From Aequorivita xiaoshiensis (GTDB lineage: Bacteria > Bacteroidota > Bacteroidia > Flavobacteriales > Flavobacteriaceae), in contig NZ_JAIRBB010000001.1 in NCBI RefSeq assembly GCF_022008395.1, positions 496,001-560,000 of the forward strand: a DNA stretch of 64,000 bases, written 5' to 3'. Under the pieces are notes generated by a model. That model saw only the letters and a program-made list of their open reading frames with translations, was not told the origin of the DNA and did not search any database. Made by a program: the position numbers and the translations under genes. This document shows, one piece after another, positions 1 to 64,000 of this stretch. Position 1 is the first letter of the stretch. The number at the start of each line of letters is the position of its first letter.

Positions 1-241
1 CACGCGCGGCCAACAAGTCTTTATCCTTTAACTCGTTATCCTTAATAACTTCATCGTAATTGGCAATTAACCCTTCAAGTTCTTGCTCGATAGAATCTTT
101 TTCAGTTTCTAGGTTAGAAATTGTAGCTTTATTCTCATTAAATAATGTTACAGTATACACTGCTAATGCTATAAGCAGTAGAGATAGAACTCCTATAAGG
201 ATCTTAAACTTACCGCTATTATTTTCATTTTCGGTGCTCAT
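1..241 (-). CDS. Membrane-anchored coiled-coil protein, truncated by the left edge
   Basis: Only the first 80 codons are inside the window; the gene runs off the left edge. The ATG is at 241-239. The visible protein has a short polar N-terminus, one hydrophobic segment at about residues 14-34 (ILIGVLSLLLIALAVYTVTL) and then a charged Glu/Lys/Asn-rich stretch from about 36 onward with coiled-coil character. This suggests a single-pass inner-membrane protein with a periplasmic coiled coil. I do not recognise the family. It is divergent from comF. The reading is supported by a clean frame through the edge and by the membrane segment; the function is unknown. Confidence 0.7.
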   Translation of the reverse strand, partial: MSTENENNSGKFKILIGVLSLLLIALAVYTVTLFNENKATISNLETEKDSIEQELEGLIANYDEVIKDNELKDKDLLAAR

Positions 242-326
242 AATTTAATTGTATTTAGTATAATTGGTAAATGTAGGTAGGTATTTCTTTAACAAACGTT
301 TACAAAATGATAAAACTTCATAAAAA

Positions 327-989
327 ATGTTAAATCTACTCTTTCCTAAAATCTGTTATAGTTGTCATAATCCGTTACTTAAGGGAGAAAAAACAGTTTG
401 TATTGAATGTATTCATTCCTTACCTATAGCTTCGTTTCACAAAAATGAAAGTAATTTTTTAAAAAATAAGTTTTATGGAAGATTTTTAGTAAAAAATGCA
501 ACATCTCTACTTTATTTTCAAAAAAGAGGAATAACACAGGAGTTACTTCACAACTTAAAATATCGTGGAAAGGAGGAGATTAGTTATTTTTTTGGAAAAT
601 GGCTTGGTGCAGAATTGGCCGAGTGTAAAAATTACAATAATATAGACTTAGTAATTCCGGTTCCTTTACATAAACAGAAATTAAAAAAAAGAGGCTATAA
701 TCAAGTAGAAGGGTTTGGAAAAGAAATTGCCTTAGCCCTTAACGTAGCCTATCGTGATGATATTTTAATTAAAATTTCAAAATCTGGTTCCCAAGTTTTT
801 AAAACAAGAATGCTCCGTTTTGAAAGTGAAGAAGTTTTTTCCATACAAAAATTAAAAGATATCAAAAACAAGCATATTTTATTGGTAGACGATATTATAA
901 CCACAGGTGCAACGCTAGAAAAATGTGCACTACAGTTGCTTAAAGGAGAGAATGTATGCATTAGTATTGCAACGATTGCCGTTGCATAA
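327..989 (+). CDS. comF: ComF family phosphoribosyltransferase-like protein
   Basis: ComF proteins are linked to natural DNA uptake, where they act in the cytosol on incoming single strands. The 220-residue length fits the family. The N-terminus has the expected zinc-binding cysteines in two CxxC pairs (C10/C13 and C25/C28). The C-terminal half has the type I phosphoribosyltransferase signature VDDIITTGAT at about 187-196, preceded by the typical KKRGYNQ segment. The start is the ATG closest to the first conserved cysteine. It stands alone between a divergent membrane gene and a lipoprotein gene. Calling it a competence factor is family knowledge; whether this organism is transformable cannot be read here. 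Confidence 0.9.
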   Translation: MLNLLFPKICYSCHNPLLKGEKTVCIECIHSLPIASFHKNESNFLKNKFYGRFLVKNATSLLYFQKRGITQELLHNLKYRGKEEISYFFGKWLGAELAECKNYNNIDLVIPVPLHKQKLKKRGYNQVEGFGKEIALALNVAYRDDILIKISKSGSQVFKTRMLRFESEEVFSIQKLKDIKNKHILLVDDIITTGATLEKCALQLLKGENVCISIATIAVA

Positions 990-1095
990 ACATTAATAGT
1001 TGTTTGTTAATTGCTACTAGTTCTTTCTTATTGTTTAATTTTGGGCAGATTTCAATAAATTCAATTTTAAATTTATTAACAACTAAAATTTCATC

Positions 1096-2700
1096 TTGAA
1101 ACATCGCCTTCTATACATTCCCATTGCGCTTTTGTTTATGCTTTCATTTACTGATTGCGCCAAAAAAGGAACGCCATCAGGTGGACCAAGAGATACTATT
1201 CCTCCAGTAATTGTAAGAAGTATTCCCGAAAATTACAGCACGAATTTTAAAGGAGATGAAATTGAAATTCGATTTGATGAATATATCAAGTTAAAAGATT
1301 TAAACAATCAGTTAATCATTTCTCCACCGATGAAGTATACGCCGGTTATCACACCGCTAAGTACTTCAAAGAGATTAAAAATAAAACTATTAGATACCTT
1401 AAAACCTAATACAACCTATTCTTTCAACTTCGGAAAAAGTATTGTTGATAACAATGAAGAAAACGAGTTTGAATATTTTAAATATGTGTTTTCCACAGGA
1501 ACGTATATAGATAGTTTAAAACTTTCAGGAGAGGTAAAAGACGCTAAACTAATTTCTCCTGAAATTCCAACAACGGTAATGCTTTACGAAGTAAATGAAA
1601 CTTTTAAAGACTCAGTGGTTTATTCTGAAAAACCGATGTACATAACTGTTACTAAAGACAGTAGCGGGACATTTGAGCTTTCAAATCTAAAACAAGGAAA
1701 ATATTTACTAATTGCTTTAAATGAAAAAAGTAACGATTACACTTTTCAACCAAAGACAGATAAAATTGGATTTGTAAATGAAGTAATTACCTTGCCTACA
1801 GATTCTACTTATGCACTTACACTTTTTAAAGAAACTCCGGATTACAAATTAGCAAGACCTGCTTTAGTTTCTAAAAACCATATTGTTTTTGGTTATGAAG
1901 GGCGCGTAGATAGCTTAAAAGTTGAAATGTTATCGGATGTAGGTCAAAATTACGTTTCCACATCTTATAAAGATGAAATAAAAGATTCACTTCACTATTG
2001 GTTTAAGCCTAATTTTAAAGTAGATTCTGTGCTCTTTAAAGTTACAAATGGAAATATAGAAGATACAGTTTCGGTAAGAATACGTGATCTTTACAGTGAT
2101 TCGTTAAAAGTTTCAGCAGTTAAAACTGGGTTTTTAAAATTAAAGGACACCTTTAAATTGCGATTAAACACACCAATAATTTCTTTTGATACAGAGAAAT
2201 TTGAAGTTATTAACAAAGACTCGGTGTTTGTTGAAACTAAAATAAGGTTGAATAAAAAACACAATTTAGCAGAACTGCATTTTCCAAAAGAAGAAGATGA
2301 AAGCTATAACATTAGCATTATGCCGGGAGCCTTGACCGACTTTTTCGAGAATACCAATGACACGCTGTATTTTAACGTAAAAACGCGATTGTCTTCAGAT
2401 TACGGAACGCTTAGTCTCAATCTGGTAAATGTAAATAGATTTCCAATTATCGTTCAAATTTTAAATAGCAAGTATAGTGTTGTAGCAGAAAGATATTTAA
2501 CCGAAAACAGTCCTGTTTATTTCGACGAACTTTCTCCGGAAAAATATCTTTTAAGAATTATCTACGACGACAATCAAAACGGAAGATGGGACACAGGGAG
2601 TTTCTTAAATAGGATGGAAGCCGAAAAAATTATCTATTATCCTAAAGAGATTGAAGTACGTGCCAATTGGAGCTTAAACGAAACTTTTATACTAAAGTAA
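1096..2700 (+). CDS. Ig-like domain lipoprotein of Bacteroidota (CAKKG family)
   Basis: A 534-residue predicted lipoprotein with a signal peptide ending at Cys21, followed by the segment CAKKGTPSGGPRD that is characteristic of a widespread Bacteroidota envelope protein. An Ig-like (Big_5/SbsA-type) domain occupies roughly residues 35-135, with the typical IPPVIVRSIPENYSTNF opening. The rest is beta-rich. No acidic run follows the lipidated cysteine, so the Bacteroidota surface-export signal is not evident and a periplasmic location is more likely (inference). The start codon is TTG, chosen because the signal peptide begins there. Its end overlaps the end of the convergent omega-amidase gene by 14 bases. 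The function is unknown. Confidence 0.8.
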   Translation: MKHRLLYIPIALLFMLSFTDCAKKGTPSGGPRDTIPPVIVRSIPENYSTNFKGDEIEIRFDEYIKLKDLNNQLIISPPMKYTPVITPLSTSKRLKIKLLDTLKPNTTYSFNFGKSIVDNNEENEFEYFKYVFSTGTYIDSLKLSGEVKDAKLISPEIPTTVMLYEVNETFKDSVVYSEKPMYITVTKDSSGTFELSNLKQGKYLLIALNEKSNDYTFQPKTDKIGFVNEVITLPTDSTYALTLFKETPDYKLARPALVSKNHIVFGYEGRVDSLKVEMLSDVGQNYVSTSYKDEIKDSLHYWFKPNFKVDSVLFKVTNGNIEDTVSVRIRDLYSDSLKVSAVKTGFLKLKDTFKLRLNTPIISFDTEKFEVINKDSVFVETKIRLNKKHNLAELHFPKEEDESYNISIMPGALTDFFENTNDTLYFNVKTRLSSDYGTLSLNLVNVNRFPIIVQILNSKYSVVAERYLTENSPVYFDELSPEKYLLRIIYDDNQNGRWDTGSFLNRMEAEKIIYYPKEIEVRANWSLNETFILK

Positions 2701-3463
2701 AATCGTCTCTATCATTCAAAAACTGAAAGTGTTTTCGATTGTTAACAATGTGTTGTTTTTCTAAAACTACCGTTTCGGTAAATTCCCCTATGTCCTTAGA
2801 AGTTATTTTAGCTCCTAAAACATCATAAATTGCCGAATGTCCAACGTATTCGTGGTCGTTTCCATCAAAACCAGCTCTGTTAACGCCTACGCAATAAGTC
2901 ATATTTTCAATTGCTCTCGCACGTAGTAGCGTATCCCAAGCTAAGGTTCTTACTTTTGGCCAGTTTGCTACATAAATTAAAATGTCATAATCTTCTGTAT
3001 TTCTTGCCCACACAGGAAAACGCAAATCGTAACAAATAAGCGGACAGATTTTCCAGCCTTTATAATCTACAATTAAACGTTCGGTACCATCTTTATACGT
3101 TTCATTTTCCTTTGCTAAGGTAAATGTGTGCTTTTTGTCGTACTTCTTATAACTGCCATCAGGAAATACAAAAAACATCCGATTGAAAAAATTCTCATCT
3201 TCCTTAATAATTACACTTCCGGTAATGGCTGTGTTATGCGTTTTTGCTTCGTTAATCATCCATTTTAAAGTATTTCCATGTTTAGGTTCGGCTAATTTTT
3301 CGGCGTTCATAGAAAAACCTGTTGAAAACATTTCAGGAAGGACGATTAAATCTGTTTTCTCTTCAATATTTTTTATTTTCGCTGAAAACATTTTCAGATT
3401 TGCTTCAGCATTTTCCCAATGAAGATTACTTTGAATAATCGATATTTTAAGCGTTTCTTTCAA
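2687..3463 (-). CDS. Omega-amidase / nitrilase family amidohydrolase (YafV-like)
   Basis: This 258-residue carbon-nitrogen hydrolase has the complete Glu-Lys-Cys triad of the nitrilase superfamily: E44 in VLPEMFSTGF, K110 in YDKKHTF and C144 in PLICYDLRFP. The sequence is close to the YafV/Nit2 branch, which removes the amide from alpha-ketoglutaramate and alpha-ketosuccinamate, toxic by-products of glutamine and asparagine transamination. It is cytosolic, with no signal peptide. It is convergent with the Ig-like lipoprotein (14-base overlap) and divergent from rnpA. Substrate preference is inferred from the family branch, not proven. Confidence 0.9.
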   Translation of the reverse strand: MKETLKISIIQSNLHWENAEANLKMFSAKIKNIEEKTDLIVLPEMFSTGFSMNAEKLAEPKHGNTLKWMINEAKTHNTAITGSVIIKEDENFFNRMFFVFPDGSYKKYDKKHTFTLAKENETYKDGTERLIVDYKGWKICPLICYDLRFPVWARNTEDYDILIYVANWPKVRTLAWDTLLRARAIENMTYCVGVNRAGFDGNDHEYVGHSAIYDVLGAKITSKDIGEFTETVVLEKQHIVNNRKHFQFLNDRDDFTLV

Positions 3464-3611
3464 AATAAATGATTTTTAAATTTTGTTTTTACAGTTTTAA
3501 ACTAAGAATTAAAATTACAACTTTAAAAGGTGATTTTCTTTAAAACTAAAAGATAGGAAAACTATTGAAGTGCAACCGAAAAGCTGAGAAGTCTTTTTAT
3601 ATATTTACTCG

Positions 3612-3977
3612 GTGAACAAAAAATTTCCAAAAACTGAAAAGCTAAAAAGCACCAAAACAATTGAAACCTTGTTTTCAGAAGGGAGAACGTATACAAAATT
3701 TCCTATAAAAGTGTTTTTTTTACCCAATAAAGAAATTGATACCAATCTAGCAGCATTTGCTGTTCCTAAGCGTAATTTTAAATCTGCCGTAGATAGAAAT
3801 CGCGTAAAAAGACAACTTCGCGAGGTATATAGACTACATAAACACCTAATTGAAGAAAGTGGCAACACTAGGTTTAAGATGCTTTTTTTATATTTAGGAA
3901 AAGTAAAACCGGAATATGTTCAATTGGAAAAGTCAATGCTAAAATTGCTGAAAAAATTGCAAGAAGATAATAGCTAA
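3612..3977 (+). CDS. rnpA: Ribonuclease P protein component
   Basis: The protein subunit of RNase P helps the catalytic RNA mature tRNA 5' ends. The 121 residues show the family hallmark PKRNFKSAVDRNRVKRQLRE (about 52-71), which contains the RNR motif used for RNA contact. The start is GTG at 3612, placing MNKKFPKTEKLKS at the N-terminus as usual. In many bacteria rnpA follows rpmH beside dnaA and oriC. Here neither is adjacent, and the downstream gene is an S41 protease. Base composition and codon use match the neighbours. Confidence 0.95.
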   Translation: MNKKFPKTEKLKSTKTIETLFSEGRTYTKFPIKVFFLPNKEIDTNLAAFAVPKRNFKSAVDRNRVKRQLREVYRLHKHLIEESGNTRFKMLFLYLGKVKPEYVQLEKSMLKLLKKLQEDNS

Positions 3978-4154
3978 GCTTTCAAGTTTTATTCAATTTA
4001 TTTCAAAACCGTGAAACAATTCCTATTTATTCTTCGTTGGAATTAGAAATATTATCATTCTTCGTATATTTCTGAAGTGTAGAATAAAATCCTGATACTT
4101 TGAGTAAGTTGGTAGACTATCACAACAACTCAAAATCTCATTAACACAACAATT

Positions 4155-5777
4155 ATGAAAAAGAGAATAATTATTCCCATTGTGGCTATTGGTATATTTT
4201 TTACCACTGTAAGTTTTAAAAGCGATTTTTTTGAAATAGCGAAGCAGATTGAAATTTTCACTACGCTTTACAAGGAATTAAATATGAATTATGTAGATGA
4301 AGTTACTCCGGCTACTCTTATGGATAAAGCTATAAAAGGAATGTTAGATGACTTAGATCCTTATACCGTATATTGGAACGAACAACAAGTTGAGGATGCT
4401 AAAATTAATAATTCTGGAGTTTATACAGGTATTGGTGCTACCGCTCAGACCCGGGAAGATAAAATAATAATTGTAGAACCTTATCAAGGGTATCCCGCAG
4501 ATAAAGCAGGTTTAAAAGCAGGAGATGAAATTATTAAAATAGGGGATGTTACCTTGGCAAATTTTGAAGAAGATGCGGGAGAATTACTTAAAGGTGCTCC
4601 AGGTTCTAAAGTTGATGTAACTTATAAAAGACAAGGTAAAACCACTACCACAACCATTACACGCGAAGCAGTGAAAGTTAAAGCAGTTCCTTTTTATAAA
4701 TTGATAAACAATGATATTGGGTATATTGTACTTTCAAAATTCAATAGTAAAACTACTTCTGAAACCAAAGCAGCATTAATAGATTTAAAATCTCAAGGTG
4801 CGAAAAAGATAATATTAGACTTACGAGGAAATCCGGGAGGACTATTAAATGAGGCAATAAGCGTTGTAAACCTTTTTGTTGAGAAAGATCAAGTAATCAC
4901 CACCACAAAATCAGTTATTGAAAAGTATAATGCAACTTATAAAACACGTTTTGAACCCGTAGATACAGAAATCCCTTTAGTAGTTTTAATCAACGGTCGT
5001 AGTGCATCGGCTAGTGAGATAGTTTCAGGAGGTTTACAAGATTTAGATCGCGCAGTGATTGTTGGGGCTCGAAGCTTCGGAAAAGGGCTTGTACAGCGTC
5101 CTAAAAAGCTAACATACGGAACTCAGTTAAAAGTTACCATTTCTAGGTATTACACACCAAGCGGTCGTGGAATTCAAGCTGTTGATTACTGGCATAGAGA
5201 TGAAAATGGCGATCCTATTCGAAAAGATCCAAAAGAATATAACAAGTTTAAAACTAAAGGAGGTAGAACTGTTTATGACGGAGGAGGAATACTGCCAGAT
5301 ATTGAAATGGCATCGGCGGTTTATAGCCCAATTACCACGGCTTTACTAAAAGACAATGCAATTTTTGATTATGCTACAAAATACTATTACAGCCATCAAA
5401 TGACGGATTGGAAAAACTTTAAGTTTGGACAAAGTGACTTCCAAGATTTCCTAAAGTATTTAAAAGCAAATAATTTTGAATATGAAACAGAAACCGAAAA
5501 GAAATTTGCAGAAGGTTTAAAATTGGCTGAATCGGACGAATTAAACAATGAAATTTCTCAAAGTTACAATCAATTAATGGCTGCTATTGATACAGCAAAA
5601 GAGAAGGCTATTATGGATAAAAAAGTTGAAATAGAATCGTTATTAAAAGACGAAATTCTAAAGCGTTATTTTTATCGTGAAGGTTTATATAACTATCAAA
5701 TAGAACACAATCCTGAAATTCTAGAAGCTGTGGCTGTTTTGAATGATGAAGGAAGATATAAGAAAATTTTGAAGTGA
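4155..5777 (+). CDS. S41 family C-terminal processing peptidase (CtpA-like)
   Basis: A 540-residue exported serine protease with a hydrophobic signal or anchor at residues 4-20, a PDZ domain at about 88-160 and the S41 core after it. The Ser/Lys dyad is visible: S285 within GRSASASEIV and K310 within SFGKGLVQ, with the 25-residue spacing usual for tail-specific proteases. Such enzymes trim or degrade envelope proteins by recognising their C-terminus through the PDZ domain. The protein continues well past the catalytic core (about 350-540) with a charged helical extension typical of Bacteroidota members. It follows rnpA after a 177-base gap and probably has its own promoter. Confidence 0.92.
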   Translation: MKKRIIIPIVAIGIFFTTVSFKSDFFEIAKQIEIFTTLYKELNMNYVDEVTPATLMDKAIKGMLDDLDPYTVYWNEQQVEDAKINNSGVYTGIGATAQTREDKIIIVEPYQGYPADKAGLKAGDEIIKIGDVTLANFEEDAGELLKGAPGSKVDVTYKRQGKTTTTTITREAVKVKAVPFYKLINNDIGYIVLSKFNSKTTSETKAALIDLKSQGAKKIILDLRGNPGGLLNEAISVVNLFVEKDQVITTTKSVIEKYNATYKTRFEPVDTEIPLVVLINGRSASASEIVSGGLQDLDRAVIVGARSFGKGLVQRPKKLTYGTQLKVTISRYYTPSGRGIQAVDYWHRDENGDPIRKDPKEYNKFKTKGGRTVYDGGGILPDIEMASAVYSPITTALLKDNAIFDYATKYYYSHQMTDWKNFKFGQSDFQDFLKYLKANNFEYETETEKKFAEGLKLAESDELNNEISQSYNQLMAAIDTAKEKAIMDKKVEIESLLKDEILKRYFYREGLYNYQIEHNPEILEAVAVLNDEGRYKKILK

Positions 5778-5845
5778 TAATTTGTTTGATTTAGCCTCAA
5801 AAAAACGCTATAGAAATTTGATGTCATGCAATCACTTTTTATAAA

Positions 5846-6340
5846 ATGGACGAAATCTCGAAGTTTAAAACGTATGAAGGATTCTGTCATATTTTAGAAG
5901 AAAAAATTATTTTTACTTCTGATGGAAATTTAGAAAATTATACCTCTAAGGATACATCAGAAAATAAAGTAATTTATACAATTTCTATAATATTTACAGT
6001 ACTATGTTTCCTGTATTTAACTTATAATTCATTTAAAAATAGTGATTGGATTAATCTTTTATTACTCTTTGGTATAGTTGTTTTTACAATTTACGATTCA
6101 TTTAGGAAAAGAAAATATTTTAATACTTCCGTAATTAAAAGAGAGAAGATAATTCGTGTAACATTCCATCGATCTAAAAAGTGTTTTTCAAGAGCATATT
6201 TTAGGGTAGATTTTATTGATGATAAAAATAAGAGTAAAAGCAGAAAAATTATTCTACCTGGTTCGCTGTGTAGGGGTTTAAGCGATTCAAATAAAGCTTT
6301 AGATATTATGCTCGAGCAAGGAATGATAAACAGAATTTGA
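5846..6340 (+). CDS. Hypothetical two-TM membrane protein
   Basis: A 164-residue protein that I do not recognise. It has a polar N-terminus, two predicted transmembrane segments (about 42-61 and 69-84) forming a tight hairpin, and a basic, beta-rich C-terminal domain of about 80 residues. The layout resembles small membrane proteins with a cytosolic PH-like domain, but I see no diagnostic motif. It lies 68 bases after the S41 protease gene and 19 bases before a sterol-desaturase-family gene, so co-transcription with the latter is plausible. The strongly coding composition supports it being real. Confidence 0.6.
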   Translation: MDEISKFKTYEGFCHILEEKIIFTSDGNLENYTSKDTSENKVIYTISIIFTVLCFLYLTYNSFKNSDWINLLLLFGIVVFTIYDSFRKRKYFNTSVIKREKIIRVTFHRSKKCFSRAYFRVDFIDDKNKSKSRKIILPGSLCRGLSDSNKALDIMLEQGMINRI

Positions 6341-6359
6341 TTGAAAATATAACAGACAA

Positions 6360-7178
6360 ATGCAGGCCTTCTTAAATTTCTTCGAAACAATGCCTACTTG
6401 GATGAAAGCAGGTTGGGTGTTTTTTGTACTAACTATTTTCTGGATTTTAGAGGGATATTACAAACTAGTATTTACTAAATACAACAAATGGCGACACGCT
6501 AAAACAAATTTTATTCTACTTGCATTTGTAATGTTAATAAATTTATTTTTTGGAATATTAACGGCTGGAGTATTTTTTTGGTTGGACAATTCAAACTTTG
6601 GATTATTACAACATATTGCTGCCCCTGTTTGGTTCGAATTAATACTATCAATCTTAATTTTAGATTTAATCGCCCAGTATTTTGTACATTTTCTACTTCA
6701 TAAAATTCAATGGATGTGGCGTTTACACATCGTTCACCATTCCGATAAAAATGTAGATGTAACAACTGGAACACGACATCATCCTTTCGATTTTATTATT
6801 CGAGAAACCTTCGCGTTAGTCGCGGTTGTAATTATGGGAATGCCAATAGCTTTTTATCTATTCTATAGAATTTTAAGTGTACTGTTTACATATTTTACTC
6901 ATGCAAATATTTCGATTCCAACAAAATTCGACAAAGCCTTAAGCCTTGTTATTGTAACTCCGAATATGCATAAGTTTCACCATCACTATCAAATGCCTTG
7001 GACAGATTCTAATTTTGGAAATATGTTTTCAATTTGGGATCACTTATTTGGAACTTACGTTTATGAAAATACAGTAAACATTAAGTACGGATTAGACATT
7101 ACCGACCACCAGGATGATGAAAATATTTTACATCAATTAAAGCTTCCATTTGATAATTCTGTTAAGTACAAAAACTAA
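6360..7178 (+). CDS. Sterol desaturase / fatty acid hydroxylase superfamily protein
   Basis: A 272-residue integral membrane di-iron oxidoreductase. All histidine clusters of the superfamily are present: H110-x3-H114, HIVHH at 123-127, RHH at 139-141 and HKFHHH at 204-209, interleaved with about four hydrophobic segments. Relatives hydroxylate or desaturate lipid chains or sterols at the membrane, but the substrate of bacterial members is mostly unknown. It follows the small two-TM protein gene by 19 bases and is followed by a small soluble protein gene after 73 bases. No residue loss is apparent, so it is expected to be catalytic. Confidence 0.88.
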   Translation: MQAFLNFFETMPTWMKAGWVFFVLTIFWILEGYYKLVFTKYNKWRHAKTNFILLAFVMLINLFFGILTAGVFFWLDNSNFGLLQHIAAPVWFELILSILILDLIAQYFVHFLLHKIQWMWRLHIVHHSDKNVDVTTGTRHHPFDFIIRETFALVAVVIMGMPIAFYLFYRILSVLFTYFTHANISIPTKFDKALSLVIVTPNMHKFHHHYQMPWTDSNFGNMFSIWDHLFGTYVYENTVNIKYGLDITDHQDDENILHQLKLPFDNSVKYKN

Positions 7179-7251
7179 ATTAACACTCTAAATATTTAGC
7201 TTAACATAACCTTAACCGGTTGTTAATCAATATATTCTTATTTTAGCTGTT

Positions 7252-7623
7252 ATGATACAAGCAGATAGAGAAGAAAACAAAGAAATTATTAAAGAATCGG
7301 TAAACTATTTAGAAAAAAGAGGGTTTGAACAAATTAGAGCTAACTTAGAAGGATACGAAGCTCCAAAATCTTATCTTAAAAAGGATAGTGATGTAGTAAT
7401 AACTCCAGATATAGTAGCAAGTCGGGCTGGAATTAAGTATTATTTTGAAATAAGTTTAAAAACGGAAAAACTTAGATTATTAAAATCTAAATGGCAGTTT
7501 TTAGATACGATTACTAGAATGCGTAATCAACGATTTAAAATAATAACGCGTCGTGGACATTACAAGTTTACAGACGAATTATTAAAAGATCTAAATCTTG
7601 AAAAGAATTTAATTAAGCTCTAA
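7252..7623 (+). CDS. Hypothetical soluble protein, possibly PD-(D/E)xK-like fold
   Basis: A 123-residue basic protein without membrane segments, not recognised by name. After an N-terminal helix (residues 5-24, EKRGFEQIRANLEGY) there is a strand-turn-strand pattern with D53 in TPDIV and E66/K70 in YFEISLK, followed by a basic helix. That order resembles the catalytic core of PD-(D/E)xK nuclease-like folds, although the spacing is E-x3-K rather than E-x-K, so activity is doubtful. Its 3' end overlaps the convergent acetyltransferase gene by 11 bases. The fold suggestion is inference only. Confidence 0.65.
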   Translation: MIQADREENKEIIKESVNYLEKRGFEQIRANLEGYEAPKSYLKKDSDVVITPDIVASRAGIKYYFEISLKTEKLRLLKSKWQFLDTITRMRNQRFKIITRRGHYKFTDELLKDLNLEKNLIKL

Positions 7624-8053
7624 TCATTGCAATGTGAGGTATTCCATCTTCTGAATAGCGATCACCTATAGTCTTAAAACCGTGGCTTTCGTAAAAAGTA
7701 ACTAGATAAGTTTGGGCTGATATTTTTATTTTGTCAGCTTTGTAATACTCTCTTATTGCTTTAATTGCCGCATCAGTAATTTTATGTCCATACCCTAACT
7801 TGCGATAGTTATCCCGTACAACTACTCGACCAATTGAAGATTGGTCAAAATAATCTCCTTCTCGAAAACATCTAGCATAAGCTATTATTTTTCCATCTTC
7901 TCTACCCATAACATGTAAAGCGCGTTGATCTTTTCCATCTATATCTTGATAAACACAATCCTGCTCTAGAACAAAAACTTCACTTCTTAATCTTAAAAGA
8001 CTATAAAGTTCATTAGTGTTTAATTCTTCAAAATTTTTTACTTCAATTTCCAT
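7613..8053 (-). CDS. GNAT family N-acetyltransferase, ElaA-like
   Basis: A 146-residue single-domain GNAT protein. The N-terminus LLRLRSEVFVLEQDCVYQDI and the segment DQRALHVM are typical of the ElaA subfamily. The acetyl-CoA pyrophosphate loop is seen as RKLGYG near residue 87, followed by helix alpha3. It is cytosolic and the acceptor is unknown. It is the third gene of a minus-strand unit rpiB, CDF transporter, elaA-like, starting 15 bases after the transporter gene. Its end overlaps the convergent hypothetical gene. Confidence 0.87.
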   Translation of the reverse strand: MEIEVKNFEELNTNELYSLLRLRSEVFVLEQDCVYQDIDGKDQRALHVMGREDGKIIAYARCFREGDYFDQSSIGRVVVRDNYRKLGYGHKITDAAIKAIREYYKADKIKISAQTYLVTFYESHGFKTIGDRYSEDGIPHIAMIRA

Positions 8054-8068
8054 AGTTTTTCTATTAAA

Positions 8069-8986
8069 TCAATCTTGAACAATAATGTCTTTGGGATCGT
8101 CTTTTTGGTGCTCAGGTTGAATAGTAACATGATTTATTCCAAAGTTTTTAAAAAGAACTTCTTCAACTTTAGTTAATACCGCATCAAACTCAGATAGTGA
8201 AACATTTTCATGAAAATCTAGATGTGCTTCTAAATGCGTTTCTTGTTCGTTAAGCTGCCAGATATGAATATGATGCATATTCTTCACTTCTGAAATTTCA
8301 CAAACCGTTTCAATTATTTCTTCCAAATTTAAGTCGTCTGGAGTAAAAAGCATCAACACTTTAAAAGAACTTTTTATTAAATCGTACCCCATAACTAACA
8401 AGTATAGCGCAATTAACACAGTTAATATACTATCTACCCAATACCATTCAAAATATAGCATTAAAACACCACCTAATAAAACAGCTATAGATGCAGCCAT
8501 ATCTGAAAATAAGTGTAAATATGCTGAACGCATATTCATATTTGTTTTAGACTCTTTAAAAAGTAATAGTACGCTAAATCCGTTAAAAACAATTCCTAAA
8601 ATCGCTAACCATATTACTAAACCACTTTTAATAGGTTGTGGATCCATAAATCTAAAAATGGCTTCGTAAATAAGGTAAACAGCAACTATAATTAATGTTG
8701 CAGAATTTACGAACGCTGCAAGAATTTCGGCTCGCTTATACCCAAAAGTTTTTGTAACTGAAGCGTCTTTTTTTGAATATCTATCCGCAATGTAGCTAAC
8801 AACCAATGAAAGTACGTCGCTAAAATTATGCAAAGCATCGGAAAGTAATGATAGACTTCCAGAAACTAACCCGCCAATAGCTTGAGCAACAGTAATACCT
8901 ATATTAAGAAAAATAGAGAGCAGAAGCTTTCTACCTTTCAGATCGGGATGTGAATGGCTATTAGAATGTGCGTGGTTATGCGACAT
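8069..8986 (-). CDS. Cation diffusion facilitator family transporter (zinc-type)
   Basis: A 305-residue CDF exporter with a histidine-rich N-terminal tail (MSHNHAHSNSHSHP), about six transmembrane helices and a cytosolic C-terminal metal-sensing domain. The first transport-site motif is SDALHNFSD (D50, H53, D57) and the second is HLFSD in helix five, the His/Asp set usual for zinc-selective CzcD/ZitB members. The C-terminal EVKNMHHIHIW segment matches the regulatory domain. It moves Zn2+ (perhaps also Co2+ or Cd2+) out of the cytosol in exchange for protons. It begins 9 bases after rpiB, so the two are probably in one transcript. Confidence 0.93.
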   Translation of the reverse strand: MSHNHAHSNSHSHPDLKGRKLLLSIFLNIGITVAQAIGGLVSGSLSLLSDALHNFSDVLSLVVSYIADRYSKKDASVTKTFGYKRAEILAAFVNSATLIIVAVYLIYEAIFRFMDPQPIKSGLVIWLAILGIVFNGFSVLLLFKESKTNMNMRSAYLHLFSDMAASIAVLLGGVLMLYFEWYWVDSILTVLIALYLLVMGYDLIKSSFKVLMLFTPDDLNLEEIIETVCEISEVKNMHHIHIWQLNEQETHLEAHLDFHENVSLSEFDAVLTKVEEVLFKNFGINHVTIQPEHQKDDPKDIIVQD

Positions 8987-8995
8987 TTTAAAAAT

Positions 8996-9427
8996 TTATG
9001 AGCAGGCTATTTTTTCCACTCGTTTTTGATGACGGCCACCTTCAAAATCTGTATTCAGAAATGTTTTTACCATTTCAACTGCTTGTTGTTTACTAGTAAA
9101 TCGAGCTGGAATACTTAAAACGTTAGCATCATTATGTTGGCGCGCTAATTCGGTAATTTCTTTTGTCCAGCATAAAGCAGAACGTACTTTTTGATGTTTA
9201 TTAGCCGTCATATTGGCACCGTTTCCGCTTCCGCAAACAATGATACCCAAATCTACATTTTCTTTCTCAACGTCTTCAGCAACAGGATGAACAAAATCTG
9301 GATAATCAACACTAGAATTTTCATCCGTACCATGATTGATAACAGTATGTCCTTCTTTTTCTAAATAAGAGATTATTTCAAATTTATAATCTGTACCTGC
9401 GTGGTCGTTTCCGATAGAAATTTTCAT
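8996..9427 (-). CDS. rpiB: Ribose-5-phosphate isomerase B
   Basis: RpiB interconverts ribose-5-phosphate and ribulose-5-phosphate in the cytosolic pentose phosphate pathway. The 143 residues match the family in length and in key residues: D8-H9 in GNDHAG, the catalytic C65 within VCGSGNGANMTANK, and H98 in ARQHNDANVL. It leads a minus-strand operon with the CDF transporter and acetyltransferase genes. A -7 box lies just upstream (TATCTTTG read on the minus strand). Beyond it is the largest gene-free stretch of the window, a candidate replication origin. Confidence 0.95.
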   Translation of the reverse strand: MKISIGNDHAGTDYKFEIISYLEKEGHTVINHGTDENSSVDYPDFVHPVAEDVEKENVDLGIIVCGSGNGANMTANKHQKVRSALCWTKEITELARQHNDANVLSIPARFTSKQQAVEMVKTFLNTDFEGGRHQKRVEKIACS

Positions 9428-10066
9428 AATATTTAATTTTCATCAAAGATAATGATTTAGGTAGCAGAAATATTATTGTTCTATCTAATATTGCTTTTTG
9501 TATATATTATAGGTTATCAACATGTTTAAGATACTTAAATTCAATAGATTAATTTAATTGAAGTGTAAATTAATCGTTTCTTAACCTTAGCTTCACATAA
9601 TGGTTAACAACATTGTTGATATTTGTTAATTGAATTCCTATAAGTAAAATTGCAGATGTAAAAATTATTTACAATAGGTTTTAAAATTCTAATAATGCAA
9701 ATTTTTTAACCGTTTTTTATTGGTCAGTTATGGGATGAAAATTTTCAGTTAACAACATTAATTTTAAAAATACTTATCAATTATAATTTGTAGAGATAGG
9801 TTGTTCACAGTTGTTAATTACTATAGCTATTCAACTATAATTTAAGCTGTTCAGATTGTAATATTATGTTAATAACTTATTATTAAAAGAGAACAAGTTA
9901 ATTTCAAAACAAAACATCAAAAAGTTATTGTACATATTAACACACTATAATAAACACCATTTTATTTAATTAAATTTTAAAAAAGAAAAATGTAGTATTA
10001 ATATATGTTGATAACTACAAAAAAGGAAAATAAAGATTTTTAATTCTAGAGTAAGACTAGAAATTT
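9428..10066. other. Candidate chromosomal replication origin (oriC) in a 639-base gene-free stretch
   Basis: The longest stretch without a gene in the window, very A+T-rich by eye even for this genome. It contains two nonamers TTATCAACA one base from the consensus DnaA box TTATCCACA, in opposite orientation (9514-9522 plus strand; 10006-10014 minus strand). Related TTAACAACA nonamers lie at 9604-9612 and 9749-9757, the first forming an inverted pair with TGTTGATAT at 9614-9622. Looser copies include TTATCAATT at 9774-9782. AT-only runs around 9961-10000 could serve as an unwinding element. The flanking genes are divergent (rpiB minus, then a DUF2007 gene minus and rnr plus). parS-like sites 16-23 kb away fit an origin-proximal location. 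Not proven: a cumulative GC-skew plot would be needed. Confidence 0.5.
9444..9451 (-). promoter_or_regulatory. Candidate -7 promoter box for rpiB
   Basis: On the minus strand this reads TATCTTTG, matching the Bacteroidota/Flavobacterium -7 consensus TAnnTTTG, 17 bases before the rpiB ATG. No good -33 TTG is seen at the usual distance, so the call rests on the box and its position. Confidence 0.45.
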
Positions 10067-10306
10067 TTAAACGATTTTTAAGTTAGAAGGATTGTTGAAA
10101 TCGCTCATTATTTGTTCTGCTTGAGAAATATCGTCTATATGTACTTGAAGTCTAATACCACCTATAGCATTCGAGTAAAAAGGAAATACACTAATCATTG
10201 TTTCATTCTGAAACACATATCTAATTCCTTCTTGATCAAACAAAAGTTGAAGTACTGCATATTCTGCAGGGTATTGGAATATAGCTATGGTTTTAAAATG
10301 TTCCAT
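10067..10306 (-). CDS. DUF2007 family putative signal-transducing protein
   Basis: A 79-residue soluble protein of the DUF2007 type: FKTIAIFQYPAEYAVLQLLF at the N-terminus and a beta-alpha-beta pattern ending in VHIDDISQAEQIMSDF. These small ferredoxin-like-fold proteins resemble the signal-transducing PII/ACT-like fold, but the role is unknown. It lies between the candidate origin and the divergent rnr gene. The start is the ATG at 10306. The short length is normal for the family. Confidence 0.8.
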   Translation of the reverse strand: MEHFKTIAIFQYPAEYAVLQLLFDQEGIRYVFQNETMISVFPFYSNAIGGIRLQVHIDDISQAEQIMSDFNNPSNLKIV

Positions 10307-10477
10307 TTTATATATCTAAGTAGCTTATGAAATTATTCTTACTTTTAAATTCCAATCACATTAATGGAATTCAAGTTTATATTGTTTATAAACCTTCTCT
10401 AAGGTACTAAATCTTTGCTAATGTAATCCAATCATTATGAGATATGTATTACATTTACAATAATTACAAATTAAACT

Positions 10478-12670
10478 ATGCCAAAATACAAACGTAAAAA
10501 GAGTAAAAATAAAATAGATAATCTTTCTCAAACAATTCTAAACATACTTCGGAAAGATCATTCACAAGCTTTTAATTATAAGCAAATTGCTGCTAAACTT
10601 CAATTAGACGATGCCAGTAGTAGAAATCAAATAATTAAGAAGCTAAAAAATTTACATGGAAAAGGTAGTATACAAGAAGTTGATCGAGGAAAGTATATTC
10701 TTACCCCATCACAAAACTATTATACTGGGAAAGTTGATATAGCAGGTCGTGGTCAAGGCTACATCATTGTAGAAGATCTTGAAGATGATATTTATGTAAG
10801 TAGTAAAAATTTAAATAAAGCCTTAAATGGCGATATTGTTGAAGTTTACGTTTTTAAACGTAAAAAAGGAGGGAAGACAGAAGGGGAAGTAACCAAAATT
10901 ATAGAAAGAAAACGTACAGAATTTGTAGGCACTATTGATGTACAGGAAAACTTTGCATTTGTAGATGTAACAGATTACAAAATGTACACCGACATTTTTG
11001 TTCCAAAGAATAAAATAAACGGAGCTAAATCTGGAGAAAAGGTTTTAGTTGAAATGCTAGAATGGCCAGAAAAAGAAGATTCTCCAATAGGAAAAGTTAT
11101 TAAAGTTCTAGGTATGCCTGGAGAACATAATACCGAAATTCACTCTATTCTAGCACAATACGGTTTGCCGTATGACTTTCCTCAAGAGGTTGAAGTTTAT
11201 GCTAATAAAATAGATACTTCCATTAAAGAATCTGAAATAAAAAAGCGTCGCGATATGCGCGAGACTTTAACTTTTACAATCGATCCAAAGGATGCAAAAG
11301 ATTTTGATGACGCCCTTTCTTTTAAAAAACTTGAAAATGGAAATTATGAAATAGGAATTCACATTGCCGACGTCTCACATTATGTTACTCCTGGAAATGA
11401 ACTTGACGATGAAGCTTATGAACGTGCAACTTCTGTGTACTTAGTAGATAGAGTAGTACCAATGCTGCCAGAAATTCTTTCAAACAATGCGTGTTCGCTA
11501 CGTCCTAATGAGGAAAAATATACTTTTTCAGCCGTTTTTGAAATGAATCAGAAAGCTGAAGTTATTAAACAGTGGTTTGGAAAAACAGTTACATTAAGTG
11601 ATGCGCGATTCGCTTATGAAGAAGCACAACACGTAATTGAAAATTCTGATGATGAAACACATAAAATCCCATCCGATATTTCGATTACCGATGAGGAATA
11701 TGTTGTTAAACCTGAAATTGCTGAAGCTATTTTAGAAATGGATAGGCTTGCTAAAAAATTACGAGCTAAACGTATGCGTGCTGGTGCTATTTCATTTGAT
11801 AAGGTAGAAGTAAAATTTATTTTAGACGAACATAAAAACCCTGAAGGCGTGTACTTTAAAGAAAGTAAAGACGCTAATAAAATGATTGAAGAATTTATGC
11901 TTCTAGCCAATAGAAGTGTAGCTGAATTTATCGGAAAACAGAATCCAAAAAAGACATTTGTTTACCGAGTTCACGATGAACCGGACGACGAAAAAATTGC
12001 AGCGCTCGAAAATATAATTAAACGATTTGGTTATAAACTTAACACTAAAGATCGTCATACTACAGCCACTTCTATGAATAAATTATTGAAGGATGTTCAA
12101 GGTAAAAAAGAACAGAATTTAATAGATACTATTGCTATTAGAAGTATGAGTAAGGCAATGTATACAACCAAAAATATTGGTCACTACGGATTAGCTTTTG
12201 ACTATTATACCCATTTTACTTCACCTATACGTAGGTATCCAGATGTTATGGTTCACAGACTTCTCCAGCATTATCTAGAAAACGGAAAAAGCGCTAATGA
12301 AGAGGAATTTGAAGAAAAATGTAGTCATAGTAGTGATATGGAAGGACTTGCAACAAATGCCGAACGCGATAGTATTAAGTATATGCAAGTTAAGTATATG
12401 CAAGATCATCAAGATGAAGAGTTTGTTGGAGTAATTTCAGGAGTTACCGAATGGGGAATCTATATTGAAATTATCTCGAATAAATGTGAAGGAATGGTTC
12501 GTTTGCAAGATTTGAATGACGACCATTACGAATTTGATAAAGACGAATATGCTGTAATTGGAAAACGTACCAATAATGTATATCGACTTGGAGATGAAGT
12601 TAATGTAAAAGTAAAAAATGCCGATTTAGTTAAGAAGCATTTAGATTTTACAATGCTAGGTCATAAATAA
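10478..12670 (+). CDS. rnr: Ribonuclease R
   Basis: A 3'-5' exoribonuclease that degrades structured RNA and takes part in RNA quality control. The 730 residues show the family layout: a basic helical N-terminus (1-75), cold-shock OB domains (about 80-215), the RNB catalytic domain (about 255-600) and a C-terminal S1 domain (about 640-725). The metal-binding aspartates are in TIDPKDAKDFDDAL (269-278). The signature HYGLAFDYYTHFTSPIRRYP is intact. It is divergent from the DUF2007 gene and appears monocistronic. Confidence 0.96.
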   Translation: MPKYKRKKSKNKIDNLSQTILNILRKDHSQAFNYKQIAAKLQLDDASSRNQIIKKLKNLHGKGSIQEVDRGKYILTPSQNYYTGKVDIAGRGQGYIIVEDLEDDIYVSSKNLNKALNGDIVEVYVFKRKKGGKTEGEVTKIIERKRTEFVGTIDVQENFAFVDVTDYKMYTDIFVPKNKINGAKSGEKVLVEMLEWPEKEDSPIGKVIKVLGMPGEHNTEIHSILAQYGLPYDFPQEVEVYANKIDTSIKESEIKKRRDMRETLTFTIDPKDAKDFDDALSFKKLENGNYEIGIHIADVSHYVTPGNELDDEAYERATSVYLVDRVVPMLPEILSNNACSLRPNEEKYTFSAVFEMNQKAEVIKQWFGKTVTLSDARFAYEEAQHVIENSDDETHKIPSDISITDEEYVVKPEIAEAILEMDRLAKKLRAKRMRAGAISFDKVEVKFILDEHKNPEGVYFKESKDANKMIEEFMLLANRSVAEFIGKQNPKKTFVYRVHDEPDDEKIAALENIIKRFGYKLNTKDRHTTATSMNKLLKDVQGKKEQNLIDTIAIRSMSKAMYTTKNIGHYGLAFDYYTHFTSPIRRYPDVMVHRLLQHYLENGKSANEEEFEEKCSHSSDMEGLATNAERDSIKYMQVKYMQDHQDEEFVGVISGVTEWGIYIEIISNKCEGMVRLQDLNDDHYEFDKDEYAVIGKRTNNVYRLGDEVNVKVKNADLVKKHLDFTMLGHK

Positions 12671-12783
12671 AACATTTAAAATAAAGGTTTTATACTTTTT
12701 AGTAATTAAATATTAAATAGTAAAAACTAAAATTTATTTTTTTGCAGACATTGGGTAAAAGTAATTTGTATTTTTACCCTATT

Positions 12784-13503
12784 ATGTTTGACGGTTTACT
12801 TTACGCTGCATTTTATGGATTCTTACTGGCTTTTGCAGTCGGTCCAGTATTTTTCACCCTAATTGAAACAGCTATCACAAAGGGGGTTAAGGCCGCTATA
12901 TTCTTTGATTTAGGTGCAATAGTAGCTGATATTCTCTTTATAATAATAGCTTTTTATAGTACAAGTAGAATTCTTGAACAAGTTAAGAATGACCCAGGCT
13001 TACTAATTTTTGGTGGAGGGATTCTCATTGCCTATGGAATTATATCGTATATCCGAACCAATAAATCAATCTTCAAAATTGTACGAGAACATTACGCTGT
13101 AAAAGTAAAAAAAAATCTCGGTGGACTATTCCTAAAAGGATTTCTATTGAATTTTGTAAACTTTGGTGTATTGGCGGGTTGGATAGGAACCCTAATTATG
13201 GCCAATGCCCTTACAACTTCAGATAATGGCGTATTTCTATTTATTTCTACGGTATTAGCAACATTCTTTCTTACCGATCTTTTGAAAATACTTTTAGCTA
13301 AAAAATTGAAGAATAAAATGACTCCACGTTTTATTTTTAAAACTAAAAAATGGGTAAGTATATTAATTTTTGGATTTGGTATTTTACTTCTTATTCAAGG
13401 TATTTTTCCAAAAGGTGTTGAGGCTGGACTTGAAAAAATACCAGGACAATCCAATCCTATGGAGGTAGAAAAGCCTATCCCTCCCGTAGAGGATCTACAA
13501 TAA
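12784..13503 (+). CDS. LysE family amino-acid exporter
   Basis: A 239-residue inner-membrane protein with about six hydrophobic segments. The N-terminus MFDGLLYAAFYGFLLAFAVG runs into GPVFF, the first-helix signature of the LysE/RhtB superfamily, whose members export amino acids such as lysine, threonine or homoserine lactone-type compounds. I start it at the ATG at 12784. An in-frame TTG 42 bases upstream would add a non-conserved stretch before the first helix. The Pro/Glu-rich tail (NPMEVEKPIPPVEDLQ) is probably a disordered cytosolic end. The substrate is not predictable. Confidence 0.85.
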   Translation: MFDGLLYAAFYGFLLAFAVGPVFFTLIETAITKGVKAAIFFDLGAIVADILFIIIAFYSTSRILEQVKNDPGLLIFGGGILIAYGIISYIRTNKSIFKIVREHYAVKVKKNLGGLFLKGFLLNFVNFGVLAGWIGTLIMANALTTSDNGVFLFISTVLATFFLTDLLKILLAKKLKNKMTPRFIFKTKKWVSILIFGFGILLLIQGIFPKGVEAGLEKIPGQSNPMEVEKPIPPVEDLQ

Positions 13504-13592
13504 TTATATCTTTTTTTCTATATTTTTTGGAAAGCAACAAGTGCTCCTCCCGAAGTTCTTGGCTCATTTTAACCGAAGTAATTTTTAAAAAT

Positions 13593-13621
13593 AAAAAAAC
13601 CCTAACTATTAAGTTAAGGTT
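13593..13621 (-). terminator. Rho-independent terminator downstream of tRNA-Cys
   Basis: On the minus strand, AACCTTAACT pairs with AGTTAGGGTT (13612-13621 with 13598-13607) as a 10-base-pair stem with one G-U, around a 4-base loop, followed by a T tract. It sits immediately after the tRNA 3' end, so it probably terminates the tRNA transcript. Confidence 0.8.
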
Positions 13622-13624
13622 TCT

Positions 13625-13698
13625 TGGAGGCATCGAGCGGACTCGAACCGCTGTAGCAGCTTTTGCAGAGCTGAGCCTAGCCACTCGGCCACGATGCC
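13625..13698 (-). tRNA. tRNA-Cys (anticodon GCA)
   Basis: The minus strand folds into a full cloverleaf: acceptor GGCATCG pairs with CGATGCC; the D arm is GCC/GGC; the anticodon stem is CAGCT/AGCTG with loop CTGCAAA, so the anticodon is GCA; the T arm is AGCGG-TTCGAGT-CCGCT. The discriminator base is U, as expected for cysteine, and the CCA end (13625-13627) is encoded. A terminator hairpin follows directly. Confidence 0.97.
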
Positions 13699-13753
13699 AT
13701 ATTGTTGTGCAAATGTAAATAATTAAACATTTAATTCCTACATAAAAACTAAA

Positions 13754-14110
13754 TTAGCGTTTCTTCTTCATGGTTACACTTACTTCCGAAACATCTCCAC
13801 CAATAGGAGGATTTTGTTTTGCCACTGTAACCTTCACTGTATTAACCATTTCTAATTTTAACAACACCGAATCAATAATTCGCTTAGCTACGTGCTCTAA
13901 TAACTTTGCACGTATACTCATTTCTTCTCTTACAATATTTTGAAGCATAACATAATCAACAGTATCGGCTAATTCATCAGTTTTTGAAGCTTTAGTTAAA
14001 TCGGCTTTTACGGTAAGATTCACTAAATAATCTGATCCTATTTGTCCTTCTTCAACTAAACATCCGTGAAATGCATAAATCTTAATGTTTTTTAAATGAA
14101 TGGTTCCCAT
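13754..14110 (-). CDS. folB: Dihydroneopterin aldolase
   Basis: FolB cleaves 7,8-dihydroneopterin to 6-hydroxymethyl-dihydropterin in folate synthesis. The 118-residue protein starting MGTIHLKNIKIYAFHGCLVEE-type matches the family: the FHG-x-x-x-EE element near 14-21, the LADTVDY segment, and the C-terminal VKVTVAKQNPPI that carries the active-site lysine. I choose the ATG at 14110. A longer in-frame reading begins over 100 bases upstream, but that extension is not conserved and runs over a G+C-rich repeat-like segment. It is divergent from glnS. Confidence 0.92.
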   Translation of the reverse strand: MGTIHLKNIKIYAFHGCLVEEGQIGSDYLVNLTVKADLTKASKTDELADTVDYVMLQNIVREEMSIRAKLLEHVAKRIIDSVLLKLEMVNTVKVTVAKQNPPIGGDVSEVSVTMKKKR

Positions 14111-14139
14111 AAAATAGTTTTTGACAAATATAACAAACA

Positions 14140-14200
14140 AAGTCAGTTTGAGTCCTTCGGCTCCGCTCTGGATAAACCAAGGGCGAAACCTAATTTTAAA
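14140..14200. repeat. G+C-rich repeat-like segment between folB and glnS
   Basis: On the minus strand this stretch contains CCAGAGCGGAGCCGAAGGAC, unusually G+C-rich against AT-rich surroundings. It resembles the short 'cctgagcggagtcgaagg' type sequences scattered between genes in many Bacteroidota genomes. Only one copy is visible here, so its repeat nature is recalled from other genomes rather than seen in this window. Confidence 0.35.
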
Positions 14201-14224
14201 CAACTTCTTTTTCACTTAATTCCT

Positions 14225-14232
14225 TACCTTTG
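14225..14232 (+). promoter_or_regulatory. Candidate -7 promoter box for glnS
   Basis: TACCTTTG matches the TAnnTTTG box and lies 20 bases before the glnS ATG, leaving a short leader. No clear -33 TTG is present. Confidence 0.5.
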
Positions 14233-14252
14233 CACGACTTAAAAAAACAGAT

Positions 14253-15929
14253 ATGAGTAACGAAGCAGCACCTCTTAATTTTATAGAGCATATAATAGAA
14301 GAAGACCTTAAAAAAGGTTACAAAAAAGATGATTTATGTTTTCGATTTCCACCAGAACCTAATGGATATTTACATATTGGTCATGCTTCATCAATTTGTT
14401 TAAACTTTGGTTTAGGAGAAAAATATAATGCCCCTGTAAATCTTCGTTTTGACGATACAAACCCGGCAAAGGAAGAACAGGAATTTGTTGATGCTATAAA
14501 AAGAGATGTTTCTTGGTTGGGCTATAAATGGGCAACTGAATGTTATGCATCCGATTATTTTCAGCAGTTATACGATTGGGCTGTTCAAATGATTAAGGAT
14601 GGAAAAGCTTATGTTGATTCTCAAACTTCAGAACAAATTGCTGAACAAAAAGGTACTCCAAACACACCAGGAAAAGCTAGTCCTTATAGAAATCGCTCTG
14701 TTGAGGAAAATTTAGAGTTACTCGAAAAGATGAAGAATGGGGAAACCAAAGAAGGGGAACACGTACTTCGTGCTAAAATTGATATGGAATCGCCTAATAT
14801 GTTAATGCGCGATCCTGTGATGTATAGAACCTTGTTTAAATCACATCACCGTACCGGAACCGATTGGAAAATTTTTCCAATGTACGATTGGACACATGGA
14901 GAGAGTGATTATATAGAACAGGTATCGCATTCCTTCTGTACGCTTGAATTCTTACCTCATAGAGAACTTTACGATTGGTTTTTAGACCAAGTGGTGGAAG
15001 AAGATAAATTACGTCCTAAACAGCGCGAATTTGCACGTAGAAATCTAAGTCATACTGTTGTGAGTAAACGAAAACTCGCTCAATTAGTTGCAGCGGGGGT
15101 TGTAAACGGTTGGGACGATCCTCGTATGCCTACAATTTCTGGTCTGCGCCGAAGAGGTTATACTCCAGAATCAATTAAAAACTTTGCCGATAGTATTGGG
15201 GTTGGTAAACGTGAAAACTTGATTGATGTTTCTCATTTAGAATTTAATGTTCGTGAAGATTTAAATAAAAAGGCACCGAGAATTATGGTGGTTTTAGATC
15301 CTGTAAAATTGATTATTGATAATTATCCAGAGGGTCAAACTGAAATGCTTGAAGCAGAAAATAATCAAGAAGACGAAAGTGCTGGAACTAGAGAAGTACC
15401 TTTTTCTAAAGAATTATTGATTGAAAGAGAAGATTTTAAAGAAGAAGCAAACCGCAAGTTTTTTAGATTGACGATTGGGAAAGAAGTCCGCTTAAAAAAT
15501 GCATATATTATTAAAGGAGAAAGTGTAGTAAAAGACGCCGATGGAAACATCACCGAAATTCACTGTACTTACGATCCAGAAAGTAAAAGTGGTAGTGGAA
15601 CAGAAGCTTCATTAAGAAAAGTAAAAGGAACCTTACACTGGGTTTCTGCAGCGCATGCTTTACCCGTTGAAGTTCGTCTTTACGACAGACTATTTACAGA
15701 TCCATCACCAGATACTAACAAAGAAAAGGATTTTATGGAATTTATAAACCCAAATTCTTTAGAAGTTATTACAGGATATGCGGAACCAAGTATAAAAAAT
15801 GCTGAACCAGAAGATAAATTTCAATTTCAGCGTTTAGGGTATTTTGTGGTAGATAAAGACACAACAAGAGATAATATTGTATTTAACCGTACAGTGCCAT
15901 TACGCGATTCTTGGGCAAAACTTTCATAA
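14253..15929 (+). CDS. glnS: Glutamine--tRNA ligase
   Basis: A class I aminoacyl-tRNA synthetase that charges tRNA-Gln. The 558-residue length fits GlnRS. The HIGH motif is at 41-44 in PNGYLHIGHAS and the KMSKS-type loop is VVSKRKL at about 269-275, the GlnRS/MSKR variant rather than the GluRS form. The C-terminal half has the two anticodon-binding beta-barrels. Its presence together with gltX indicates direct Gln-tRNA charging. The start ATG lies 20 bases after a TACCTTTG box. Its stop is one base from the convergent FAM151-like gene. Confidence 0.96.
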   Translation: MSNEAAPLNFIEHIIEEDLKKGYKKDDLCFRFPPEPNGYLHIGHASSICLNFGLGEKYNAPVNLRFDDTNPAKEEQEFVDAIKRDVSWLGYKWATECYASDYFQQLYDWAVQMIKDGKAYVDSQTSEQIAEQKGTPNTPGKASPYRNRSVEENLELLEKMKNGETKEGEHVLRAKIDMESPNMLMRDPVMYRTLFKSHHRTGTDWKIFPMYDWTHGESDYIEQVSHSFCTLEFLPHRELYDWFLDQVVEEDKLRPKQREFARRNLSHTVVSKRKLAQLVAAGVVNGWDDPRMPTISGLRRRGYTPESIKNFADSIGVGKRENLIDVSHLEFNVREDLNKKAPRIMVVLDPVKLIIDNYPEGQTEMLEAENNQEDESAGTREVPFSKELLIEREDFKEEANRKFFRLTIGKEVRLKNAYIIKGESVVKDADGNITEIHCTYDPESKSGSGTEASLRKVKGTLHWVSAAHALPVEVRLYDRLFTDPSPDTNKEKDFMEFINPNSLEVITGYAEPSIKNAEPEDKFQFQRLGYFVVDKDTTRDNIVFNRTVPLRDSWAKLS

Positions 15930-15930
15930 G

Positions 15931-16689
15931 TCATCTGTGTCCTTTAATTACTTTATAACTAATTAAAACAGCTTTTACAGTACTGTCTTTCAATATTTTT
16001 TTAGGAGTTGAAAAACCGTGCTTTCTTATTGAGGATGTTATCCAAAAATATTTATCTCTTGTAGGAAATTCTTTGGTCATAACTTCATAATCAGTGTAAT
16101 TTGATGAAATAGCTAAATTAGGTTGTTCGTCAAGAATATTAGTTATTTTTTTAAGCTCAATATTTCGAGTTTCAGGTGACATTTCTGTTAATCCGAAAGG
16201 TAAGTAATAACTTGTTTTGAATCCTAATTTTGAAAAATCTAATAATGCCTCTGGATACCGTGTTTCAACAAGCACTTTGTCCAGAGGGTATTTTTTTTCG
16301 GAAAATAGCTTCAATATTTTTTTTTGAATAGAATCCGCATTCTCTGAATTTAGGTTTTTAATGTCCAACCATAAATACGGTTTTTCAACTACATCGATAT
16401 AAGATAAATACTTTTCAAAAGATAGACCTATCGATGGAACAGGAGGGTGGGTTACATCCAGAATATCATCTTGTTCATTATATACCAAATCCAATTCAAC
16501 CCCTTTAAAGTATTTTAAAGCACTTTCAAGTTTTTCAGGACTATTAACCCTATGAGCCCAAATTTTATCGTAATAACCAAGATATTCAATCTTATAAGGC
16601 GAATAGCGATATGCCATTCCTAACAACAGAGTTAAAATCAGAATCGATATGAGTATTATGAATTTTTTACCTGTTATCATAATCTTCAT
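15931..16689 (-). CDS. FAM151/GDPD-like TIM-barrel protein, membrane-anchored
   Basis: A 252-residue protein with an N-terminal hydrophobic anchor (about 9-27) and a predicted extracytoplasmic domain. The domain start IWAHRVNSPEKLESALKYF (44-62), the following VELDLVY (64-70) and DVTHPP (78-83) match the active-site pattern of glycerophosphodiester phosphodiesterase/PLC-like TIM barrels, especially the FAM151 (DUF2181) branch with its HxVNS and HPP elements. Candidate catalytic residues are H46, E65, D67 and H81. The 5' end overlaps the upstream CptA-type transferase gene by 23 bases, implying translational coupling and perhaps shared work on phospholipid or modified-glycan phosphodiesters. 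The family assignment is by motif recall; the substrate is unknown. Confidence 0.7.
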   Translation of the reverse strand: MKIMITGKKFIILISILILTLLLGMAYRYSPYKIEYLGYYDKIWAHRVNSPEKLESALKYFKGVELDLVYNEQDDILDVTHPPVPSIGLSFEKYLSYIDVVEKPYLWLDIKNLNSENADSIQKKILKLFSEKKYPLDKVLVETRYPEALLDFSKLGFKTSYYLPFGLTEMSPETRNIELKKITNILDEQPNLAISSNYTDYEVMTKEFPTRDKYFWITSSIRKHGFSTPKKILKDSTVKAVLISYKVIKGHR

Positions 16690-18277
16690 TTTCTTTAATC
16701 CATCGTGTTCGTTCTTGAAATTCGGGATTGAAAATACTTCGCGATTTGTCCATTAGATTGAATTCAATTCTACTTAAATCGGAAAAACTATGTATAAAAT
16801 TTTCAAGATTATATTTTCTATCAGTAAAGCTATTTAAATCGGATAGATTTGGATGTTGATTTTTGTATTCAGGCGACGTCCAAATTACAAATGGAACCTC
16901 ATACATAGGAGGAGTGCCGTAATACTCGTTATGACCTCTTAAATCCATTGTATCGTGCAATTCATCCCCATGATCGGAAAAATAAATTACAAAACTAGAC
17001 TTTTCTTCTTTTCGAACAGTTTCAATTATGCTTCGAACAATGGAATCGTTATAGCGAATTGCATTGTCATATTCATTTACATAGTGTTCATTAGACTTGG
17101 TGATAAATGGAGTTTGTGGTGGGCTGTCGTTAAAAAAAGCATATTTTTTTGGGTATCTTTTTTTATAATCTCCGTGAGTTCCTATTAAATGGATAAAAAT
17201 CATTTTCTTTTCGTCCCCTTGCGTTAAAATTTCATCAAGCTTGGGTAATACTACTTCGTCATAAATATTACTATTATAGTTATCTGTAGCTAAAAAATAC
17301 GTTTGGTCTGATGCATTGCCTATTAATGTAGATACACTTTCGTGGAGTCCGACAGGTCTTTGATTTGATATCCAATAGGTAGTAAAACCCGCTTGATTTG
17401 CTAATTGAACTATAGATGCATTTTCTTCTTTGTTAGGATGCTTATAATCTGAAAAGGTCAATATTTTATCTAGCGCCAAGATAGTGTGGACATTAGGAGT
17501 AATTACATCTTTAAAAATCACTAATTCATCCTTGATTTCTGTTAATAACGGATTTGTTTCTCTTTCATAACCGTACAGTTGCATATGCCATCGCGAGGTA
17601 GATTCTCCAATTATAACAACATAGGTTTGTGGTTTTTCATCTGAAGAATGGACTTTTAAAATGTCACTTGCGCTCTTAGCTAAAGTTTTTTTAAGATTGG
17701 CTTTAGTTATTTGATAATCGGAGTAAGATGCTATGCTAGTGTAAATAATATTATGTTCACTAAATTTCTTGTGTATTATAAATAGGGATAATACAATGCC
17801 TAATACTATTAATATTTTCCATTTTACCGATTTTAATCTATCTGTAAATAGTAAACTTGATTCTTGTTTTAATATAAAAGGAATCAAGAAAAGCCAAGGG
17901 AGGAACAATACAATAGCAAGAAGAATGATGGACGTATTTAAATAGTAACTCAGAAACTCACTTGTTTCTTGTGTATTTGTTTCAAAAATTACGAATAGTG
18001 CAGATCCACTTAATTTTACGTTATAGTGATAGTAGAAGGAAAGCTTTATAAAAGCTAAGGCAGCGAGTAAAAGAATTGAAGCTATTAAAAACCACTTTTG
18101 TATTTTTAATTTAGGAATTAATAAATACAAACTAAATAGAATAGTGGTTACTATTCCAAATCCAATTATTTCTTTTAAATATGGTTTAAAATAAGGGATG
18201 AGAAACCAACCCAGAATTGTAACTATTAAAAGAGGATAGAATAATATAACAGAAAAGTATTTCTTAATATTTTTCAA
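16667..18277 (-). CDS. Phosphoethanolamine transferase, CptA/EptA-type sulfatase fold
   Basis: A 536-residue membrane enzyme: about five transmembrane helices in residues 1-170 followed by a periplasmic alkaline-phosphatase-like domain. The nucleophile loop is VIIGESTSRWHMQLYGY (221-237) with T227 as the likely acceptor, and the metal site YFSDHGDEL is intact further on. Such enzymes move phosphoethanolamine from phosphatidylethanolamine to lipid A, core sugars or glycans, leaving diacylglycerol, and can raise resistance to cationic peptides. The GESTSR form is nearer CptA/OpgE than EptA. It is the first gene of a two-gene overlapping unit. Target inferred only. Confidence 0.88.
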   Translation of the reverse strand: MKNIKKYFSVILFYPLLIVTILGWFLIPYFKPYLKEIIGFGIVTTILFSLYLLIPKLKIQKWFLIASILLLAALAFIKLSFYYHYNVKLSGSALFVIFETNTQETSEFLSYYLNTSIILLAIVLFLPWLFLIPFILKQESSLLFTDRLKSVKWKILIVLGIVLSLFIIHKKFSEHNIIYTSIASYSDYQITKANLKKTLAKSASDILKVHSSDEKPQTYVVIIGESTSRWHMQLYGYERETNPLLTEIKDELVIFKDVITPNVHTILALDKILTFSDYKHPNKEENASIVQLANQAGFTTYWISNQRPVGLHESVSTLIGNASDQTYFLATDNYNSNIYDEVVLPKLDEILTQGDEKKMIFIHLIGTHGDYKKRYPKKYAFFNDSPPQTPFITKSNEHYVNEYDNAIRYNDSIVRSIIETVRKEEKSSFVIYFSDHGDELHDTMDLRGHNEYYGTPPMYEVPFVIWTSPEYKNQHPNLSDLNSFTDRKYNLENFIHSFSDLSRIEFNLMDKSRSIFNPEFQERTRWIKENEDYDNR

Positions 18278-18309
18278 GATTGAGTACGGTATTAGAAAAT
18301 TATATTTTT

Positions 18310-18317
18310 CAAATTTA
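18310..18317 (-). promoter_or_regulatory. Candidate -7 promoter box for the phosphoethanolamine transferase unit
   Basis: On the minus strand TAAATTTG fits TAnnTTTG and lies 32 bases before the ATG at 18277. There is no clear -33 element, so support is modest. Confidence 0.4.
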
Positions 18318-18500
18318 CCACAACATTTTAAACATCCTCATCTATTAAATTTCATTTTATAGGTGTTTGTTTAACATTTAAAATTACATTTAATCGCTCT
18401 TTTAAGACGAATTTTTTTAATATATCAATTTTTAAGACAATTTTATAGGTTTAGTTTAACTATTAACCGCTTGTTAACAAGAACTTATAGAAAGGACACC

Positions 18501-18508
18501 TATCTTTG
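18501..18508 (+). promoter_or_regulatory. Candidate -7 promoter box for ytxH
   Basis: TATCTTTG fits the TAnnTTTG box, 28 bases before the ATG. The nearest upstream TTG (18471-18473) is 27 bases away, slightly beyond the usual 17-23, so the -33 part is uncertain. Confidence 0.45.
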
Positions 18509-18536
18509 TGTTATTAACCTATAAAACAAATTAAAA

Positions 18537-18917
18537 ATGGCATCAAATAATACAGGACAAACCCTATTAGCATTATTAACAGGAGCAGCAATCGGAGCTG
18601 GAATTGGAATTCTATATGCTCCGGAAAAAGGTTCTAAAACAAGAAATAAGCTTAATAAAGAAGCTAAGAAAACTCAAAAGAAATTAAATAAACAGTTTAA
18701 AGAAACTAGCAAAAATTTGAGTGATAAAGCTCAAAAAGCACGCTATAGTTTCGATCAGAAATTGAATGACACTCTTTCTACAGCAAGTCACAAAGCAGAT
18801 GATATTTTGGTGGCAATGGAAGAAAAACTGGAGGCTTTAAGAAAACAAAATGCTAAATTACAAGCCGATTCAACATTGGATGAAGCTAAAGCAACTGCGA
18901 AAAAAGTAGTATCGTAA
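18537..18917 (+). CDS. YtxH domain-containing protein
   Basis: A 126-residue protein with an N-terminal Gly/Ala-rich transmembrane helix (about 9-27) running into LYAPEKGSKTRNKL, the defining YtxH signature, then a long Lys-rich amphipathic helix. YtxH-like proteins are small envelope stress proteins in Gram-positives and Bacteroidota, with unclear biochemistry. The gene is followed after 2 bases by a holin-like membrane protein gene and then a 78-residue gene, a recurrent three-gene module in flavobacteria. A TATCTTTG box is upstream. Confidence 0.87.
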   Translation: MASNNTGQTLLALLTGAAIGAGIGILYAPEKGSKTRNKLNKEAKKTQKKLNKQFKETSKNLSDKAQKARYSFDQKLNDTLSTASHKADDILVAMEEKLEALRKQNAKLQADSTLDEAKATAKKVVS

Positions 18918-18919
18918 AT

Positions 18920-19372
18920 ATGTTTAAAGAACTGACAGATAGTCTAAATAAGATTACCGATAAAGTTGAGGATTACGGATTAAGCACTGCGGAGTATTAT
19001 AAACTTCGCGTGTTTAAATCTGTTATGAAAGGTAGTATTTCTTTAGTTAATCTTCTAGTATTTGGTAGTCTTTTTCTATTTGTACTCGTTTTTCTTTCAA
19101 TAGGAGCCGCTTTTTGGTTAGGGACTTTTTTTGAACATGTTTATGTAGGTTTCTTATTGATAGGAGCATTTTATGCACTATTATTCCTTCTAATGTTCAT
19201 TTTTGGAAAAAAAATAATAGAAGAGAAAATGTTGTATAAATTCTCTGGTATATTGTACGATGAAGATGATATCGAGCCTAAGGCTAAGGCTGTACAGGAA
19301 GTTGACGAATATCAGGATATTTTAAGAAATGATACCAGAGCAGAAGAAAGACTTAAAGAAATGAATCTATAA
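18920..19372 (+). CDS. Phage-holin-family (Holin-X/YqjE-like) two-TM protein
   Basis: A 150-residue membrane protein: an amphipathic N-terminal helix (1-35), two transmembrane segments (about 40-62 and 72-95) and a charged C-terminal tail. This is the arrangement of the Holin-X/YqjE-like family, often annotated 'phage holin family' although it is chromosomal and not part of a prophage. No lysis genes are near. It starts 2 bases after ytxH and is probably cotranscribed and stress-linked (inference). Confidence 0.75.
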   Translation: MFKELTDSLNKITDKVEDYGLSTAEYYKLRVFKSVMKGSISLVNLLVFGSLFLFVLVFLSIGAAFWLGTFFEHVYVGFLLIGAFYALLFLLMFIFGKKIIEEKMLYKFSGILYDEDDIEPKAKAVQEVDEYQDILRNDTRAEERLKEMNL

Positions 19373-19386
19373 CCCTAGTTTACGTT

Positions 19387-19623
19387 ATGAAGAGATATAC
19401 CAATTTTGAAGAAATTGATAGAGACTTAAAATATTTGCGATTAAAATCGCAAATAGATTTGGAAGAAGTTAAATTGGGCTTTGCTAAAAGTAAAGAATCT
19501 GCTATAGAATCATTTTCGCCAATGAATTTAATAGCTAGTACAGTTTCATCAGTTATTAAAAAAGCCTTCGTTTTAAAACTAGTGGATAAGTTAATTGGTA
19601 TTAAAACTGTAAAGACAAGATAA
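19387..19623 (+). CDS. Small conserved protein of the ytxH-holin module (DUF6327-like)
   Basis: A 78-residue protein with an acidic/basic N-terminal helix (NFEEIDRDLKYLRLKSQIDL), then a region with SPMNLIASTVSSVIKKAFVL that could be a short amphipathic or membrane-associated helix. It matches my memory of the small third gene beside ytxH and the holin-like gene in flavobacteria. It begins 14 bases after its neighbour and ends before a strong bidirectional terminator, so the three genes form one unit. The function is unknown. Confidence 0.7.
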   Translation: MKRYTNFEEIDRDLKYLRLKSQIDLEEVKLGFAKSKESAIESFSPMNLIASTVSSVIKKAFVLKLVDKLIGIKTVKTR

Positions 19624-19703
19624 GTTTTTTCTTTTATTTGAACTTAAAACTTAATCCTAGATAGAACACTGCCTTCAAAAATTTTGAATTATAACACTAA
19701 AAA

Positions 19704-19731
19704 AGCCGTTTCAAAACATATTGAGACGGCT
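19704..19731. terminator. Bidirectional rho-independent terminator
   Basis: AGCCGTTTCAA (19704-19714) pairs with TTGAGACGGCT (19721-19731) with one G-U, around a 6-base loop, flanked by an A run on the left and a T run on the right. It can therefore stop both the plus-strand ytxH unit and the minus-strand SPFH gene, which converge here. Confidence 0.88.
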
Positions 19732-19759
19732 TTTTTAATACTATATACGTATAAGATTA

Positions 19760-20749
19760 TTAGCTTAAATCTTCTCCTTCTTCAGGTCTTTCAGGGGTTT
19801 CTGGTTTAGTTCTCTTTTTGGGAACTATACCTTTTTTAAGATTTTGCTTTTTCATTTCCTCGCCAATTTGATTACTAGCAACAAATGAAGCAATCATATC
19901 ATTAAGCATATTGCTTCCCGCTTGTGGTGAATTAGGCAATAAGATAAGGTTGGTATTGGTTTCTTCTCCAATAGATTGTAGTGTGTCGTAATGTTGTGTA
20001 ACTACAATTAGTGCAGATGCTTCTTGCGAGTTGATTCCAACATTGTTTAATACATCTACACTTTCTTCCAGTCCACGTGCAATTTCACGACGTTGATCTG
20101 CAATACCTTGTCCTTGTAAACGCTTGCTTTCGGCCTCAGCACGTGCCTTAGCAACAATTTTAATGCGTTCCGCTTCAGCTTCAAATTCTGCAGCTACTTT
20201 TTCACGTTCTGCAGCATTAATTCTATTCATAGCTGCTTTTACTTGAATGTCTGGGTCAATATCAGTAACAAGTGTTTTAATGATATCGTACCCGTATTCG
20301 CTCATAGCTTGATTTAACTCCGCCTTTACTGCAATAGCAATATCGTCTTTTCTCTCGAATACATCATCTAATTTCATTTTTGGAACCTCTGCACGTACTA
20401 CATCAAATACATAGGAGGTAATCTGATCGTGTGGATGCTCAAGCTTGTAAAAAGCGTCGTAAACTTTTAATTTCAGTACCTGAAATTGAACCGATATTTT
20501 TAATCTAACAAATACATCATCTTTTGTTTTCGTTTCAACTATTACATCAAGTTGCTGAATTTTTAAATTTATTCTTCCTGCAATTCGATCTATAAAAGGT
20601 ATTTTAAATTGTAATCCAGAATTTCTCATGCTTTGAAATCTTCCGAATCGCTCTATTATAGCGGCAGTTTGTTGTTTAACAGTAAAAAATGCACCTAAAA
20701 TAATAAATAAACCAAGGAGTAAAATTGGCACTACAATAGCATAACCCAT
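19760..20749 (-). CDS. SPFH domain / stomatin-like (paraslipin) membrane protein
   Basis: A 329-residue member of the stomatin/prohibitin superfamily. Residues 1-24 form the membrane anchor, about 25-195 the SPFH domain (TVKQQTAAIIERFGRF, then DVIVETKTKDDVFVRLKISV), and about 195-245 an Ala/Glu-rich coiled coil. The C-terminus is a proline-rich charged tail. Relatives such as QmcA assemble into large cages in detergent-resistant membrane patches and modulate proteases. No NfeD partner gene is adjacent, which is usual for the paraslipin branch. It ends at the shared terminator and is followed upstream by gltX. Confidence 0.92.
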   Translation of the reverse strand: MGYAIVVPILLLGLFIILGAFFTVKQQTAAIIERFGRFQSMRNSGLQFKIPFIDRIAGRINLKIQQLDVIVETKTKDDVFVRLKISVQFQVLKLKVYDAFYKLEHPHDQITSYVFDVVRAEVPKMKLDDVFERKDDIAIAVKAELNQAMSEYGYDIIKTLVTDIDPDIQVKAAMNRINAAEREKVAAEFEAEAERIKIVAKARAEAESKRLQGQGIADQRREIARGLEESVDVLNNVGINSQEASALIVVTQHYDTLQSIGEETNTNLILLPNSPQAGSNMLNDMIASFVASNQIGEEMKKQNLKKGIVPKKRTKPETPERPEEGEDLS

Positions 20750-20806
20750 ATATAAAATTTTAATTGATAATAATTAGTGGTTTAAGGTACAAAATTTTAA
20801 CAATTA

Positions 20807-22324
20807 TTAAGCTATTGTTTCAATTGCCTTATTTATTCGAGCTACGCCTTCTTCCTTGCCTAGAATTGAAAGAATTTCAAAAACATCTGGTCCTTTCATT
20901 TCACCAACTAGGGATAAACGTAAAGGCATCATTACTTTTCCAAATCCTATATTTTCGGATGTAATCCAACCTTTTACTTTTTCTGAAAGGTTTTCTGCCG
21001 AAAAATCTTCTTCATTTTCAATAATATCAACTACTTTTCGAAGTAATTCAGGTGTTTCTTCTTTAAATGCTTTAGCTGAAGCCTTTTTATCGTAATTCGA
21101 AGGTGCTTCAAAAAAGAAACTTCCTTGTTCCCAAAGATCATTTACAAACGTTGCGCGCTCTTTTAAAATTGAAACAATTTTTGTTATATCTAGGTCAGAA
21201 TCAGTCGATACACGCTTCTCTTTTAAGAACTGAATAAAATCTTCTGAGAGCGTTGCGTCGTCTACCTGTTGTAAATACTGATTCTGAAACCATTTTGTTT
21301 TTTCAGGATCAAATTTTGCACCTGCCTTATGTACGCGTTCTAATTCAAAAGCTTCAACCAATTCTTCTAGACTAAAGATTTCCTGTTCAGTACCAGGATT
21401 CCAGCCTAAAAAGGCCAACATATTTACTACTGCTTCAGGTAAATAACCGTCTTCACGGTAGCCTGTGAATATATCTCCTTCTGCAGTTTTCCATTGTAAT
21501 GGAAATACAGGGAAGCCCATTTTATCTCCGTCTCGCTTGCTTAATTTTCCGTTACCAGTAGGTTTTAAAATTAGAGGTAAGTGAGCAAATTCAGGAGCTT
21601 TCCAGCCAAATGCACGATATAATAAAACGTGTAATGCCAATGAAGGCAACCATTCTTCTCCTCTAATTACGTGAGTAATATTCATTAAATGGTCGTCTAC
21701 AATATTTGCTAAATGGTAGGTTGGCATTCCATCACTCTTAAACAAAACCTTATCATCCAGAATGTTTGAATCTACTTCAATACCCCCGCGAATAATATCG
21801 TGAAGCATTAGCATCTCATTTTCTGGTGACTTAAAACGAATTACATACTCATCTCCGTTATCAATTTTTTGTTGCGTTTCTTCGCCCGATAAAACCAAAG
21901 AATTATTCAATTTCAAACGGTTATGCCAATTATAAATAAAGGTTTTCCCTTTTTCTTCGTGGTCTTTGCGATGTGCGTCAAGTTCTTCCGAAGTATCAAA
22001 AGCATAATATGCATTTCCAGACTCTATTAACGCATCTGCATATTGTTTATAGAGTTCTTTTCTTTCGCTTTGACGGTATGGAGCACAATTACCTTCTTTG
22101 TTTGGACCCTCATCGTAAGGAATATTTAACCAGTTTAAAGCTTCAATAATGTATTGCTCAGCGCCTTCTACATAACGGTTTTGGTCGGTGTCTTCAATTC
22201 TTAAGAGAAAATCACCTCCGTGTTTTTTTGCAAATAAATAGTTGTACAATGCGGTGCGTACACCTCCAATATGTAAAGGACCTGTTGGACTTGGGGCAAA
22301 ACGTACCCGAACTTTTTCTGACAT
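20807..22324 (-). CDS. gltX: Glutamate--tRNA ligase
   Basis: A class I synthetase that charges tRNA-Glu. Residues 1-24 hold the signature RFAPSPTGPLHIGGVRTAL with HIGG at 18-21, and the KMSKS loop is GNGKLSKRDG around residue 258. The 505-residue length fits. I start at the ATG at 22324 giving MSEKVRVRF. A longer frame from upstream would begin only a few bases from a promoter box and adds non-conserved residues. The C-terminal helical anticodon domain is intact. Confidence 0.96.
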   Translation of the reverse strand: MSEKVRVRFAPSPTGPLHIGGVRTALYNYLFAKKHGGDFLLRIEDTDQNRYVEGAEQYIIEALNWLNIPYDEGPNKEGNCAPYRQSERKELYKQYADALIESGNAYYAFDTSEELDAHRKDHEEKGKTFIYNWHNRLKLNNSLVLSGEETQQKIDNGDEYVIRFKSPENEMLMLHDIIRGGIEVDSNILDDKVLFKSDGMPTYHLANIVDDHLMNITHVIRGEEWLPSLALHVLLYRAFGWKAPEFAHLPLILKPTGNGKLSKRDGDKMGFPVFPLQWKTAEGDIFTGYREDGYLPEAVVNMLAFLGWNPGTEQEIFSLEELVEAFELERVHKAGAKFDPEKTKWFQNQYLQQVDDATLSEDFIQFLKEKRVSTDSDLDITKIVSILKERATFVNDLWEQGSFFFEAPSNYDKKASAKAFKEETPELLRKVVDIIENEEDFSAENLSEKVKGWITSENIGFGKVMMPLRLSLVGEMKGPDVFEILSILGKEEGVARINKAIETIA

Positions 22325-22349
22325 AATATGCATTCTTTTTATGAAGTTA

Positions 22350-22357
22350 CAAAGGTA
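22350..22357 (-). promoter_or_regulatory. Candidate -7 promoter box for gltX
   Basis: On the minus strand TACCTTTG fits the box and is 25 bases before the chosen ATG. It also argues against the longer upstream start, which would leave almost no leader. Confidence 0.5.
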
Positions 22358-22486
22358 CAATTATGGTGTCTCATATTAAAGCTATTGGTGTCTGCGGTTT
22401 GTTTCTTTTTCTGGAGCAATATTTGTACCTCATAGAGAGCAAAATTTATTGTAATTTAGAAGATTTGAATATCATTAGGCACAATT

Positions 22487-25400
22487 ATGAGCACCTTTAG
22501 TATCATTCAGCAAAAGCTGGAGGAATTTATTAGGAAATACTACACCAATGAGCTTATAAAAGGAAGTATCCTTTTCTTTGCTATAGGACTGTTGTACCTC
22601 CTAATTACGCTATTGGTTGAATACTTCCTTTGGCTAAATCCCTTAGGAAGACGTATTTTATTTTGGACATTTATAATTGTTGAAATAGGTTTGTTTCTTC
22701 GATTTATCGCTTTCCCACTTGCGAAGCTTTTTAAACTTCAAAAAGGAATTAATTATGAGGAAGCTTCAAGAATAATTGGAAATCATTTTCCAGAGGTTAG
22801 TGATAAACTGCTAAATGTAATTCAACTTAATCACAACAAGCACGAAAGTGAATTGCTTGCAGCCAGCATAGATCAAAAGGCTTCAGAACTACAACCAATT
22901 CCTTTTAAAAGCGCTATAAATTTTAAAACGAATGCTAAATACTTGAAATATGTAGCCATACCTGTTGTAATATTTTTTCTATTTAGTGCTTTAGGAGGTA
23001 GTGATATTTTTTCGAGTAGTTATAAACGCGTTGTTCAGTACGACACTGCTTTCGAACCTCCAGCACCTTTTTCTTTTTTCGTATTAAATGAAAACCTCAA
23101 TGCTATAGAAAACAGTTCCTTTGTGTTAAAAGTTAAAGCCGAAGGATCGGCAATTCCCGAAAATGCAAGCATTACTTACAATGGTGAATCGTACTATATG
23201 CAGCAAACAATGCCGGGGACGTTTGAATACACTTTCCAACAACCTGTTGAGAATATTTCATTTAATTTAAAAGCCAATAAAGTTACTTCTCGTCAATATG
23301 TATTAGATGTTGTTAAAACACCTTCTTTGCTTAATTATGAAATGGTTTTAGACTATCCTACTTATACAGGAAAGCGCGATGAAATCTTGAAAAGTACTGG
23401 AAACGCTACAATTCCGGAGGGAACAAGAGTTAGATGGAATCTTATAACAAAAAACACCGAATTTGTTTCCTTAAAAACTGCTGATACCAGTTATTCTTTC
23501 GTTCCAAAAAACGAAAGTTTTCATTTTGATAAAACAGTTTACAATAAATTAGATTACACTATTACTACATCTAATGAAAAATTAAAAGATTATGAAAATC
23601 TTGCTTTTACTTTAAATGTCGTAAAAGATCAATATCCAGAAATTAGCGTACAGTCTAAGCAAGATAGCGTCGATATTCAACGCGTGTTATTTCTTGGCCA
23701 AATTTCAGACGATTATGGGCTTACTAAACTGCGGTTGGTGTATTTCCCTGAAGGAGAGGAGAAACTTGCTAAAACAGAGGCATTACCAATTAACAAGACA
23801 AATTTCGACCAATTTACGTATTCATTTCCAGGTAATTTAGAATTAGACGAAGGCGTAGCTTATGAATATTATTTTGAAGTTTTTGACAACGATGTAATTC
23901 ACAATTACAAATCGTCTAAATCTGCAGTTTACTCTTTCAGAAAATTGACAAAGAGTGAATTTGAAGATGAGCAGTTTAAAAATCAACAAGACGCTATCAA
24001 AGGTTTAGATAAATCATTGGACGATTTAAAAGAACAAAAGGAATCTCTTGATGAGCTGTCGAAAATGCAAAAAGAAAAAAACGAGCTTAATTATAACGAC
24101 AAGAAAAAGCTTGAAAACTTTATTAAGCGTCAGAAGCAGCAGGAGGAAATGATGAAGAATTTTTCAGAAGAAATGAAAAAGGAGCTAGATAATTTCCAGC
24201 CTGAAAATAAAGAAAACGATCCATTTAAAGAAGAATTACAAAAACGTCTTGAGGAAAATGAAGAGCGTTTAAAAGAAAATGAAAAATTATTAGAAGAGCT
24301 CGAAAAACTTCAAGATAAAATAAACAAAGAAGAGCTTACAGATAAACTAGAAAAGTTAGCTAAGCAAAATAAAAATCAAGAGAAAAATTTAGAACAACTT
24401 GTAGAGTTAACTAAGAGGTATTACGTTGAAAAGAAGGCTGAAAAACTTGCTGAAGAACTTTTTAAAATGGGGGAAGAGCAAGAAAAACTTGCCGACAAAC
24501 CTGAAAGTGAAAACACAAAAGAAGCACAAGAACAACTCAACAAAAAGTTTGAAGATTATCAAAAGCAAATGAATGAGCTTCAAGAGGAAAATGAAGGTTT
24601 AAAGGCCCCAATGGATATTCCTCAAGATAAAACCGGGGAGCAAGAAGTCGAACAAGAGCAACAAAAGGCAACTGATAAACTTGAAGATCAGAAACCAAGT
24701 GAAGCTGGTAAAAGTCAAAAGAAAGCTGGTGAGAAGATGAAAGAAATGAGTAAACAGATGCAAATGCAAATGCAATCAGGTGGGATGGAATCTATGGAAG
24801 AAGACCTAAAAATGGTTCGCCAGATAGTAGATAACCTTGTTGTGTTTTCATTTGAACAAGAGAATTTAATGGAAGATTTTAAAAAAATTGAATATGGTAA
24901 TCCTATCTACGGCATCAAATTGAATGTTCAAAACGACTTAAGAACCAATTTTGAACATATAGATGATAGTTTATTTGCCTTATCACTTAGACAGCCTATG
25001 ATTGGTTCACAAATAACGACTTCCTTGATTGAAATTCAGTATAATTTAGACAAATCTTTAGAGCGTCTTGCAGAAAACCAGTTGCGTCAAGGTATTGGTA
25101 ATCAGCAATATACAATGACTGGATCCAATGATTTAGCTGTTTTGTTAAATGAAGTAATGAGCAATATGCAAATGCAAATGTCTATGGCTATGGGTTCTGG
25201 GTCTGGTGAAGGTATGCCAAGTCCTGGTTCAGGTACAGGGAAGGAATTTCAACTTCCAGATATAATTGAAGGACAAGAAAGTTTAGGTGAGAAAATGAAA
25301 AATGCCATGAATAAAGGCCAAGAAGGCCAAGAAGGTCAGGAAGGTCAAGGTGAAGGCGAGGGTCAGGGTCAGGGTGAAGGTGATGGTCAGGGTGATGGCG

Positions 25401-25897
25401 ACGGTGAAAATGGTAAAGACGGAAAAAATGGGAATTCTGGTAGTGAAAATGATGGAGATAAGGAAGGTGGCGGGGATAGTGAAGAAATGAACGGTGAACT
25501 TTTTGAAATATACAAGCAACAACAAGAACTTAGGCAGCAACTCCAAGATAGATTAAGCAAAGAAGGTTTAAATGGTAATGGTGGTGCTTTACTAAAAAAA
25601 ATGGAGGGGATCGAACAACAATTACTCGATAAAGGTTTTAACCAAAATACGCTTCAGGAAATCTTAAATCTTAAATATGAACTTTTAAAATTGGATGAAG
25701 CCGATTTTGAACAAGGGCAGGAAACGAGAAGAGAGGCTGAAACTAATTTTAAAGATTATAGAAACAACATTCAATTGTCACCAGAAGAGATAAAAAAATA
25801 CTTTAATACAACTGAAATTTTAAATCGGGAGGCCTTACCTTTGCGCCAAGATTACAAAAATAAGGTTCAAGACTATTTTAAGGGTAAAAATGAATGA
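22487..25897 (+). CDS. DUF4175 family large membrane coiled-coil protein
   Basis: A 1136-residue protein of a Bacteroidota-typical family. Two transmembrane helices lie near the N-terminus (about 23-47 and 57-78) and a third around 152-170, followed by a large beta-rich extracytoplasmic region (about 190-490). A long Lys/Glu/Gln coiled coil follows (about 500-760), then a Met/Gln/Ser-rich part. Between about 930 and 1000 there is a low-complexity Gly/Gln/Glu/Asp run of GQEGQ and GEGQGQG units. The C-terminal 100 residues are again ordered. It overlaps ybeY by 4 bases (ATGA), so the genes are translationally coupled. The function is unknown; a structural envelope role is plausible. Confidence 0.85.
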   Translation: MSTFSIIQQKLEEFIRKYYTNELIKGSILFFAIGLLYLLITLLVEYFLWLNPLGRRILFWTFIIVEIGLFLRFIAFPLAKLFKLQKGINYEEASRIIGNHFPEVSDKLLNVIQLNHNKHESELLAASIDQKASELQPIPFKSAINFKTNAKYLKYVAIPVVIFFLFSALGGSDIFSSSYKRVVQYDTAFEPPAPFSFFVLNENLNAIENSSFVLKVKAEGSAIPENASITYNGESYYMQQTMPGTFEYTFQQPVENISFNLKANKVTSRQYVLDVVKTPSLLNYEMVLDYPTYTGKRDEILKSTGNATIPEGTRVRWNLITKNTEFVSLKTADTSYSFVPKNESFHFDKTVYNKLDYTITTSNEKLKDYENLAFTLNVVKDQYPEISVQSKQDSVDIQRVLFLGQISDDYGLTKLRLVYFPEGEEKLAKTEALPINKTNFDQFTYSFPGNLELDEGVAYEYYFEVFDNDVIHNYKSSKSAVYSFRKLTKSEFEDEQFKNQQDAIKGLDKSLDDLKEQKESLDELSKMQKEKNELNYNDKKKLENFIKRQKQQEEMMKNFSEEMKKELDNFQPENKENDPFKEELQKRLEENEERLKENEKLLEELEKLQDKINKEELTDKLEKLAKQNKNQEKNLEQLVELTKRYYVEKKAEKLAEELFKMGEEQEKLADKPESENTKEAQEQLNKKFEDYQKQMNELQEENEGLKAPMDIPQDKTGEQEVEQEQQKATDKLEDQKPSEAGKSQKKAGEKMKEMSKQMQMQMQSGGMESMEEDLKMVRQIVDNLVVFSFEQENLMEDFKKIEYGNPIYGIKLNVQNDLRTNFEHIDDSLFALSLRQPMIGSQITTSLIEIQYNLDKSLERLAENQLRQGIGNQQYTMTGSNDLAVLLNEVMSNMQMQMSMAMGSGSGEGMPSPGSGTGKEFQLPDIIEGQESLGEKMKNAMNKGQEGQEGQEGQGEGEGQGQGEGDGQGDGDGENGKDGKNGNSGSENDGDKEGGGDSEEMNGELFEIYKQQQELRQQLQDRLSKEGLNGNGGALLKKMEGIEQQLLDKGFNQNTLQEILNLKYELLKLDEADFEQGQETRREAETNFKDYRNNIQLSPEEIKKYFNTTEILNREALPLRQDYKNKVQDYFKGKNE

Positions 25898-26307
25898 TAG
25901 AATTTAATTTTGAAACAGATTTTACATTAGAAAACGAAACTCTTTTAAATGAGTGGATTTCTAAAATTATTGCTTCAGAAGGTTTCGAAGTAGGTGAGGT
26001 TCATTATATATTTTGCGATGATGAATTTCTGCATAAATTAAATGTAGAGTTTTTAAATCACGATACTCTTACCGATGTAATCAGTTTCGATTACAGAATG
26101 GGAAATCAAATCAATGGTGAAATTTTTATTTCTATTGAACGAGTTCAGGATAACGCACAAGATTTTAATAATAGTTTTGAGGAGGAATTACATCGTGTAA
26201 TGATTCACGGAATTCTTCATTTCTGTGGTTATAAAGACAAAACAGATGAAGAGGAAGCTTTAATGCGTAGCAAGGAAAATGAAGCTTTGTCTATTTTAAA
26301 TGGCTAA
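25894..26307 (+). CDS. ybeY: rRNA maturation RNase YbeY
   Basis: A 137-residue zinc-dependent endoribonuclease family member acting on 16S rRNA 3' maturation and ribosome quality control. The core HGILHFCGYKDK (105-116) supplies H105 and H109, but the third ligand position of the classic H-x3-H-x5-H motif is D115 instead of histidine. I believe this is a lineage variant seen in Bacteroidota (recall), not decay, because the rest is intact, including the conserved LNVEFLNHDTLTDVISFDY segment. It is coupled to the upstream DUF4175 gene by a 4-base overlap and precedes mnmG. Confidence 0.92.
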   Translation: MIEFNFETDFTLENETLLNEWISKIIASEGFEVGEVHYIFCDDEFLHKLNVEFLNHDTLTDVISFDYRMGNQINGEIFISIERVQDNAQDFNNSFEEELHRVMIHGILHFCGYKDKTDEEEALMRSKENEALSILNG

Positions 26308-26328
26308 ATGGATGTTTCTTAATCTAAC

Positions 26329-26360
26329 TTGTTTAATGTTAGATTATTATTGTAATTTTG
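26329..26360 (+). promoter_or_regulatory. Promoter of mnmG: TTG, 21-base spacer, TAATTTTG
   Basis: A -33 TTG at 26329-26331 and a -7 box TAATTTTG at 26353-26360 are separated by 21 bases, inside the 17-23 range for Bacteroidota. Transcription would begin near 26366, just upstream of the parS palindrome. This is the best two-element promoter I found in the window. Confidence 0.6.
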
Positions 26361-26387
26361 CACCCCTTTTTTAATAAGAAAACTAAA

Positions 26388-26403
26388 TGTTCCACGTGGA
26401 ACA
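26388..26403. promoter_or_regulatory. parS centromere-like site 1 (perfect 16-base palindrome)
   Basis: TGTTCCACGTGGAACA is a perfect inverted repeat matching the bacterial ParB-binding parS consensus TGTTnCACGTGnAACA. It lies in the mnmG 5' leader, between the promoter and the preferred start codon. parS sites cluster near oriC in most bacteria. A second copy lies after mnmG. Confidence 0.88.
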
Positions 26404-26416
26404 ATTGAAAGAATAT

Positions 26417-28288
26417 ATGTTTGAAAGTGAATATGATGTTATAGTAGTTGGTGCTGGTCATGCAGGTTCAGAAGCCGCGGCCGCAGCTGCTAATTTAGGT
26501 TCTAAAACTCTTTTAGTTACCATGAATTTACAGACCATTGCTCAAATGAGTTGCAATCCTGCTATGGGTGGAATTGCAAAAGGTCAAATAGTTCGTGAAA
26601 TAGATGCCCTTGGAGGTTATAGTGGGATTGTTTCCGACAATTCTGCAATACAGTTTAAGATGCTTAATAAATCTAAAGGACCTGCAATGTGGAGTCCGAG
26701 AGTTCAGAGTGACCGAATGCGTTTTGCTGAAACTTGGAGGTTGATGTTAGAACAAACACCAAATCTAGATTTCTATCAAGAGATGATCTCTGGTATTATA
26801 GTTGAAAATGGAATTGTAAAAGGAGTTAAAACTTCTCTTGGTTTAGAGATTAAAGCCAGATCTGTGGTACTTACAAATGGTACTTTTTTAAATGGTTTAA
26901 TTCATATTGGTGAAAAACAATTTGGAGGAGGACGTGCCGGTGAAAAAGCGTCGACAGGAATTACTAAAGATTTAATTGATTTAGGTTTTGAAGCAGGAAG
27001 AATGAAAACAGGAACACCACCTAGAGTGGATGGTCGATCTTTAGATTTTACCCAAATGATTCCTCAACCGGGCGATGAGGTACCAGAGAAATTTTCATTT
27101 ACCGACTTAACTAAACCTTTAACCAAACAGCGCTCTTGTCATATGAGTCATACAAGTTTGGATGTACATAATATTTTAAGAGAAGGTTTTGATAGGTCTC
27201 CAATGTTTAATGGAGCAATTCAAAGTACGGGTCCACGTTATTGCCCATCAATAGAAGATAAAATTAATCGTTTTGCTGATAAGGATAGACATCAACTTTT
27301 TGTAGAGCCTGAAGGATGGAATACTGTTGAATACTATATCAATGGTTTTTCAACTTCTTTACCCGAGGATATTCAGTTTAAAGCGTTGCGTCAGGTTAAA
27401 GGATTTGAGAATGTAAAATTTTTCCGTCCAGGCTATGCTATTGAATACGATTATTTCCCGCCAACACAATTAAAGCACACGCTAGAAACCAAGATTGTTT
27501 CTGGTTTATTTTTTGCGGGTCAGATAAACGGTACAACGGGATATGAAGAAGCCGCCTCTCAAGGCCTAATGGCTGGAATAAATGCTCACTTAAAAATTAA
27601 GGAAAAAGATCCTTTTATTCTTCAACGTAACGAAGCTTATATTGGGGTTCTAATAGACGACTTAATTACAAAAGGTACAGAAGAACCATATAGAATGTTT
27701 ACTTCACGTGCTGAATATAGAACGTTGTTAAGACAAGATAATGCTGATTTCCGTTTAACGCCTAAATCTTTTGAGATTGGTTTAGCCGACGAAAATCGTA
27801 TGAGAAAGATGGAAGAGAAAAGAGAAAAGTCTAAAGCTTTTGTTCAATTTTTTAAGGAGACAAGTTCCACACCAGAAGAAATAAATCCTATTTTCGAAGA
27901 AAAAAAATCTGCCTTAGTTTCTCAAAGTGATAAGATGTTTAAGTTTTTCTCTCGTCCAGAAATAACAATGGAGGATATGATGCAAATTGATTCGGTGAAA
28001 GAGTTTATTAGAGAAAATGAATTAGATTCTGAAATGATTCAACAAGCAGAAATCCAAGTTAAATATTCAGGGTATATTGCTAAGGAAAAAAATAATGCCG
28101 ATAAATTGAATCGTTTGGAAGGATTAAAAATTCCTGAGTCTTTTGATTATTCTAAATTGAAATCTCTTTCTTATGAAGCAAGAGAAAAACTTACCAAAAT
28201 AAAACCAGCTACCGTTTCACAAGCTTCTAGAATTAGCGGTGTTTCTCCAAACGATGTTTCTGTTTTGTTAGTATATATGGGACGTTAA
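26417..28288 (+). CDS. mnmG: tRNA uridine-5-carboxymethylaminomethyl(34) synthesis enzyme MnmG (GidA)
   Basis: With MnmE, this FAD enzyme builds the cmnm5 modification at wobble U34 of certain tRNAs in the cytosol. The N-terminal dinucleotide-binding motif is VVGAGHAGSEAAAAAANLG, and the family blocks MGGIAKGQIVREIDALGG-like and GYEEAASQGLMAG are intact. From the ATG at 26417 it is 623 residues. An in-frame ATG at 26387 would add ten residues encoded by the parS palindrome, so I prefer the later start, which yields the usual MFESEYDVIVVGAG beginning. The gene is flanked by parS sites on both sides. Confidence 0.95.
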   Translation: MFESEYDVIVVGAGHAGSEAAAAAANLGSKTLLVTMNLQTIAQMSCNPAMGGIAKGQIVREIDALGGYSGIVSDNSAIQFKMLNKSKGPAMWSPRVQSDRMRFAETWRLMLEQTPNLDFYQEMISGIIVENGIVKGVKTSLGLEIKARSVVLTNGTFLNGLIHIGEKQFGGGRAGEKASTGITKDLIDLGFEAGRMKTGTPPRVDGRSLDFTQMIPQPGDEVPEKFSFTDLTKPLTKQRSCHMSHTSLDVHNILREGFDRSPMFNGAIQSTGPRYCPSIEDKINRFADKDRHQLFVEPEGWNTVEYYINGFSTSLPEDIQFKALRQVKGFENVKFFRPGYAIEYDYFPPTQLKHTLETKIVSGLFFAGQINGTTGYEEAASQGLMAGINAHLKIKEKDPFILQRNEAYIGVLIDDLITKGTEEPYRMFTSRAEYRTLLRQDNADFRLTPKSFEIGLADENRMRKMEEKREKSKAFVQFFKETSSTPEEINPIFEEKKSALVSQSDKMFKFFSRPEITMEDMMQIDSVKEFIRENELDSEMIQQAEIQVKYSGYIAKEKNNADKLNRLEGLKIPESFDYSKLKSLSYEAREKLTKIKPATVSQASRISGVSPNDVSVLLVYMGR

Positions 28289-28294
28289 CAATAT

Positions 28295-28310
28295 TGTTTC
28301 ACGTGGAACA
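28295..28310. promoter_or_regulatory. parS centromere-like site 2
   Basis: TGTTTCACGTGGAACA has the CACGTG core and both AAC/GTT arms, with a single asymmetric position in the palindrome. It starts 7 bases after the mnmG stop, so it could not be there for coding reasons. It is 1.9 kb from parS site 1. Confidence 0.88.
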
Positions 28311-28344
28311 ATAATTTCTTATTCAATATTTAATTCGCTTTTGA

Positions 28345-29190
28345 TTGGAAACTAATTCTAACATACACTTATCGGTAAAGGATTATATGGTCTCAGGAGA
28401 AACCTTTAATTTGGTATATAATGAAGAATTAGACTTCTTAAAAACTGTACCACAACCTAAGGAGGAAGATCTTTATAAATATTATGAAAGCGAAGATTAC
28501 ATTTCTCACACCGATGAGAAAAGAGGAGTGTTTTCATTCCTATATCAAACTGTAAAAAAGTGGTCGTTAAAAAATAAGACAAATTTAATTTTCAAGGAAA
28601 ATTATGGCGTTGGTTCACTATTGGATGTAGGAGCTGGAACTGGAGACTTTTTGATTGCAGCTAAAAATAACGGTTGGAAAGTTGCCGGAGTCGAACCAAA
28701 TAAAAATGCTCTTAAGTTAGCTTTTGAAAAAGGAATCGAATTAGAATCTAATTTGGATAAATTTGTCGGAAATCAATTTGATGTCGTTACCCTATGGCAC
28801 GTTTTGGAACATATTCCTAATTTGGAGGAAACAGTTATGAAATTATCTAAGTTGGTAAAACCTAATGGGAATTTAATAATTGCCGTTCCAAATTTTAAAA
28901 GTTACGACGCCAATTATTATAAAGAATATTGGGCTGCTTATGATGTGCCTCGCCACCTATGGCATTTTTCAAAAACTTCAATTGAAAAACTATTTGCTAA
29001 TGAGTTTACGCTTGATAAAATTAAACCGATGATATTCGATTCATTTTATGTGAGTCTACTTTCGGAAAAATATAAAACAGGAAATAAATTTTCATTAAAA
29101 GCTTTTTGGATAGGTCTTAAGTCAAATTTAAGTGCTAAACAATCCAAAGAATACTCTTCGCACATTTATTGCTTCAAAAAAGCAAAATAA
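28345..29190 (+). CDS. Class I SAM-dependent methyltransferase
   Basis: A 281-residue protein with a Bacteroidota-type N-terminal zinc-less domain (residues 1-80) and a Rossmann methyltransferase domain. Motif I is LLDVGAGTGDF (92-102) and the acidic loop V-x-x-V-E-P follows near 117; the post-motif LWHVLEHIPN is also typical (methyltransferase type 11/23). The start is TTG at 28345. The substrate is unknown. It lies just after parS site 2 and shares no evident operon with holB, which is convergent. Confidence 0.85.
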   Translation: METNSNIHLSVKDYMVSGETFNLVYNEELDFLKTVPQPKEEDLYKYYESEDYISHTDEKRGVFSFLYQTVKKWSLKNKTNLIFKENYGVGSLLDVGAGTGDFLIAAKNNGWKVAGVEPNKNALKLAFEKGIELESNLDKFVGNQFDVVTLWHVLEHIPNLEETVMKLSKLVKPNGNLIIAVPNFKSYDANYYKEYWAAYDVPRHLWHFSKTSIEKLFANEFTLDKIKPMIFDSFYVSLLSEKYKTGNKFSLKAFWIGLKSNLSAKQSKEYSSHIYCFKKAK

Positions 29191-29323
29191 GCGCATTTAA
29201 GACGTTTTTAAGTCACCTCCGGTGTATCCCTTTAAATTTTTTTGTTTCTTCGTTATAAGCAACTTAACAAAGTCTTTTTTAATAAGAAATATCAATTAAA
29301 ATTAAATTTTTAATAAAAGATAT

Positions 29324-30478
29324 TTATACATGCTCAGAGCGGTGGATTAGACGGGTTAATTTTATAGAAAGGTCGGTGAAGATAATTTTTGCATTTCCAT
29401 TTCGCTCAATATGATATGAAGCATCTTCAAGGGCAGAATTAATTTCAAAAATATTGTTCTGATGAACAAAGGGAGCAAATTTTGGAAGCGAAAAAGTTTT
29501 GTCTTTCGCTTCAAAAAATAAAAGTGATTCGGCTTTGTAATTTTTTAGAAGAGCTTGTCTAAATACTTCATTGCAATACATTAAGAATTTCTTTTGTGTT
29601 TCACGTCCTTGTCCAGCAAGTTCATCACTCCAAGATAATAAGGTGTTTATAGCACCCTTGTTTCCTTTAGCTCTAAATGCAGTTCTAACCCAAGTGATAA
29701 ACCATTTTTCAAAAATCTCGTCTTCCCCAGTTTCATCTAGCAGCTGTAAAGCTCTGTTGTAATCTCCTTGGGCTTTACGTGCAGTATTTTGTGCTAAAGA
29801 TTCAGAAATATTTTGAGTTAGAATTAATTCTTTAGAAATATCGGCTTCAGAAAGAAGGGGAAAGGAAAGCTTTTGACAACGAGATCTAATAGTCGTTATA
29901 ATTTGTTCCTCTTGTTCGGTTAGTAGGAGAAGAACAGTGTTATCTGAAGGTTCTTCAACTAGTTTCAAAATTTTATTGGCGCATTCGACATTCATATTTT
30001 CAGCCATCCAAATAATCATCACTTTATAACCACCTTGAAAGGATTTTAAAGAGAGTTTTTTCGCGATATTTTCTGCTTCGAACTTACTAATATTACCTTG
30101 TTTTTTTTCAATACCAATGTGTTGTAACCACTCAAAAAGTGAGGCGTAAGGGTTGTTTAATACAAATTTTCGCCATTCGTCTGAGTAATTGTCTGAAATT
30201 GCATTCTTTTTAGCAATATCACTGGTGTTTACTGGATATACAAAATGTAAATCTGGATGCGATAATTTGGAAACTTTGCTTTTACAAGCAATATACTCTG
30301 GACTTCCTTCTTCGTAATTAATACACAGCAATTCTGCAGCGTAAGCAATTGCCATAGGGAGTAATCCGCTTCCGTTTACACCTTCAAATAATTGTGCGTG
30401 TGGAATGCGACCATTTTCAATGGTTTTTATAAGATGCGACTTTAAGTGCTTTTGTCCTACTACTTCTGAAAAATCCAT
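29324..30478 (-). CDS. holB: DNA polymerase III subunit delta'
   Basis: The clamp-loader delta' subunit, about 384 residues. The N-terminus MDFSEVVGQKHLKSHLIKTI and the segment IPHAQLFEGVNGSG match the AAA+ clamp-loader family. The Walker-A-like loop lacks the usual lysine (GVNGSGLLP), as expected for the non-ATPase delta' subunit. The sensor-1-like region IITTIRSRCQ is present. I start at ATG 30478; a TTG two codons upstream overlaps a TAGATTTG box. It is convergent with the methyltransferase gene and divergent from pgk. Confidence 0.92.
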   Translation of the reverse strand: MDFSEVVGQKHLKSHLIKTIENGRIPHAQLFEGVNGSGLLPMAIAYAAELLCINYEEGSPEYIACKSKVSKLSHPDLHFVYPVNTSDIAKKNAISDNYSDEWRKFVLNNPYASLFEWLQHIGIEKKQGNISKFEAENIAKKLSLKSFQGGYKVMIIWMAENMNVECANKILKLVEEPSDNTVLLLLTEQEEQIITTIRSRCQKLSFPLLSEADISKELILTQNISESLAQNTARKAQGDYNRALQLLDETGEDEIFEKWFITWVRTAFRAKGNKGAINTLLSWSDELAGQGRETQKKFLMYCNEVFRQALLKNYKAESLLFFEAKDKTFSLPKFAPFVHQNNIFEINSALEDASYHIERNGNAKIIFTDLSIKLTRLIHRSEHV

Positions 30479-30481
30479 TCG

Positions 30482-30489
30482 CAAATCTA
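30482..30489 (-). promoter_or_regulatory. Candidate -7 box overlapping the holB start
   Basis: On the minus strand TAGATTTG fits TAnnTTTG, but it lies only 3 bases from the chosen ATG, which would make the transcript nearly leaderless. It may be chance. Confidence 0.25.
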
Positions 30490-30591
30490 ATCAATTTTAC
30501 GGTTTTTTCTCATTTTGAAGTTTTAGCTAGCGGTATTTCATACAAATAGGAAAATGAAAGTGTTTCGTTCTGTATAAATCTTCTAAAAAGG

Positions 30592-30599
30592 TATATTTG
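30592..30599 (+). promoter_or_regulatory. Candidate -7 promoter box for pgk
   Basis: TATATTTG is a perfect TAnnTTTG box 18 bases before the ATG at 30618. It overlaps an in-frame TTG at 30597, which is therefore unlikely to be the start. Confidence 0.5.
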
Positions 30600-30617
30600 C
30601 AAATCAAAATTCAGCTT

Positions 30618-31802
30618 ATGAAAACTGTAAACGATATTAATTTTAAAGGAAAAAAGGCATTAATTCGAGTTGACTACAACGTACCACTCGACGAAAACTT
30701 CAATGTTACAGATACCACACGTATTCGTGCATCAAAACCTACTATTTTAAAAATATTGGAAGATGGTGGAAGTTGTATTTTAATGTCTCACTTAGGAAGA
30801 CCAAAAAATAGAGAAGAGGAGTTTTCCCTAAAACATATCGTAAAAACCTTGTCTGAAATTCTAGGAGTTCAGGCCCAATTTGTTGATGATTGTATAGGAC
30901 CAAAAGCTGAGGAAGCGGTTAATACCTGTAAATCTGGCGAAATTATCTTGCTAGAAAACCTTAGATATTATGAAGAGGAAACTAAAGGCGATCGCGAGTT
31001 TGCTGAAAAGCTTTCTAGGCTTGGCGATGTATATGTAAATGATGCCTTTGGAACTGCACATCGCGCTCATGCTTCAACAGCCGTAATTGCAGATTTTTTC
31101 CCTGAAAATAAATGTTTTGGGCTACTACTTGCTTCCGAAGTTAAAAACGTGAAAAAAGTATTGGAAACAAATGTAAAACCAGTTTTAGCCGTTATTGGTG
31201 GCGCTAAGGTTTCTTCCAAAATAACGGTTATTGAAAACATATTAGATAAAATCGACCATTTGATTATAGGTGGAGGTATGGCTTTTACCTTTATAAAAGC
31301 ACAGGGTGGAAAAATTGGAAGCTCTTTAGTAGAAGAAGACAAGCAAGACCTTGCTCTTGAAATTTTAGAAATGGCAAAAAGTAAATCGGTACGAGTGCAT
31401 TTACCTGTAGATGCTGTAATTGCCGATAGTTTTTCTGAATTTGCCAATACTAAAATTGAAGACGTAAACAATATTCCTGATGGCTGGATGGGATTAGACG
31501 TTGGTCCTAAAACCAATGAGTTGTTTGGTAATGTAATTTCAGAATCAAAAACGATATTGTGGAATGGTCCTGTAGGAGTTTTTGAAATGGAAAAATTTGA
31601 AGAAGGAACTAAATCCTTAGGCTATAACATTGCTAAAGCTACACAAGACGGTGCATTTTCATTAGTTGGAGGAGGTGATTCTGTTGCTGCAGTTCACAAA
31701 TTTAACTTAAGTGATAAGGTAAGTTATGTTTCTACAGGAGGTGGAGCAATGTTAGAAATGCTTGAAGGTAAAAGTTTACCAGGTATTAAGGCTTTAATGT
31801 AG
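30618..31802 (+). CDS. pgk: Phosphoglycerate kinase
   Basis: A glycolytic enzyme transferring phosphate between 1,3-bisphosphoglycerate and ADP in the cytosol. From ATG 30618 it is 394 residues and begins [20 protein letters not shown], the family's first block RVDYNVPL; the substrate-site SHLGRP and the nucleotide-site GGGDSVAA near the C-terminus are present. It is monocistronic, between divergent holB and the lytic transglycosylase gene. Confidence 0.97.
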
Positions 31803-31981
31803 AAACGTTAAATATCAATTGCTTAGTGGCTCGAAACCCTAAAATTGCATAATTTCGCAAAAACGTTATTTTTTAAATAATTAAATGGCATATTTTGCGT
31901 TATCTATACTTGAGTATTGATAAACAATTCTGCTAAAAATTAATCAGGCATATTTGCCGAAATTATTATTGTACCAAGCTA

Positions 31982-33547
31982 ATGAAAGTTAATAAAATCC
32001 TTCCACTTATGTTGATGCTATTCTTTAGTATGAGTTATGCACAACAAGGAAAGAAACAGAGCGAAAGTATTGATACTAAAAAAATCAAAGTTGTTGACTC
32101 TATTAAAGTCACTAAAATTTCTAGTGATTTACCAACCACAATTGTTGCTACAGGAGTAAAAGATAGTATTGTTTACAATCTGAAAGATATGGCATTGGCC
32201 AGAAAAAAGGATAGTTTGTGGCTTAAGGAGCTTTACAAGTCCGATCTTTTTGATGATATTTATAATAGCATTGTAAACCAAGAGTACGAGCCTGTTGAAT
32301 ACGAAGAACTTCCTACTGAAGTTTTAAAACAGCGTTTAAAAGAACTAGATGCTCGCACACCTTTTAATGTTGAGTACAATCCTTCGTTAGAAAGTGTAAT
32401 TAAGCAATACCTCAAAAACAGACGTCGCGGAATTGAGCGATTAATGGGTTTAAGTGAGTACTACTTCCCACTGTTTGAACAGGAATTAGACAAGCACAAT
32501 CTTCCATTAGAATTAAAATATTTAGCAATTGTTGAATCTGCGCTTAATCCATCGGCTAAGTCTAGGGTTGGAGCAACTGGCTTATGGCAGTTTATGTATC
32601 CTACAGGTAAGATGTTTGGATTGGATGTAAATTCATATGTTGATGAGCGTTCAGACCCTATTCGTTCTACCGAGGCAGCTTGTAAATACCTAAAAAGCTT
32701 AAATAACAGTTTTAACGATTGGGATTTGGCCCTTGCAGCTTACAATTCAGGACCTGGGAATGTATCAAAAGCAATCCGTCGTTCTGGCGGAAAAACAAAC
32801 TATTGGGATTTACGTAGCTTTCTTCCACGTGAAACAGCGGGATATGTGCCTGCTTTCTTAGCGACAATGTACATCTTTGAATATGCCGAAGAACACGGAT
32901 TTAAAAAGCAAGCAGCGAGGATACCATACGTAGCTACAGATACAATAAGAGTTAAGCAACAAATTACATTAGATCAAGTTTCAAAACTCACAAACCTAGA
33001 TATAGAAGAATTAGAGTTTTTAAATCCTGCGTATAAATTGGGGATTATTCCTGTAGTTAAAGGAGAAAACTATACCCTTAGATTGCCATTAACATCAGTT
33101 GGTACGTTTGTAAACAATGAAGATGCTATTTATGCACATCTTAATAAAGAACAGGAAAATGTAGAAGAAAAGGCCCCAGAAATGTACGATCAACCTAAAA
33201 AGGTTCGGTATCGCGTACGAAGAGGAGATTTCTTAGGTAAAATTGCCCAACGATATGGTGTTAGAGTTAGCCAAATTAAGAATTGGAATGGGATGCGAAG
33301 CAACAACTTGAAAGTAGGTCAGAATTTAATTATTTATCCTAAAAAGAATCCTAGAGACATAGCGAGTAATACTTCTGCAAAAAGAACTAACACTGCCGAA
33401 AAAATTTACACAGTGAGAAGTGGCGACTCATTATGGACTATTTCTCAAAAATTTCCTGGTGTTTCAGTACAGAACCTTAAAAAATGGAACGATATTCGTG
33501 GTAATAATATAAAGCCCGGAACTAAACTTAAAATTTATAAAGGATAG
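31982..33547 (+). CDS. mltD: Membrane-bound lytic murein transglycosylase D with two LysM domains
   Basis: A periplasmic enzyme that cleaves peptidoglycan glycan strands, making 1,6-anhydro products. A signal peptide (1-20, ending SYAQQ) is followed by a GH23 domain (about 135-300) with catalytic E185 in AIVESALNP and the GLWQFM and AAYNSGPGNV blocks. Two LysM peptidoglycan-binding domains lie at about 409-455 and 474-521. Here the protein lacks a lipobox and ends with the second LysM. The conserved LPRET codons happen to carry a third parS-like sequence. A DUF4837 lipoprotein gene follows 20 bases later. Confidence 0.93.
   Translation: MKVNKILPLMLMLFFSMSYAQQGKKQSESIDTKKIKVVDSIKVTKISSDLPTTIVATGVKDSIVYNLKDMALARKKDSLWLKELYKSDLFDDIYNSIVNQEYEPVEYEELPTEVLKQRLKELDARTPFNVEYNPSLESVIKQYLKNRRRGIERLMGLSEYYFPLFEQELDKHNLPLELKYLAIVESALNPSAKSRVGATGLWQFMYPTGKMFGLDVNSYVDERSDPIRSTEAACKYLKSLNNSFNDWDLALAAYNSGPGNVSKAIRRSGGKTNYWDLRSFLPRETAGYVPAFLATMYIFEYAEEHGFKKQAARIPYVATDTIRVKQQITLDQVSKLTNLDIEELEFLNPAYKLGIIPVVKGENYTLRLPLTSVGTFVNNEDAIYAHLNKEQENVEEKAPEMYDQPKKVRYRVRRGDFLGKIAQRYGVRVSQIKNWNGMRSNNLKVGQNLIIYPKKNPRDIASNTSAKRTNTAEKIYTVRSGDSLWTISQKFPGVSVQNLKKWNDIRGNNIKPGTKLKIYKG
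32821..32836. promoter_or_regulatory. Possible parS site 3 inside mltD
   Basis: TCTTCCACGTGAAACA differs at one position from the B. subtilis-type consensus TGTTCCACGTGAAACA. It encodes the conserved LPRET residues, so chance from coding constraint is possible. Confidence 0.45.
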
Positions 33548-33567
33548 TTCCCTAAAATATCCTTTTA

Positions 33568-34545
33568 ATGAGATCAACATTCGTATTACTGCTTTCGTTT
33601 TTACTTGTATTTACCTCTTGTTCCGACAATGGAAAGAAAGACAAATCCCTTGTTCCTGATTCAGTTGGGAATATAAATTCTCTTCAGGTTATAACTCCTA
33701 ACGACTTGTGGAATGGTGCAACAGGGGAGGCAATTCGCAAACATTTTGCTGCTCCTGCAGATGGCCTACCTCAAGATGAACCATTGTTTTCAATGAATCA
33801 ACTACAGCCTGAAATATTTACTGGTTTTGCACGTAGTAACAGGCTTTTTCTTTATGTTACCTTAGGACGTGAGGATAAGGTTACACTTGCTACTAATGAA
33901 TATGCCAAGCCGCAAACCGGAGCTATAATAAAGGCTACTTCAGAGGAAAAATTGATAGAGCTTATCAATAAAAACGCCGATAAGATTATCGAATCTTTTT
34001 ATAAGTCTGAAATAAAAGAACGTCAAAGAAGAACCTCAATTTCTTTACTTAAATTAGACACTTTAAAGAGTTTGATGGGGGTTAGTTTAAAGGTTCCTAC
34101 GGCATATCGCATTGCAAAAGCAACAGATGAGTTTTTCTGGCTTCGCAAAGATTTAAAAGATGGAACTACCAATATATTAGTCTATCCTGTACCGATGGAT
34201 ATGATTAAAAGTGATAGTACAGCTGTAGGTGATATTATAAACATTCGAGATTCTATAGGAAGTAAATTATTACCAGTTGAAGACGATAGCGCTTTCATTA
34301 CTGAAGATGCTTACGCTCCATATTTGTTTAAAACGACTATTGACGGCAAATTTGCCTATGAGACCAAGGGAACTTGGGAGGTGAAAGATGCTTGGATGGG
34401 CGGACCATTTATTAATTATGCGGTTAAAGATGAAAAAAATAATCGCTATTTAATATTAGAAGGTTTTACCTATGCGCCGCGAGCATCTAAGAGGGATCTA
34501 CAATTTGAGCTAGAATCTATTTTAAATTCGGCTAAGTTTGAGTAA
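33568..34545 (+). CDS. DUF4837 family lipoprotein
   Basis: A 325-residue predicted lipoprotein with lipobox VFTSC (Cys18) followed by SDNGKKD. It matches the DUF4837 family found after the lytic transglycosylase gene in Bacteroidota. The body has the recurrent EFFWLRKDLKDGTTNILVYP and GRLFLYVTLG-like segments (I see NRLFLYVTLGRED near residue 91). It starts 20 bases after mltD and ends before a terminator, so the two probably form an operon and may act together at the cell wall. The function is unknown. Confidence 0.87.
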   Translation: MRSTFVLLLSFLLVFTSCSDNGKKDKSLVPDSVGNINSLQVITPNDLWNGATGEAIRKHFAAPADGLPQDEPLFSMNQLQPEIFTGFARSNRLFLYVTLGREDKVTLATNEYAKPQTGAIIKATSEEKLIELINKNADKIIESFYKSEIKERQRRTSISLLKLDTLKSLMGVSLKVPTAYRIAKATDEFFWLRKDLKDGTTNILVYPVPMDMIKSDSTAVGDIINIRDSIGSKLLPVEDDSAFITEDAYAPYLFKTTIDGKFAYETKGTWEVKDAWMGGPFINYAVKDEKNNRYLILEGFTYAPRASKRDLQFELESILNSAKFE

Positions 34546-34593
34546 ATATTAAAACCCTTGCTGTATTAAGACAGCTAGAAGAGCATAAATACA

Positions 34594-34630
34594 AAAAGAG
34601 CCTTTCAATTTATAACTGAAAGGCTCTTTT
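34594..34630. terminator. Bidirectional terminator between DUF4837 and tatA genes
   Basis: AAAAGAGCCTTTCA (34594-34607) pairs perfectly with TGAAAGGCTCTTTT (34617-34630) around a 9-base loop. The A and T flanks allow termination on both strands, fitting the convergent genes on either side. Confidence 0.9.
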
Positions 34631-34651
34631 AATTAAATATAATAACGAAAG

Positions 34652-34846
34652 TTATTTGGTCTCGTCAATTTTTTTCTCTGGAGTTTCGTCTTCTTTGGAA
34701 GCGTCTTTAAATTCTTTAAGACCACTACCCAAACCGCGCATAAGCTCTGGGATTTTCTTTCCTCCAAAAAGCAGTAGTACAATCACAACAATCAATACAA
34801 TCTGCCAAGGCCCTATAGCGATAAAAGGTAAAAATAAACTAGTCAT
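34652..34846 (-). CDS. tatA: Sec-independent protein translocase subunit TatA/TatE
   Basis: A 64-residue inner-membrane subunit of the twin-arginine translocase that moves folded proteins. A transmembrane helix (about 10-27) is followed by [20 protein letters not shown], the FG hinge plus amphipathic helix characteristic of TatA, and an acidic tail. The TatC gene is not adjacent, as is common in Bacteroidota. A TACCTTTG box precedes it on the minus strand. Confidence 0.93.
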
Positions 34847-34867
34847 AATTCATAGATTTTAGTTTGG

Positions 34868-34875
34868 CAAAGGTA
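34868..34875 (-). promoter_or_regulatory. Candidate -7 promoter box for tatA
   Basis: On the minus strand TACCTTTG is 21 bases upstream of the tatA ATG; a good TAnnTTTG match without a clear -33 TTG. Confidence 0.5.
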
Positions 34876-35307
34876 ACAAGAATTGTTTAGATAGAGCGTT
34901 TTCAATCCAATTTTAGCATCCTTGCTTTAGATTTTCTTTATATGTGTAAAGTAAAGCGCTAATTTATTTCTATTGTAATCTAAATATGTGAGTAACTTCA
35001 ATATAACTCAGTTTAAATAGCGATTCTATACTCTTAGTTGCCAAATTATAAAACCCTCCTAATATTTAAATTTAACCTTATATCCCTTAACTAAAGATTA
35101 TACGTCCTTATAATAATTTATATTTGTAGAAAGCAAATGGATTGTACTCTCAAATTTCCTTTGTGGGAAATATGACTTTAAAGCCATAAAACGTAGGATG
35201 AAAAATGATTTGGAGATTTAAATAATTGAAAGGATTAGCCTTGCGTTACAAGAACATTAAATTCGTCATTCCTTTAATGAATTTAAAGGCAATTACAAAT
35301 AAAAAAT
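34876..35307. other. Gene-free stretch with a long candidate leader for the M23 peptidase gene
   Basis: No gene seen. It contains a -7-like box TATATTTG at 35119-35126, which would leave a leader of about 175 bases. The leader holds two small hairpins: TTTCC/GGAAA (35155-35159 with 35166-35170) and CCTTTAA/TTAAAGG (35271-35277 with 35283-35289), the second 18 bases before the ATG. A 12-codon ORF (35137-35175) is present but has no support. I see nothing else recognisable. Confidence 0.35.
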
Positions 35308-36171
35308 ATGTCTATAAAAGAAAAAAGAACCAAGAAGTTCAAGAAGAAACTGTTACATAAATACCGTTTAGTTATCCTGAATGAAGAAACCTTTGAAGAG
35401 CGCTTTTCATTTAAGCTTAATAGACTAAACGTATTTATCTTTACTGTACTTTCTTCTCTTTTCTTAATAATAACTACAACAGTAATTATTGCCTTCACCC
35501 CCTTACGTGAATATATTCCTGGTTATTCTTCTACCACTTTAAAGAAGAAGGCTGCAAAGCTAGCATATCAAACAGACTCGCTACAGCAAGTTATTAGTGT
35601 AAATGATCAATATCTTGCATCAATAAAAAAAGTGCTGACAGGAGACGTTAAAACGGTGGATTTTAATAAAGACTCAATTATTGAAGTAGCAAAAACAGAT
35701 CCTTCTGTATTGGTGCGCATTTCTAAAAAAGACTCTTTATTAAGGGAGCAGGTTGAAAAAGAAGACAAATACAATCCTCTAGCCTCTCAACAAGTTCAAG
35801 AATATGTTTTATTTGCACCTGTTAAGGGAACAATTACCGAACCATATGATTCTAAATCAAAACATTATGCTGTAGATGTCGTTACTGTTAAAGATTCCCC
35901 AGTAAAAGCGGTAGCAGATGGTACGGTTATTTTTGCTGAATGGACTGTTGCTACCGGGTATGTAATTATCGTAAAACACGGCAACGACTTAATTTCTGTC
36001 TATAAGCATAATGGATTGCTAACAAAAGGACAAGGGGAGGTTGTAAAAGGGGGTGAAGTAATAGCCATTGTAGGTAGTACAGGTGAACTTACCACTGGTC
36101 CCCACTTACATTTTGAATTGTGGCGAGACGGTTTCCCAATTAATCCAACAAGTTTCATCGATTTTGATTAA
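35308..36171 (+). CDS. M23 family metallopeptidase (LytM-like), membrane-anchored
   Basis: A 287-residue inner-membrane protein: basic cytosolic N-terminus (1-42), one transmembrane helix (about 43-63), a short coiled linker and a C-terminal LytM/M23 domain. The zinc ligands are intact: H186 and D190 in HYAVD and H268 in HLHFE, with the supporting H266. M23 domains cut peptide cross-links of peptidoglycan or activate amidases. Since the ligands are complete, it is probably active. It begins 137 bases before a GH3 gene is met downstream (7-base gap to it), so the two may be cotranscribed. Confidence 0.92.
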   Translation: MSIKEKRTKKFKKKLLHKYRLVILNEETFEERFSFKLNRLNVFIFTVLSSLFLIITTTVIIAFTPLREYIPGYSSTTLKKKAAKLAYQTDSLQQVISVNDQYLASIKKVLTGDVKTVDFNKDSIIEVAKTDPSVLVRISKKDSLLREQVEKEDKYNPLASQQVQEYVLFAPVKGTITEPYDSKSKHYAVDVVTVKDSPVKAVADGTVIFAEWTVATGYVIIVKHGNDLISVYKHNGLLTKGQGEVVKGGEVIAIVGSTGELTTGPHLHFELWRDGFPINPTSFIDFD

Positions 36172-36177
36172 TTTCTT

Positions 36178-37674
36178 ATGTCTATAAAATCATTTTCTGC
36201 TAAAATATTTTCAAAGATTGTTGTTTTCCAAATAAAGAAATGGGCATCAAACCCTGTAAAAACACAGCAAAAAGTTTTTTATAATTTGATTTCTCAGGCA
36301 AAAAGCACAGCCTTTGGAAAAGACCACGACTTTGAGAATATCAAAACATTTCAGGATTTTGCCACACGGGTTCCTGTTCGAGATTATGAAGCACTAAAAT
36401 CTTATGTAGATAGAACCGTTTCTGGCGAAGCAGATGTGCTTTGGCCCAATAAACCGTTGTATTTTGCAAAAACATCAGGGACAACCTCTGGTGCTAAATA
36501 CATACCGCTTACAAAAGAGTCTATGCCATTTCATATTCAGGCGGCTCGAAATGCTATACTGTGCTATATAAACGAAACTGGAAAAGCCAATTTTGTAGAT
36601 GGGAAGATGATTTTCCTTCAGGGAAGTCCAGAAATGCAGGAAAAAAATGGAATTAAACTAGGAAGACTTTCAGGAATTGTTGCGCATTATGTACCGGCCT
36701 ATCTTCAAAAAAATCGTCTGCCAAGTTGGGAAACTAACTGTATAGAAGATTGGGAAACAAAAGTAGATGCTATTGTTGAAGAAACCAAGAATGAAAATAT
36801 GACTGTAATTAGCGGTATCCCTTCTTGGGTTCAGATGTATTTTGAAAAACTTGAAAGCAATACGGGGAAAAAAGTTGGCGATCTCTTCAAAAACTTCAAC
36901 CTCTTTATTTATGGAGGGGTAAATTTTGAGCCCTACCGAGCTAAATTTGAAACTTTAATCGGACGAAAAGTTGATAGTATAGAGCTATTTCCCGCGAGTG
37001 AAGGTTTTTTCGCGTATCAAGATAGTCAAAACGACAAGGGAATGTTATTGCTTCTTAATTCAGGTATTTTTTACGAATTTATAAAAGCCTCAACTTTCTT
37101 TGATGAAAACCCTAAAAGGCTTACCATTGGTGAAGTTGAAGTGGGCGTTAACTATGTAATGATAATTTCGACAAATGCAGGACTCTGGGGTTACAATTTA
37201 GGAGATACCGTACAATTTACTTCCACAAAACCATACAGAGTAATTGTGTCTGGTAGAATTAAGCACTTTATCTCTGCTTTTGGCGAACACGTGATTGGAA
37301 AAGAGGTAGAAGAAGCAATGAACAGGGCAATTACAAAGTTCAATTTTTCTATTTCCGAATTTACGGTTGCCCCACAAATTACACCCTCTGATGGGGCGTT
37401 ACCCTATCACGAATGGTTGGTAGAATTTTCTGAAACACCTAATAATCTTAGTGAAGTTATGGCCTTTTTAGATGCTGAAATGCAGCGTCAAAATTCGTAT
37501 TACTTCGATTTAATAGAAGGTAAAATTCTTCAACCTTTAAAAGTATCATCCCTTAAAAAAGATAGTTTCCAAGCCTATATGAAATCTGAGGGAAAACTAG
37601 GCGGTCAAAATAAAGTGCCTCGCCTTTCAAACGATCGTAAAATTGCAGATGCATTGCTCAAAATTCAACCTTAA
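36178..37674 (+). CDS. GH3 auxin-responsive-promoter family acyl-adenylating protein
   Basis: A 498-residue member of the GH3 family, adenylate-forming enzymes that in plants conjugate amino acids to jasmonate or auxin. Residues about 95-115 hold the ATP loop KTSGTTSGAKYIPLT, and the ELFPASEGFFAYQ segment near 278 fits motif II. The bacterial function and acceptor are unknown. It lies 6 bases after the M23 gene and is followed by a DUF6909-like gene after 23 bases. The same pairing recurs in my memory of flavobacterial genomes. Cytosolic; no signal peptide. Confidence 0.87.
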   Translation: MSIKSFSAKIFSKIVVFQIKKWASNPVKTQQKVFYNLISQAKSTAFGKDHDFENIKTFQDFATRVPVRDYEALKSYVDRTVSGEADVLWPNKPLYFAKTSGTTSGAKYIPLTKESMPFHIQAARNAILCYINETGKANFVDGKMIFLQGSPEMQEKNGIKLGRLSGIVAHYVPAYLQKNRLPSWETNCIEDWETKVDAIVEETKNENMTVISGIPSWVQMYFEKLESNTGKKVGDLFKNFNLFIYGGVNFEPYRAKFETLIGRKVDSIELFPASEGFFAYQDSQNDKGMLLLLNSGIFYEFIKASTFFDENPKRLTIGEVEVGVNYVMIISTNAGLWGYNLGDTVQFTSTKPYRVIVSGRIKHFISAFGEHVIGKEVEEAMNRAITKFNFSISEFTVAPQITPSDGALPYHEWLVEFSETPNNLSEVMAFLDAEMQRQNSYYFDLIEGKILQPLKVSSLKKDSFQAYMKSEGKLGGQNKVPRLSNDRKIADALLKIQP

Positions 37675-37697
37675 AATTAGTCTTATATTTGCTATAA

Positions 37698-39398
37698 ATG
37701 AATAAATTAAAATCACATACTAGAACGCGTGCTCAAGAAAGCACAGGAGCCATCGAGAGGCTGTATATAACAATGCGCCATCTCTTTAATAGAGGTTTTT
37801 ATAAACCGATGGGCGTATCGGGAGAATCGCTTCGAGAGTCCTTGTTAACTCTGCGTCCCGAAATTTATGGATCGTTAACAGAAGAAAAAACCGAATTACA
37901 AGGTTTGCTCTACATTATGGATCGTTTGCCTGAAGGCATTGAAGAATGTAGATTTATTAACCTTACTAGCAATGAAGGCTACAAAGACTCACATTTTAAG
38001 CCTATAATTCCGTTAAAACGCCGTAGAAACTGTTATCGCATAGACGATGAACAGATGAATATAGAAATCACCCGAGGTAGATCGGAGATTTACGATATTC
38101 TAACCCATTTAACCTTCCTTTTTATTGAATCGCACAAAATAATGGAACAAGTGCTTATTGAGCATTCTGGTGAGGTAATTCGCGATTGGAAGAAGCTAGA
38201 GCAAGCTGTGTTTAAAAAAGGTAAACTTACACAAGAAGAAAAAGAAGTAACACTTACCCATACTGCAAACTTCTTAGGAAGAACTTTTGAAGAAGTAAAA
38301 AACATCTTCCCGTATTTTGCTACTGAAAGCAACGAGAATCGCTTTTTCAATATAATTTACTTTATGGGGAAACTAGCGATGGAAGAGGTTACTGAAAACA
38401 ACAAACGTCTTATAACATTTAGTCCGGTATTGCGTGAACGCTTAGGGCATCATATACACGGTGAAGAATGGGCTTATAAAATTAAGCAAGTGCTGCAAAA
38501 GGAAGGGCTTTTAGAACGCCCTGTTCACATAATAAGTGCAAATATGCATAGTGTGGTAAACACTCTATATGCCGAAAAAGCATTACCTACTGAGTTTTCA
38601 AAGAAAAAGCCACTACAGGTTTTCGAAGCCTTAAGTAGTCCTATTAATACCAAAATGCGCGAGAAAGTAAACAAAACAGCACTTTCTGAAGGCATGATTT
38701 TTATTGAAGATCAAAGTGGTACTAATATTGATGTTCAGATTATAGATACTGCAAAAATCAAGAACAGCCCATATGTTGAGGGATTAACCGATGTTGTTGA
38801 TAATAAGAAACCTGTAATTGTTGTCATGGACTACGCTTTCGGGGAGCAGGCTTATGAAACCATGGACGAGTTGCTAAAACCATTTGATGACGCTAATAAT
38901 ATTCGTCATTTATTAAATGTAGTTTCTGTTTCTATTATGGGAAAAGCAGGAATTCTTGAAGGTGGGAAAGGAGATATTATGATTCCTTCTGCGCACGTTT
39001 TCGAAGGAACAGCAGATAATTATCCTTTTAAAAACAGACTAGACAAGTCCGATTTTAAAAATCACGATGTAAATGTGTACACAGGAACGATGATTTCAGT
39101 TTTGGGAACTTCACTTCAAAATAGAGATGTACTTAAATTTTTTCACAACTCAACTTGGAATGTTATTGGTCTAGAAATGGAAGGTGCCCATTACCAAAAA
39201 GCTATTCAAGCTGCGGCAAAAATTAGACGAAGTATAAGTTCAAAAGTTCAGGTTAGATATGCGTATTATGCTTCAGATAATCCATTAGAAACTGGAAGTA
39301 CTTTAGCTTCTGGCGGTTTGGGAACAACTGGGGTAAAACCGACATATTTAATCACCGAAAAAATGTTAAAACAAATATTAGACACTTCTAAAAAATAA
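37698..39398 (+). CDS. DUF6909-like protein, C-terminal nucleoside-phosphorylase-like region
   Basis: A 566-residue soluble protein I place in the DUF6909 family by recall. The N-terminal 300 residues are helical and unassigned. The C-terminal part resembles the nucleoside phosphorylase superfamily: VSIMGKAGILEGGKGDIMIP, then IGLEMEGAHYQKA, whose EMEGA pattern matches the purine-phosphorylase active-site block. Catalysis is unproven. It follows the GH3 gene by 23 bases and its stop is 2 bases before rfbB, so it may be the last housekeeping gene read into the polysaccharide cluster. A TATATTTG box lies 7 bases before the ATG. Confidence 0.7.
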   Translation: MNKLKSHTRTRAQESTGAIERLYITMRHLFNRGFYKPMGVSGESLRESLLTLRPEIYGSLTEEKTELQGLLYIMDRLPEGIEECRFINLTSNEGYKDSHFKPIIPLKRRRNCYRIDDEQMNIEITRGRSEIYDILTHLTFLFIESHKIMEQVLIEHSGEVIRDWKKLEQAVFKKGKLTQEEKEVTLTHTANFLGRTFEEVKNIFPYFATESNENRFFNIIYFMGKLAMEEVTENNKRLITFSPVLRERLGHHIHGEEWAYKIKQVLQKEGLLERPVHIISANMHSVVNTLYAEKALPTEFSKKKPLQVFEALSSPINTKMREKVNKTALSEGMIFIEDQSGTNIDVQIIDTAKIKNSPYVEGLTDVVDNKKPVIVVMDYAFGEQAYETMDELLKPFDDANNIRHLLNVVSVSIMGKAGILEGGKGDIMIPSAHVFEGTADNYPFKNRLDKSDFKNHDVNVYTGTMISVLGTSLQNRDVLKFFHNSTWNVIGLEMEGAHYQKAIQAAAKIRRSISSKVQVRYAYYASDNPLETGSTLASGGLGTTGVKPTYLITEKMLKQILDTSKK

Positions 39399-39400
39399 TT

Positions 39401-40411
39401 TTGATAAACGATAAAGTACTGATTACCGGTGGTGCAGGATTCATAGGTTCTAATTATGTAGAATACGTCCTAAAAAATTCAGAAGACGAAATTTTCGTGT
39501 TGGACAAGCTAACTTATGCCGGCAACTTGAAGAATTTGGACAGTGTTTTAGATAAAATCACCTTCATAGAAGGAGATATTTGTGATGCCAAATTAGTTCA
39601 AGATTTATTCGAAAAACATCAGTTTAATAAGGTAGTTCATTTTGCTGCAGAGAGTCATGTGGACAATTCCATTTCTGGTCCTGGAGCCTTTATTCAAACA
39701 AATATTGTAGGGACTTTTAATTTGCTACAAAGTGCTTACAAAACTTGGATGTCTGGCCCAAATGAATTTAAGGATGGCTTTGATAATGCACGCTTCCTTC
39801 ACATTTCCACAGATGAGGTATATGGTACTCTGGGAGAATCGGGACTTTTTACCGAGAAAACACCTTATGCGCCGAATAGCCCATATAGTGCGTCTAAAGC
39901 TTCATCAGATTTTATAGTTCGCAGCTACTTTCACACTTATGGAATGCCAGTAGTAACCACAAATTGCTCTAACAATTACGGCCCGAATCAACATAAAGAA
40001 AAACTTATCCCAACCATTATTCGCAAGGCAATTTCAGGAGAACCAATTCCAATTTATGGAGATGGTAAAAACGTGCGGGATTGGTTGTATGTTACAGACC
40101 ATTGCAGCGGGATTTATTTAGCGCTTAAAAATGGAAAACTAGGTGAAACCTACAATATAGGAGGTCGCAACGAACGTGAAAACCTGTATATAGCCAATGT
40201 AATATGTGAATTGCTAGATGAAATGCATCCTAGAAATATTTCATTTAAAAAACAAATTACTTTCGTGACGGATAGACCAGGCCACGATTTTAGGTATGCA
40301 ATTGACGCTTCAAAAATTGAAAGTGAGCTAGGTTGGAAAGCAAATGAAAATTTTGAAACAGGGATTAAAAAAACAATTGCTTGGTATTTAAACAATCAGG
40401 ACAGACTTTAA
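39401..40411 (+). CDS. rfbB: dTDP-glucose 4,6-dehydratase
   Basis: Second step of dTDP-L-rhamnose synthesis, converting dTDP-glucose to the 4-keto-6-deoxy sugar with bound NAD+. The 336 residues have the Rossmann GGAGFIGS (9-16), the TDE motif in STDEVYG, and the YSASK catalytic pair (YxxxK). The start is TTG, 2 bases after the DUF6909-like gene, so it shares a transcript with it. Here it is separated from rfbA by a small ribbon-helix-helix gene, which is unusual. Confidence 0.95.
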   Translation: MINDKVLITGGAGFIGSNYVEYVLKNSEDEIFVLDKLTYAGNLKNLDSVLDKITFIEGDICDAKLVQDLFEKHQFNKVVHFAAESHVDNSISGPGAFIQTNIVGTFNLLQSAYKTWMSGPNEFKDGFDNARFLHISTDEVYGTLGESGLFTEKTPYAPNSPYSASKASSDFIVRSYFHTYGMPVVTTNCSNNYGPNQHKEKLIPTIIRKAISGEPIPIYGDGKNVRDWLYVTDHCSGIYLALKNGKLGETYNIGGRNERENLYIANVICELLDEMHPRNISFKKQITFVTDRPGHDFRYAIDASKIESELGWKANENFETGIKKTIAWYLNNQDRL

Positions 40412-40474
40412 TAACACTTGTATAACACTTTGTTAGTTGGTGGTTTTGAAAGTTTAAGTGAAAAATAAAAAAGT

Positions 40475-40711
40475 ATGAGAATTCAAACAGCCTTTAGATT
40501 GGATAAAGAATTACTTGATGCTGCTAAGAAAAAAGCAAAATCTCAAAAAAGAAGTTTAAATAATTATATTGAGGTTTTATTACACAAGGATTTAGAAAAT
40601 TATTTGAACAACGCCTCTAATGAATCTAACTATGACGTTGAGAATGATGCGGATATCAACGCGGTGCAGAGTTACGATAAATGGATAAAATCCTTAAAAA
40701 AAGGGGATTAG
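40475..40711 (+). CDS. Orphan ribbon-helix-helix (CopG/Arc-like) protein
   Basis: A 78-residue protein: MRIQTAFRLDKELLDAAKKK is an RHH beta-strand plus helix, then SQKRSLNNYIEVLLHKDLEN completes the second helix; the tail is acidic with IKSLKKGD at the end. Arc-like antitoxins have this layout, but no toxin gene is adjacent and rfbA follows after 112 bases. It may be a regulator of the rhamnose genes or a toxin-antitoxin remnant. Both are inference. Confidence 0.7.
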   Translation: MRIQTAFRLDKELLDAAKKKAKSQKRSLNNYIEVLLHKDLENYLNNASNESNYDVENDADINAVQSYDKWIKSLKKGD

Positions 40712-40823
40712 AAGTCTAATGTTTTTCGCTTAACTAAATTTGAAGAGCGATTTTAAACTTTAAAAAATATTTTAGAACAAACTATACGGTTTCATTCCGA
40801 TTTGTTTTAATAAAGAAATATAT

Positions 40824-41681
40824 ATGAAAGGAATAATTTTAGCAGGTGGTTCAGGAACGCGGTTACACCCTATAACCTTGGCGGTAAGCAAGCAACTAAT
40901 GCCTGTTTATGATAAACCGATGATCTATTATCCGTTATCAACCTTAATGCTTGCGGGAATTAAAGATATTTTAATCATTTCTACGCCACAAGACCTTCCG
41001 CTTTTTGAGCAATTGTTAGGAGACGGTAAAAAACTAGGCTGCAACTTTCAATATGCCGAACAAGCCAATCCAAATGGACTGGCAGAAGCTTTTATCATAG
41101 GAAAAGAATTTATAGGAAACGACAAGGTTGCGCTAATTCTTGGTGATAATATTTTTTACGGATCAGGATTAAAAGAACTTTTACAATCTAATAATGATCC
41201 CGATGGGGGCGTAATCTATGCGTATCACGTTTTAGATCCCGAGCGTTATGGTGTAGTGGAGTTCGACAAATCAGGAAAAGCCCTTTCCATAGAAGAAAAA
41301 CCAAAAACCCCAAAATCGAATTACGCTGTACCAGGAATTTATTTTTACGACAATAGTGTGGTTGAAATCGCTGCAAATATAAAGCCTAGTGCTCGCGGCG
41401 AATTAGAAATTACCGATGTTAATAACGAATATTTAAAACAAGGAAAACTAAGCGTAAGTATTCTGGATAAGGGTACCGCTTGGTTGGATACAGGAACATT
41501 TGCTTCATTAATGCAAGCCGCACAATTTGTTGAGGTTATAGAAGAACGTCAAGGATTAAAAATCGGCGCAATAGAAGAAGCGGCCTACGAAATGGGATAT
41601 ATTTCAAAAGAACAGTTAATAGCCTTAGCCAAACCTTTACTTAAAAGCGGCTATGGAAAACATTTACTTCAACTAGATTAA
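40824..41681 (+). CDS. rfbA: Glucose-1-phosphate thymidylyltransferase
   Basis: First committed step of dTDP-rhamnose synthesis: dTTP plus glucose-1-phosphate gives dTDP-glucose. The 285-residue protein carries GGSGTRLHP (8-16), [18 protein letters not shown] and the [19 protein letters not shown] block of the RmlA family. It starts 3 bases before rfbC begins after its stop, in the compact unit rfbA-rfbC-rfbD-wecB. Subject to feedback by dTDP-rhamnose in characterised homologues. Confidence 0.96.
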
Positions 41682-41684
41682 GCT

Positions 41685-42230
41685 TTGGAACTACTAAAAA
41701 CCCCTTTAAAAGATTGTTTTATATTGAAACCTAGCGTTTTTCAAGATGAACGCGGATTCTTTTATGAAACATACAACCAAAAATTATTTCAGAAAATAAC
41801 CGGATTAAACATTGATTTTGTTCAGGATAATCAATCTATTTCATCAAAAGGTGTTTTACGCGGACTTCATTTTCAACGGGGTGATATGGCTCAAGCTAAG
41901 TTGGTTCGGGTGGCTAAGGGGAAAGTATTAGACATAGTTGTGGACATCAGAAAATACTCTGAAACTTTTGGAAAGTCATTTTCAATAATATTGGACGATG
42001 TTGAAAACTTACAACTCTTCGTCCCTCGAGGTTTCGCACACGGGTTTATAACGCTTTCGGAGCAGTCGATTTTTTCTTATAAATGCGATAATTTTTACGA
42101 CAAAGCTTCGGAAGGTGGAATAATCTATAACGACGCAACCTTAGCGCTAGATTGGCATCTTCCAAAGGAAGAATTTATTGTTTCAGCAAAAGATCAAGAA
42201 CTTCCTAGTTTTAAGGAAGCTATTTCATGA
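41685..42230 (+). CDS. rfbC: dTDP-4-dehydrorhamnose 3,5-epimerase
   Basis: Third enzyme of the dTDP-L-rhamnose pathway, a cupin epimerase. The 181 residues include the signature DERGFFYETYN, RGLHFQ with catalytic H62, and the late tyrosine in FSYKCDNFY. The start is TTG 3 bases after rfbA. Its stop overlaps the rfbD ATG by 4 bases, so translation is coupled. Confidence 0.95.
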   Translation: MELLKTPLKDCFILKPSVFQDERGFFYETYNQKLFQKITGLNIDFVQDNQSISSKGVLRGLHFQRGDMAQAKLVRVAKGKVLDIVVDIRKYSETFGKSFSIILDDVENLQLFVPRGFAHGFITLSEQSIFSYKCDNFYDKASEGGIIYNDATLALDWHLPKEEFIVSAKDQELPSFKEAIS

Positions 42231-43105
42231 AAAAAATACTGGTTACAGGCGCAAACGGACAATTGGGAAAATGCATACAAGATGCGGCAGCCGAATTTGC
42301 CGACTTTGAATTTGTCTTTGTTTCTAAGTGTGAATTAGATATTGAAAACTCAGAGTTGCTGAGGAAATATTTTAGCGAAAATAATTTCACTCATTGCATA
42401 AATACAGCAGCATATACCAATGTAGAGAAAGCTGAAAGCGACGCCGAAAAAGCCTTTGCAATTAATGCTGAAGCAGTGAAAGATCTAGCTTCATTATGCA
42501 CAGAGCATAATGTTGTTTTATTGCATGTTTCTACAGATTACGTTTTTGATGGTAAAAAAAGCAAAGCGTATTCAGAACATGATGTTAGCAACCCGATTAA
42601 TGTTTATGGCGCTTCAAAGTTGAAAGGAGAAAGGTATATACAAGAAATTTGCAGTGCATTCTTTATTCTTCGCACTTCGTGGCTTTATTCACAATATGGC
42701 CATAATTTTTTTAAAACTATTTTGAAATATGCTGAAGCAGGAACCCCGCTCACCATAACCACCGAGCAAACGGGAACGCCTACCAATGCAAATAATTTAG
42801 CAGAAGCCTTATTGCAAATAATTGCACAAGATTCTACAGAGTATGGCGTTTATCATTACAGCAATGGAGGTGAAACAACTTGGTATGGTTTTGCAGAAGC
42901 AATACTACTGCAAACCAAAAAATTAGAAGCAGCAAATCTTGCAAAAACCAACCATTACAGTACTTTTGCCGCGAGGCCAGTGTATAGTGTGTTAAACAAT
43001 ACAAAAGCAAAAAATATTTTGAATTTAAAACAACTAAATTGGAAGGAAAGCTTGCAAACGCTAACAAGAAAATTGATGATTAGTAATAATTTTGAGAGAG
43101 AATAA
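42227..43105 (+). CDS. rfbD: dTDP-4-dehydrorhamnose reductase
   Basis: Last step of dTDP-L-rhamnose synthesis, NADPH-dependent. The 292-residue SDR protein has GANGQLGK (7-14), STDYVFDG and YGASKLKGE with the YxxxK pair. ATGA overlap couples it to rfbC, and wecB starts directly after its stop. With rfbB and rfbA all four rhamnose genes are present. Confidence 0.95.
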   Translation: MKKILVTGANGQLGKCIQDAAAEFADFEFVFVSKCELDIENSELLRKYFSENNFTHCINTAAYTNVEKAESDAEKAFAINAEAVKDLASLCTEHNVVLLHVSTDYVFDGKKSKAYSEHDVSNPINVYGASKLKGERYIQEICSAFFILRTSWLYSQYGHNFFKTILKYAEAGTPLTITTEQTGTPTNANNLAEALLQIIAQDSTEYGVYHYSNGGETTWYGFAEAILLQTKKLEAANLAKTNHYSTFAARPVYSVLNNTKAKNILNLKQLNWKESLQTLTRKLMISNNFERE

Positions 43106-44230
43106 ATGAAGAAAAAAAATTTAATAGTTTTTGGCACACGACCAGAAGCTATAAAAATGGCTCCGTTAGTTAAGGAGTTTTTGAAAAACGACAATTTTGA
43201 AACAACTGTTTGCGTTACGGCTCAACATCGTGAAATGCTAGATCAGGTACTTGAATTCTTCGAAATTAAACCTGATTACGATTTAAACTTAATGCGTCCT
43301 AATCAGAACCTTTATACTTTAACGGCCTCCATAATAGAAAATATGAAGCCTGTTTTAGATGAGGTAAAGCCGGACTATGTTTACGTTCATGGAGATACAA
43401 CAACGTCTATGGCAGTTGGGATTGCCGCGTTTTATGGCGGTGCAAAAATATGCCACGTAGAAGCTGGACTTCGCACATTCAATAGGCAGTATCCTTTTCC
43501 AGAAGAGTTTAACCGTCAGTTAACAGGAAAAATTGCAGATTTTCATTTTTCTCCAACAGCGCTTTCAAAGAACAACCTATTAGCTGAGAACATCAAGGAA
43601 GAAAACATCTTAGTAACAGGGAATACTGTTATTGATGCCCTACTTTACGGAATCGAAAAGGTAAATGATTCCGATTTTAAGGATGAAGAAATCGAGAACT
43701 TAAAAACAGTTTTAGACTTTCAGAAAAAGATAATTCTTGTAACAGGACATAGAAGGGAAAATCACGGAGATGGTCTTATAAAAATATGTTCTGCATTAAA
43801 AACAATTGCAGAGAATAATCCCGATGTAGAAATTATATACCCAGTTCACCTTAATCCAAATGTAAAGGGACCTGTAAACGAACTTCTATCTGGAATTACT
43901 AATATTTATCTAGTGGCGCCATTAGCCTATCCATCTTTTATTTGGTTGATGGAAAAGTCGTATTTAATTATTACAGATAGTGGTGGTATTCAAGAAGAAG
44001 CACCTAGTCTTGGTAAGCCAGTATTGGTTACTAGAACAACAACAGAACGCCCCGAAGCGGTTGAAGAAGGGACGGTAATTTTATTGGGTACCGATACAGA
44101 TAGAATTGTTGAAGAATCGAATAAACTATTAAATAATACAAAATACTATAACGAGATGAGTATGTTGCACAATCCTTACGGAGATGGAAAGGCATCTGAA
44201 AGAATCGTTAATTTTATTGAAAAGAAATAA
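43106..44230 (+). CDS. wecB: UDP-N-acetylglucosamine 2-epimerase (non-hydrolysing)
   Basis: Converts UDP-GlcNAc to UDP-ManNAc in the cytosol. The 374 residues contain GTRPEAIKMAPLV, HVEAGLRTFNRQYPFPEEFN and GHRRENHG, the family hallmarks. It directly follows rfbD with no gap and precedes wecC by one base, so the two enzymes can channel UDP-ManNAc to UDP-ManNAcA. Confidence 0.95.
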   Translation: MKKKNLIVFGTRPEAIKMAPLVKEFLKNDNFETTVCVTAQHREMLDQVLEFFEIKPDYDLNLMRPNQNLYTLTASIIENMKPVLDEVKPDYVYVHGDTTTSMAVGIAAFYGGAKICHVEAGLRTFNRQYPFPEEFNRQLTGKIADFHFSPTALSKNNLLAENIKEENILVTGNTVIDALLYGIEKVNDSDFKDEEIENLKTVLDFQKKIILVTGHRRENHGDGLIKICSALKTIAENNPDVEIIYPVHLNPNVKGPVNELLSGITNIYLVAPLAYPSFIWLMEKSYLIITDSGGIQEEAPSLGKPVLVTRTTTERPEAVEEGTVILLGTDTDRIVEESNKLLNNTKYYNEMSMLHNPYGDGKASERIVNFIEKK

Positions 44231-44231
44231 T

Positions 44232-45440
44232 ATGGATAATAAACCCACAGTAGTAATGATGGGACTTGGTTATATAGGGTTGCCAACAGCAGCCTTAATA
44301 GCTAGTAGAGGAATAAATGTAACTGGAGTTGATGTAAGTCAGAGTGTAGTTGATACAATAAATGAAGGTAAAATCCATATTGTTGAGCCTGAATTAGACG
44401 GACTAGTGCATCATGTAGTTAAGAACGGCTTATTAAAGGCATCTACAGCGCCTGTAACAGCAGATGTTTATTTAATTGCAGTACCTACCCCATTTAAGGG
44501 TAATCACGTGCCTGATCTCGGTTATGTTGAAAGTGCCGTAAAGAATTTAATACCTACCCTTACAAAGGGAGCTTTGGTTATTTTAGAATCTACAAGCCCG
44601 GTAGGAACTACTCATAAAATTCGAGAAATAATTTACGAGGAACGTCCTGACTTAAAAAATCAAATCTACATTGCTTATTGTCCAGAACGCGTATTGCCAG
44701 GGAATGTAATTTATGAACTTGAGCAAAATGATCGTGCGATAGGGGGAATTGATGAAGCTTCTACCGACAAAGCGGTTAGTTTCTATAAACACTTTGTAAA
44801 AGGAGAATTACATAAAACCAACTCACAAACTGCAGAGATGTGTAAACTGGTTGAAAACTCATCTCGTGATGTTCAGATAGCATTTGCAAACGAGTTATCA
44901 ATGATTTGTGATAAAGCAAACATCAATGTTTGGGAATTAATCCGATTAGCCAATAAACATCCTCGAGTAAATATTCTTCAACCAGGAACTGGGGTTGGAG
45001 GGCACTGTATAGCAGTAGATCCATGGTTTATTGTTTCAGAATTTCCTGAAGAAGCAAAAATGATACGCGCAGCACGTGAGATTAATAATTACAAAACCGA
45101 GTGGGCGATAGAGAAAGTGAAAAATGCTGCACTTCAGTTTAAAATTGATAACGGAAGAGATGCAGTAATAGCCTGCATGGGCCTTGCTTTTAAACCCAAT
45201 ATTGACGATTTAAGAGAATCGCCAGCATTGCATGTGGCAGATCAACTTAGTACAGACGGGTTTAATGTATTATTTGTTGAACCAAATTTAAGAGAGCATA
45301 GTGTATACGAATTGACATCTTTATCTGATGCTAAGAAGAAATGTGATATTATGGTATTCTTAGTAGCTCATAACGAGTTTAAAAATTTAAATGGAGAGAT
45401 AGATATGCAGGTTTTAGACTTTTGCGGGATTAGAAACTAA
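44232..45440 (+). CDS. wecC: UDP-N-acetyl-D-mannosamine dehydrogenase
   Basis: NAD-dependent oxidation of UDP-ManNAc to UDP-ManNAcA. From ATG 44232 it is 402 residues, beginning MDNKPTVVMMGLGYIGLPTA. The catalytic cysteine lies in TGVGGHCIAVDPWF, the WecC version of the dehydrogenase signature (UDP-glucose dehydrogenases have GGSCFPKD instead). A longer frame beginning inside wecB is not needed and lacks conservation. A 210-base gap follows. Confidence 0.95.
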   Translation: MDNKPTVVMMGLGYIGLPTAALIASRGINVTGVDVSQSVVDTINEGKIHIVEPELDGLVHHVVKNGLLKASTAPVTADVYLIAVPTPFKGNHVPDLGYVESAVKNLIPTLTKGALVILESTSPVGTTHKIREIIYEERPDLKNQIYIAYCPERVLPGNVIYELEQNDRAIGGIDEASTDKAVSFYKHFVKGELHKTNSQTAEMCKLVENSSRDVQIAFANELSMICDKANINVWELIRLANKHPRVNILQPGTGVGGHCIAVDPWFIVSEFPEEAKMIRAAREINNYKTEWAIEKVKNAALQFKIDNGRDAVIACMGLAFKPNIDDLRESPALHVADQLSTDGFNVLFVEPNLREHSVYELTSLSDAKKKCDIMVFLVAHNEFKNLNGEIDMQVLDFCGIRN

Positions 45441-45650
45441 CAGTGTTTCTCAAGTAATAGTTAAGCGGAGTTTAGTTGTAATGATAAAAAAAGATTTCTT
45501 GTTAAATTCAAATCTTACCCTAATTTTACAATTCAAGAAACATTGTAAGAAATGTTTAGTTTAATATTTAATATCATCTAAAAACTTATGTGATAGCCTT
45601 GCATCAGTTTTAAATAAATAAAAACAAAATAATTCATAATATTATATTTT

Positions 45651-46610
45651 ATGGCGCAGCAACAATCAGTAGAGGAAATTGACTTAGGATATCTGTTTAA
45701 GAAACTTAAAGAGACCTCAAAGAATTTAATTAAACTCGTTTTTAAAGTTTTAGATTTTTATTTAAAGTTTTGGATAGTTGTACTAGCTTTAATTCTATTA
45801 GGGGTGGCTTATGGGTTCTACTTAGATAGTAATGCTAAAAATGAATATGATAACCAAGGAATTATTATTCCAAACTTTGAAAGTGTTGATTATTTATATA
45901 ACAATATAGAATACTTTAATAACAAGATTAAAACGCGAGATACTGTTTTCTTAAAACAAGTTCTTGCAGAAGATTTTGAAGCAATTAAGAAAATTGAAAT
46001 AGAACCAATTTCTGATGTTTATAATACGATGACGAAGTCACGTGAACAAATAGATGTTTTTAGAATTTTATTTCAAAATCAGGACTTAGATAAATTCTTT
46101 GAGGATATTTCAAATAGTAAGTATTTCAAATATCACAAATTAAATATCGTTACAAGGGGAGAAGTTAATTCGAAAAATGTAATTGAAAAGGTTTTAAAAT
46201 ATTGGAATAGCAACGAGTTATACGATGAGTATAGTGGATTATATCAGGAAAATGCTATTTTTCAAGTTAAGGAATATAATAAAATGAATTTACAAATCGA
46301 TTCTATCTTGTCCAGTGTTGTTAACAGTAACCAAAATGTAAATTCTTCAGGTGTTGTTATAAATGAAAATAGTAGTCTATTTGCTTTATTCGATAGAAAG
46401 GAAGAAATGCTAAATAAGGTTTTAGAAGCCGAAAAGAAAAGGGTTGATTACAAAAATGTTGTTCGATTGGTAAGTATGGATTACAATAAAGAAATACACC
46501 ACTTTTCAAATAAAATCAAATATCCTATAATATTTATTTTCTTGTTTTCTCTAGGAGCTTTTATAATTTATGCTTTTAAATACTTAAGACAATACGCGGA
46601 ACAAGAGTAG
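45651..46610 (+). CDS. Wzz-like chain-length determinant membrane protein
   Basis: A 319-residue protein with two transmembrane helices: one near residues 42-64 (FWIVVLALILLGVAYGFYLD) and one near the end (about 287-309), with a long periplasmic alpha-beta region between. The N-terminus EEIDLGYLFKKL matches Bacteroidota polysaccharide co-polymerases. It lacks a C-terminal tyrosine-kinase domain and any obvious proline-rich second-helix motif, and is shorter than usual. It probably sets glycan length with one of the Wzy-like proteins. It stands alone between 210- and 303-base gaps. Confidence 0.7.
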   Translation: MAQQQSVEEIDLGYLFKKLKETSKNLIKLVFKVLDFYLKFWIVVLALILLGVAYGFYLDSNAKNEYDNQGIIIPNFESVDYLYNNIEYFNNKIKTRDTVFLKQVLAEDFEAIKKIEIEPISDVYNTMTKSREQIDVFRILFQNQDLDKFFEDISNSKYFKYHKLNIVTRGEVNSKNVIEKVLKYWNSNELYDEYSGLYQENAIFQVKEYNKMNLQIDSILSSVVNSNQNVNSSGVVINENSSLFALFDRKEEMLNKVLEAEKKRVDYKNVVRLVSMDYNKEIHHFSNKIKYPIIFIFLFSLGAFIIYAFKYLRQYAEQE

Positions 46611-46913
46611 AGTATATGTAAACAGCTATAGTCTGATTAGACCGTTGTATTACTTGACTATATAATTTTTGTAATCTCTTTTTAGTTTTAATAATAAAAG
46701 TGTGATCAAAAAGCAGTGTACAATTTAACTGCTTTCAATTTTAAATTTTTAAGATTAATGGGAGATTAATTTCTCGCTAAAGTCTTGTTATAGTAACGAC
46801 ATAAGTTTACAACTTGCTCCAGTACTAAAACTTTGTGAGCAATAACACATAGGTAGGTTAAATACATTCTTTTTGATGATAAAATACACTACGAACATTA
46901 AAGGTTTTGAAAT
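46611..46913. other. Gene-free stretch of 303 bases, one weak hairpin
   Basis: No gene or promoter of quality seen. An 8-base-pair hairpin AAAGCAGT/ACTGCTTT (46710-46717 with 46728-46735, 10-base loop) is followed by AT-rich sequence and might terminate the Wzz-like transcript. Confidence 0.35.
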
Positions 46914-48095
46914 TTGAATCTGATAGGTAGAATAAAACCACTAATATTCAACAACGTTTCTCTACTTGTAGTGGTATTGGGTGCGTTGAGTAACTTTGTA
47001 TTGATTTTATTTATAAAAAAATTCATCCCAGAATCCTTTAATACGTACTCACTTTATATAACTTATTTATCAATAATAGTTTCATTTGGGCTAGTAGGCT
47101 TTGATCAAATTATGTTGCGATTGTCCAAAATTGAAGCAGGAAAAACAGTAATATCTAAGGATATTTTTATATCTATTTTAGTTTCTGGCGTAGTTGCTCC
47201 TATAGTCATTTCGTATTATTTCAGTTTAAGATATGAATCCCTTCACTTTATATTCTTAACCATATCTGGACTATCAATAAACTCAATGATACTAGCCTAT
47301 AATACGTTGAGGTTAAATAAAAACTTTTTAAAATCGCAACTGTTTCACAATGGTTACAAAGTGGTGTTTCTACTAACTTTTGTTTTGTTATATTTTTTTA
47401 TAGCATTCAAAGTAGATTATATTGTTTTAGTTGCCACCGCTATACTTTTTGTTTTTGGAATATTAGCATTTTGGAATATTTATCAAAACATCAGTATTTC
47501 ACAAGAAAGAACTAGTTCTCTTTTAAATTATTTTTTCTCCTTTTCAATTAATATGGCTTTATTGACTGCCCTTTCCTATGGGGAGCGGATTTTAATTGCC
47601 AATGAGTTGGGAGAAGAAGTCTTTGGAAATTATTTTTATTATTCTACAATCTTTCTATTCCCCTTAACCTTACTACAATATTACGTAGGTTTTAAAGAAC
47701 TCGTATATTTTAAAGAAGGAGTAAATAAAAAATTATTACACAGTAAACTACTGAAAATATTTGTTGGTGGAGCCCTAATTGTTGCAGCTGTAATTTTACT
47801 AGTTAAAATAGATGGCGGAACATTTTTAACAATAGATATTAAAACCAATCTTATCTTAGTTATTCTATTATCTGCATTGGGGATTATTAAATTAGTTTAC
47901 GGTCTCTTTTCAGCTTTAATGGGAGCTAAGGCGAAGTATCAGGATATTTATCTAATAAATATTTTCACTTTTGTTTTGCTAGCTATTTTACTGCCTACCC
48001 TTTTTTTAATAGGAGTTACAGTAAACCTTGTTGTTTTAGGGTTAATAATAATCTTTGCGGCTAGAGGCGCATTTATTTATTTGAAGTATGCGTAA
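46914..48095 (+). CDS. Wzx-type polysaccharide flippase
   Basis: A 393-residue very hydrophobic protein with about eleven to twelve predicted transmembrane segments and no soluble domain. The N-terminus NNVSLLVVVLGALSNFVLILF and the overall pattern fit oligosaccharide flippases of the MOP superfamily, which move undecaprenyl-linked repeat units to the periplasm. The start is TTG at 46914, placing a short amphipathic stretch before the first helix. It overlaps the next gene by 8 bases. Family placement is by hydrophobicity and context. Confidence 0.7.
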   Translation: MNLIGRIKPLIFNNVSLLVVVLGALSNFVLILFIKKFIPESFNTYSLYITYLSIIVSFGLVGFDQIMLRLSKIEAGKTVISKDIFISILVSGVVAPIVISYYFSLRYESLHFIFLTISGLSINSMILAYNTLRLNKNFLKSQLFHNGYKVVFLLTFVLLYFFIAFKVDYIVLVATAILFVFGILAFWNIYQNISISQERTSSLLNYFFSFSINMALLTALSYGERILIANELGEEVFGNYFYYSTIFLFPLTLLQYYVGFKELVYFKEGVNKKLLHSKLLKIFVGGALIVAAVILLVKIDGGTFLTIDIKTNLILVILLSALGIIKLVYGLFSALMGAKAKYQDIYLINIFTFVLLAILLPTLFLIGVTVNLVVLGLIIIFAARGAFIYLKYA

Positions 48096-49284
48096 AGATC
48101 TCAATTCGATAACAAAGTTGTTTGGCAAAGGGGAAAACTTGCCCATAATTGTGTTAATACTGTTTTTTTTATCAGAGCTCAGTACTACAATTGCATACGA
48201 TACAAGAATGAGTTTCTACAACTTTAGCCTTGTGGTTAAAGGTTTATTTATAGCGTATGTTGCCTTTGATTTATTAAAAAATATTAAAGCACATAAAAAC
48301 ATTGTATTGTTCTTAATAGGGATTTCAGGTGTTTTTTTTATAGGACAATTAAGCTTTAATAACTTTACGTTAGGCCCAAATTTTTTAGAAAATTGCATTT
48401 ACTTTGGGCGTTATATTTTTGTGTTTTTTGTAATGCTATTTTTAGTAAATAATAAGCATTCTTTTTCACCAAAGTTTTATTATGTATATGAAAAAATAGT
48501 AATACTTAACAGTATTATTGTAATCGCTACTATTGTTTTTGACTTGCCTATTTTTAAAACCTATTATAATCGTTTTGGTTCTAGTGGCGCATTCATGACA
48601 CCGAGTATGATTACCTACTTCAATGCTTTTGCACTTACCTATTTTTTACATAAGTACATCAATAAAAGAAAAAATTTAATTGAATTAATTTTGGTAAGTA
48701 TAGTATGTTTCTTAACAGGAACTAAAGCATTAATCTTCTTCTTTCTTTTGACGTTATTTCATTTCACTTTATTAAAAAGGCTATATGCTAAAAAAAGCTT
48801 TTATATGTTTTTCTTTGGGCTCATAGTGTTGTTGATTTTATTAAAAGATAAGATTACAGAATTTATATTTGTCAATTTTAAACCGCTACTTGTTGTTTAT
48901 GAAGAACGCGGCCTTATATCTTCATTGACCTCATTGAGGGATGTTAATTTTAGAAATAATTTTTTTCCAGTTATATCAGAAAAATGGAATTTCTACAATT
49001 TTTTATTTGGAGGAACCGATTTCGAAATATATCGCGTAGAGTTTGAAATTTTTGATGTTTTTCTGTTTTTCGGAATAATTGGAATGCTTCTTTATTTATT
49101 CTTTTATTTTAAAAATATAATGAACTTTAATAAAATGAAGCGTTTTGGAAAAGTTCAAATGGGGATCCTGATGCTTACAGCTTTAATCTCAGGTAATTTT
49201 TTAAATAATGCCCCTATTGTACTGTATTTATTAGTTATTTTAAGTGTATTAAGAGAGGACGCCTTTAAAAGAGTTGAATTATGA
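48088..49284 (+). CDS. Wzy/O-antigen-polymerase-like membrane protein 1
   Basis: A 398-residue protein of about ten transmembrane segments with a central long periplasmic loop (around residues 255-320). It includes GSSGAFMTPSMITYFNAFAL and, near the end, FFGIIGMLLYLFFYF, which is weakly like the O-antigen ligase/polymerase family. It is squeezed between the flippase gene (8-base overlap) and another polymerase-like gene (4-base overlap), forming a tight trio. Acts at the inner membrane on undecaprenyl-linked glycans. Polymerase versus ligase cannot be told from sequence. Confidence 0.65.
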   Translation: MRKDLNSITKLFGKGENLPIIVLILFFLSELSTTIAYDTRMSFYNFSLVVKGLFIAYVAFDLLKNIKAHKNIVLFLIGISGVFFIGQLSFNNFTLGPNFLENCIYFGRYIFVFFVMLFLVNNKHSFSPKFYYVYEKIVILNSIIVIATIVFDLPIFKTYYNRFGSSGAFMTPSMITYFNAFALTYFLHKYINKRKNLIELILVSIVCFLTGTKALIFFFLLTLFHFTLLKRLYAKKSFYMFFFGLIVLLILLKDKITEFIFVNFKPLLVVYEERGLISSLTSLRDVNFRNNFFPVISEKWNFYNFLFGGTDFEIYRVEFEIFDVFLFFGIIGMLLYLFFYFKNIMNFNKMKRFGKVQMGILMLTALISGNFLNNAPIVLYLLVILSVLREDAFKRVEL

Positions 49285-50597
49285 TTCCAAAATCGTTTAA
49301 GGATAGTATTGTATTTGTTTTAATATTATTGACTGGCATTGCTCTATATTTAAAATCGTACGAATTTACACATCTTACCTTTTCACTATTATTATTATTT
49401 GTTGCTATTACAAGGCAATCTATAAACACAAAAATTTTTGGATTTTATTTATTCTTATACTATTTCATTCCATTCTTTAATATATCTACCTATAGGGGAA
49501 CCATCAGCTTTTATACTTTACAAATTTATACATATGCCAATTTTGCATTGATTTTACCTCTCCTCTTTACAATTAGTAAAAGCGTTTTTAGAAAGAACGA
49601 AGTGAAATATAAAAAAATCGCTATTACACCTTTCTTTGTCAATGTCGTAATCATCCAGACTATAATTGTTTATTTACTGGTAGCATATGTTTTTGTAACG
49701 GTCGGTAATGTTTTGGTTCATCAGGAATTGAGGTTTTTTATGAGTCCGATGATGTCGTACTTAATAAAATCTACACTTTATATTCCTCTTTTTACATTGT
49801 TTTTCGAGCGCAGTCAATTCACGAAGAAGAATATTTTACTTTTTATAATACTCCCCCTTTTTCCTGCTTTTTTTATAGGTAGTCGAGGGACTGTTATTAT
49901 GATTATAATTAGTGTATTGGTTCTTTATCTATTAAAAAATATAAATGTTGGAGATAAATATTACTTAAGGAATAGTAAAGCGTGGAGAAATAATAAACAT
50001 TGGGTTTATCTAACGTGTTTTATAGGCCTGATTCTGTTTCAAATAGTATATTACACAAGAAGGTTAGTGTCAACAACCTTTTTGTCTCCATCTGAATTAG
50101 CAATACGTTATTTTGGAAATGATAATTGGTATAACATGTTAATTATGCCAGTATATTTTTCATTAAGAGAAACAGTGGGTATTACTGAAAAAATAATCAA
50201 GGAAAATGTATCAAATACATTTTTTGACTATCCAATGTTTTTTTCTGAATTGATGACAATCTTACCTGGAGAGCAACCGTCACCAGGAATTGTGTTGTCT
50301 AAAAGATTATACCAAACTAATTATGAGGGCGGTATTACTCCTGGAGTAATTGGAGCTTTGTATATAGATTATAGGGATTGGTTGATTCCGATTTTATTCT
50401 TTACCAGTTTCATAATCTATTTCCTATATAAAAAATCGTTGGGGAGTGATATGTATAAACTTTTATACGCTTTGACAATTACTCAGTTTTTTCATATTTA
50501 TCACAGAGGGTTTTTTAAACCAGAATATTTAGTAGCTTATGCTATTGTTTTGTTTTATGTGTTTATTTCTTCCTTAAAGAAAGAAGAAACCATTTAG
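49281..50597 (+). CDS. Wzy-type repeat-unit polymerase-like membrane protein 2
   Basis: A 438-residue protein with about eleven to twelve hydrophobic segments. It contains FIGSRGTVIMIIISVLVLYL, the GSRG pattern typical of oligosaccharide repeat-unit polymerases (Wzy/EpsG-like). It overlaps the previous gene by ATGA. Gene order flippase, polymerase-like, polymerase-like suggests this is the main Wzy. A 193-base gap with no gene follows. Confidence 0.7.
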   Translation: MIPKSFKDSIVFVLILLTGIALYLKSYEFTHLTFSLLLLFVAITRQSINTKIFGFYLFLYYFIPFFNISTYRGTISFYTLQIYTYANFALILPLLFTISKSVFRKNEVKYKKIAITPFFVNVVIIQTIIVYLLVAYVFVTVGNVLVHQELRFFMSPMMSYLIKSTLYIPLFTLFFERSQFTKKNILLFIILPLFPAFFIGSRGTVIMIIISVLVLYLLKNINVGDKYYLRNSKAWRNNKHWVYLTCFIGLILFQIVYYTRRLVSTTFLSPSELAIRYFGNDNWYNMLIMPVYFSLRETVGITEKIIKENVSNTFFDYPMFFSELMTILPGEQPSPGIVLSKRLYQTNYEGGITPGVIGALYIDYRDWLIPILFFTSFIIYFLYKKSLGSDMYKLLYALTITQFFHIYHRGFFKPEYLVAYAIVLFYVFISSLKKEETI

Positions 50598-50790
50598 ACA
50601 ATTAGGGAATAAAATTTATTTGCAGAAACCGTTATTATTAGAAATCTTCGATTTGTTTAATTTTCTTGCACCATTGATGTAGTCAATTAAATAAGAGATT
50701 GACAAATTATTCGTATCTTTAAGTATATAGAATAATTAAAATCAATTTGGTCAATTACATTTTTTTATTGTAATTGATTAATAAATAGCT

Positions 50791-52326
50791 TTGAATAAAA
50801 TAACTCTAATATTTTTATCATTATTATTGAATGTTGGGATACTTTTCGCCCAAGACGGCGCTTACGATTCCAGTTTTGGTGATGACGGTATTGTTTTAAC
50901 AGATTGGGGGGAGACAATTAGCGGTGCTTTGCATGTTGTTCAACAAGCTGATAATAAACTCCTTGTAATTGCTTATAAAGCAGAAGAAGGTTCTCCGAGG
51001 AATAACACACTTTATTTGTTAAGATATTTACCTGATGGTAGTTTAGACCAATCTTTTGGAGATAACGGAAAAACAGAGATTGGCGAAACACTTGGTTATT
51101 TTAATTTGACTATTGAATATACTGCTTCCTTTCAAAATGATAATAAAATCATTGTGGGTGGTCAATTCAACGATGTCTATACAATTAAGCGCTACACTAC
51201 TTCTGGTGAATTGGATGCTAGTTTTGCAGCTAACGGCACATTATACCCTGGTGTTTTAGGTACAAATTTTAAAATACTTGATGATGATAGTTTTATTATG
51301 CAAGGAATATTTAGATCGACTGATTCTACTTGCGCTGTTTCACTTCATAAATATTTGCCAGATGGAGCTATAGATACGGCTTTTGGTGTCGATGGAATAG
51401 CTGAAGCTATACTTCCAAATGCGGGCCCAATAGATCATAATGAAAACGCTCACGGTAGTAGTAAATTTAAAATTAATTCTGACGGAAGTATTTTGGTGTT
51501 GGGATGGCGATATCCTCATCAACAACCCGGGCAATTAATGTTTATAAAGTTTTTAGCAGATGGTTCCCTTGACAACTCATTTGGAAGTGGTGGAAAATCT
51601 TTTGATACTATAGAGAACGAATATTTAGGATCTATTAGTGCATATTATGATATTGCCGAAAACGGGAAGATTGTAGTAGCTGGAAGTATTGGAGGATGTC
51701 AATATGGAACCCACCCATTCATAAAGCGTTATTTACCTGATGGTTCTGTAGACCCAACGTTTTGGGAAACTATTATCCCTCTTGAATGGGATTTTTCCAG
51801 ACCATTTAAAATAGTAATACAAGAAAATAATAGTATTCTAATAGGATTAAACAAAAATGGTTGTTATCCTCCACTCGTCCATTTTTTAATTACCCGGATT
51901 TTCGAAAATGGACACATAGATTCTTCTTTTTCTTTAGAAGAGAATAATGTTGGCTTACAACCTAATTTTAGCTCTTCCTTCATTTTACAACATGATGGAA
52001 AAATAGTCACTACTGGTACAACCTGGGTTCCTCAAGTCACCAATTTTGGAGATGCGTACATTGGCCGTCATCAAAATGATCCTTTAAATATTCTTGAAAA
52101 TAATATAACTACAATTTCGGTTTTTCCTAACCCCTCGAATGGTATTTTCAACTTAAAGAGCCAAGAACCCATCAATAGACAGTATAATGTAAGCGATATA
52201 AATGGACGGGTGTTACTAAATGGTAGTTTTCAAGATGTTGAAAACCAAATAGACCTTTCATATTTTTCAACAGGAATGTATTTTCTGAAAATTTCAGGTA
52301 CTACAGTTAAGCTTTTAAAGCAATAG
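50791..52326 (+). CDS. Delta-60 repeat protein with type IX sorting domain, copy 1
   Basis: A 511-residue exported protein: signal peptide (about 1-20, ending LFAQ), seven delta-60 repeats with the pattern DGSLDQSFGDNGK through residue 400 or so, and a C-terminal type A sorting domain (about 440-511) with VFPNPSNGIFNL and GMYFLKI. Such domains direct export by the type IX system and anchoring to A-LPS. The start is TTG at 50791, aligned exactly with the ATG of copy 2. Its role is unknown; delta-60 repeats may form a beta-propeller-like surface structure. Confidence 0.88.
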   Translation: MNKITLIFLSLLLNVGILFAQDGAYDSSFGDDGIVLTDWGETISGALHVVQQADNKLLVIAYKAEEGSPRNNTLYLLRYLPDGSLDQSFGDNGKTEIGETLGYFNLTIEYTASFQNDNKIIVGGQFNDVYTIKRYTTSGELDASFAANGTLYPGVLGTNFKILDDDSFIMQGIFRSTDSTCAVSLHKYLPDGAIDTAFGVDGIAEAILPNAGPIDHNENAHGSSKFKINSDGSILVLGWRYPHQQPGQLMFIKFLADGSLDNSFGSGGKSFDTIENEYLGSISAYYDIAENGKIVVAGSIGGCQYGTHPFIKRYLPDGSVDPTFWETIIPLEWDFSRPFKIVIQENNSILIGLNKNGCYPPLVHFLITRIFENGHIDSSFSLEENNVGLQPNFSSSFILQHDGKIVTTGTTWVPQVTNFGDAYIGRHQNDPLNILENNITTISVFPNPSNGIFNLKSQEPINRQYNVSDINGRVLLNGSFQDVENQIDLSYFSTGMYFLKISGTTVKLLKQ

Positions 52327-52383
52327 TATAGGAATGTTTCTTAACAAAAAATGTAATTTGAACATAACTATTAAATCAAGATT

Positions 52384-53889
52384 ATGAACAAAATCACTCT
52401 CATATTTTTATCATTATTATTGAATGTTGGGATTCTCTTCGCCCAGGACGGAGCTTACGACACCTCTTTTGGAGATGATGGTATTGTTTTAACTGATTTA
52501 GGTGGCATTCAGAGCGGAGCCTTGGGTGTTATTCAACAAACAGATAGCAAGCTTCTTGTGACTGCTTATAATTGGGATGGAGCTGATGATTATACCATGT
52601 ATCTATTAAGATATCTATCTGATGGTAATTTAGATCCATCTTTTGGCGACGATGGAAAGGTTATTACAAATTCAACTTACGGCGCTTCAACTCCTTATAT
52701 TCAAAATAATAATATTATAGTTGCTGGCCAATATAACAATACTTATCTGGTAAAACGCTACACAAACTCTGGTGAATTGGATACAAGCTTTGCAGACAAT
52801 GGCACATTAGCCCCATTTATCTCTGGACAAAATGCTCGGATTCAGATATTTGATGACAATAGTTTTGTTATAGAAGGAGGATTTCAAAGCAACGGAACAA
52901 CTAGTTCACTAACGCTTCAAAAATACTTGCCAAACGGAACTATAGATACTTCGTTTGGCACTAACGGTGTCGCTGAAGCAGAAATTCCATTTATTCAAGA
53001 AAACCCTTCTGTTAGTAGAAGGTTCAAAATTCAAAATGACGGTAGCATACTAATTCTCGGTGATCGGAAGTTAGCTTCAGCGGCGCAACTAATTTTTATT
53101 AAATTTTTAGCAGATGGCTCGCTTGACAGTTCATTTGGAAACAATGGGACATATTTTTATGAAATAGCATCATCTACTGCTGGTTCTATTGTTGCCGTTT
53201 TTGATATTGACGAAAATGGAAAAATTATAGTTGCAGGAAGTATAGGAAGTTGTCAATTAGGGGTTTACCCATTTATTAAGCGTTTTTTACCTTCAGGACC
53301 AATAGACACAACCTTTGGGGATTCAGGGAGTGCCAATACACCCGAAGCGTGGGATCATTCTAATCCATTTCAAGTAACATTTCAAGAAAATAACAGAATT
53401 CTTATAGGTTGGAATCAAAATATATGTGTTCCTGAAGCTTTCTCTTTTATGGTCTCCAGGATTTACGAAAACGGATATATAGATTCCTCATTTTCTTTAG
53501 AAGAGAATACTATTGGTTTGCAACCCAACTCCAGCTACTCTTTCATTCTACAAGACGACGGAAAAATTATTACCACTGCAAGAACAAGTATACCCCTAGT
53601 AAACAACAATGGAGATGCATATATTGGTCGCCATCAAAACAATCCTCTTGGTATCGCTGAAGAAAATATAAGCCCAATTACCGTTTTTCCAAACCCATCC
53701 AATGGTGTTTTTAATCTAAAAAACCAAAAATTTATTAATAGTCCGTTTACCGTAAACGATATAAATGGAAGAACTTTACTCAGCGGAAATTTTCTTGGAG
53801 CTGAAAACCGAGTAGACCTTTCTTCTTTTTCAACAGGAATGTATTTTCTGAAAATTTCAGGTACAACTATAAAGCTTTTAAGACACTAG
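52384..53889 (+). CDS. Delta-60 repeat protein with type IX sorting domain, copy 2
   Basis: A 501-residue paralogue of the upstream gene, 57 bases after it. The same signal peptide (NKITLIFLSLLLNVGILFAQ), seven repeats (for example DGNLDPSFGDDGK and NGTIDTSFGTNG) and the same sorting domain with VFPNPSNGVFNL. The first 25 codons are nearly identical at the DNA level, implying recent duplication or gene conversion. Conserved Cys in GSCQLGVYPFIKRF is shared with copy 1 (GGCQYGTHPFIKRY). Predicted secreted and surface-anchored cargo. Confidence 0.9.
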   Translation: MNKITLIFLSLLLNVGILFAQDGAYDTSFGDDGIVLTDLGGIQSGALGVIQQTDSKLLVTAYNWDGADDYTMYLLRYLSDGNLDPSFGDDGKVITNSTYGASTPYIQNNNIIVAGQYNNTYLVKRYTNSGELDTSFADNGTLAPFISGQNARIQIFDDNSFVIEGGFQSNGTTSSLTLQKYLPNGTIDTSFGTNGVAEAEIPFIQENPSVSRRFKIQNDGSILILGDRKLASAAQLIFIKFLADGSLDSSFGNNGTYFYEIASSTAGSIVAVFDIDENGKIIVAGSIGSCQLGVYPFIKRFLPSGPIDTTFGDSGSANTPEAWDHSNPFQVTFQENNRILIGWNQNICVPEAFSFMVSRIYENGYIDSSFSLEENTIGLQPNSSYSFILQDDGKIITTARTSIPLVNNNGDAYIGRHQNNPLGIAEENISPITVFPNPSNGVFNLKNQKFINSPFTVNDINGRTLLSGNFLGAENRVDLSSFSTGMYFLKISGTTIKLLRH

Positions 53890-53968
53890 CACACGCTAAC
53901 TTTCTAATTTTGTAACAATTATTCAATAAACACATAATTTAAAGACGTTTCAAAACAGGGACTTTTCG

Positions 53969-55219
53969 TTAATCTCTATCCAATTCTTTTAAAGTGTTGC
54001 TATTTTGAACAACAAACAAACAAATGATAAATACTAATGTTACAATACCATTGTGTCGTTCCAAGTAAGATTCGGTTAAATACAAAATAGTAGTTAGAAG
54101 GAGGAAAGTAAACCCAATTAAGTGTTTCTGTTGATAAAATAATCGAAGGTAATAATAGAAGATAAATAGTAGTGTTATTAGCCCTATTACTCCCATCCCT
54201 ACAAAAGTTTGTATGTATTGGTTGTGGGCGTTGTATTTTCTTTCTGCATAGGTATGGAGCCCGCTATTATTATATGAATTAAAAATACTCTGGTTGGCAT
54301 CGCCTATGCCATTTCCAAACACCACATTTTTGTTTGCTGAAGCCCCTGCTTTCCATTGAAAAATTTTATCTTTTCCATCATCATAATGAGTGCCATCTGA
54401 ATATGTAAATCCTACAAGCTGTTGAAATCGATACCTAGTTATCCTAACATTGTAAATAACAAGACTTGTGATGATGTATAAAAGCAACAGAAATAATACT
54501 CCTTTTAATACTTTTTTCTGTTTTACAAAGTAATATACTAAAGCGATATTATAAAATAGAAATAAAACGGCTATTGGTAATCTGGCAGAAAGATGAAAAA
54601 CAAAAAAGGTGAAATACCCTAGCAACAAAAAGTAAAGAATACGGTACTTCCATCTTCTTTCACTAAAAAGAAAGTGAACCACAAACATCACCGCAAGAAT
54701 GATTAAATAGGCGTAATAGGTGGAGTGCATGCCTATGGTATCTTCAGACAAACTTAAATAAGAATAATGGCTATTAAATATGTTATAAAGGCTATCGTTG
54801 TTATTAAACAACTTAATTAGTACAAGAGTATGAGAAAACACACACACAATTACCATAGACCCTATAAAGAACTTCATAAGGCTAGGATATCTTTCTTTTT
54901 TCAATGGAGGTAGAATAGAAAAAATTATAGGTAAAGTAAGAAAGGGGACCAATCTTCCTATCATTTTTAGTGCTAAATCTTGGTTTTCTGAGTAAAAAAC
55001 ACTGATAAGGCATACTATATAAAATAAAATCAAAGGAATAAACTTTCGAAGTATCTTAAAGTCAATCTGTTTCTTAAAAATGAGAACAATAGCAGCAAAA
55101 GCTCCTAAAAGTATCATCGATAGCGAATTGATGTTGTTTTTTACAGGTAAAGTAATACAGACTATTAATACTAAAATGAAGGTTATAAGCTCTTGTTTTG
55201 AAAGAATAAATCTTTTCAT
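53969..55219 (-). CDS. O-antigen ligase/polymerase family membrane protein
   Basis: A 416-residue protein with about ten transmembrane segments on the minus strand. Near the C-terminus HNQYIQTFVGMGVIGLITLL fits the O-antigen ligase (Wzy_C) signature, with a long periplasmic loop before it holding GNGIGDANQ. Ligases transfer glycans from undecaprenyl to lipid A core; polymerases use a similar fold. Its inverted orientation and 79-base distance from the delta-60 genes suggest a separate insertion into the cluster. Confidence 0.78.
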   Translation of the reverse strand: MKRFILSKQELITFILVLIVCITLPVKNNINSLSMILLGAFAAIVLIFKKQIDFKILRKFIPLILFYIVCLISVFYSENQDLALKMIGRLVPFLTLPIIFSILPPLKKERYPSLMKFFIGSMVIVCVFSHTLVLIKLFNNNDSLYNIFNSHYSYLSLSEDTIGMHSTYYAYLIILAVMFVVHFLFSERRWKYRILYFLLLGYFTFFVFHLSARLPIAVLFLFYNIALVYYFVKQKKVLKGVLFLLLLYIITSLVIYNVRITRYRFQQLVGFTYSDGTHYDDGKDKIFQWKAGASANKNVVFGNGIGDANQSIFNSYNNSGLHTYAERKYNAHNQYIQTFVGMGVIGLITLLFIFYYYLRLFYQQKHLIGFTFLLLTTILYLTESYLERHNGIVTLVFIICLFVVQNSNTLKELDRD

Positions 55220-55236
55220 AGTCTTTTCTCAAATGT

Positions 55237-55244
55237 TATATTTG
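55237..55244 (+). promoter_or_regulatory. Candidate -7 promoter box for the GT4/WecG unit
   Basis: TATATTTG is a perfect TAnnTTTG match in the divergent gap, 78 bases before the GT4 start. No -33 TTG at proper spacing. Confidence 0.4.
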
Positions 55245-55322
55245 CCCTGTTTCTTGTAGGGATTGGTTTGCCAAAAATACAACTTTGAATTTCATTAAAT
55301 ATTTTGGATCAATAATAATTAT

Positions 55323-56534
55323 ATGAAGGTATTACATATTCTTTACCAATCGCTACCACAGGTATCAGGATCCAGTATTAGAAGTAGAGACACACTTATG
55401 TCTCAAAAAAACATAGGATTAGATGTTGTTGCTATCACTTCAGACTTTCAAGGGAGTGTTGATGGAGGTAAAGAAGATATAATTAATGGAATTCGATATA
55501 TCCGCACCACTTCGAGAAAAGAAACTGTAATAACAGACAATAAAAAGGGGGTTTTAGTTCAGCTTAAAAAGTTATTTTCGATAGTTTCATTTTCCTATAA
55601 ACTCTTCAATTGTGTAAAAAGAGAAAAACCTGATGTGCTCCATGCACACGCTATGTTCTATTGTGGTATTCCAGCAATTCTCATCGGGAAATTAAAAAAA
55701 ATTCCTGTGGTTTATGAATTTAGGTCCCTTTGGATGTTTCAGAATAAAACAACTAAAAAAACCAAATTAGATCTTCTTGTTGAAAATTTTCTAGTTTCTC
55801 TGGAAACATTTACCCTTAAACAAGTAGATGCAGCTGTATTTTTAAACGATGATTTAAGAACTTACTTTGAGTCGAAAGGAAATAAATTCAAGAATAGCTA
55901 TGTAGTTAACAATGCTGTAAACTTAGCGCATATAGAGGAACTTACTAGTAAAAACGCTCAATCAGAGAATCGTAAAGAGTTAGTTTTTGGGTATATAGGA
56001 ACATTAACAGCCTATGAAGGCATCGAATTTTTAGTAGAATGTTTTCAGGAATTAAACGATTTAGGAATAAAAAATAAACTGTTGATTTATGGGGATGGGA
56101 TTAGCAGAGAAGCAATAATAGATGTAATTAACAGTCGCCCAGATATTGATACAATTAAATATTTGGGAAAAGTTAGCCCAAATGATATTCCCCAAGCGTT
56201 CTCCGGAATTGATGTTGTTGTTAATCCACGTTTAAATAATGACGTAACACAATCTGTCACTCCCCTAAAACCTTTAGAGGCTATGGCATATAAAAAGCTA
56301 TTCATAGGAAGTGATGTAGGAGGGATACTTGCATTAATCTCACCAAATAAGAATGGATTTATTTTTAAATCAGAAAATAAAGAGAGCCTAAAAAATATTA
56401 TTAAAAGAATTTTACAGCTTTCAGATGATGAAAAATCTCAGGTTTTAGAAAATGCTCTTATGTTTGTACAACAGGAAAAGAGTTGGCAAAAGAATGCGCT
56501 TATGTACGAAAAATTATATAACTCTCTTTTGTAA
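55323..56534 (+). CDS. Glycosyltransferase family 4 protein
   Basis: A 403-residue GT-B retaining transferase. The N-terminal acceptor domain opens with YQSLPQVSGSSIRSRD and has HAHAMFYCGIPAI; the C-terminal donor domain begins GYIGTLTAYEGIEFL and has the conserved glutamate region VTPLKPLEAMAYKKLFIG. Adds a sugar to a lipid-linked repeat unit at the cytosolic membrane face. Donor sugar not predictable. It is followed by the WecG-like gene after 26 bases. Confidence 0.87.
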   Translation: MKVLHILYQSLPQVSGSSIRSRDTLMSQKNIGLDVVAITSDFQGSVDGGKEDIINGIRYIRTTSRKETVITDNKKGVLVQLKKLFSIVSFSYKLFNCVKREKPDVLHAHAMFYCGIPAILIGKLKKIPVVYEFRSLWMFQNKTTKKTKLDLLVENFLVSLETFTLKQVDAAVFLNDDLRTYFESKGNKFKNSYVVNNAVNLAHIEELTSKNAQSENRKELVFGYIGTLTAYEGIEFLVECFQELNDLGIKNKLLIYGDGISREAIIDVINSRPDIDTIKYLGKVSPNDIPQAFSGIDVVVNPRLNNDVTQSVTPLKPLEAMAYKKLFIGSDVGGILALISPNKNGFIFKSENKESLKNIIKRILQLSDDEKSQVLENALMFVQQEKSWQKNALMYEKLYNSLL

Positions 56535-56560
56535 TTATAAATAGAATAATCCGCCTCAAA

Positions 56561-57313
56561 GTGATACAAAACACCCATCAAAAAGTAGCTATATGTGGTT
56601 TAAGCATTGATAATTTATCCATGCAAGAAACTATCGACCTTGTAAATAACGCAATTGAAAACCAAGGCGATATTACTTTGACTGATATTAATGCGGGAAA
56701 AATCATTCAAATTCGTGAAGACGCTCAACTTAAAAGCTATGTAGATCAAAGCGATATTATTCAGGCAGATGGACAAGCAGTAATTTGGGCTTCTCAATTA
56801 CTAAATAAGCCACTAAAAGAACGTGTGGCAGGTGTGGATCTAGTTGAGAAACTTATAGAACAAGCCCATAAAAACGGACATAAAGTTTTCTTTTTTGGTG
56901 CACGGGAAGAAGTGGTTAAAGAAGTAGTAAACAAGTTTGTTTCAAAATATAGCGAGAACATTCTTGCAGGCTATAGAAATGGATATTTTAAACATAATGA
57001 GACTCCTTCCATTGCTAAACAGATTGCAGACAGTGGCGCTAATCTGTTGTTTGTAGCTATAACATCTCCTATACAGGAACAATTTTTAATCGAGAACAAA
57101 GAAATTTTAAAATCTGTAAATTTCAAGATGGGCGTAGGCGGTAGTTTCGACGTGTTTGCAGGGAAAACGAAAAGAGCTCCTATTTGGATGCAAAACGCAG
57201 GACTCGAGTGGTTTTACCGTTTTTTACAGGAACCAAAACGTATGTGGAAACGCTACTTGGTAGGAAACTCAAAATTTATCCTTTTGGTGCTGAAAGAACG
57301 ATTTTCAAGGTAA
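56561..57313 (+). CDS. WecG/TagA/CpsF family glycosyltransferase
   Basis: A 250-residue GT26-family transferase that in enteric bacteria adds ManNAcA to lipid I of common antigen. Family blocks DITLTDINAGKI, ADGQAVIWASQLL, FFFGAREE and VGGSFDVFAGKTKRAP are present. The start is GTG at 56561. UDP-ManNAcA from wecB/wecC in the same cluster is a plausible donor, which supports a ManNAcA-containing repeat unit (inference). Confidence 0.88.
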   Translation: MIQNTHQKVAICGLSIDNLSMQETIDLVNNAIENQGDITLTDINAGKIIQIREDAQLKSYVDQSDIIQADGQAVIWASQLLNKPLKERVAGVDLVEKLIEQAHKNGHKVFFFGAREEVVKEVVNKFVSKYSENILAGYRNGYFKHNETPSIAKQIADSGANLLFVAITSPIQEQFLIENKEILKSVNFKMGVGGSFDVFAGKTKRAPIWMQNAGLEWFYRFLQEPKRMWKRYLVGNSKFILLVLKERFSR

Positions 57314-57640
57314 TTTTTTGTCATTCATTATACATCTCAAATCTAAAATCTCATTTCTATCGTCTAATACCTAATATCTCCCAAGACTTTCCTATCTTCC
57401 CCTAAATTTTTTAAAAATATACAGTGTCTCATTAAAATACCTTAAAGAAATATTTGTTTCAATTATCGTACACTTTTAGCGAATTAATAAAAAGTTTGAC
57501 AGCATGCTCTTGAAATTATGATTTATGCGTAACACTTTAATTTTATAAAAAACTATAGTAATTTAACGAGCAGGTTGTTATAATTTTAGTCGTACAATGT
57601 ACGTCATTGTTAGACATTAATAAAAAACACAAAATACACA
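57314..57640. other. Gene-free stretch of 327 bases
   Basis: No gene, promoter or terminator of quality is seen. The early part holds a T/C-rich run with repeated TCTAA/TAATA-type words, and GTACAATGTAC (57592-57602) is a small palindrome just before the next gene. Confidence 0.3.
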
Positions 57641-58885
57641 ATGAGGATTCTGCTTTCTGCCATATACCCATTTGCCTTTTTGCTGCTATACCTCATTATC
57701 CCTTTTGATAATTATATAAGGGTACTTCCAAACATTTTAGTAGCAGTTTTAGTTATTGCTTTTCCATTTGTAGTTAAGAAAGATGATTTTAAGAAGCTTA
57801 AATCACTTCCTATTCTTGCGTTTTTTGGATTAATAGTCTATCTGCTAATCAACTCGTACTTTGCAGGTCGATTTGAGGAAGACATTACTGTGATTAATAA
57901 AGTAATGGTTGCCTTAGGGTTGGCGGTACTATATATTCCCGTGTCCGATATGAATCCGTCTTCTGGATGGGCTGGAAAAATTAACAGCGCCATCATTTTT
58001 TCGGCTTTGGCGGCTATCATCTTTTCAGTATATAACTTTGTTTTAATTACTGATGCCACGGGAAGCTTCTCCTTAGGGGAATCTCCTCAAGTAGTAGAGT
58101 CGCTGTTGATAGACAGGTTGTATTTAGGCATGCTAAGTACATTCAGTATATTAATCTCTTTTCAAGCAATTAAAAAGAAATATCACCCTAACAATAATTA
58201 CTATTTAGCCAACATATTGATTAATGCAATTTTCATCGTATTAATGGCTTCCAAAATAGCAATGGTGACCTTGTTTCTATTATTGTTGGTAAGGCAGTTT
58301 TATGGGCAGCGTAAAATTTGGAAAGTTGCTATTGCACTCGGTGCTATGGCAGCAGTAGTAGTGCTGTTTTTTATAATAAAGAGTGACACCGATTTCGAAA
58401 CTAGTATTAAAGAAAGTAAAAATAATCCGCCGGCATTTATTGAAAACTCCCTTACCTACGAGCTTAGAGCGGTAGTTTGGGGTTGTGCTCAACAAATTAT
58501 AAATGAAGATGAGGTTCCGTTTAACGGAATAGGGTTTTATAATACTAAAGAAAAGCTTGTGGCTTGCTATGATTCACAAATTTTAAATCCCGAAAAACGC
58601 AAACGCTTTACTACAAAACGTTACAATACACATAATCAGTTTTTGGACTTTTATTTAAGTGCGGGCTTTATTGCGTTGTTATTGTTTTTAGCCTTTATAT
58701 GCTTTAGCTTTTTAAGCTTTAGAAAACAATTCTTTCCCACGGCAATGCTTACAATTTTGGTAGTGTATTGTATGGTCGAAAATGTATTTCACAGGCAGAT
58801 TGGAGCCTATTATCTAGGGTATATTATTATAGCTTTAACATCAAGTGCTAATCACCTTAAAAACAACAAAGCAAAAATCGAATAA
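57641..58885 (+). CDS. O-antigen ligase/polymerase-like membrane protein 4
   Basis: A 414-residue protein with about ten transmembrane helices and a periplasmic loop around 255-330. YNTHNQFLDFYLSAGFIALL (about 325-344) fits the Wzy_C/O-antigen ligase HNxxL signature. It stands alone with gene-free DNA on both sides. Being the fourth such protein here, it is a good candidate for the ligase or for a second polysaccharide system. Confidence 0.78.
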   Translation: MRILLSAIYPFAFLLLYLIIPFDNYIRVLPNILVAVLVIAFPFVVKKDDFKKLKSLPILAFFGLIVYLLINSYFAGRFEEDITVINKVMVALGLAVLYIPVSDMNPSSGWAGKINSAIIFSALAAIIFSVYNFVLITDATGSFSLGESPQVVESLLIDRLYLGMLSTFSILISFQAIKKKYHPNNNYYLANILINAIFIVLMASKIAMVTLFLLLLVRQFYGQRKIWKVAIALGAMAAVVVLFFIIKSDTDFETSIKESKNNPPAFIENSLTYELRAVVWGCAQQIINEDEVPFNGIGFYNTKEKLVACYDSQILNPEKRKRFTTKRYNTHNQFLDFYLSAGFIALLLFLAFICFSFLSFRKQFFPTAMLTILVVYCMVENVFHRQIGAYYLGYIIIALTSSANHLKNNKAKIE

Positions 58886-58901
58886 AAAGATTTGCAAATA
58901 G

Positions 58902-58909
58902 TATTTTTG
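58902..58909 (+). promoter_or_regulatory. Candidate -7 promoter box for ugd
   Basis: TATTTTTG fits TAnnTTTG, about 96 bases before the ugd ATG. It would give a long leader and has no clear -33 TTG, so it is tentative. Confidence 0.3.
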
Positions 58910-59005
58910 CAAATTAATAAATCTAAAAAAATACCGTTTTCAATATCCTTAAGCACTTTTTTAAATTAAAAGCGTTTAGGGTAAATAACAACGGAAGGAA
59001 TAAAT

Positions 59006-60319
59006 ATGAGAATTTCAGTAATAGGAACAGGATATGTTGGTTTAGTAACAGGAACTTGTCTTGCCGAAACAGGTAATGAAGTTATCTGTGTAGATATCGA
59101 CGAGGCTAAGGTAGAAAGAATGCGCAATGGTGAAGTGCCTATTTATGAACCCCACCTAGAACTTCTTTTTGAAAGAAACATTAAAGCAAATCGATTAAAG
59201 TTTACAACTTCACTAGATGAAGGGTTAGCTCACGCCGAAATTGTTTTTCTAGCATTACCAACACCTGAAAATGAAGATGGAGCTGCAGATTTGTCGTATG
59301 TATTAAATGTAGTCGAACAAATAGGAAAAAAAATCACCGATTATAAAGTAATTGTAGATAAGAGTACTGTACCAGTAGGAACTGCTGAAAAAGTACACGC
59401 TATAATCGCAAAACATGCTCCTTGTGAGTTTGATGTAGTGTCTAACCCTGAGTTTTTACGAGAAGGTTTTGCTGTTGACGATTTTATGAAACCAGAACGT
59501 ATTATTATAGGTTCTAGCAGTGAAAGAGCTACCGCCTTAATGAAACGACTTTACAGCCCTTTTGTGCGCTCAGGCAATCCAATAATTGTTATGGACGAAA
59601 AATCTGCAGAGCTTACAAAATATGCGTCTAATGCTTTTTTAGCTACTAAGATTACCTTTATGAATGAAATCGCAAATTATTGCGAAAAAGTAGGTGCAGA
59701 TGTAGATAAAGTTCGTGCTGGAATGGGTACCGACAGCCGTATTGGAAAGCGATTTTTATTCCCTGGAATAGGATACGGTGGATCTTGTTTTCCTAAGGAT
59801 GTAAAAGCGCTAAAAAAGGCTGGATCAGATGAAAATTACAACTTTAAAATTCTGAATTCAGTTTTAGAAATCAATTCAGATCAAAAAATAATTTTGCTCC
59901 CAAAAATCGAGAAGTTCTTTAACAACGATTTAAAGGGAAAGACCATTGCAGTATGGGGCTTAGCTTTTAAACCAGAAACAGACGATATTCGCGAAGCACC
60001 ATCTATCGATATGATGAATGGCTTGTTGGAATTAAATGCGAAACTTCAGGTGTTTGATCCGGAAGCAATGCCTAACATCAAAAAACGCTTTGGAGATAAA
60101 TTACATTATTCAGAATCGATGTACGAAGCACTCGAAGGGGCAGATGCACTTTTAATTTGTACAGAATGGAGTATTTTCCGTACTCCTGATTATTCTAGAT
60201 TAAAAAATGCACTGAATAATCCTGTAATTTTCGACGGAAGAAACCTTTATAATGTAAGCGATATGGAAGCAGAAGGGTTTACTTATGTTTCAATTGGTAG
60301 AAAAGCAGTGAACTTATGA
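59006..60319 (+). CDS. ugd: UDP-glucose 6-dehydrogenase
   Basis: Oxidises UDP-glucose to UDP-glucuronate with two NAD+. The 437 residues have GTGYVGLVTGTCLAETG at the N-terminus and the catalytic cysteine in GIGYGGSCFPKDVKAL. It precedes uxs by 106 bases, so the pair makes UDP-xylose from UDP-glucose. Distinct from the WecC paralogue in the same window by the GGSCFPKD block. Confidence 0.94.
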   Translation: MRISVIGTGYVGLVTGTCLAETGNEVICVDIDEAKVERMRNGEVPIYEPHLELLFERNIKANRLKFTTSLDEGLAHAEIVFLALPTPENEDGAADLSYVLNVVEQIGKKITDYKVIVDKSTVPVGTAEKVHAIIAKHAPCEFDVVSNPEFLREGFAVDDFMKPERIIIGSSSERATALMKRLYSPFVRSGNPIIVMDEKSAELTKYASNAFLATKITFMNEIANYCEKVGADVDKVRAGMGTDSRIGKRFLFPGIGYGGSCFPKDVKALKKAGSDENYNFKILNSVLEINSDQKIILLPKIEKFFNNDLKGKTIAVWGLAFKPETDDIREAPSIDMMNGLLELNAKLQVFDPEAMPNIKKRFGDKLHYSESMYEALEGADALLICTEWSIFRTPDYSRLKNALNNPVIFDGRNLYNVSDMEAEGFTYVSIGRKAVNL

Positions 60320-60425
60320 TGTGCCTAATATTGAATTATAAAATAATGGAAAATGTAAGATGGGACAATCTATCCCTATGCAGCGTGAAATCGAAGCATT
60401 ACTTTTTCTCAAATAAATTATTCAG

Positions 60426-61415
60426 ATGAAAAAGCGCGTGCTTATAACAGGTGCTGCCGGATTTTTAGGCTCACATCTATGTGATAAATTTATTGACGAA
60501 GACTTCCACGTTATCGCCATGGATAATCTTATTACTGGTGATCTAAAAAACCTGGAACATCTCTTTAAACTTGAAGACTTCGAGTTTTACCATCACGATG
60601 TTACAAAGTTTGTGCACGTACCTGGAAAAGTAGATTATATTCTTCATTTCGCCTCTCCTGCTAGTCCGATAGACTACTTAAAAATCCCGATCCAAACTTT
60701 AAAAGTTGGTTCGTTAGGGACTCATAACCTTTTGGGATTAGCAAAAGAGAAAAAAGCTAGAATATTAATAGCATCGACTTCTGAAGTTTATGGCGACCCA
60801 TTGGTTCATCCACAATCGGAAGAATATTATGGCAATGTAAATACCATTGGTCCTCGCGGAGTTTATGACGAAGCAAAAAGATTTCAGGAATCATTAACTA
60901 TGGCGTATCACCGATTCCATGGTTTAGAAACGCGAATTGCTAGAATTTTTAATACATATGGCCCAAGAATGCGATTGAACGACGGTCGTGTTATTCCTGC
61001 TTTTATAGGTCAAGCGCTGCGTGGAGAAGACCTAACCGTATTTGGGGATGGATTACAAACACGTTCGTTTTGTTATGTAGACGATCAAGTTGAAGGCTTA
61101 TACCGCCTCCTGCTTAGCGATTATGCGTTTCCTGTAAACATTGGGAATCCTGAAGAAATTACAATTCTTGATTTCGCAAAAGAAATTATAAAACTGACGA
61201 ACACAAGTCAAAAGATTGTGTTTAAACCTTTGCCTCAAGACGATCCTTTACAGCGTGAGCCAAATATTTCTAAAGCGAAAGAAGTGCTAGCGTGGGAACC
61301 AAAAGTCTCACGGGCAGAAGGTATGCGAATAACATTTGAATATTTTAAAAATTTATCACCAGAGGAACTCTTTAAAAGCGAACACAAAGATTTTTCAAAA
61401 CACAATAGAGGGTAA
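60426..61415 (+). CDS. uxs: UDP-glucuronate decarboxylase (UDP-xylose synthase)
   Basis: An SDR enzyme that decarboxylates UDP-glucuronate to UDP-xylose. The 329 residues begin [18 protein letters not shown]; the catalytic YxxxK is in [13 protein letters not shown], a form typical of UXS enzymes, and the downstream [11 protein letters not shown] is intact. It starts the unit uxs-wcaJ-like (2-base gap). Product probably feeds the cluster's glycan. Confidence 0.9.
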
Positions 61416-61417
61416 GT

Positions 61418-62770
61418 ATGTTTAAAAGCGGACGATATTCTGGATTTATAAGGCCTATTTCATACGGACTAGATCTTGTGTTACTCTATTTTTTGGCTTT
61501 CGAGTTTTTCAATAATAGCATTCCGCTATTTAATTTTATTATTTACCTAACCTTCGCTTGGATTTTACTTTCGCTACGATCAGGATTTTATGAGATCTAT
61601 CGTTTTACTCATATGTCAAAAATTATGTCTTTGCTAGGTAAGCAAGGGATAATTTTGGCGTTAATCGTATTTTCCTTCTTTGGGTTTTATAATGATATAG
61701 AAGTTTCAGCATCGCTTATTTTCAAATATATAGTTGTTGTAATGCTAAGCATATCAACAGTGAAGTTTGGAATATATTTTCTTCTAAAAAAATACCGACT
61801 TTATTTAGGCGGAAACGTTCGAAAGGTGGTGATTATCGGTCTTAACCAAAAAACAGATCAGCTGAGAAAGTTTTTTAACGAAAATCCAGTATACGGGTAT
61901 CAACTAGTTAAAACATTTGATTTAAAAGGACCCAATAAAACTTCTATAGAAGAATGTATGGATTACATTCTTAAAGAAAATATCGACGAGGTGTATTCTT
62001 CGGTTGCAGAAATAGGGAATAAGGATTTAATAAAGCTAATAGATTTTGTAGATAACAACCTTAAAATCTTAAAGTTTCTTCCCGATAATAAGGAGATTTA
62101 TACTAAAAAACTTGACTTTACGTATTACGGAGTGCTTCCAATACTTTCTATGCGAAAAATCCCGATGGATGAACCGTTTAATAAGTTTATAAAACGAGGT
62201 TTTGATATAGTACTCTCAATTTTGGTAATTGTAGGAATTCTTTCGTGGCTTACACCACTTTTAGGCTTGTTTATAAAACTGGAGTCGAAGGGGCCGGTGT
62301 TTTTTAAACAGAAAAGAAACGGTTTGGATTACAAAGAATTTTACTGTTATAAGTTCCGCTCGATGAAACCAAACCCCATGGCCGATTTACACCAAATTAA
62401 AAAAGGGGATGAGAGAGTTACGCGAGTAGGGCGAATAATTAGAAAAACGAGTGTGGATGAACTGCCACAGTTTATCAATGTTTTAAAAGGTGAAATGTCT
62501 GTTGTGGGGCCAAGACCGCATATGGTGAGCCATACACATATGTATGCAGAGCGTATTGACAAATTTATGGTTCGCCATTTTATTAAACCAGGAATTACAG
62601 GCTTAGCACAGGTAAGCGGATTTAGAGGAGAGGTAGAGACTGAAAGTGATATTGTAAATCGTGTGAAATACGATATTTTTTACCTTGAAAATTGGAGCTT
62701 ATTCTTGGATATAAAAATTGTATTTCAAACAGTTTACAATGCCCTAAAAGGAGAAGAAAAAGCATATTAA
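61418..62770 (+). CDS. Polyprenyl phosphoglycosyltransferase, WcaJ/WbaP-like
   Basis: The initiating enzyme of repeat-unit synthesis: it places a sugar-1-phosphate on undecaprenyl phosphate. The 450 residues have four to five N-terminal transmembrane helices, a CoA-binding-like linker (about 130-230), then a C-terminal bacterial sugar transferase domain with KRGFDIVLSI, FKQKRNGLDYKEFYCYKFRS, and the Asp-Glu of KTSVDELPQF before VVGPRPH. It follows uxs directly and its end overlaps the convergent GT4 by 4 bases. It can be the first sugar transferase of the pathway. Confidence 0.93.
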   Translation: MFKSGRYSGFIRPISYGLDLVLLYFLAFEFFNNSIPLFNFIIYLTFAWILLSLRSGFYEIYRFTHMSKIMSLLGKQGIILALIVFSFFGFYNDIEVSASLIFKYIVVVMLSISTVKFGIYFLLKKYRLYLGGNVRKVVIIGLNQKTDQLRKFFNENPVYGYQLVKTFDLKGPNKTSIEECMDYILKENIDEVYSSVAEIGNKDLIKLIDFVDNNLKILKFLPDNKEIYTKKLDFTYYGVLPILSMRKIPMDEPFNKFIKRGFDIVLSILVIVGILSWLTPLLGLFIKLESKGPVFFKQKRNGLDYKEFYCYKFRSMKPNPMADLHQIKKGDERVTRVGRIIRKTSVDELPQFINVLKGEMSVVGPRPHMVSHTHMYAERIDKFMVRHFIKPGITGLAQVSGFRGEVETESDIVNRVKYDIFYLENWSLFLDIKIVFQTVYNALKGEEKAY

Positions 62771-63930
62771 ACAGTTTCAATAGCACTTATAAATGCCTTG
62801 AATTGTTTTTCAAAATTAAATACTGAAACTGCAATATTCTGAACTTTTTCTTTTGGATATGTATATAATTCGTTTTCTGAAACAGTATTGATAAACTCCT
62901 GAAGTTTCTTTGTGTTATTCACAGGAATTACCCATCCCAAAGATTCTTTTGCTATAATTTTTCCTCCTTCACCTCCTGCAAAATAAAGTATAGGAAGTCC
63001 TAAGCGTGTATATTCAAATATTTTTGAAGGTACAGACCCATATATTCTATTTACCAACGGAACAAAGGCTAGGTCGTATTTTTTTAGCTCTGTATGTAGC
63101 ACCGCTCTATCGACTTCCCCATAGAAGTAAACGTTTTTAGATTGTAACGATTTCAGCCTTTCTGCATCGGGTCCTGCTCCATAGATATGAAAACTTACAT
63201 TTTGTGGAAAAGTGATTTTTTCACAGATTTCAAAAATTCCTTGAGCCACGCCTAACAAACCGGCATATACAATTTTCACCTCCTTAGAACTAGCTCGATC
63301 ATTGATTTTCGGCACTTTAAAATTTGGAATATTTCGATATAGAAAAAGTGGCTTTTTATCTTCCAGTTTTGAAATATGGTGGAGGATTTCTTCAGACTGA
63401 CCTACAATTAAGTCGGATTTTTTGTAACAATAACGCTCCATTTTTAAAAGTATCGTATAATAAAACCCCTTGTTTAAAATACCCATTTCCAAACCTGCCA
63501 ATGGCCAGAGGTCTGATACGTTTAGAATGATCTTTTTTGAAAATATTTTCCCCAAACAAACTGCTGTAAACCCAATAAATACTGGAGAATATTGAATAAA
63601 AATTGTTTTTGGAGTTTTTCTAAAAATAAAAAACACCGCTAGGCTCAATGAAAATGAAAGCATTGAAAGCAACCGAATAAACTTATTCGTAGAATTACTT
63701 GGCCAAGTCCACAAACGTGAAACTTCCCCGAAGGTGGTTTTTTCTGATATTGACAATTTCCCGCGATAACCTTCAAAAATTTCTCCGCTGGGATAGTTAG
63801 GTAAAGGACAAATTACTTTAACCTTATATCCTGCTTTTCCTAAGTTCTCTGCAATGCTATGCATGCGGTTTGCCGCAGCTCCTTTTTCGGGTGGAAAATA
63901 GTTTGTTATTAAGAGAATTTCTTTTTGCAC
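62767..63930 (-). CDS. Glycosyltransferase family 4 protein (WbuB-like)
   Basis: A 387-residue GT-B transferase on the minus strand. Opening NYFPPEKGAAANRMHSIAEN and HxYPSGEIFEGYRGKL-like text follow the WbuB/WbcM branch; two hydrophobic stretches (about 90-135) suggest membrane association. The donor domain has IVYAGLLGVAQGIFEI and the conserved PSKIFEYTRLGLPILY with the acidic residue. Probably adds a HexNAc-type sugar to the growing repeat, by family analogy. A CoA-ligase-like gene lies upstream on the same strand. Confidence 0.87.
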   Translation of the reverse strand: MQKEILLITNYFPPEKGAAANRMHSIAENLGKAGYKVKVICPLPNYPSGEIFEGYRGKLSISEKTTFGEVSRLWTWPSNSTNKFIRLLSMLSFSLSLAVFFIFRKTPKTIFIQYSPVFIGFTAVCLGKIFSKKIILNVSDLWPLAGLEMGILNKGFYYTILLKMERYCYKKSDLIVGQSEEILHHISKLEDKKPLFLYRNIPNFKVPKINDRASSKEVKIVYAGLLGVAQGIFEICEKITFPQNVSFHIYGAGPDAERLKSLQSKNVYFYGEVDRAVLHTELKKYDLAFVPLVNRIYGSVPSKIFEYTRLGLPILYFAGGEGGKIIAKESLGWVIPVNNTKKLQEFINTVSENELYTYPKEKVQNIAVSVFNFEKQFKAFISAIETV

Positions 63931-63942
63931 ACTACCGAATAA

Positions 63943-64000
63943 TTATTGGTTAACCATAGAAACGAATTGCTTCAGTTTTCCACTTGCCGTTCTATCTAAT
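63943..64000 (-). CDS. C-terminal end of an AMP-dependent ligase-like gene (right edge partial)
   Basis: Only 18 codons and the stop are visible: the minus strand ends in LDRTASGKLKQFVSMVNQ. The RTASGKLK pattern is the C-terminal lysine-bearing hinge of acyl-adenylating enzymes such as the phenylacetate-CoA-ligase/CapK-like proteins often found in polysaccharide clusters. The rest lies outside the window, so the family is tentative. Confidence 0.5.
   Translation of the reverse strand, partial: LDRTASGKLKQFVSMVNQ

Follow-up and report, generated by a model that had tools for sequence, protein, structure and literature searches.

Two parS-type sites flank mnmG in Aequorivita xiaoshiensis and recur beside mnmG across the Bacteroidota

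We analyzed a 64-kb stretch of the draft genome of Aequorivita xiaoshiensis (hereafter the window; positions 496001-560000 of contig C11) and identified two 16-bp parS-type sites, one on each side of mnmG. The two sites are very probably chromosomal, centromere-like parS elements of a ParABS system that lie near the replication origin and to which ParB is predicted to bind. The features of the locus are listed in Table 1.

Table 1. Features of the window discussed in the text (window coordinates)
Feature	Position	Strand	Remarks
ybeY	25894..26307	+	PF02130; conserved upstream neighbour
Candidate Bacteroidota-type mnmG promoter	26329..26360	+	TTG-N21-TAATTTTG
parS site 1	26388..26403	.	TGTTCCACGTGGAACA; perfect palindrome; 0 mismatches; likely 5' leader of mnmG
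mnmG (gidA), likely true extent	26417..28288	+	TIGR00136, PF01134
parS site 2	28295..28310	.	TGTTTCACGTGGAACA; 0 mismatches; 6 nt past the mnmG stop codon
SAM methyltransferase gene	28345..29190	+	PF13489; conserved downstream neighbour
parS-like near-match	32821..32836	+	TCTTCCACGTGAAACA; one mismatch; within a transglycosylase/LysM gene, codons for LPRET

The sites in the genome and their position relative to the origin

Both 16-mers, beginning at 26388 and 28295, matched the pattern TGTTNCACGTGNAACA without a mismatch, and they fit the degenerate parS consensus TGTTTCACGTGAAACA quoted in PMC10197239 as well as the consensus TGTTNCACGTGAAACA quoted in PMC4409726. A preliminary description of the window had placed two parS-type sites around mnmG, 1.9 kb apart, and its coordinates and consensus proved to be exact. 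It had also held that the sites were hard to explain by chance, which the counts bore out: when up to two mismatches to the parS pattern were allowed, the window contained three matches as against 0.17 expected per 64 kb, and none of 100 dinucleotide-preserving shuffles of the window yielded three. The genome-wide search for copies that the same description had proposed returned exact TGTTnCACGTGnAACA only twice in the whole draft (G000; 3,063,149 bases in 83 contigs), at 26388-26403 and 28295-28310 of the window. There was a single one-mismatch match in the genome, and together with the two exact sites it spans no more than 6.4 kb, all of it in the window. Ten more places with two mismatches were found across five contigs. 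Since the parS pattern read backwards, which served as the control, gave seven matches at two or fewer mismatches in the same genome, these ten are at about the level expected by chance.

We considered whether the near-match at 32821 might be a third centromere site and rejected this, taking the near-match for a likely coding coincidence, since it is poorly kept in same-genus relatives and in homologues of the gene. Among six same-genus relatives the sequence had two mismatches in three (G001, G002 and G015) and three mismatches in the others (G016, G006 and G020), and CACGTG was present in 11 of the 32 homologues that carry the LP[RK]ET motif. One mismatch was retained in Christiangramia sediminis, two Salinimicrobium and Winogradskyella haliclonae. 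The parS-like sequence at 32821 thus probably reflects the codons in which it lies.

The skew profile of the A. xiaoshiensis genome covered contig C11, which is 729 kb long. Cumulative G-C skew fell from the left end of the contig to a minimum at 477,176, had a shallow floor at about 460-520 kb and rose after about 520,000 to the contig end. The parS sites (C11:522,388-524,310) are at the right-hand edge of this floor, 45 kb from the minimum, while the cumulative G+T excess reached its minimum at 540,988, on the opposite side of the sites. The sites thus lie near the turn of the skew, as parS does near the origin in ParABS systems and as the preliminary description had anticipated. For four relatives with single-contig genomes, each sampled at 20 stretches of 20 kb, the position of mnmG was compared with trial origins in a two-arm skew model. 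No trial origin performed better than mnmG in G016 and G025 (correlations 0.82 and 0.88), where a plateau of about 150 kb fit equally well and sets the resolution. The skew was weak in G002 and G070, and 20.5% and 15% of the trial origins, respectively, fit better than mnmG. DnaA-box clusters were dropped as an origin marker because a scan of C11 revealed none in the vicinity of the sites; the richest 500-bp stretches of the contig held three near-matches each and were more than 100 kb to the left of the window, and all 15 exact TTATCCACA boxes of C11 were outside the window. The dnaA gene is on another contig, and in gut Bacteroidetes dnaA is described as an unreliable origin marker (PMC10197239).

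Conservation of the sites beside mnmG

We surveyed 39 genomes of the order, comprising 24 of the genus (A. xiaoshiensis included) and 15 from other families. Exact parS was present in 30 of the 39, and the backwards control in one. Within the genus 23 of 24 genomes had exact sites, the exception being a 69% complete genome (G007) with neither an exact site nor a detected mnmG. All 23 genus genomes with a detected mnmG had sites on both sides of the gene, and all 44 exact sites flanked mnmG by their coordinates. Two exact sites were found in 21 of these genomes, and the remaining two (G006 and G020) had one exact 5' site and a one-mismatch 3' site. In the genomes from other families (14, with G038 left out), at two or fewer mismatches, both sides of mnmG carried a site in nine and one side in five (G028, G030, G031, G033 and G034).

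Among 80 genomes drawn over the phylum, exact TGTTYCACGTGRAACA occurred in 59 and the backwards control in one. An exact site was within 1 kb of mnmG in 52 of the 59 genomes, 81 of the 106 exact sites were within 200 bp of the gene, and mnmG was bracketed by exact sites in 17 of the 59. The other seven (G050, G062, G067, G071, G087, G101 and G109) had no exact site within 5 kb of mnmG; some of these may be contig breaks, and in G062 the exact site is at base 545 of its contig. A one-mismatch site was found somewhere in 19 of the 21 genomes that had no exact site (backwards control, 4 of 21), and it was within 5 kb of mnmG in 17 of the 21, G040, G072, G074 and G092 being the others. Overall, a site with at most one mismatch was within 5 kb of mnmG in 69 of the 80 phylum genomes.

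We also examined named mnmG loci, taking the best 80 of at least 591 candidates (the best-80 set) and scoring sites with two or fewer mismatches within 1.3 kb of mnmG on the 5' side and within 600 bp on the 3' side. In this best 80 of at least 591, a 5' site was present in 78 loci, a 3' site in 77, and sites on both flanks in 76; the genera included Flavobacterium, Polaribacter, Tenacibaculum, Maribacter, Psychroflexus and Chryseobacterium. The 5' site alone was present in Fluviicola NORP8 and a Flavobacteriales MAG (ZE), the 3' site alone was present in a Bacteroidia MAG (3bin78), and a Capnocytophaga MAG (S28M; L147), whose mnmG is without its usual neighbours, had no flanking site. Positions 2-4, 11, 13 and 15 were invariant in the 206 sites of the best-80 set, and the bases just outside the 16 bp were little conserved (77 loci on each side). 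Since the sites had been selected for two or fewer mismatches, the telling evidence is the weak conservation of the outside bases. Of the loci in this set with enough flank, 70 of 71 had ybeY next to mnmG and 70 of 74 had the methyltransferase gene there. Because these two genes nearly always flank mnmG, a tie of parS to mnmG is inseparable in the named loci from a tie to the syntenic block. The 3' site was absent in three of the four loci where the downstream neighbour was not found.

Several loci had unusual upstream regions or titles. Arrays of 4-12 parS-like copies (two or fewer mismatches) were seen upstream of mnmG in L103, L107, L108, L109 (Flavobacterium) and L112. Some of the upstream copies in L108, with a spacing of about 117 bp, had a CACATG core, and upstream sites with CACATG in place of CACGTG also occurred in L114 (Kordia NORP58) and L132 (N1E193). 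L112 and L118, which are titled Limnohabitans and Chitinophaga pinensis, are Flavobacteriales-like mnmG loci with MnmG 77% and 79% identical to that of the window, which suggests mislabelled or mixed MAGs.

ParB, the predicted action of the sites and its alternatives

A TIGR00180 search of the A. xiaoshiensis genome identified one ParB (171.5 bits, over the cut-off), encoded on contig C54 directly after a parA gene; this is the only parA-parB pair in the genome. The preliminary description had noted that parAB is not in the window, and it had named the lack of a parB gene as evidence against a chromosome-partition centromere. The gene is present with an adjacent parA, and this result, the copy number and the skew position all agree with the centromere reading and support it. 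The protein has the ParB_N, HTH_ParB and ParB_C domains of ParABS proteins, and its residues 40-240 matched solved ParB/Spo0J chains (best E 2.9e-52). We counted the specificity residues by hand along the HTH in Caulobacter ParB numbering, with Q162 as the anchor, and found Q162, G170, K171, R173, N178, Y179, G201 and R204, with S172 replaced by N and a lysine at 184. According to PMC7383237, ParB orthologues show absolute conservation of R173 and G201, these positions are occupied by Q and R in Noc, and K184 is a permissive residue in Noc. By these residues the A. xiaoshiensis protein is a ParB of the type that reads parS, and one of its lysines is Noc-like and permissive. TIGR00180 also detected ParB in all 80 phylum genomes. 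Six genomes of the survey (G005, G008, G010, G011, G016 and G018) had a second ParB-domain match beside the ordinary ParB, in an open frame of 578-616 residues that perhaps derives from mobile elements.

In the A. xiaoshiensis draft, parAB (C54) and parS (C11) are on different contigs. We measured the parB-mnmG distance in all surveyed single-contig genomes with both genes (21 genomes, taken as circular; G038, which had no ParB match, was left out). It ranged from 0.15 to 0.98 of the half-chromosome with a median of 0.62; 12 of the 21 lengths were known to 0.1 Mb only, and for G096 the length was taken from the last base of parB. In 19 of the 21 genomes parB was more than 0.2 of a half-chromosome from mnmG, which places these par operons outside the origin domain. 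The distances were indistinguishable from uniform (KS p 0.41), with the qualification that related genomes are not independent and four belong to one genus. Within this set G040 had no site at mnmG, the sites of G067 were 7-13 kb off, and the nearest sites of G034 had two mismatches. Since parB is far away in the relatives, parS stays by mnmG while parAB wanders. A par operon near parS is a common arrangement and not a functional requirement.

No SMC_prok_B match (TIGR02168) over the cut-off was found in the 39 Flavobacteriales genomes, A. xiaoshiensis included, with the best 13 candidates scored in most. The best match in A. xiaoshiensis had 25.5 bits as against a cut-off of 567. In 38 of the 39 genomes the matches were no more than weak, whereas the model scored over the cut-off in 10 of 14 control genomes. 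On TIGR02168 there is thus no sign of the partner for SMC-ScpAB loading at parS, a step that is not required for ParABS itself.

ParB nucleating at parS, spreading and being moved by ParA is described as established ParABS biology (PMC7333895, PMC7022226). For the sites in the window, we infer ParB binding and spreading, the use of CTP and a role in segregation. ParB made from the parAB operon elsewhere would load as a dimer at each 16-bp site, and the loaded protein would close on CTP and slide along nearby DNA, including mnmG between the two sites. The resulting complex would mark the newly copied origin region, and ParA would move the ParB-parS complex.

We weighed this reading against others. 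The palindromes could be operators through which some regulator acts on mnmG and the next gene downstream, and it would suit an operator that site 1 is in the likely mnmG leader and that 69 of the 80 phylum genomes have a site close to mnmG. However, loci with a 3' site are nearly as numerous as those with a 5' site (77 versus 78 in the best 80 of at least 591 loci), the motif has the sequence of the parS consensus, and a ParB with parS-specificity residues is encoded in the genome. The Capnocytophaga mnmG that lacks its usual neighbours has neither site, suggesting that mnmG can do without them. We therefore regard operators as very unlikely, and ParB itself might exert a secondary effect on mnmG transcription. 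It is even harder to see the sites as RNA hairpins (an attenuator or a terminator) around mnmG, a reading to which we give hardly any weight. Both sites are palindromic or nearly so and are at gene ends, as a hairpin would be, yet in the 206 sites of the best-80 loci (of at least 591), by base-pair reasoning on unfolded sequences, the stem-breaking combination C/A occupied positions 5/12 (mnmG strand) in 25 of 83 3' sites and 18 of 123 5' sites. The combination T/G, which keeps a wobble pair, was found in 7 of 83 and 17 of 123, respectively, and the outer positions 1 and 16 vary.

It was also conceivable that the 16-mers occur by chance or are kept through recent shared ancestry, since ybeY, mnmG and the methyltransferase gene themselves form a conserved block (70 of 71 loci for ybeY, 70 of 74 for the methyltransferase gene) and the sites in the named loci had been picked for two or fewer mismatches. 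None of the 100 shuffles matched the window count, however, the bases outside are less conserved than the sites (77 loci on each side), and genomes from further classes of the phylum also carry sites by mnmG while almost none of them has the backwards pattern; an origin by chance or ancestry is scarcely credible. It is highly improbable that the protein bound at the sites is a Noc-like paralogue for nucleoid occlusion and not a segregating ParB. The Noc model TIGR04285 gave the best NCBIfam score of the A. xiaoshiensis ParB and K184 (by hand count) is the residue permissive in Noc, but the score of 241.1 bits is below the cut-off of 315, R173 and G201 are of the ParB type where Noc has Q and R, and TIGR00180 matched no protein in the genome other than this one, whose gene adjoins parA. 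Chromosomal parS sites thus remain by far the preferred reading.

As parS, the sites resemble those of Soj-Spo0J of B. subtilis and ParAB of C. crescentus and P. aeruginosa, which likewise have 16-bp parS near the skew origin, a single ParB made up of N, HTH and C domains, and a ParA next to it. They differ from textbook chromosomal ParABS in that parAB of the relatives is away from parS (median 62% of the half-chromosome, 21 genomes) and in that SMC_prok_B did not exceed the cut-off in the 39 Flavobacteriales genomes; the conserved feature is described as an ori domain that contains the par operons and most parS (PMC7022226). In Thermus thermophilus, too, parS is tied to a gid gene near the origin, as a single site inside gidB, directly upstream of parA, in a locus about 6 kb from oriC (PMC4409726). 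Unlike that arrangement, two sites flank gidA/mnmG in the window and parAB is elsewhere. Gut Bacteroidetes are alike in having few parS, clustered at the skew origin, and no known condensin is reported in the two studied; the passages of PMC10197239 on these clusters describe neither a link to mnmG nor a distance to parAB. A cluster of gidA, gidB, parA and parB as origin genes is mentioned as a possible ancestral arrangement (PMC2099444).

There is about an even chance that parS at mnmG, in many cases as a flanking pair, gives the centromere of the Bacteroidota a fixed address, that parAB has drifted to arbitrary positions, and that the usual SMC partner is lacking, in Flavobacteriales at least. 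Under this proposal mnmG with its flanking sites would be a remnant of an ancestral gidAB-parAB-origin cluster, and the two sites would form a paired loading platform served by parAB in trans and without a canonical condensin. While parS, ParABS and their origin bias have long been known, our search of parts of the literature found no description of a phylum-wide parS-mnmG tie with unlinked parAB, which the parS survey of Livny et al. 2007 may have noticed. Looking beside mnmG offers a simple sequence rule for finding the centromere, and roughly the origin, in draft genomes of the phylum, and it is useful where dnaA is a poor origin marker. An arrangement of ParABS with unlinked parAB and no recognised SMC also makes the segregation and folding of such chromosomes testable.

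The start and leader of mnmG

The gene between the sites was identified as mnmG by PF01134 (E 2.5e-160) and TIGR00136 (840.7 bits), and the closest named MnmG locus among the matches listed was that of Aequorivita capsosiphonis (90% identity). The open reading frame begins at 26387, one base ahead of parS site 1, and translates the site as MFHVEQ; the TIGR00136 match starts at residue 16 of this frame, and the next in-frame ATG is at 26417. In the best-80 set the spacing between the nearest 5' site and mnmG was spread over the three frames (32, 26 and 20 of 78 loci), and the mnmG frame was open back to the 5' site in only 31 of 76 loci. Both observations make the start at 26417 more likely, and protein constraint therefore cannot account for the kept 5' site. 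The start at 26387 is probably spurious, with parS read as protein. The preliminary description had put site 1 just before mnmG; the site in fact overlaps the first possible ATG of the frame and is ahead of the likely start.

The candidate promoter in Table 1 follows what we take to be the Bacteroidota-type consensus, and it would plausibly put parS site 1 in the transcribed leader of mnmG. In the best-80 set the last TAnnTTTG ahead of mnmG preceded the nearest 5' site in 43 of 77 loci (21 at 17-70 bp from the site, 19 at more than 190 bp and three overlapping it), followed it in one, and was not found in 33; the background was 285 of 1595 windows of 320 bp (18%). For annotation, MFHVEQ-like N-termini of MnmG proteins may be translated parS.
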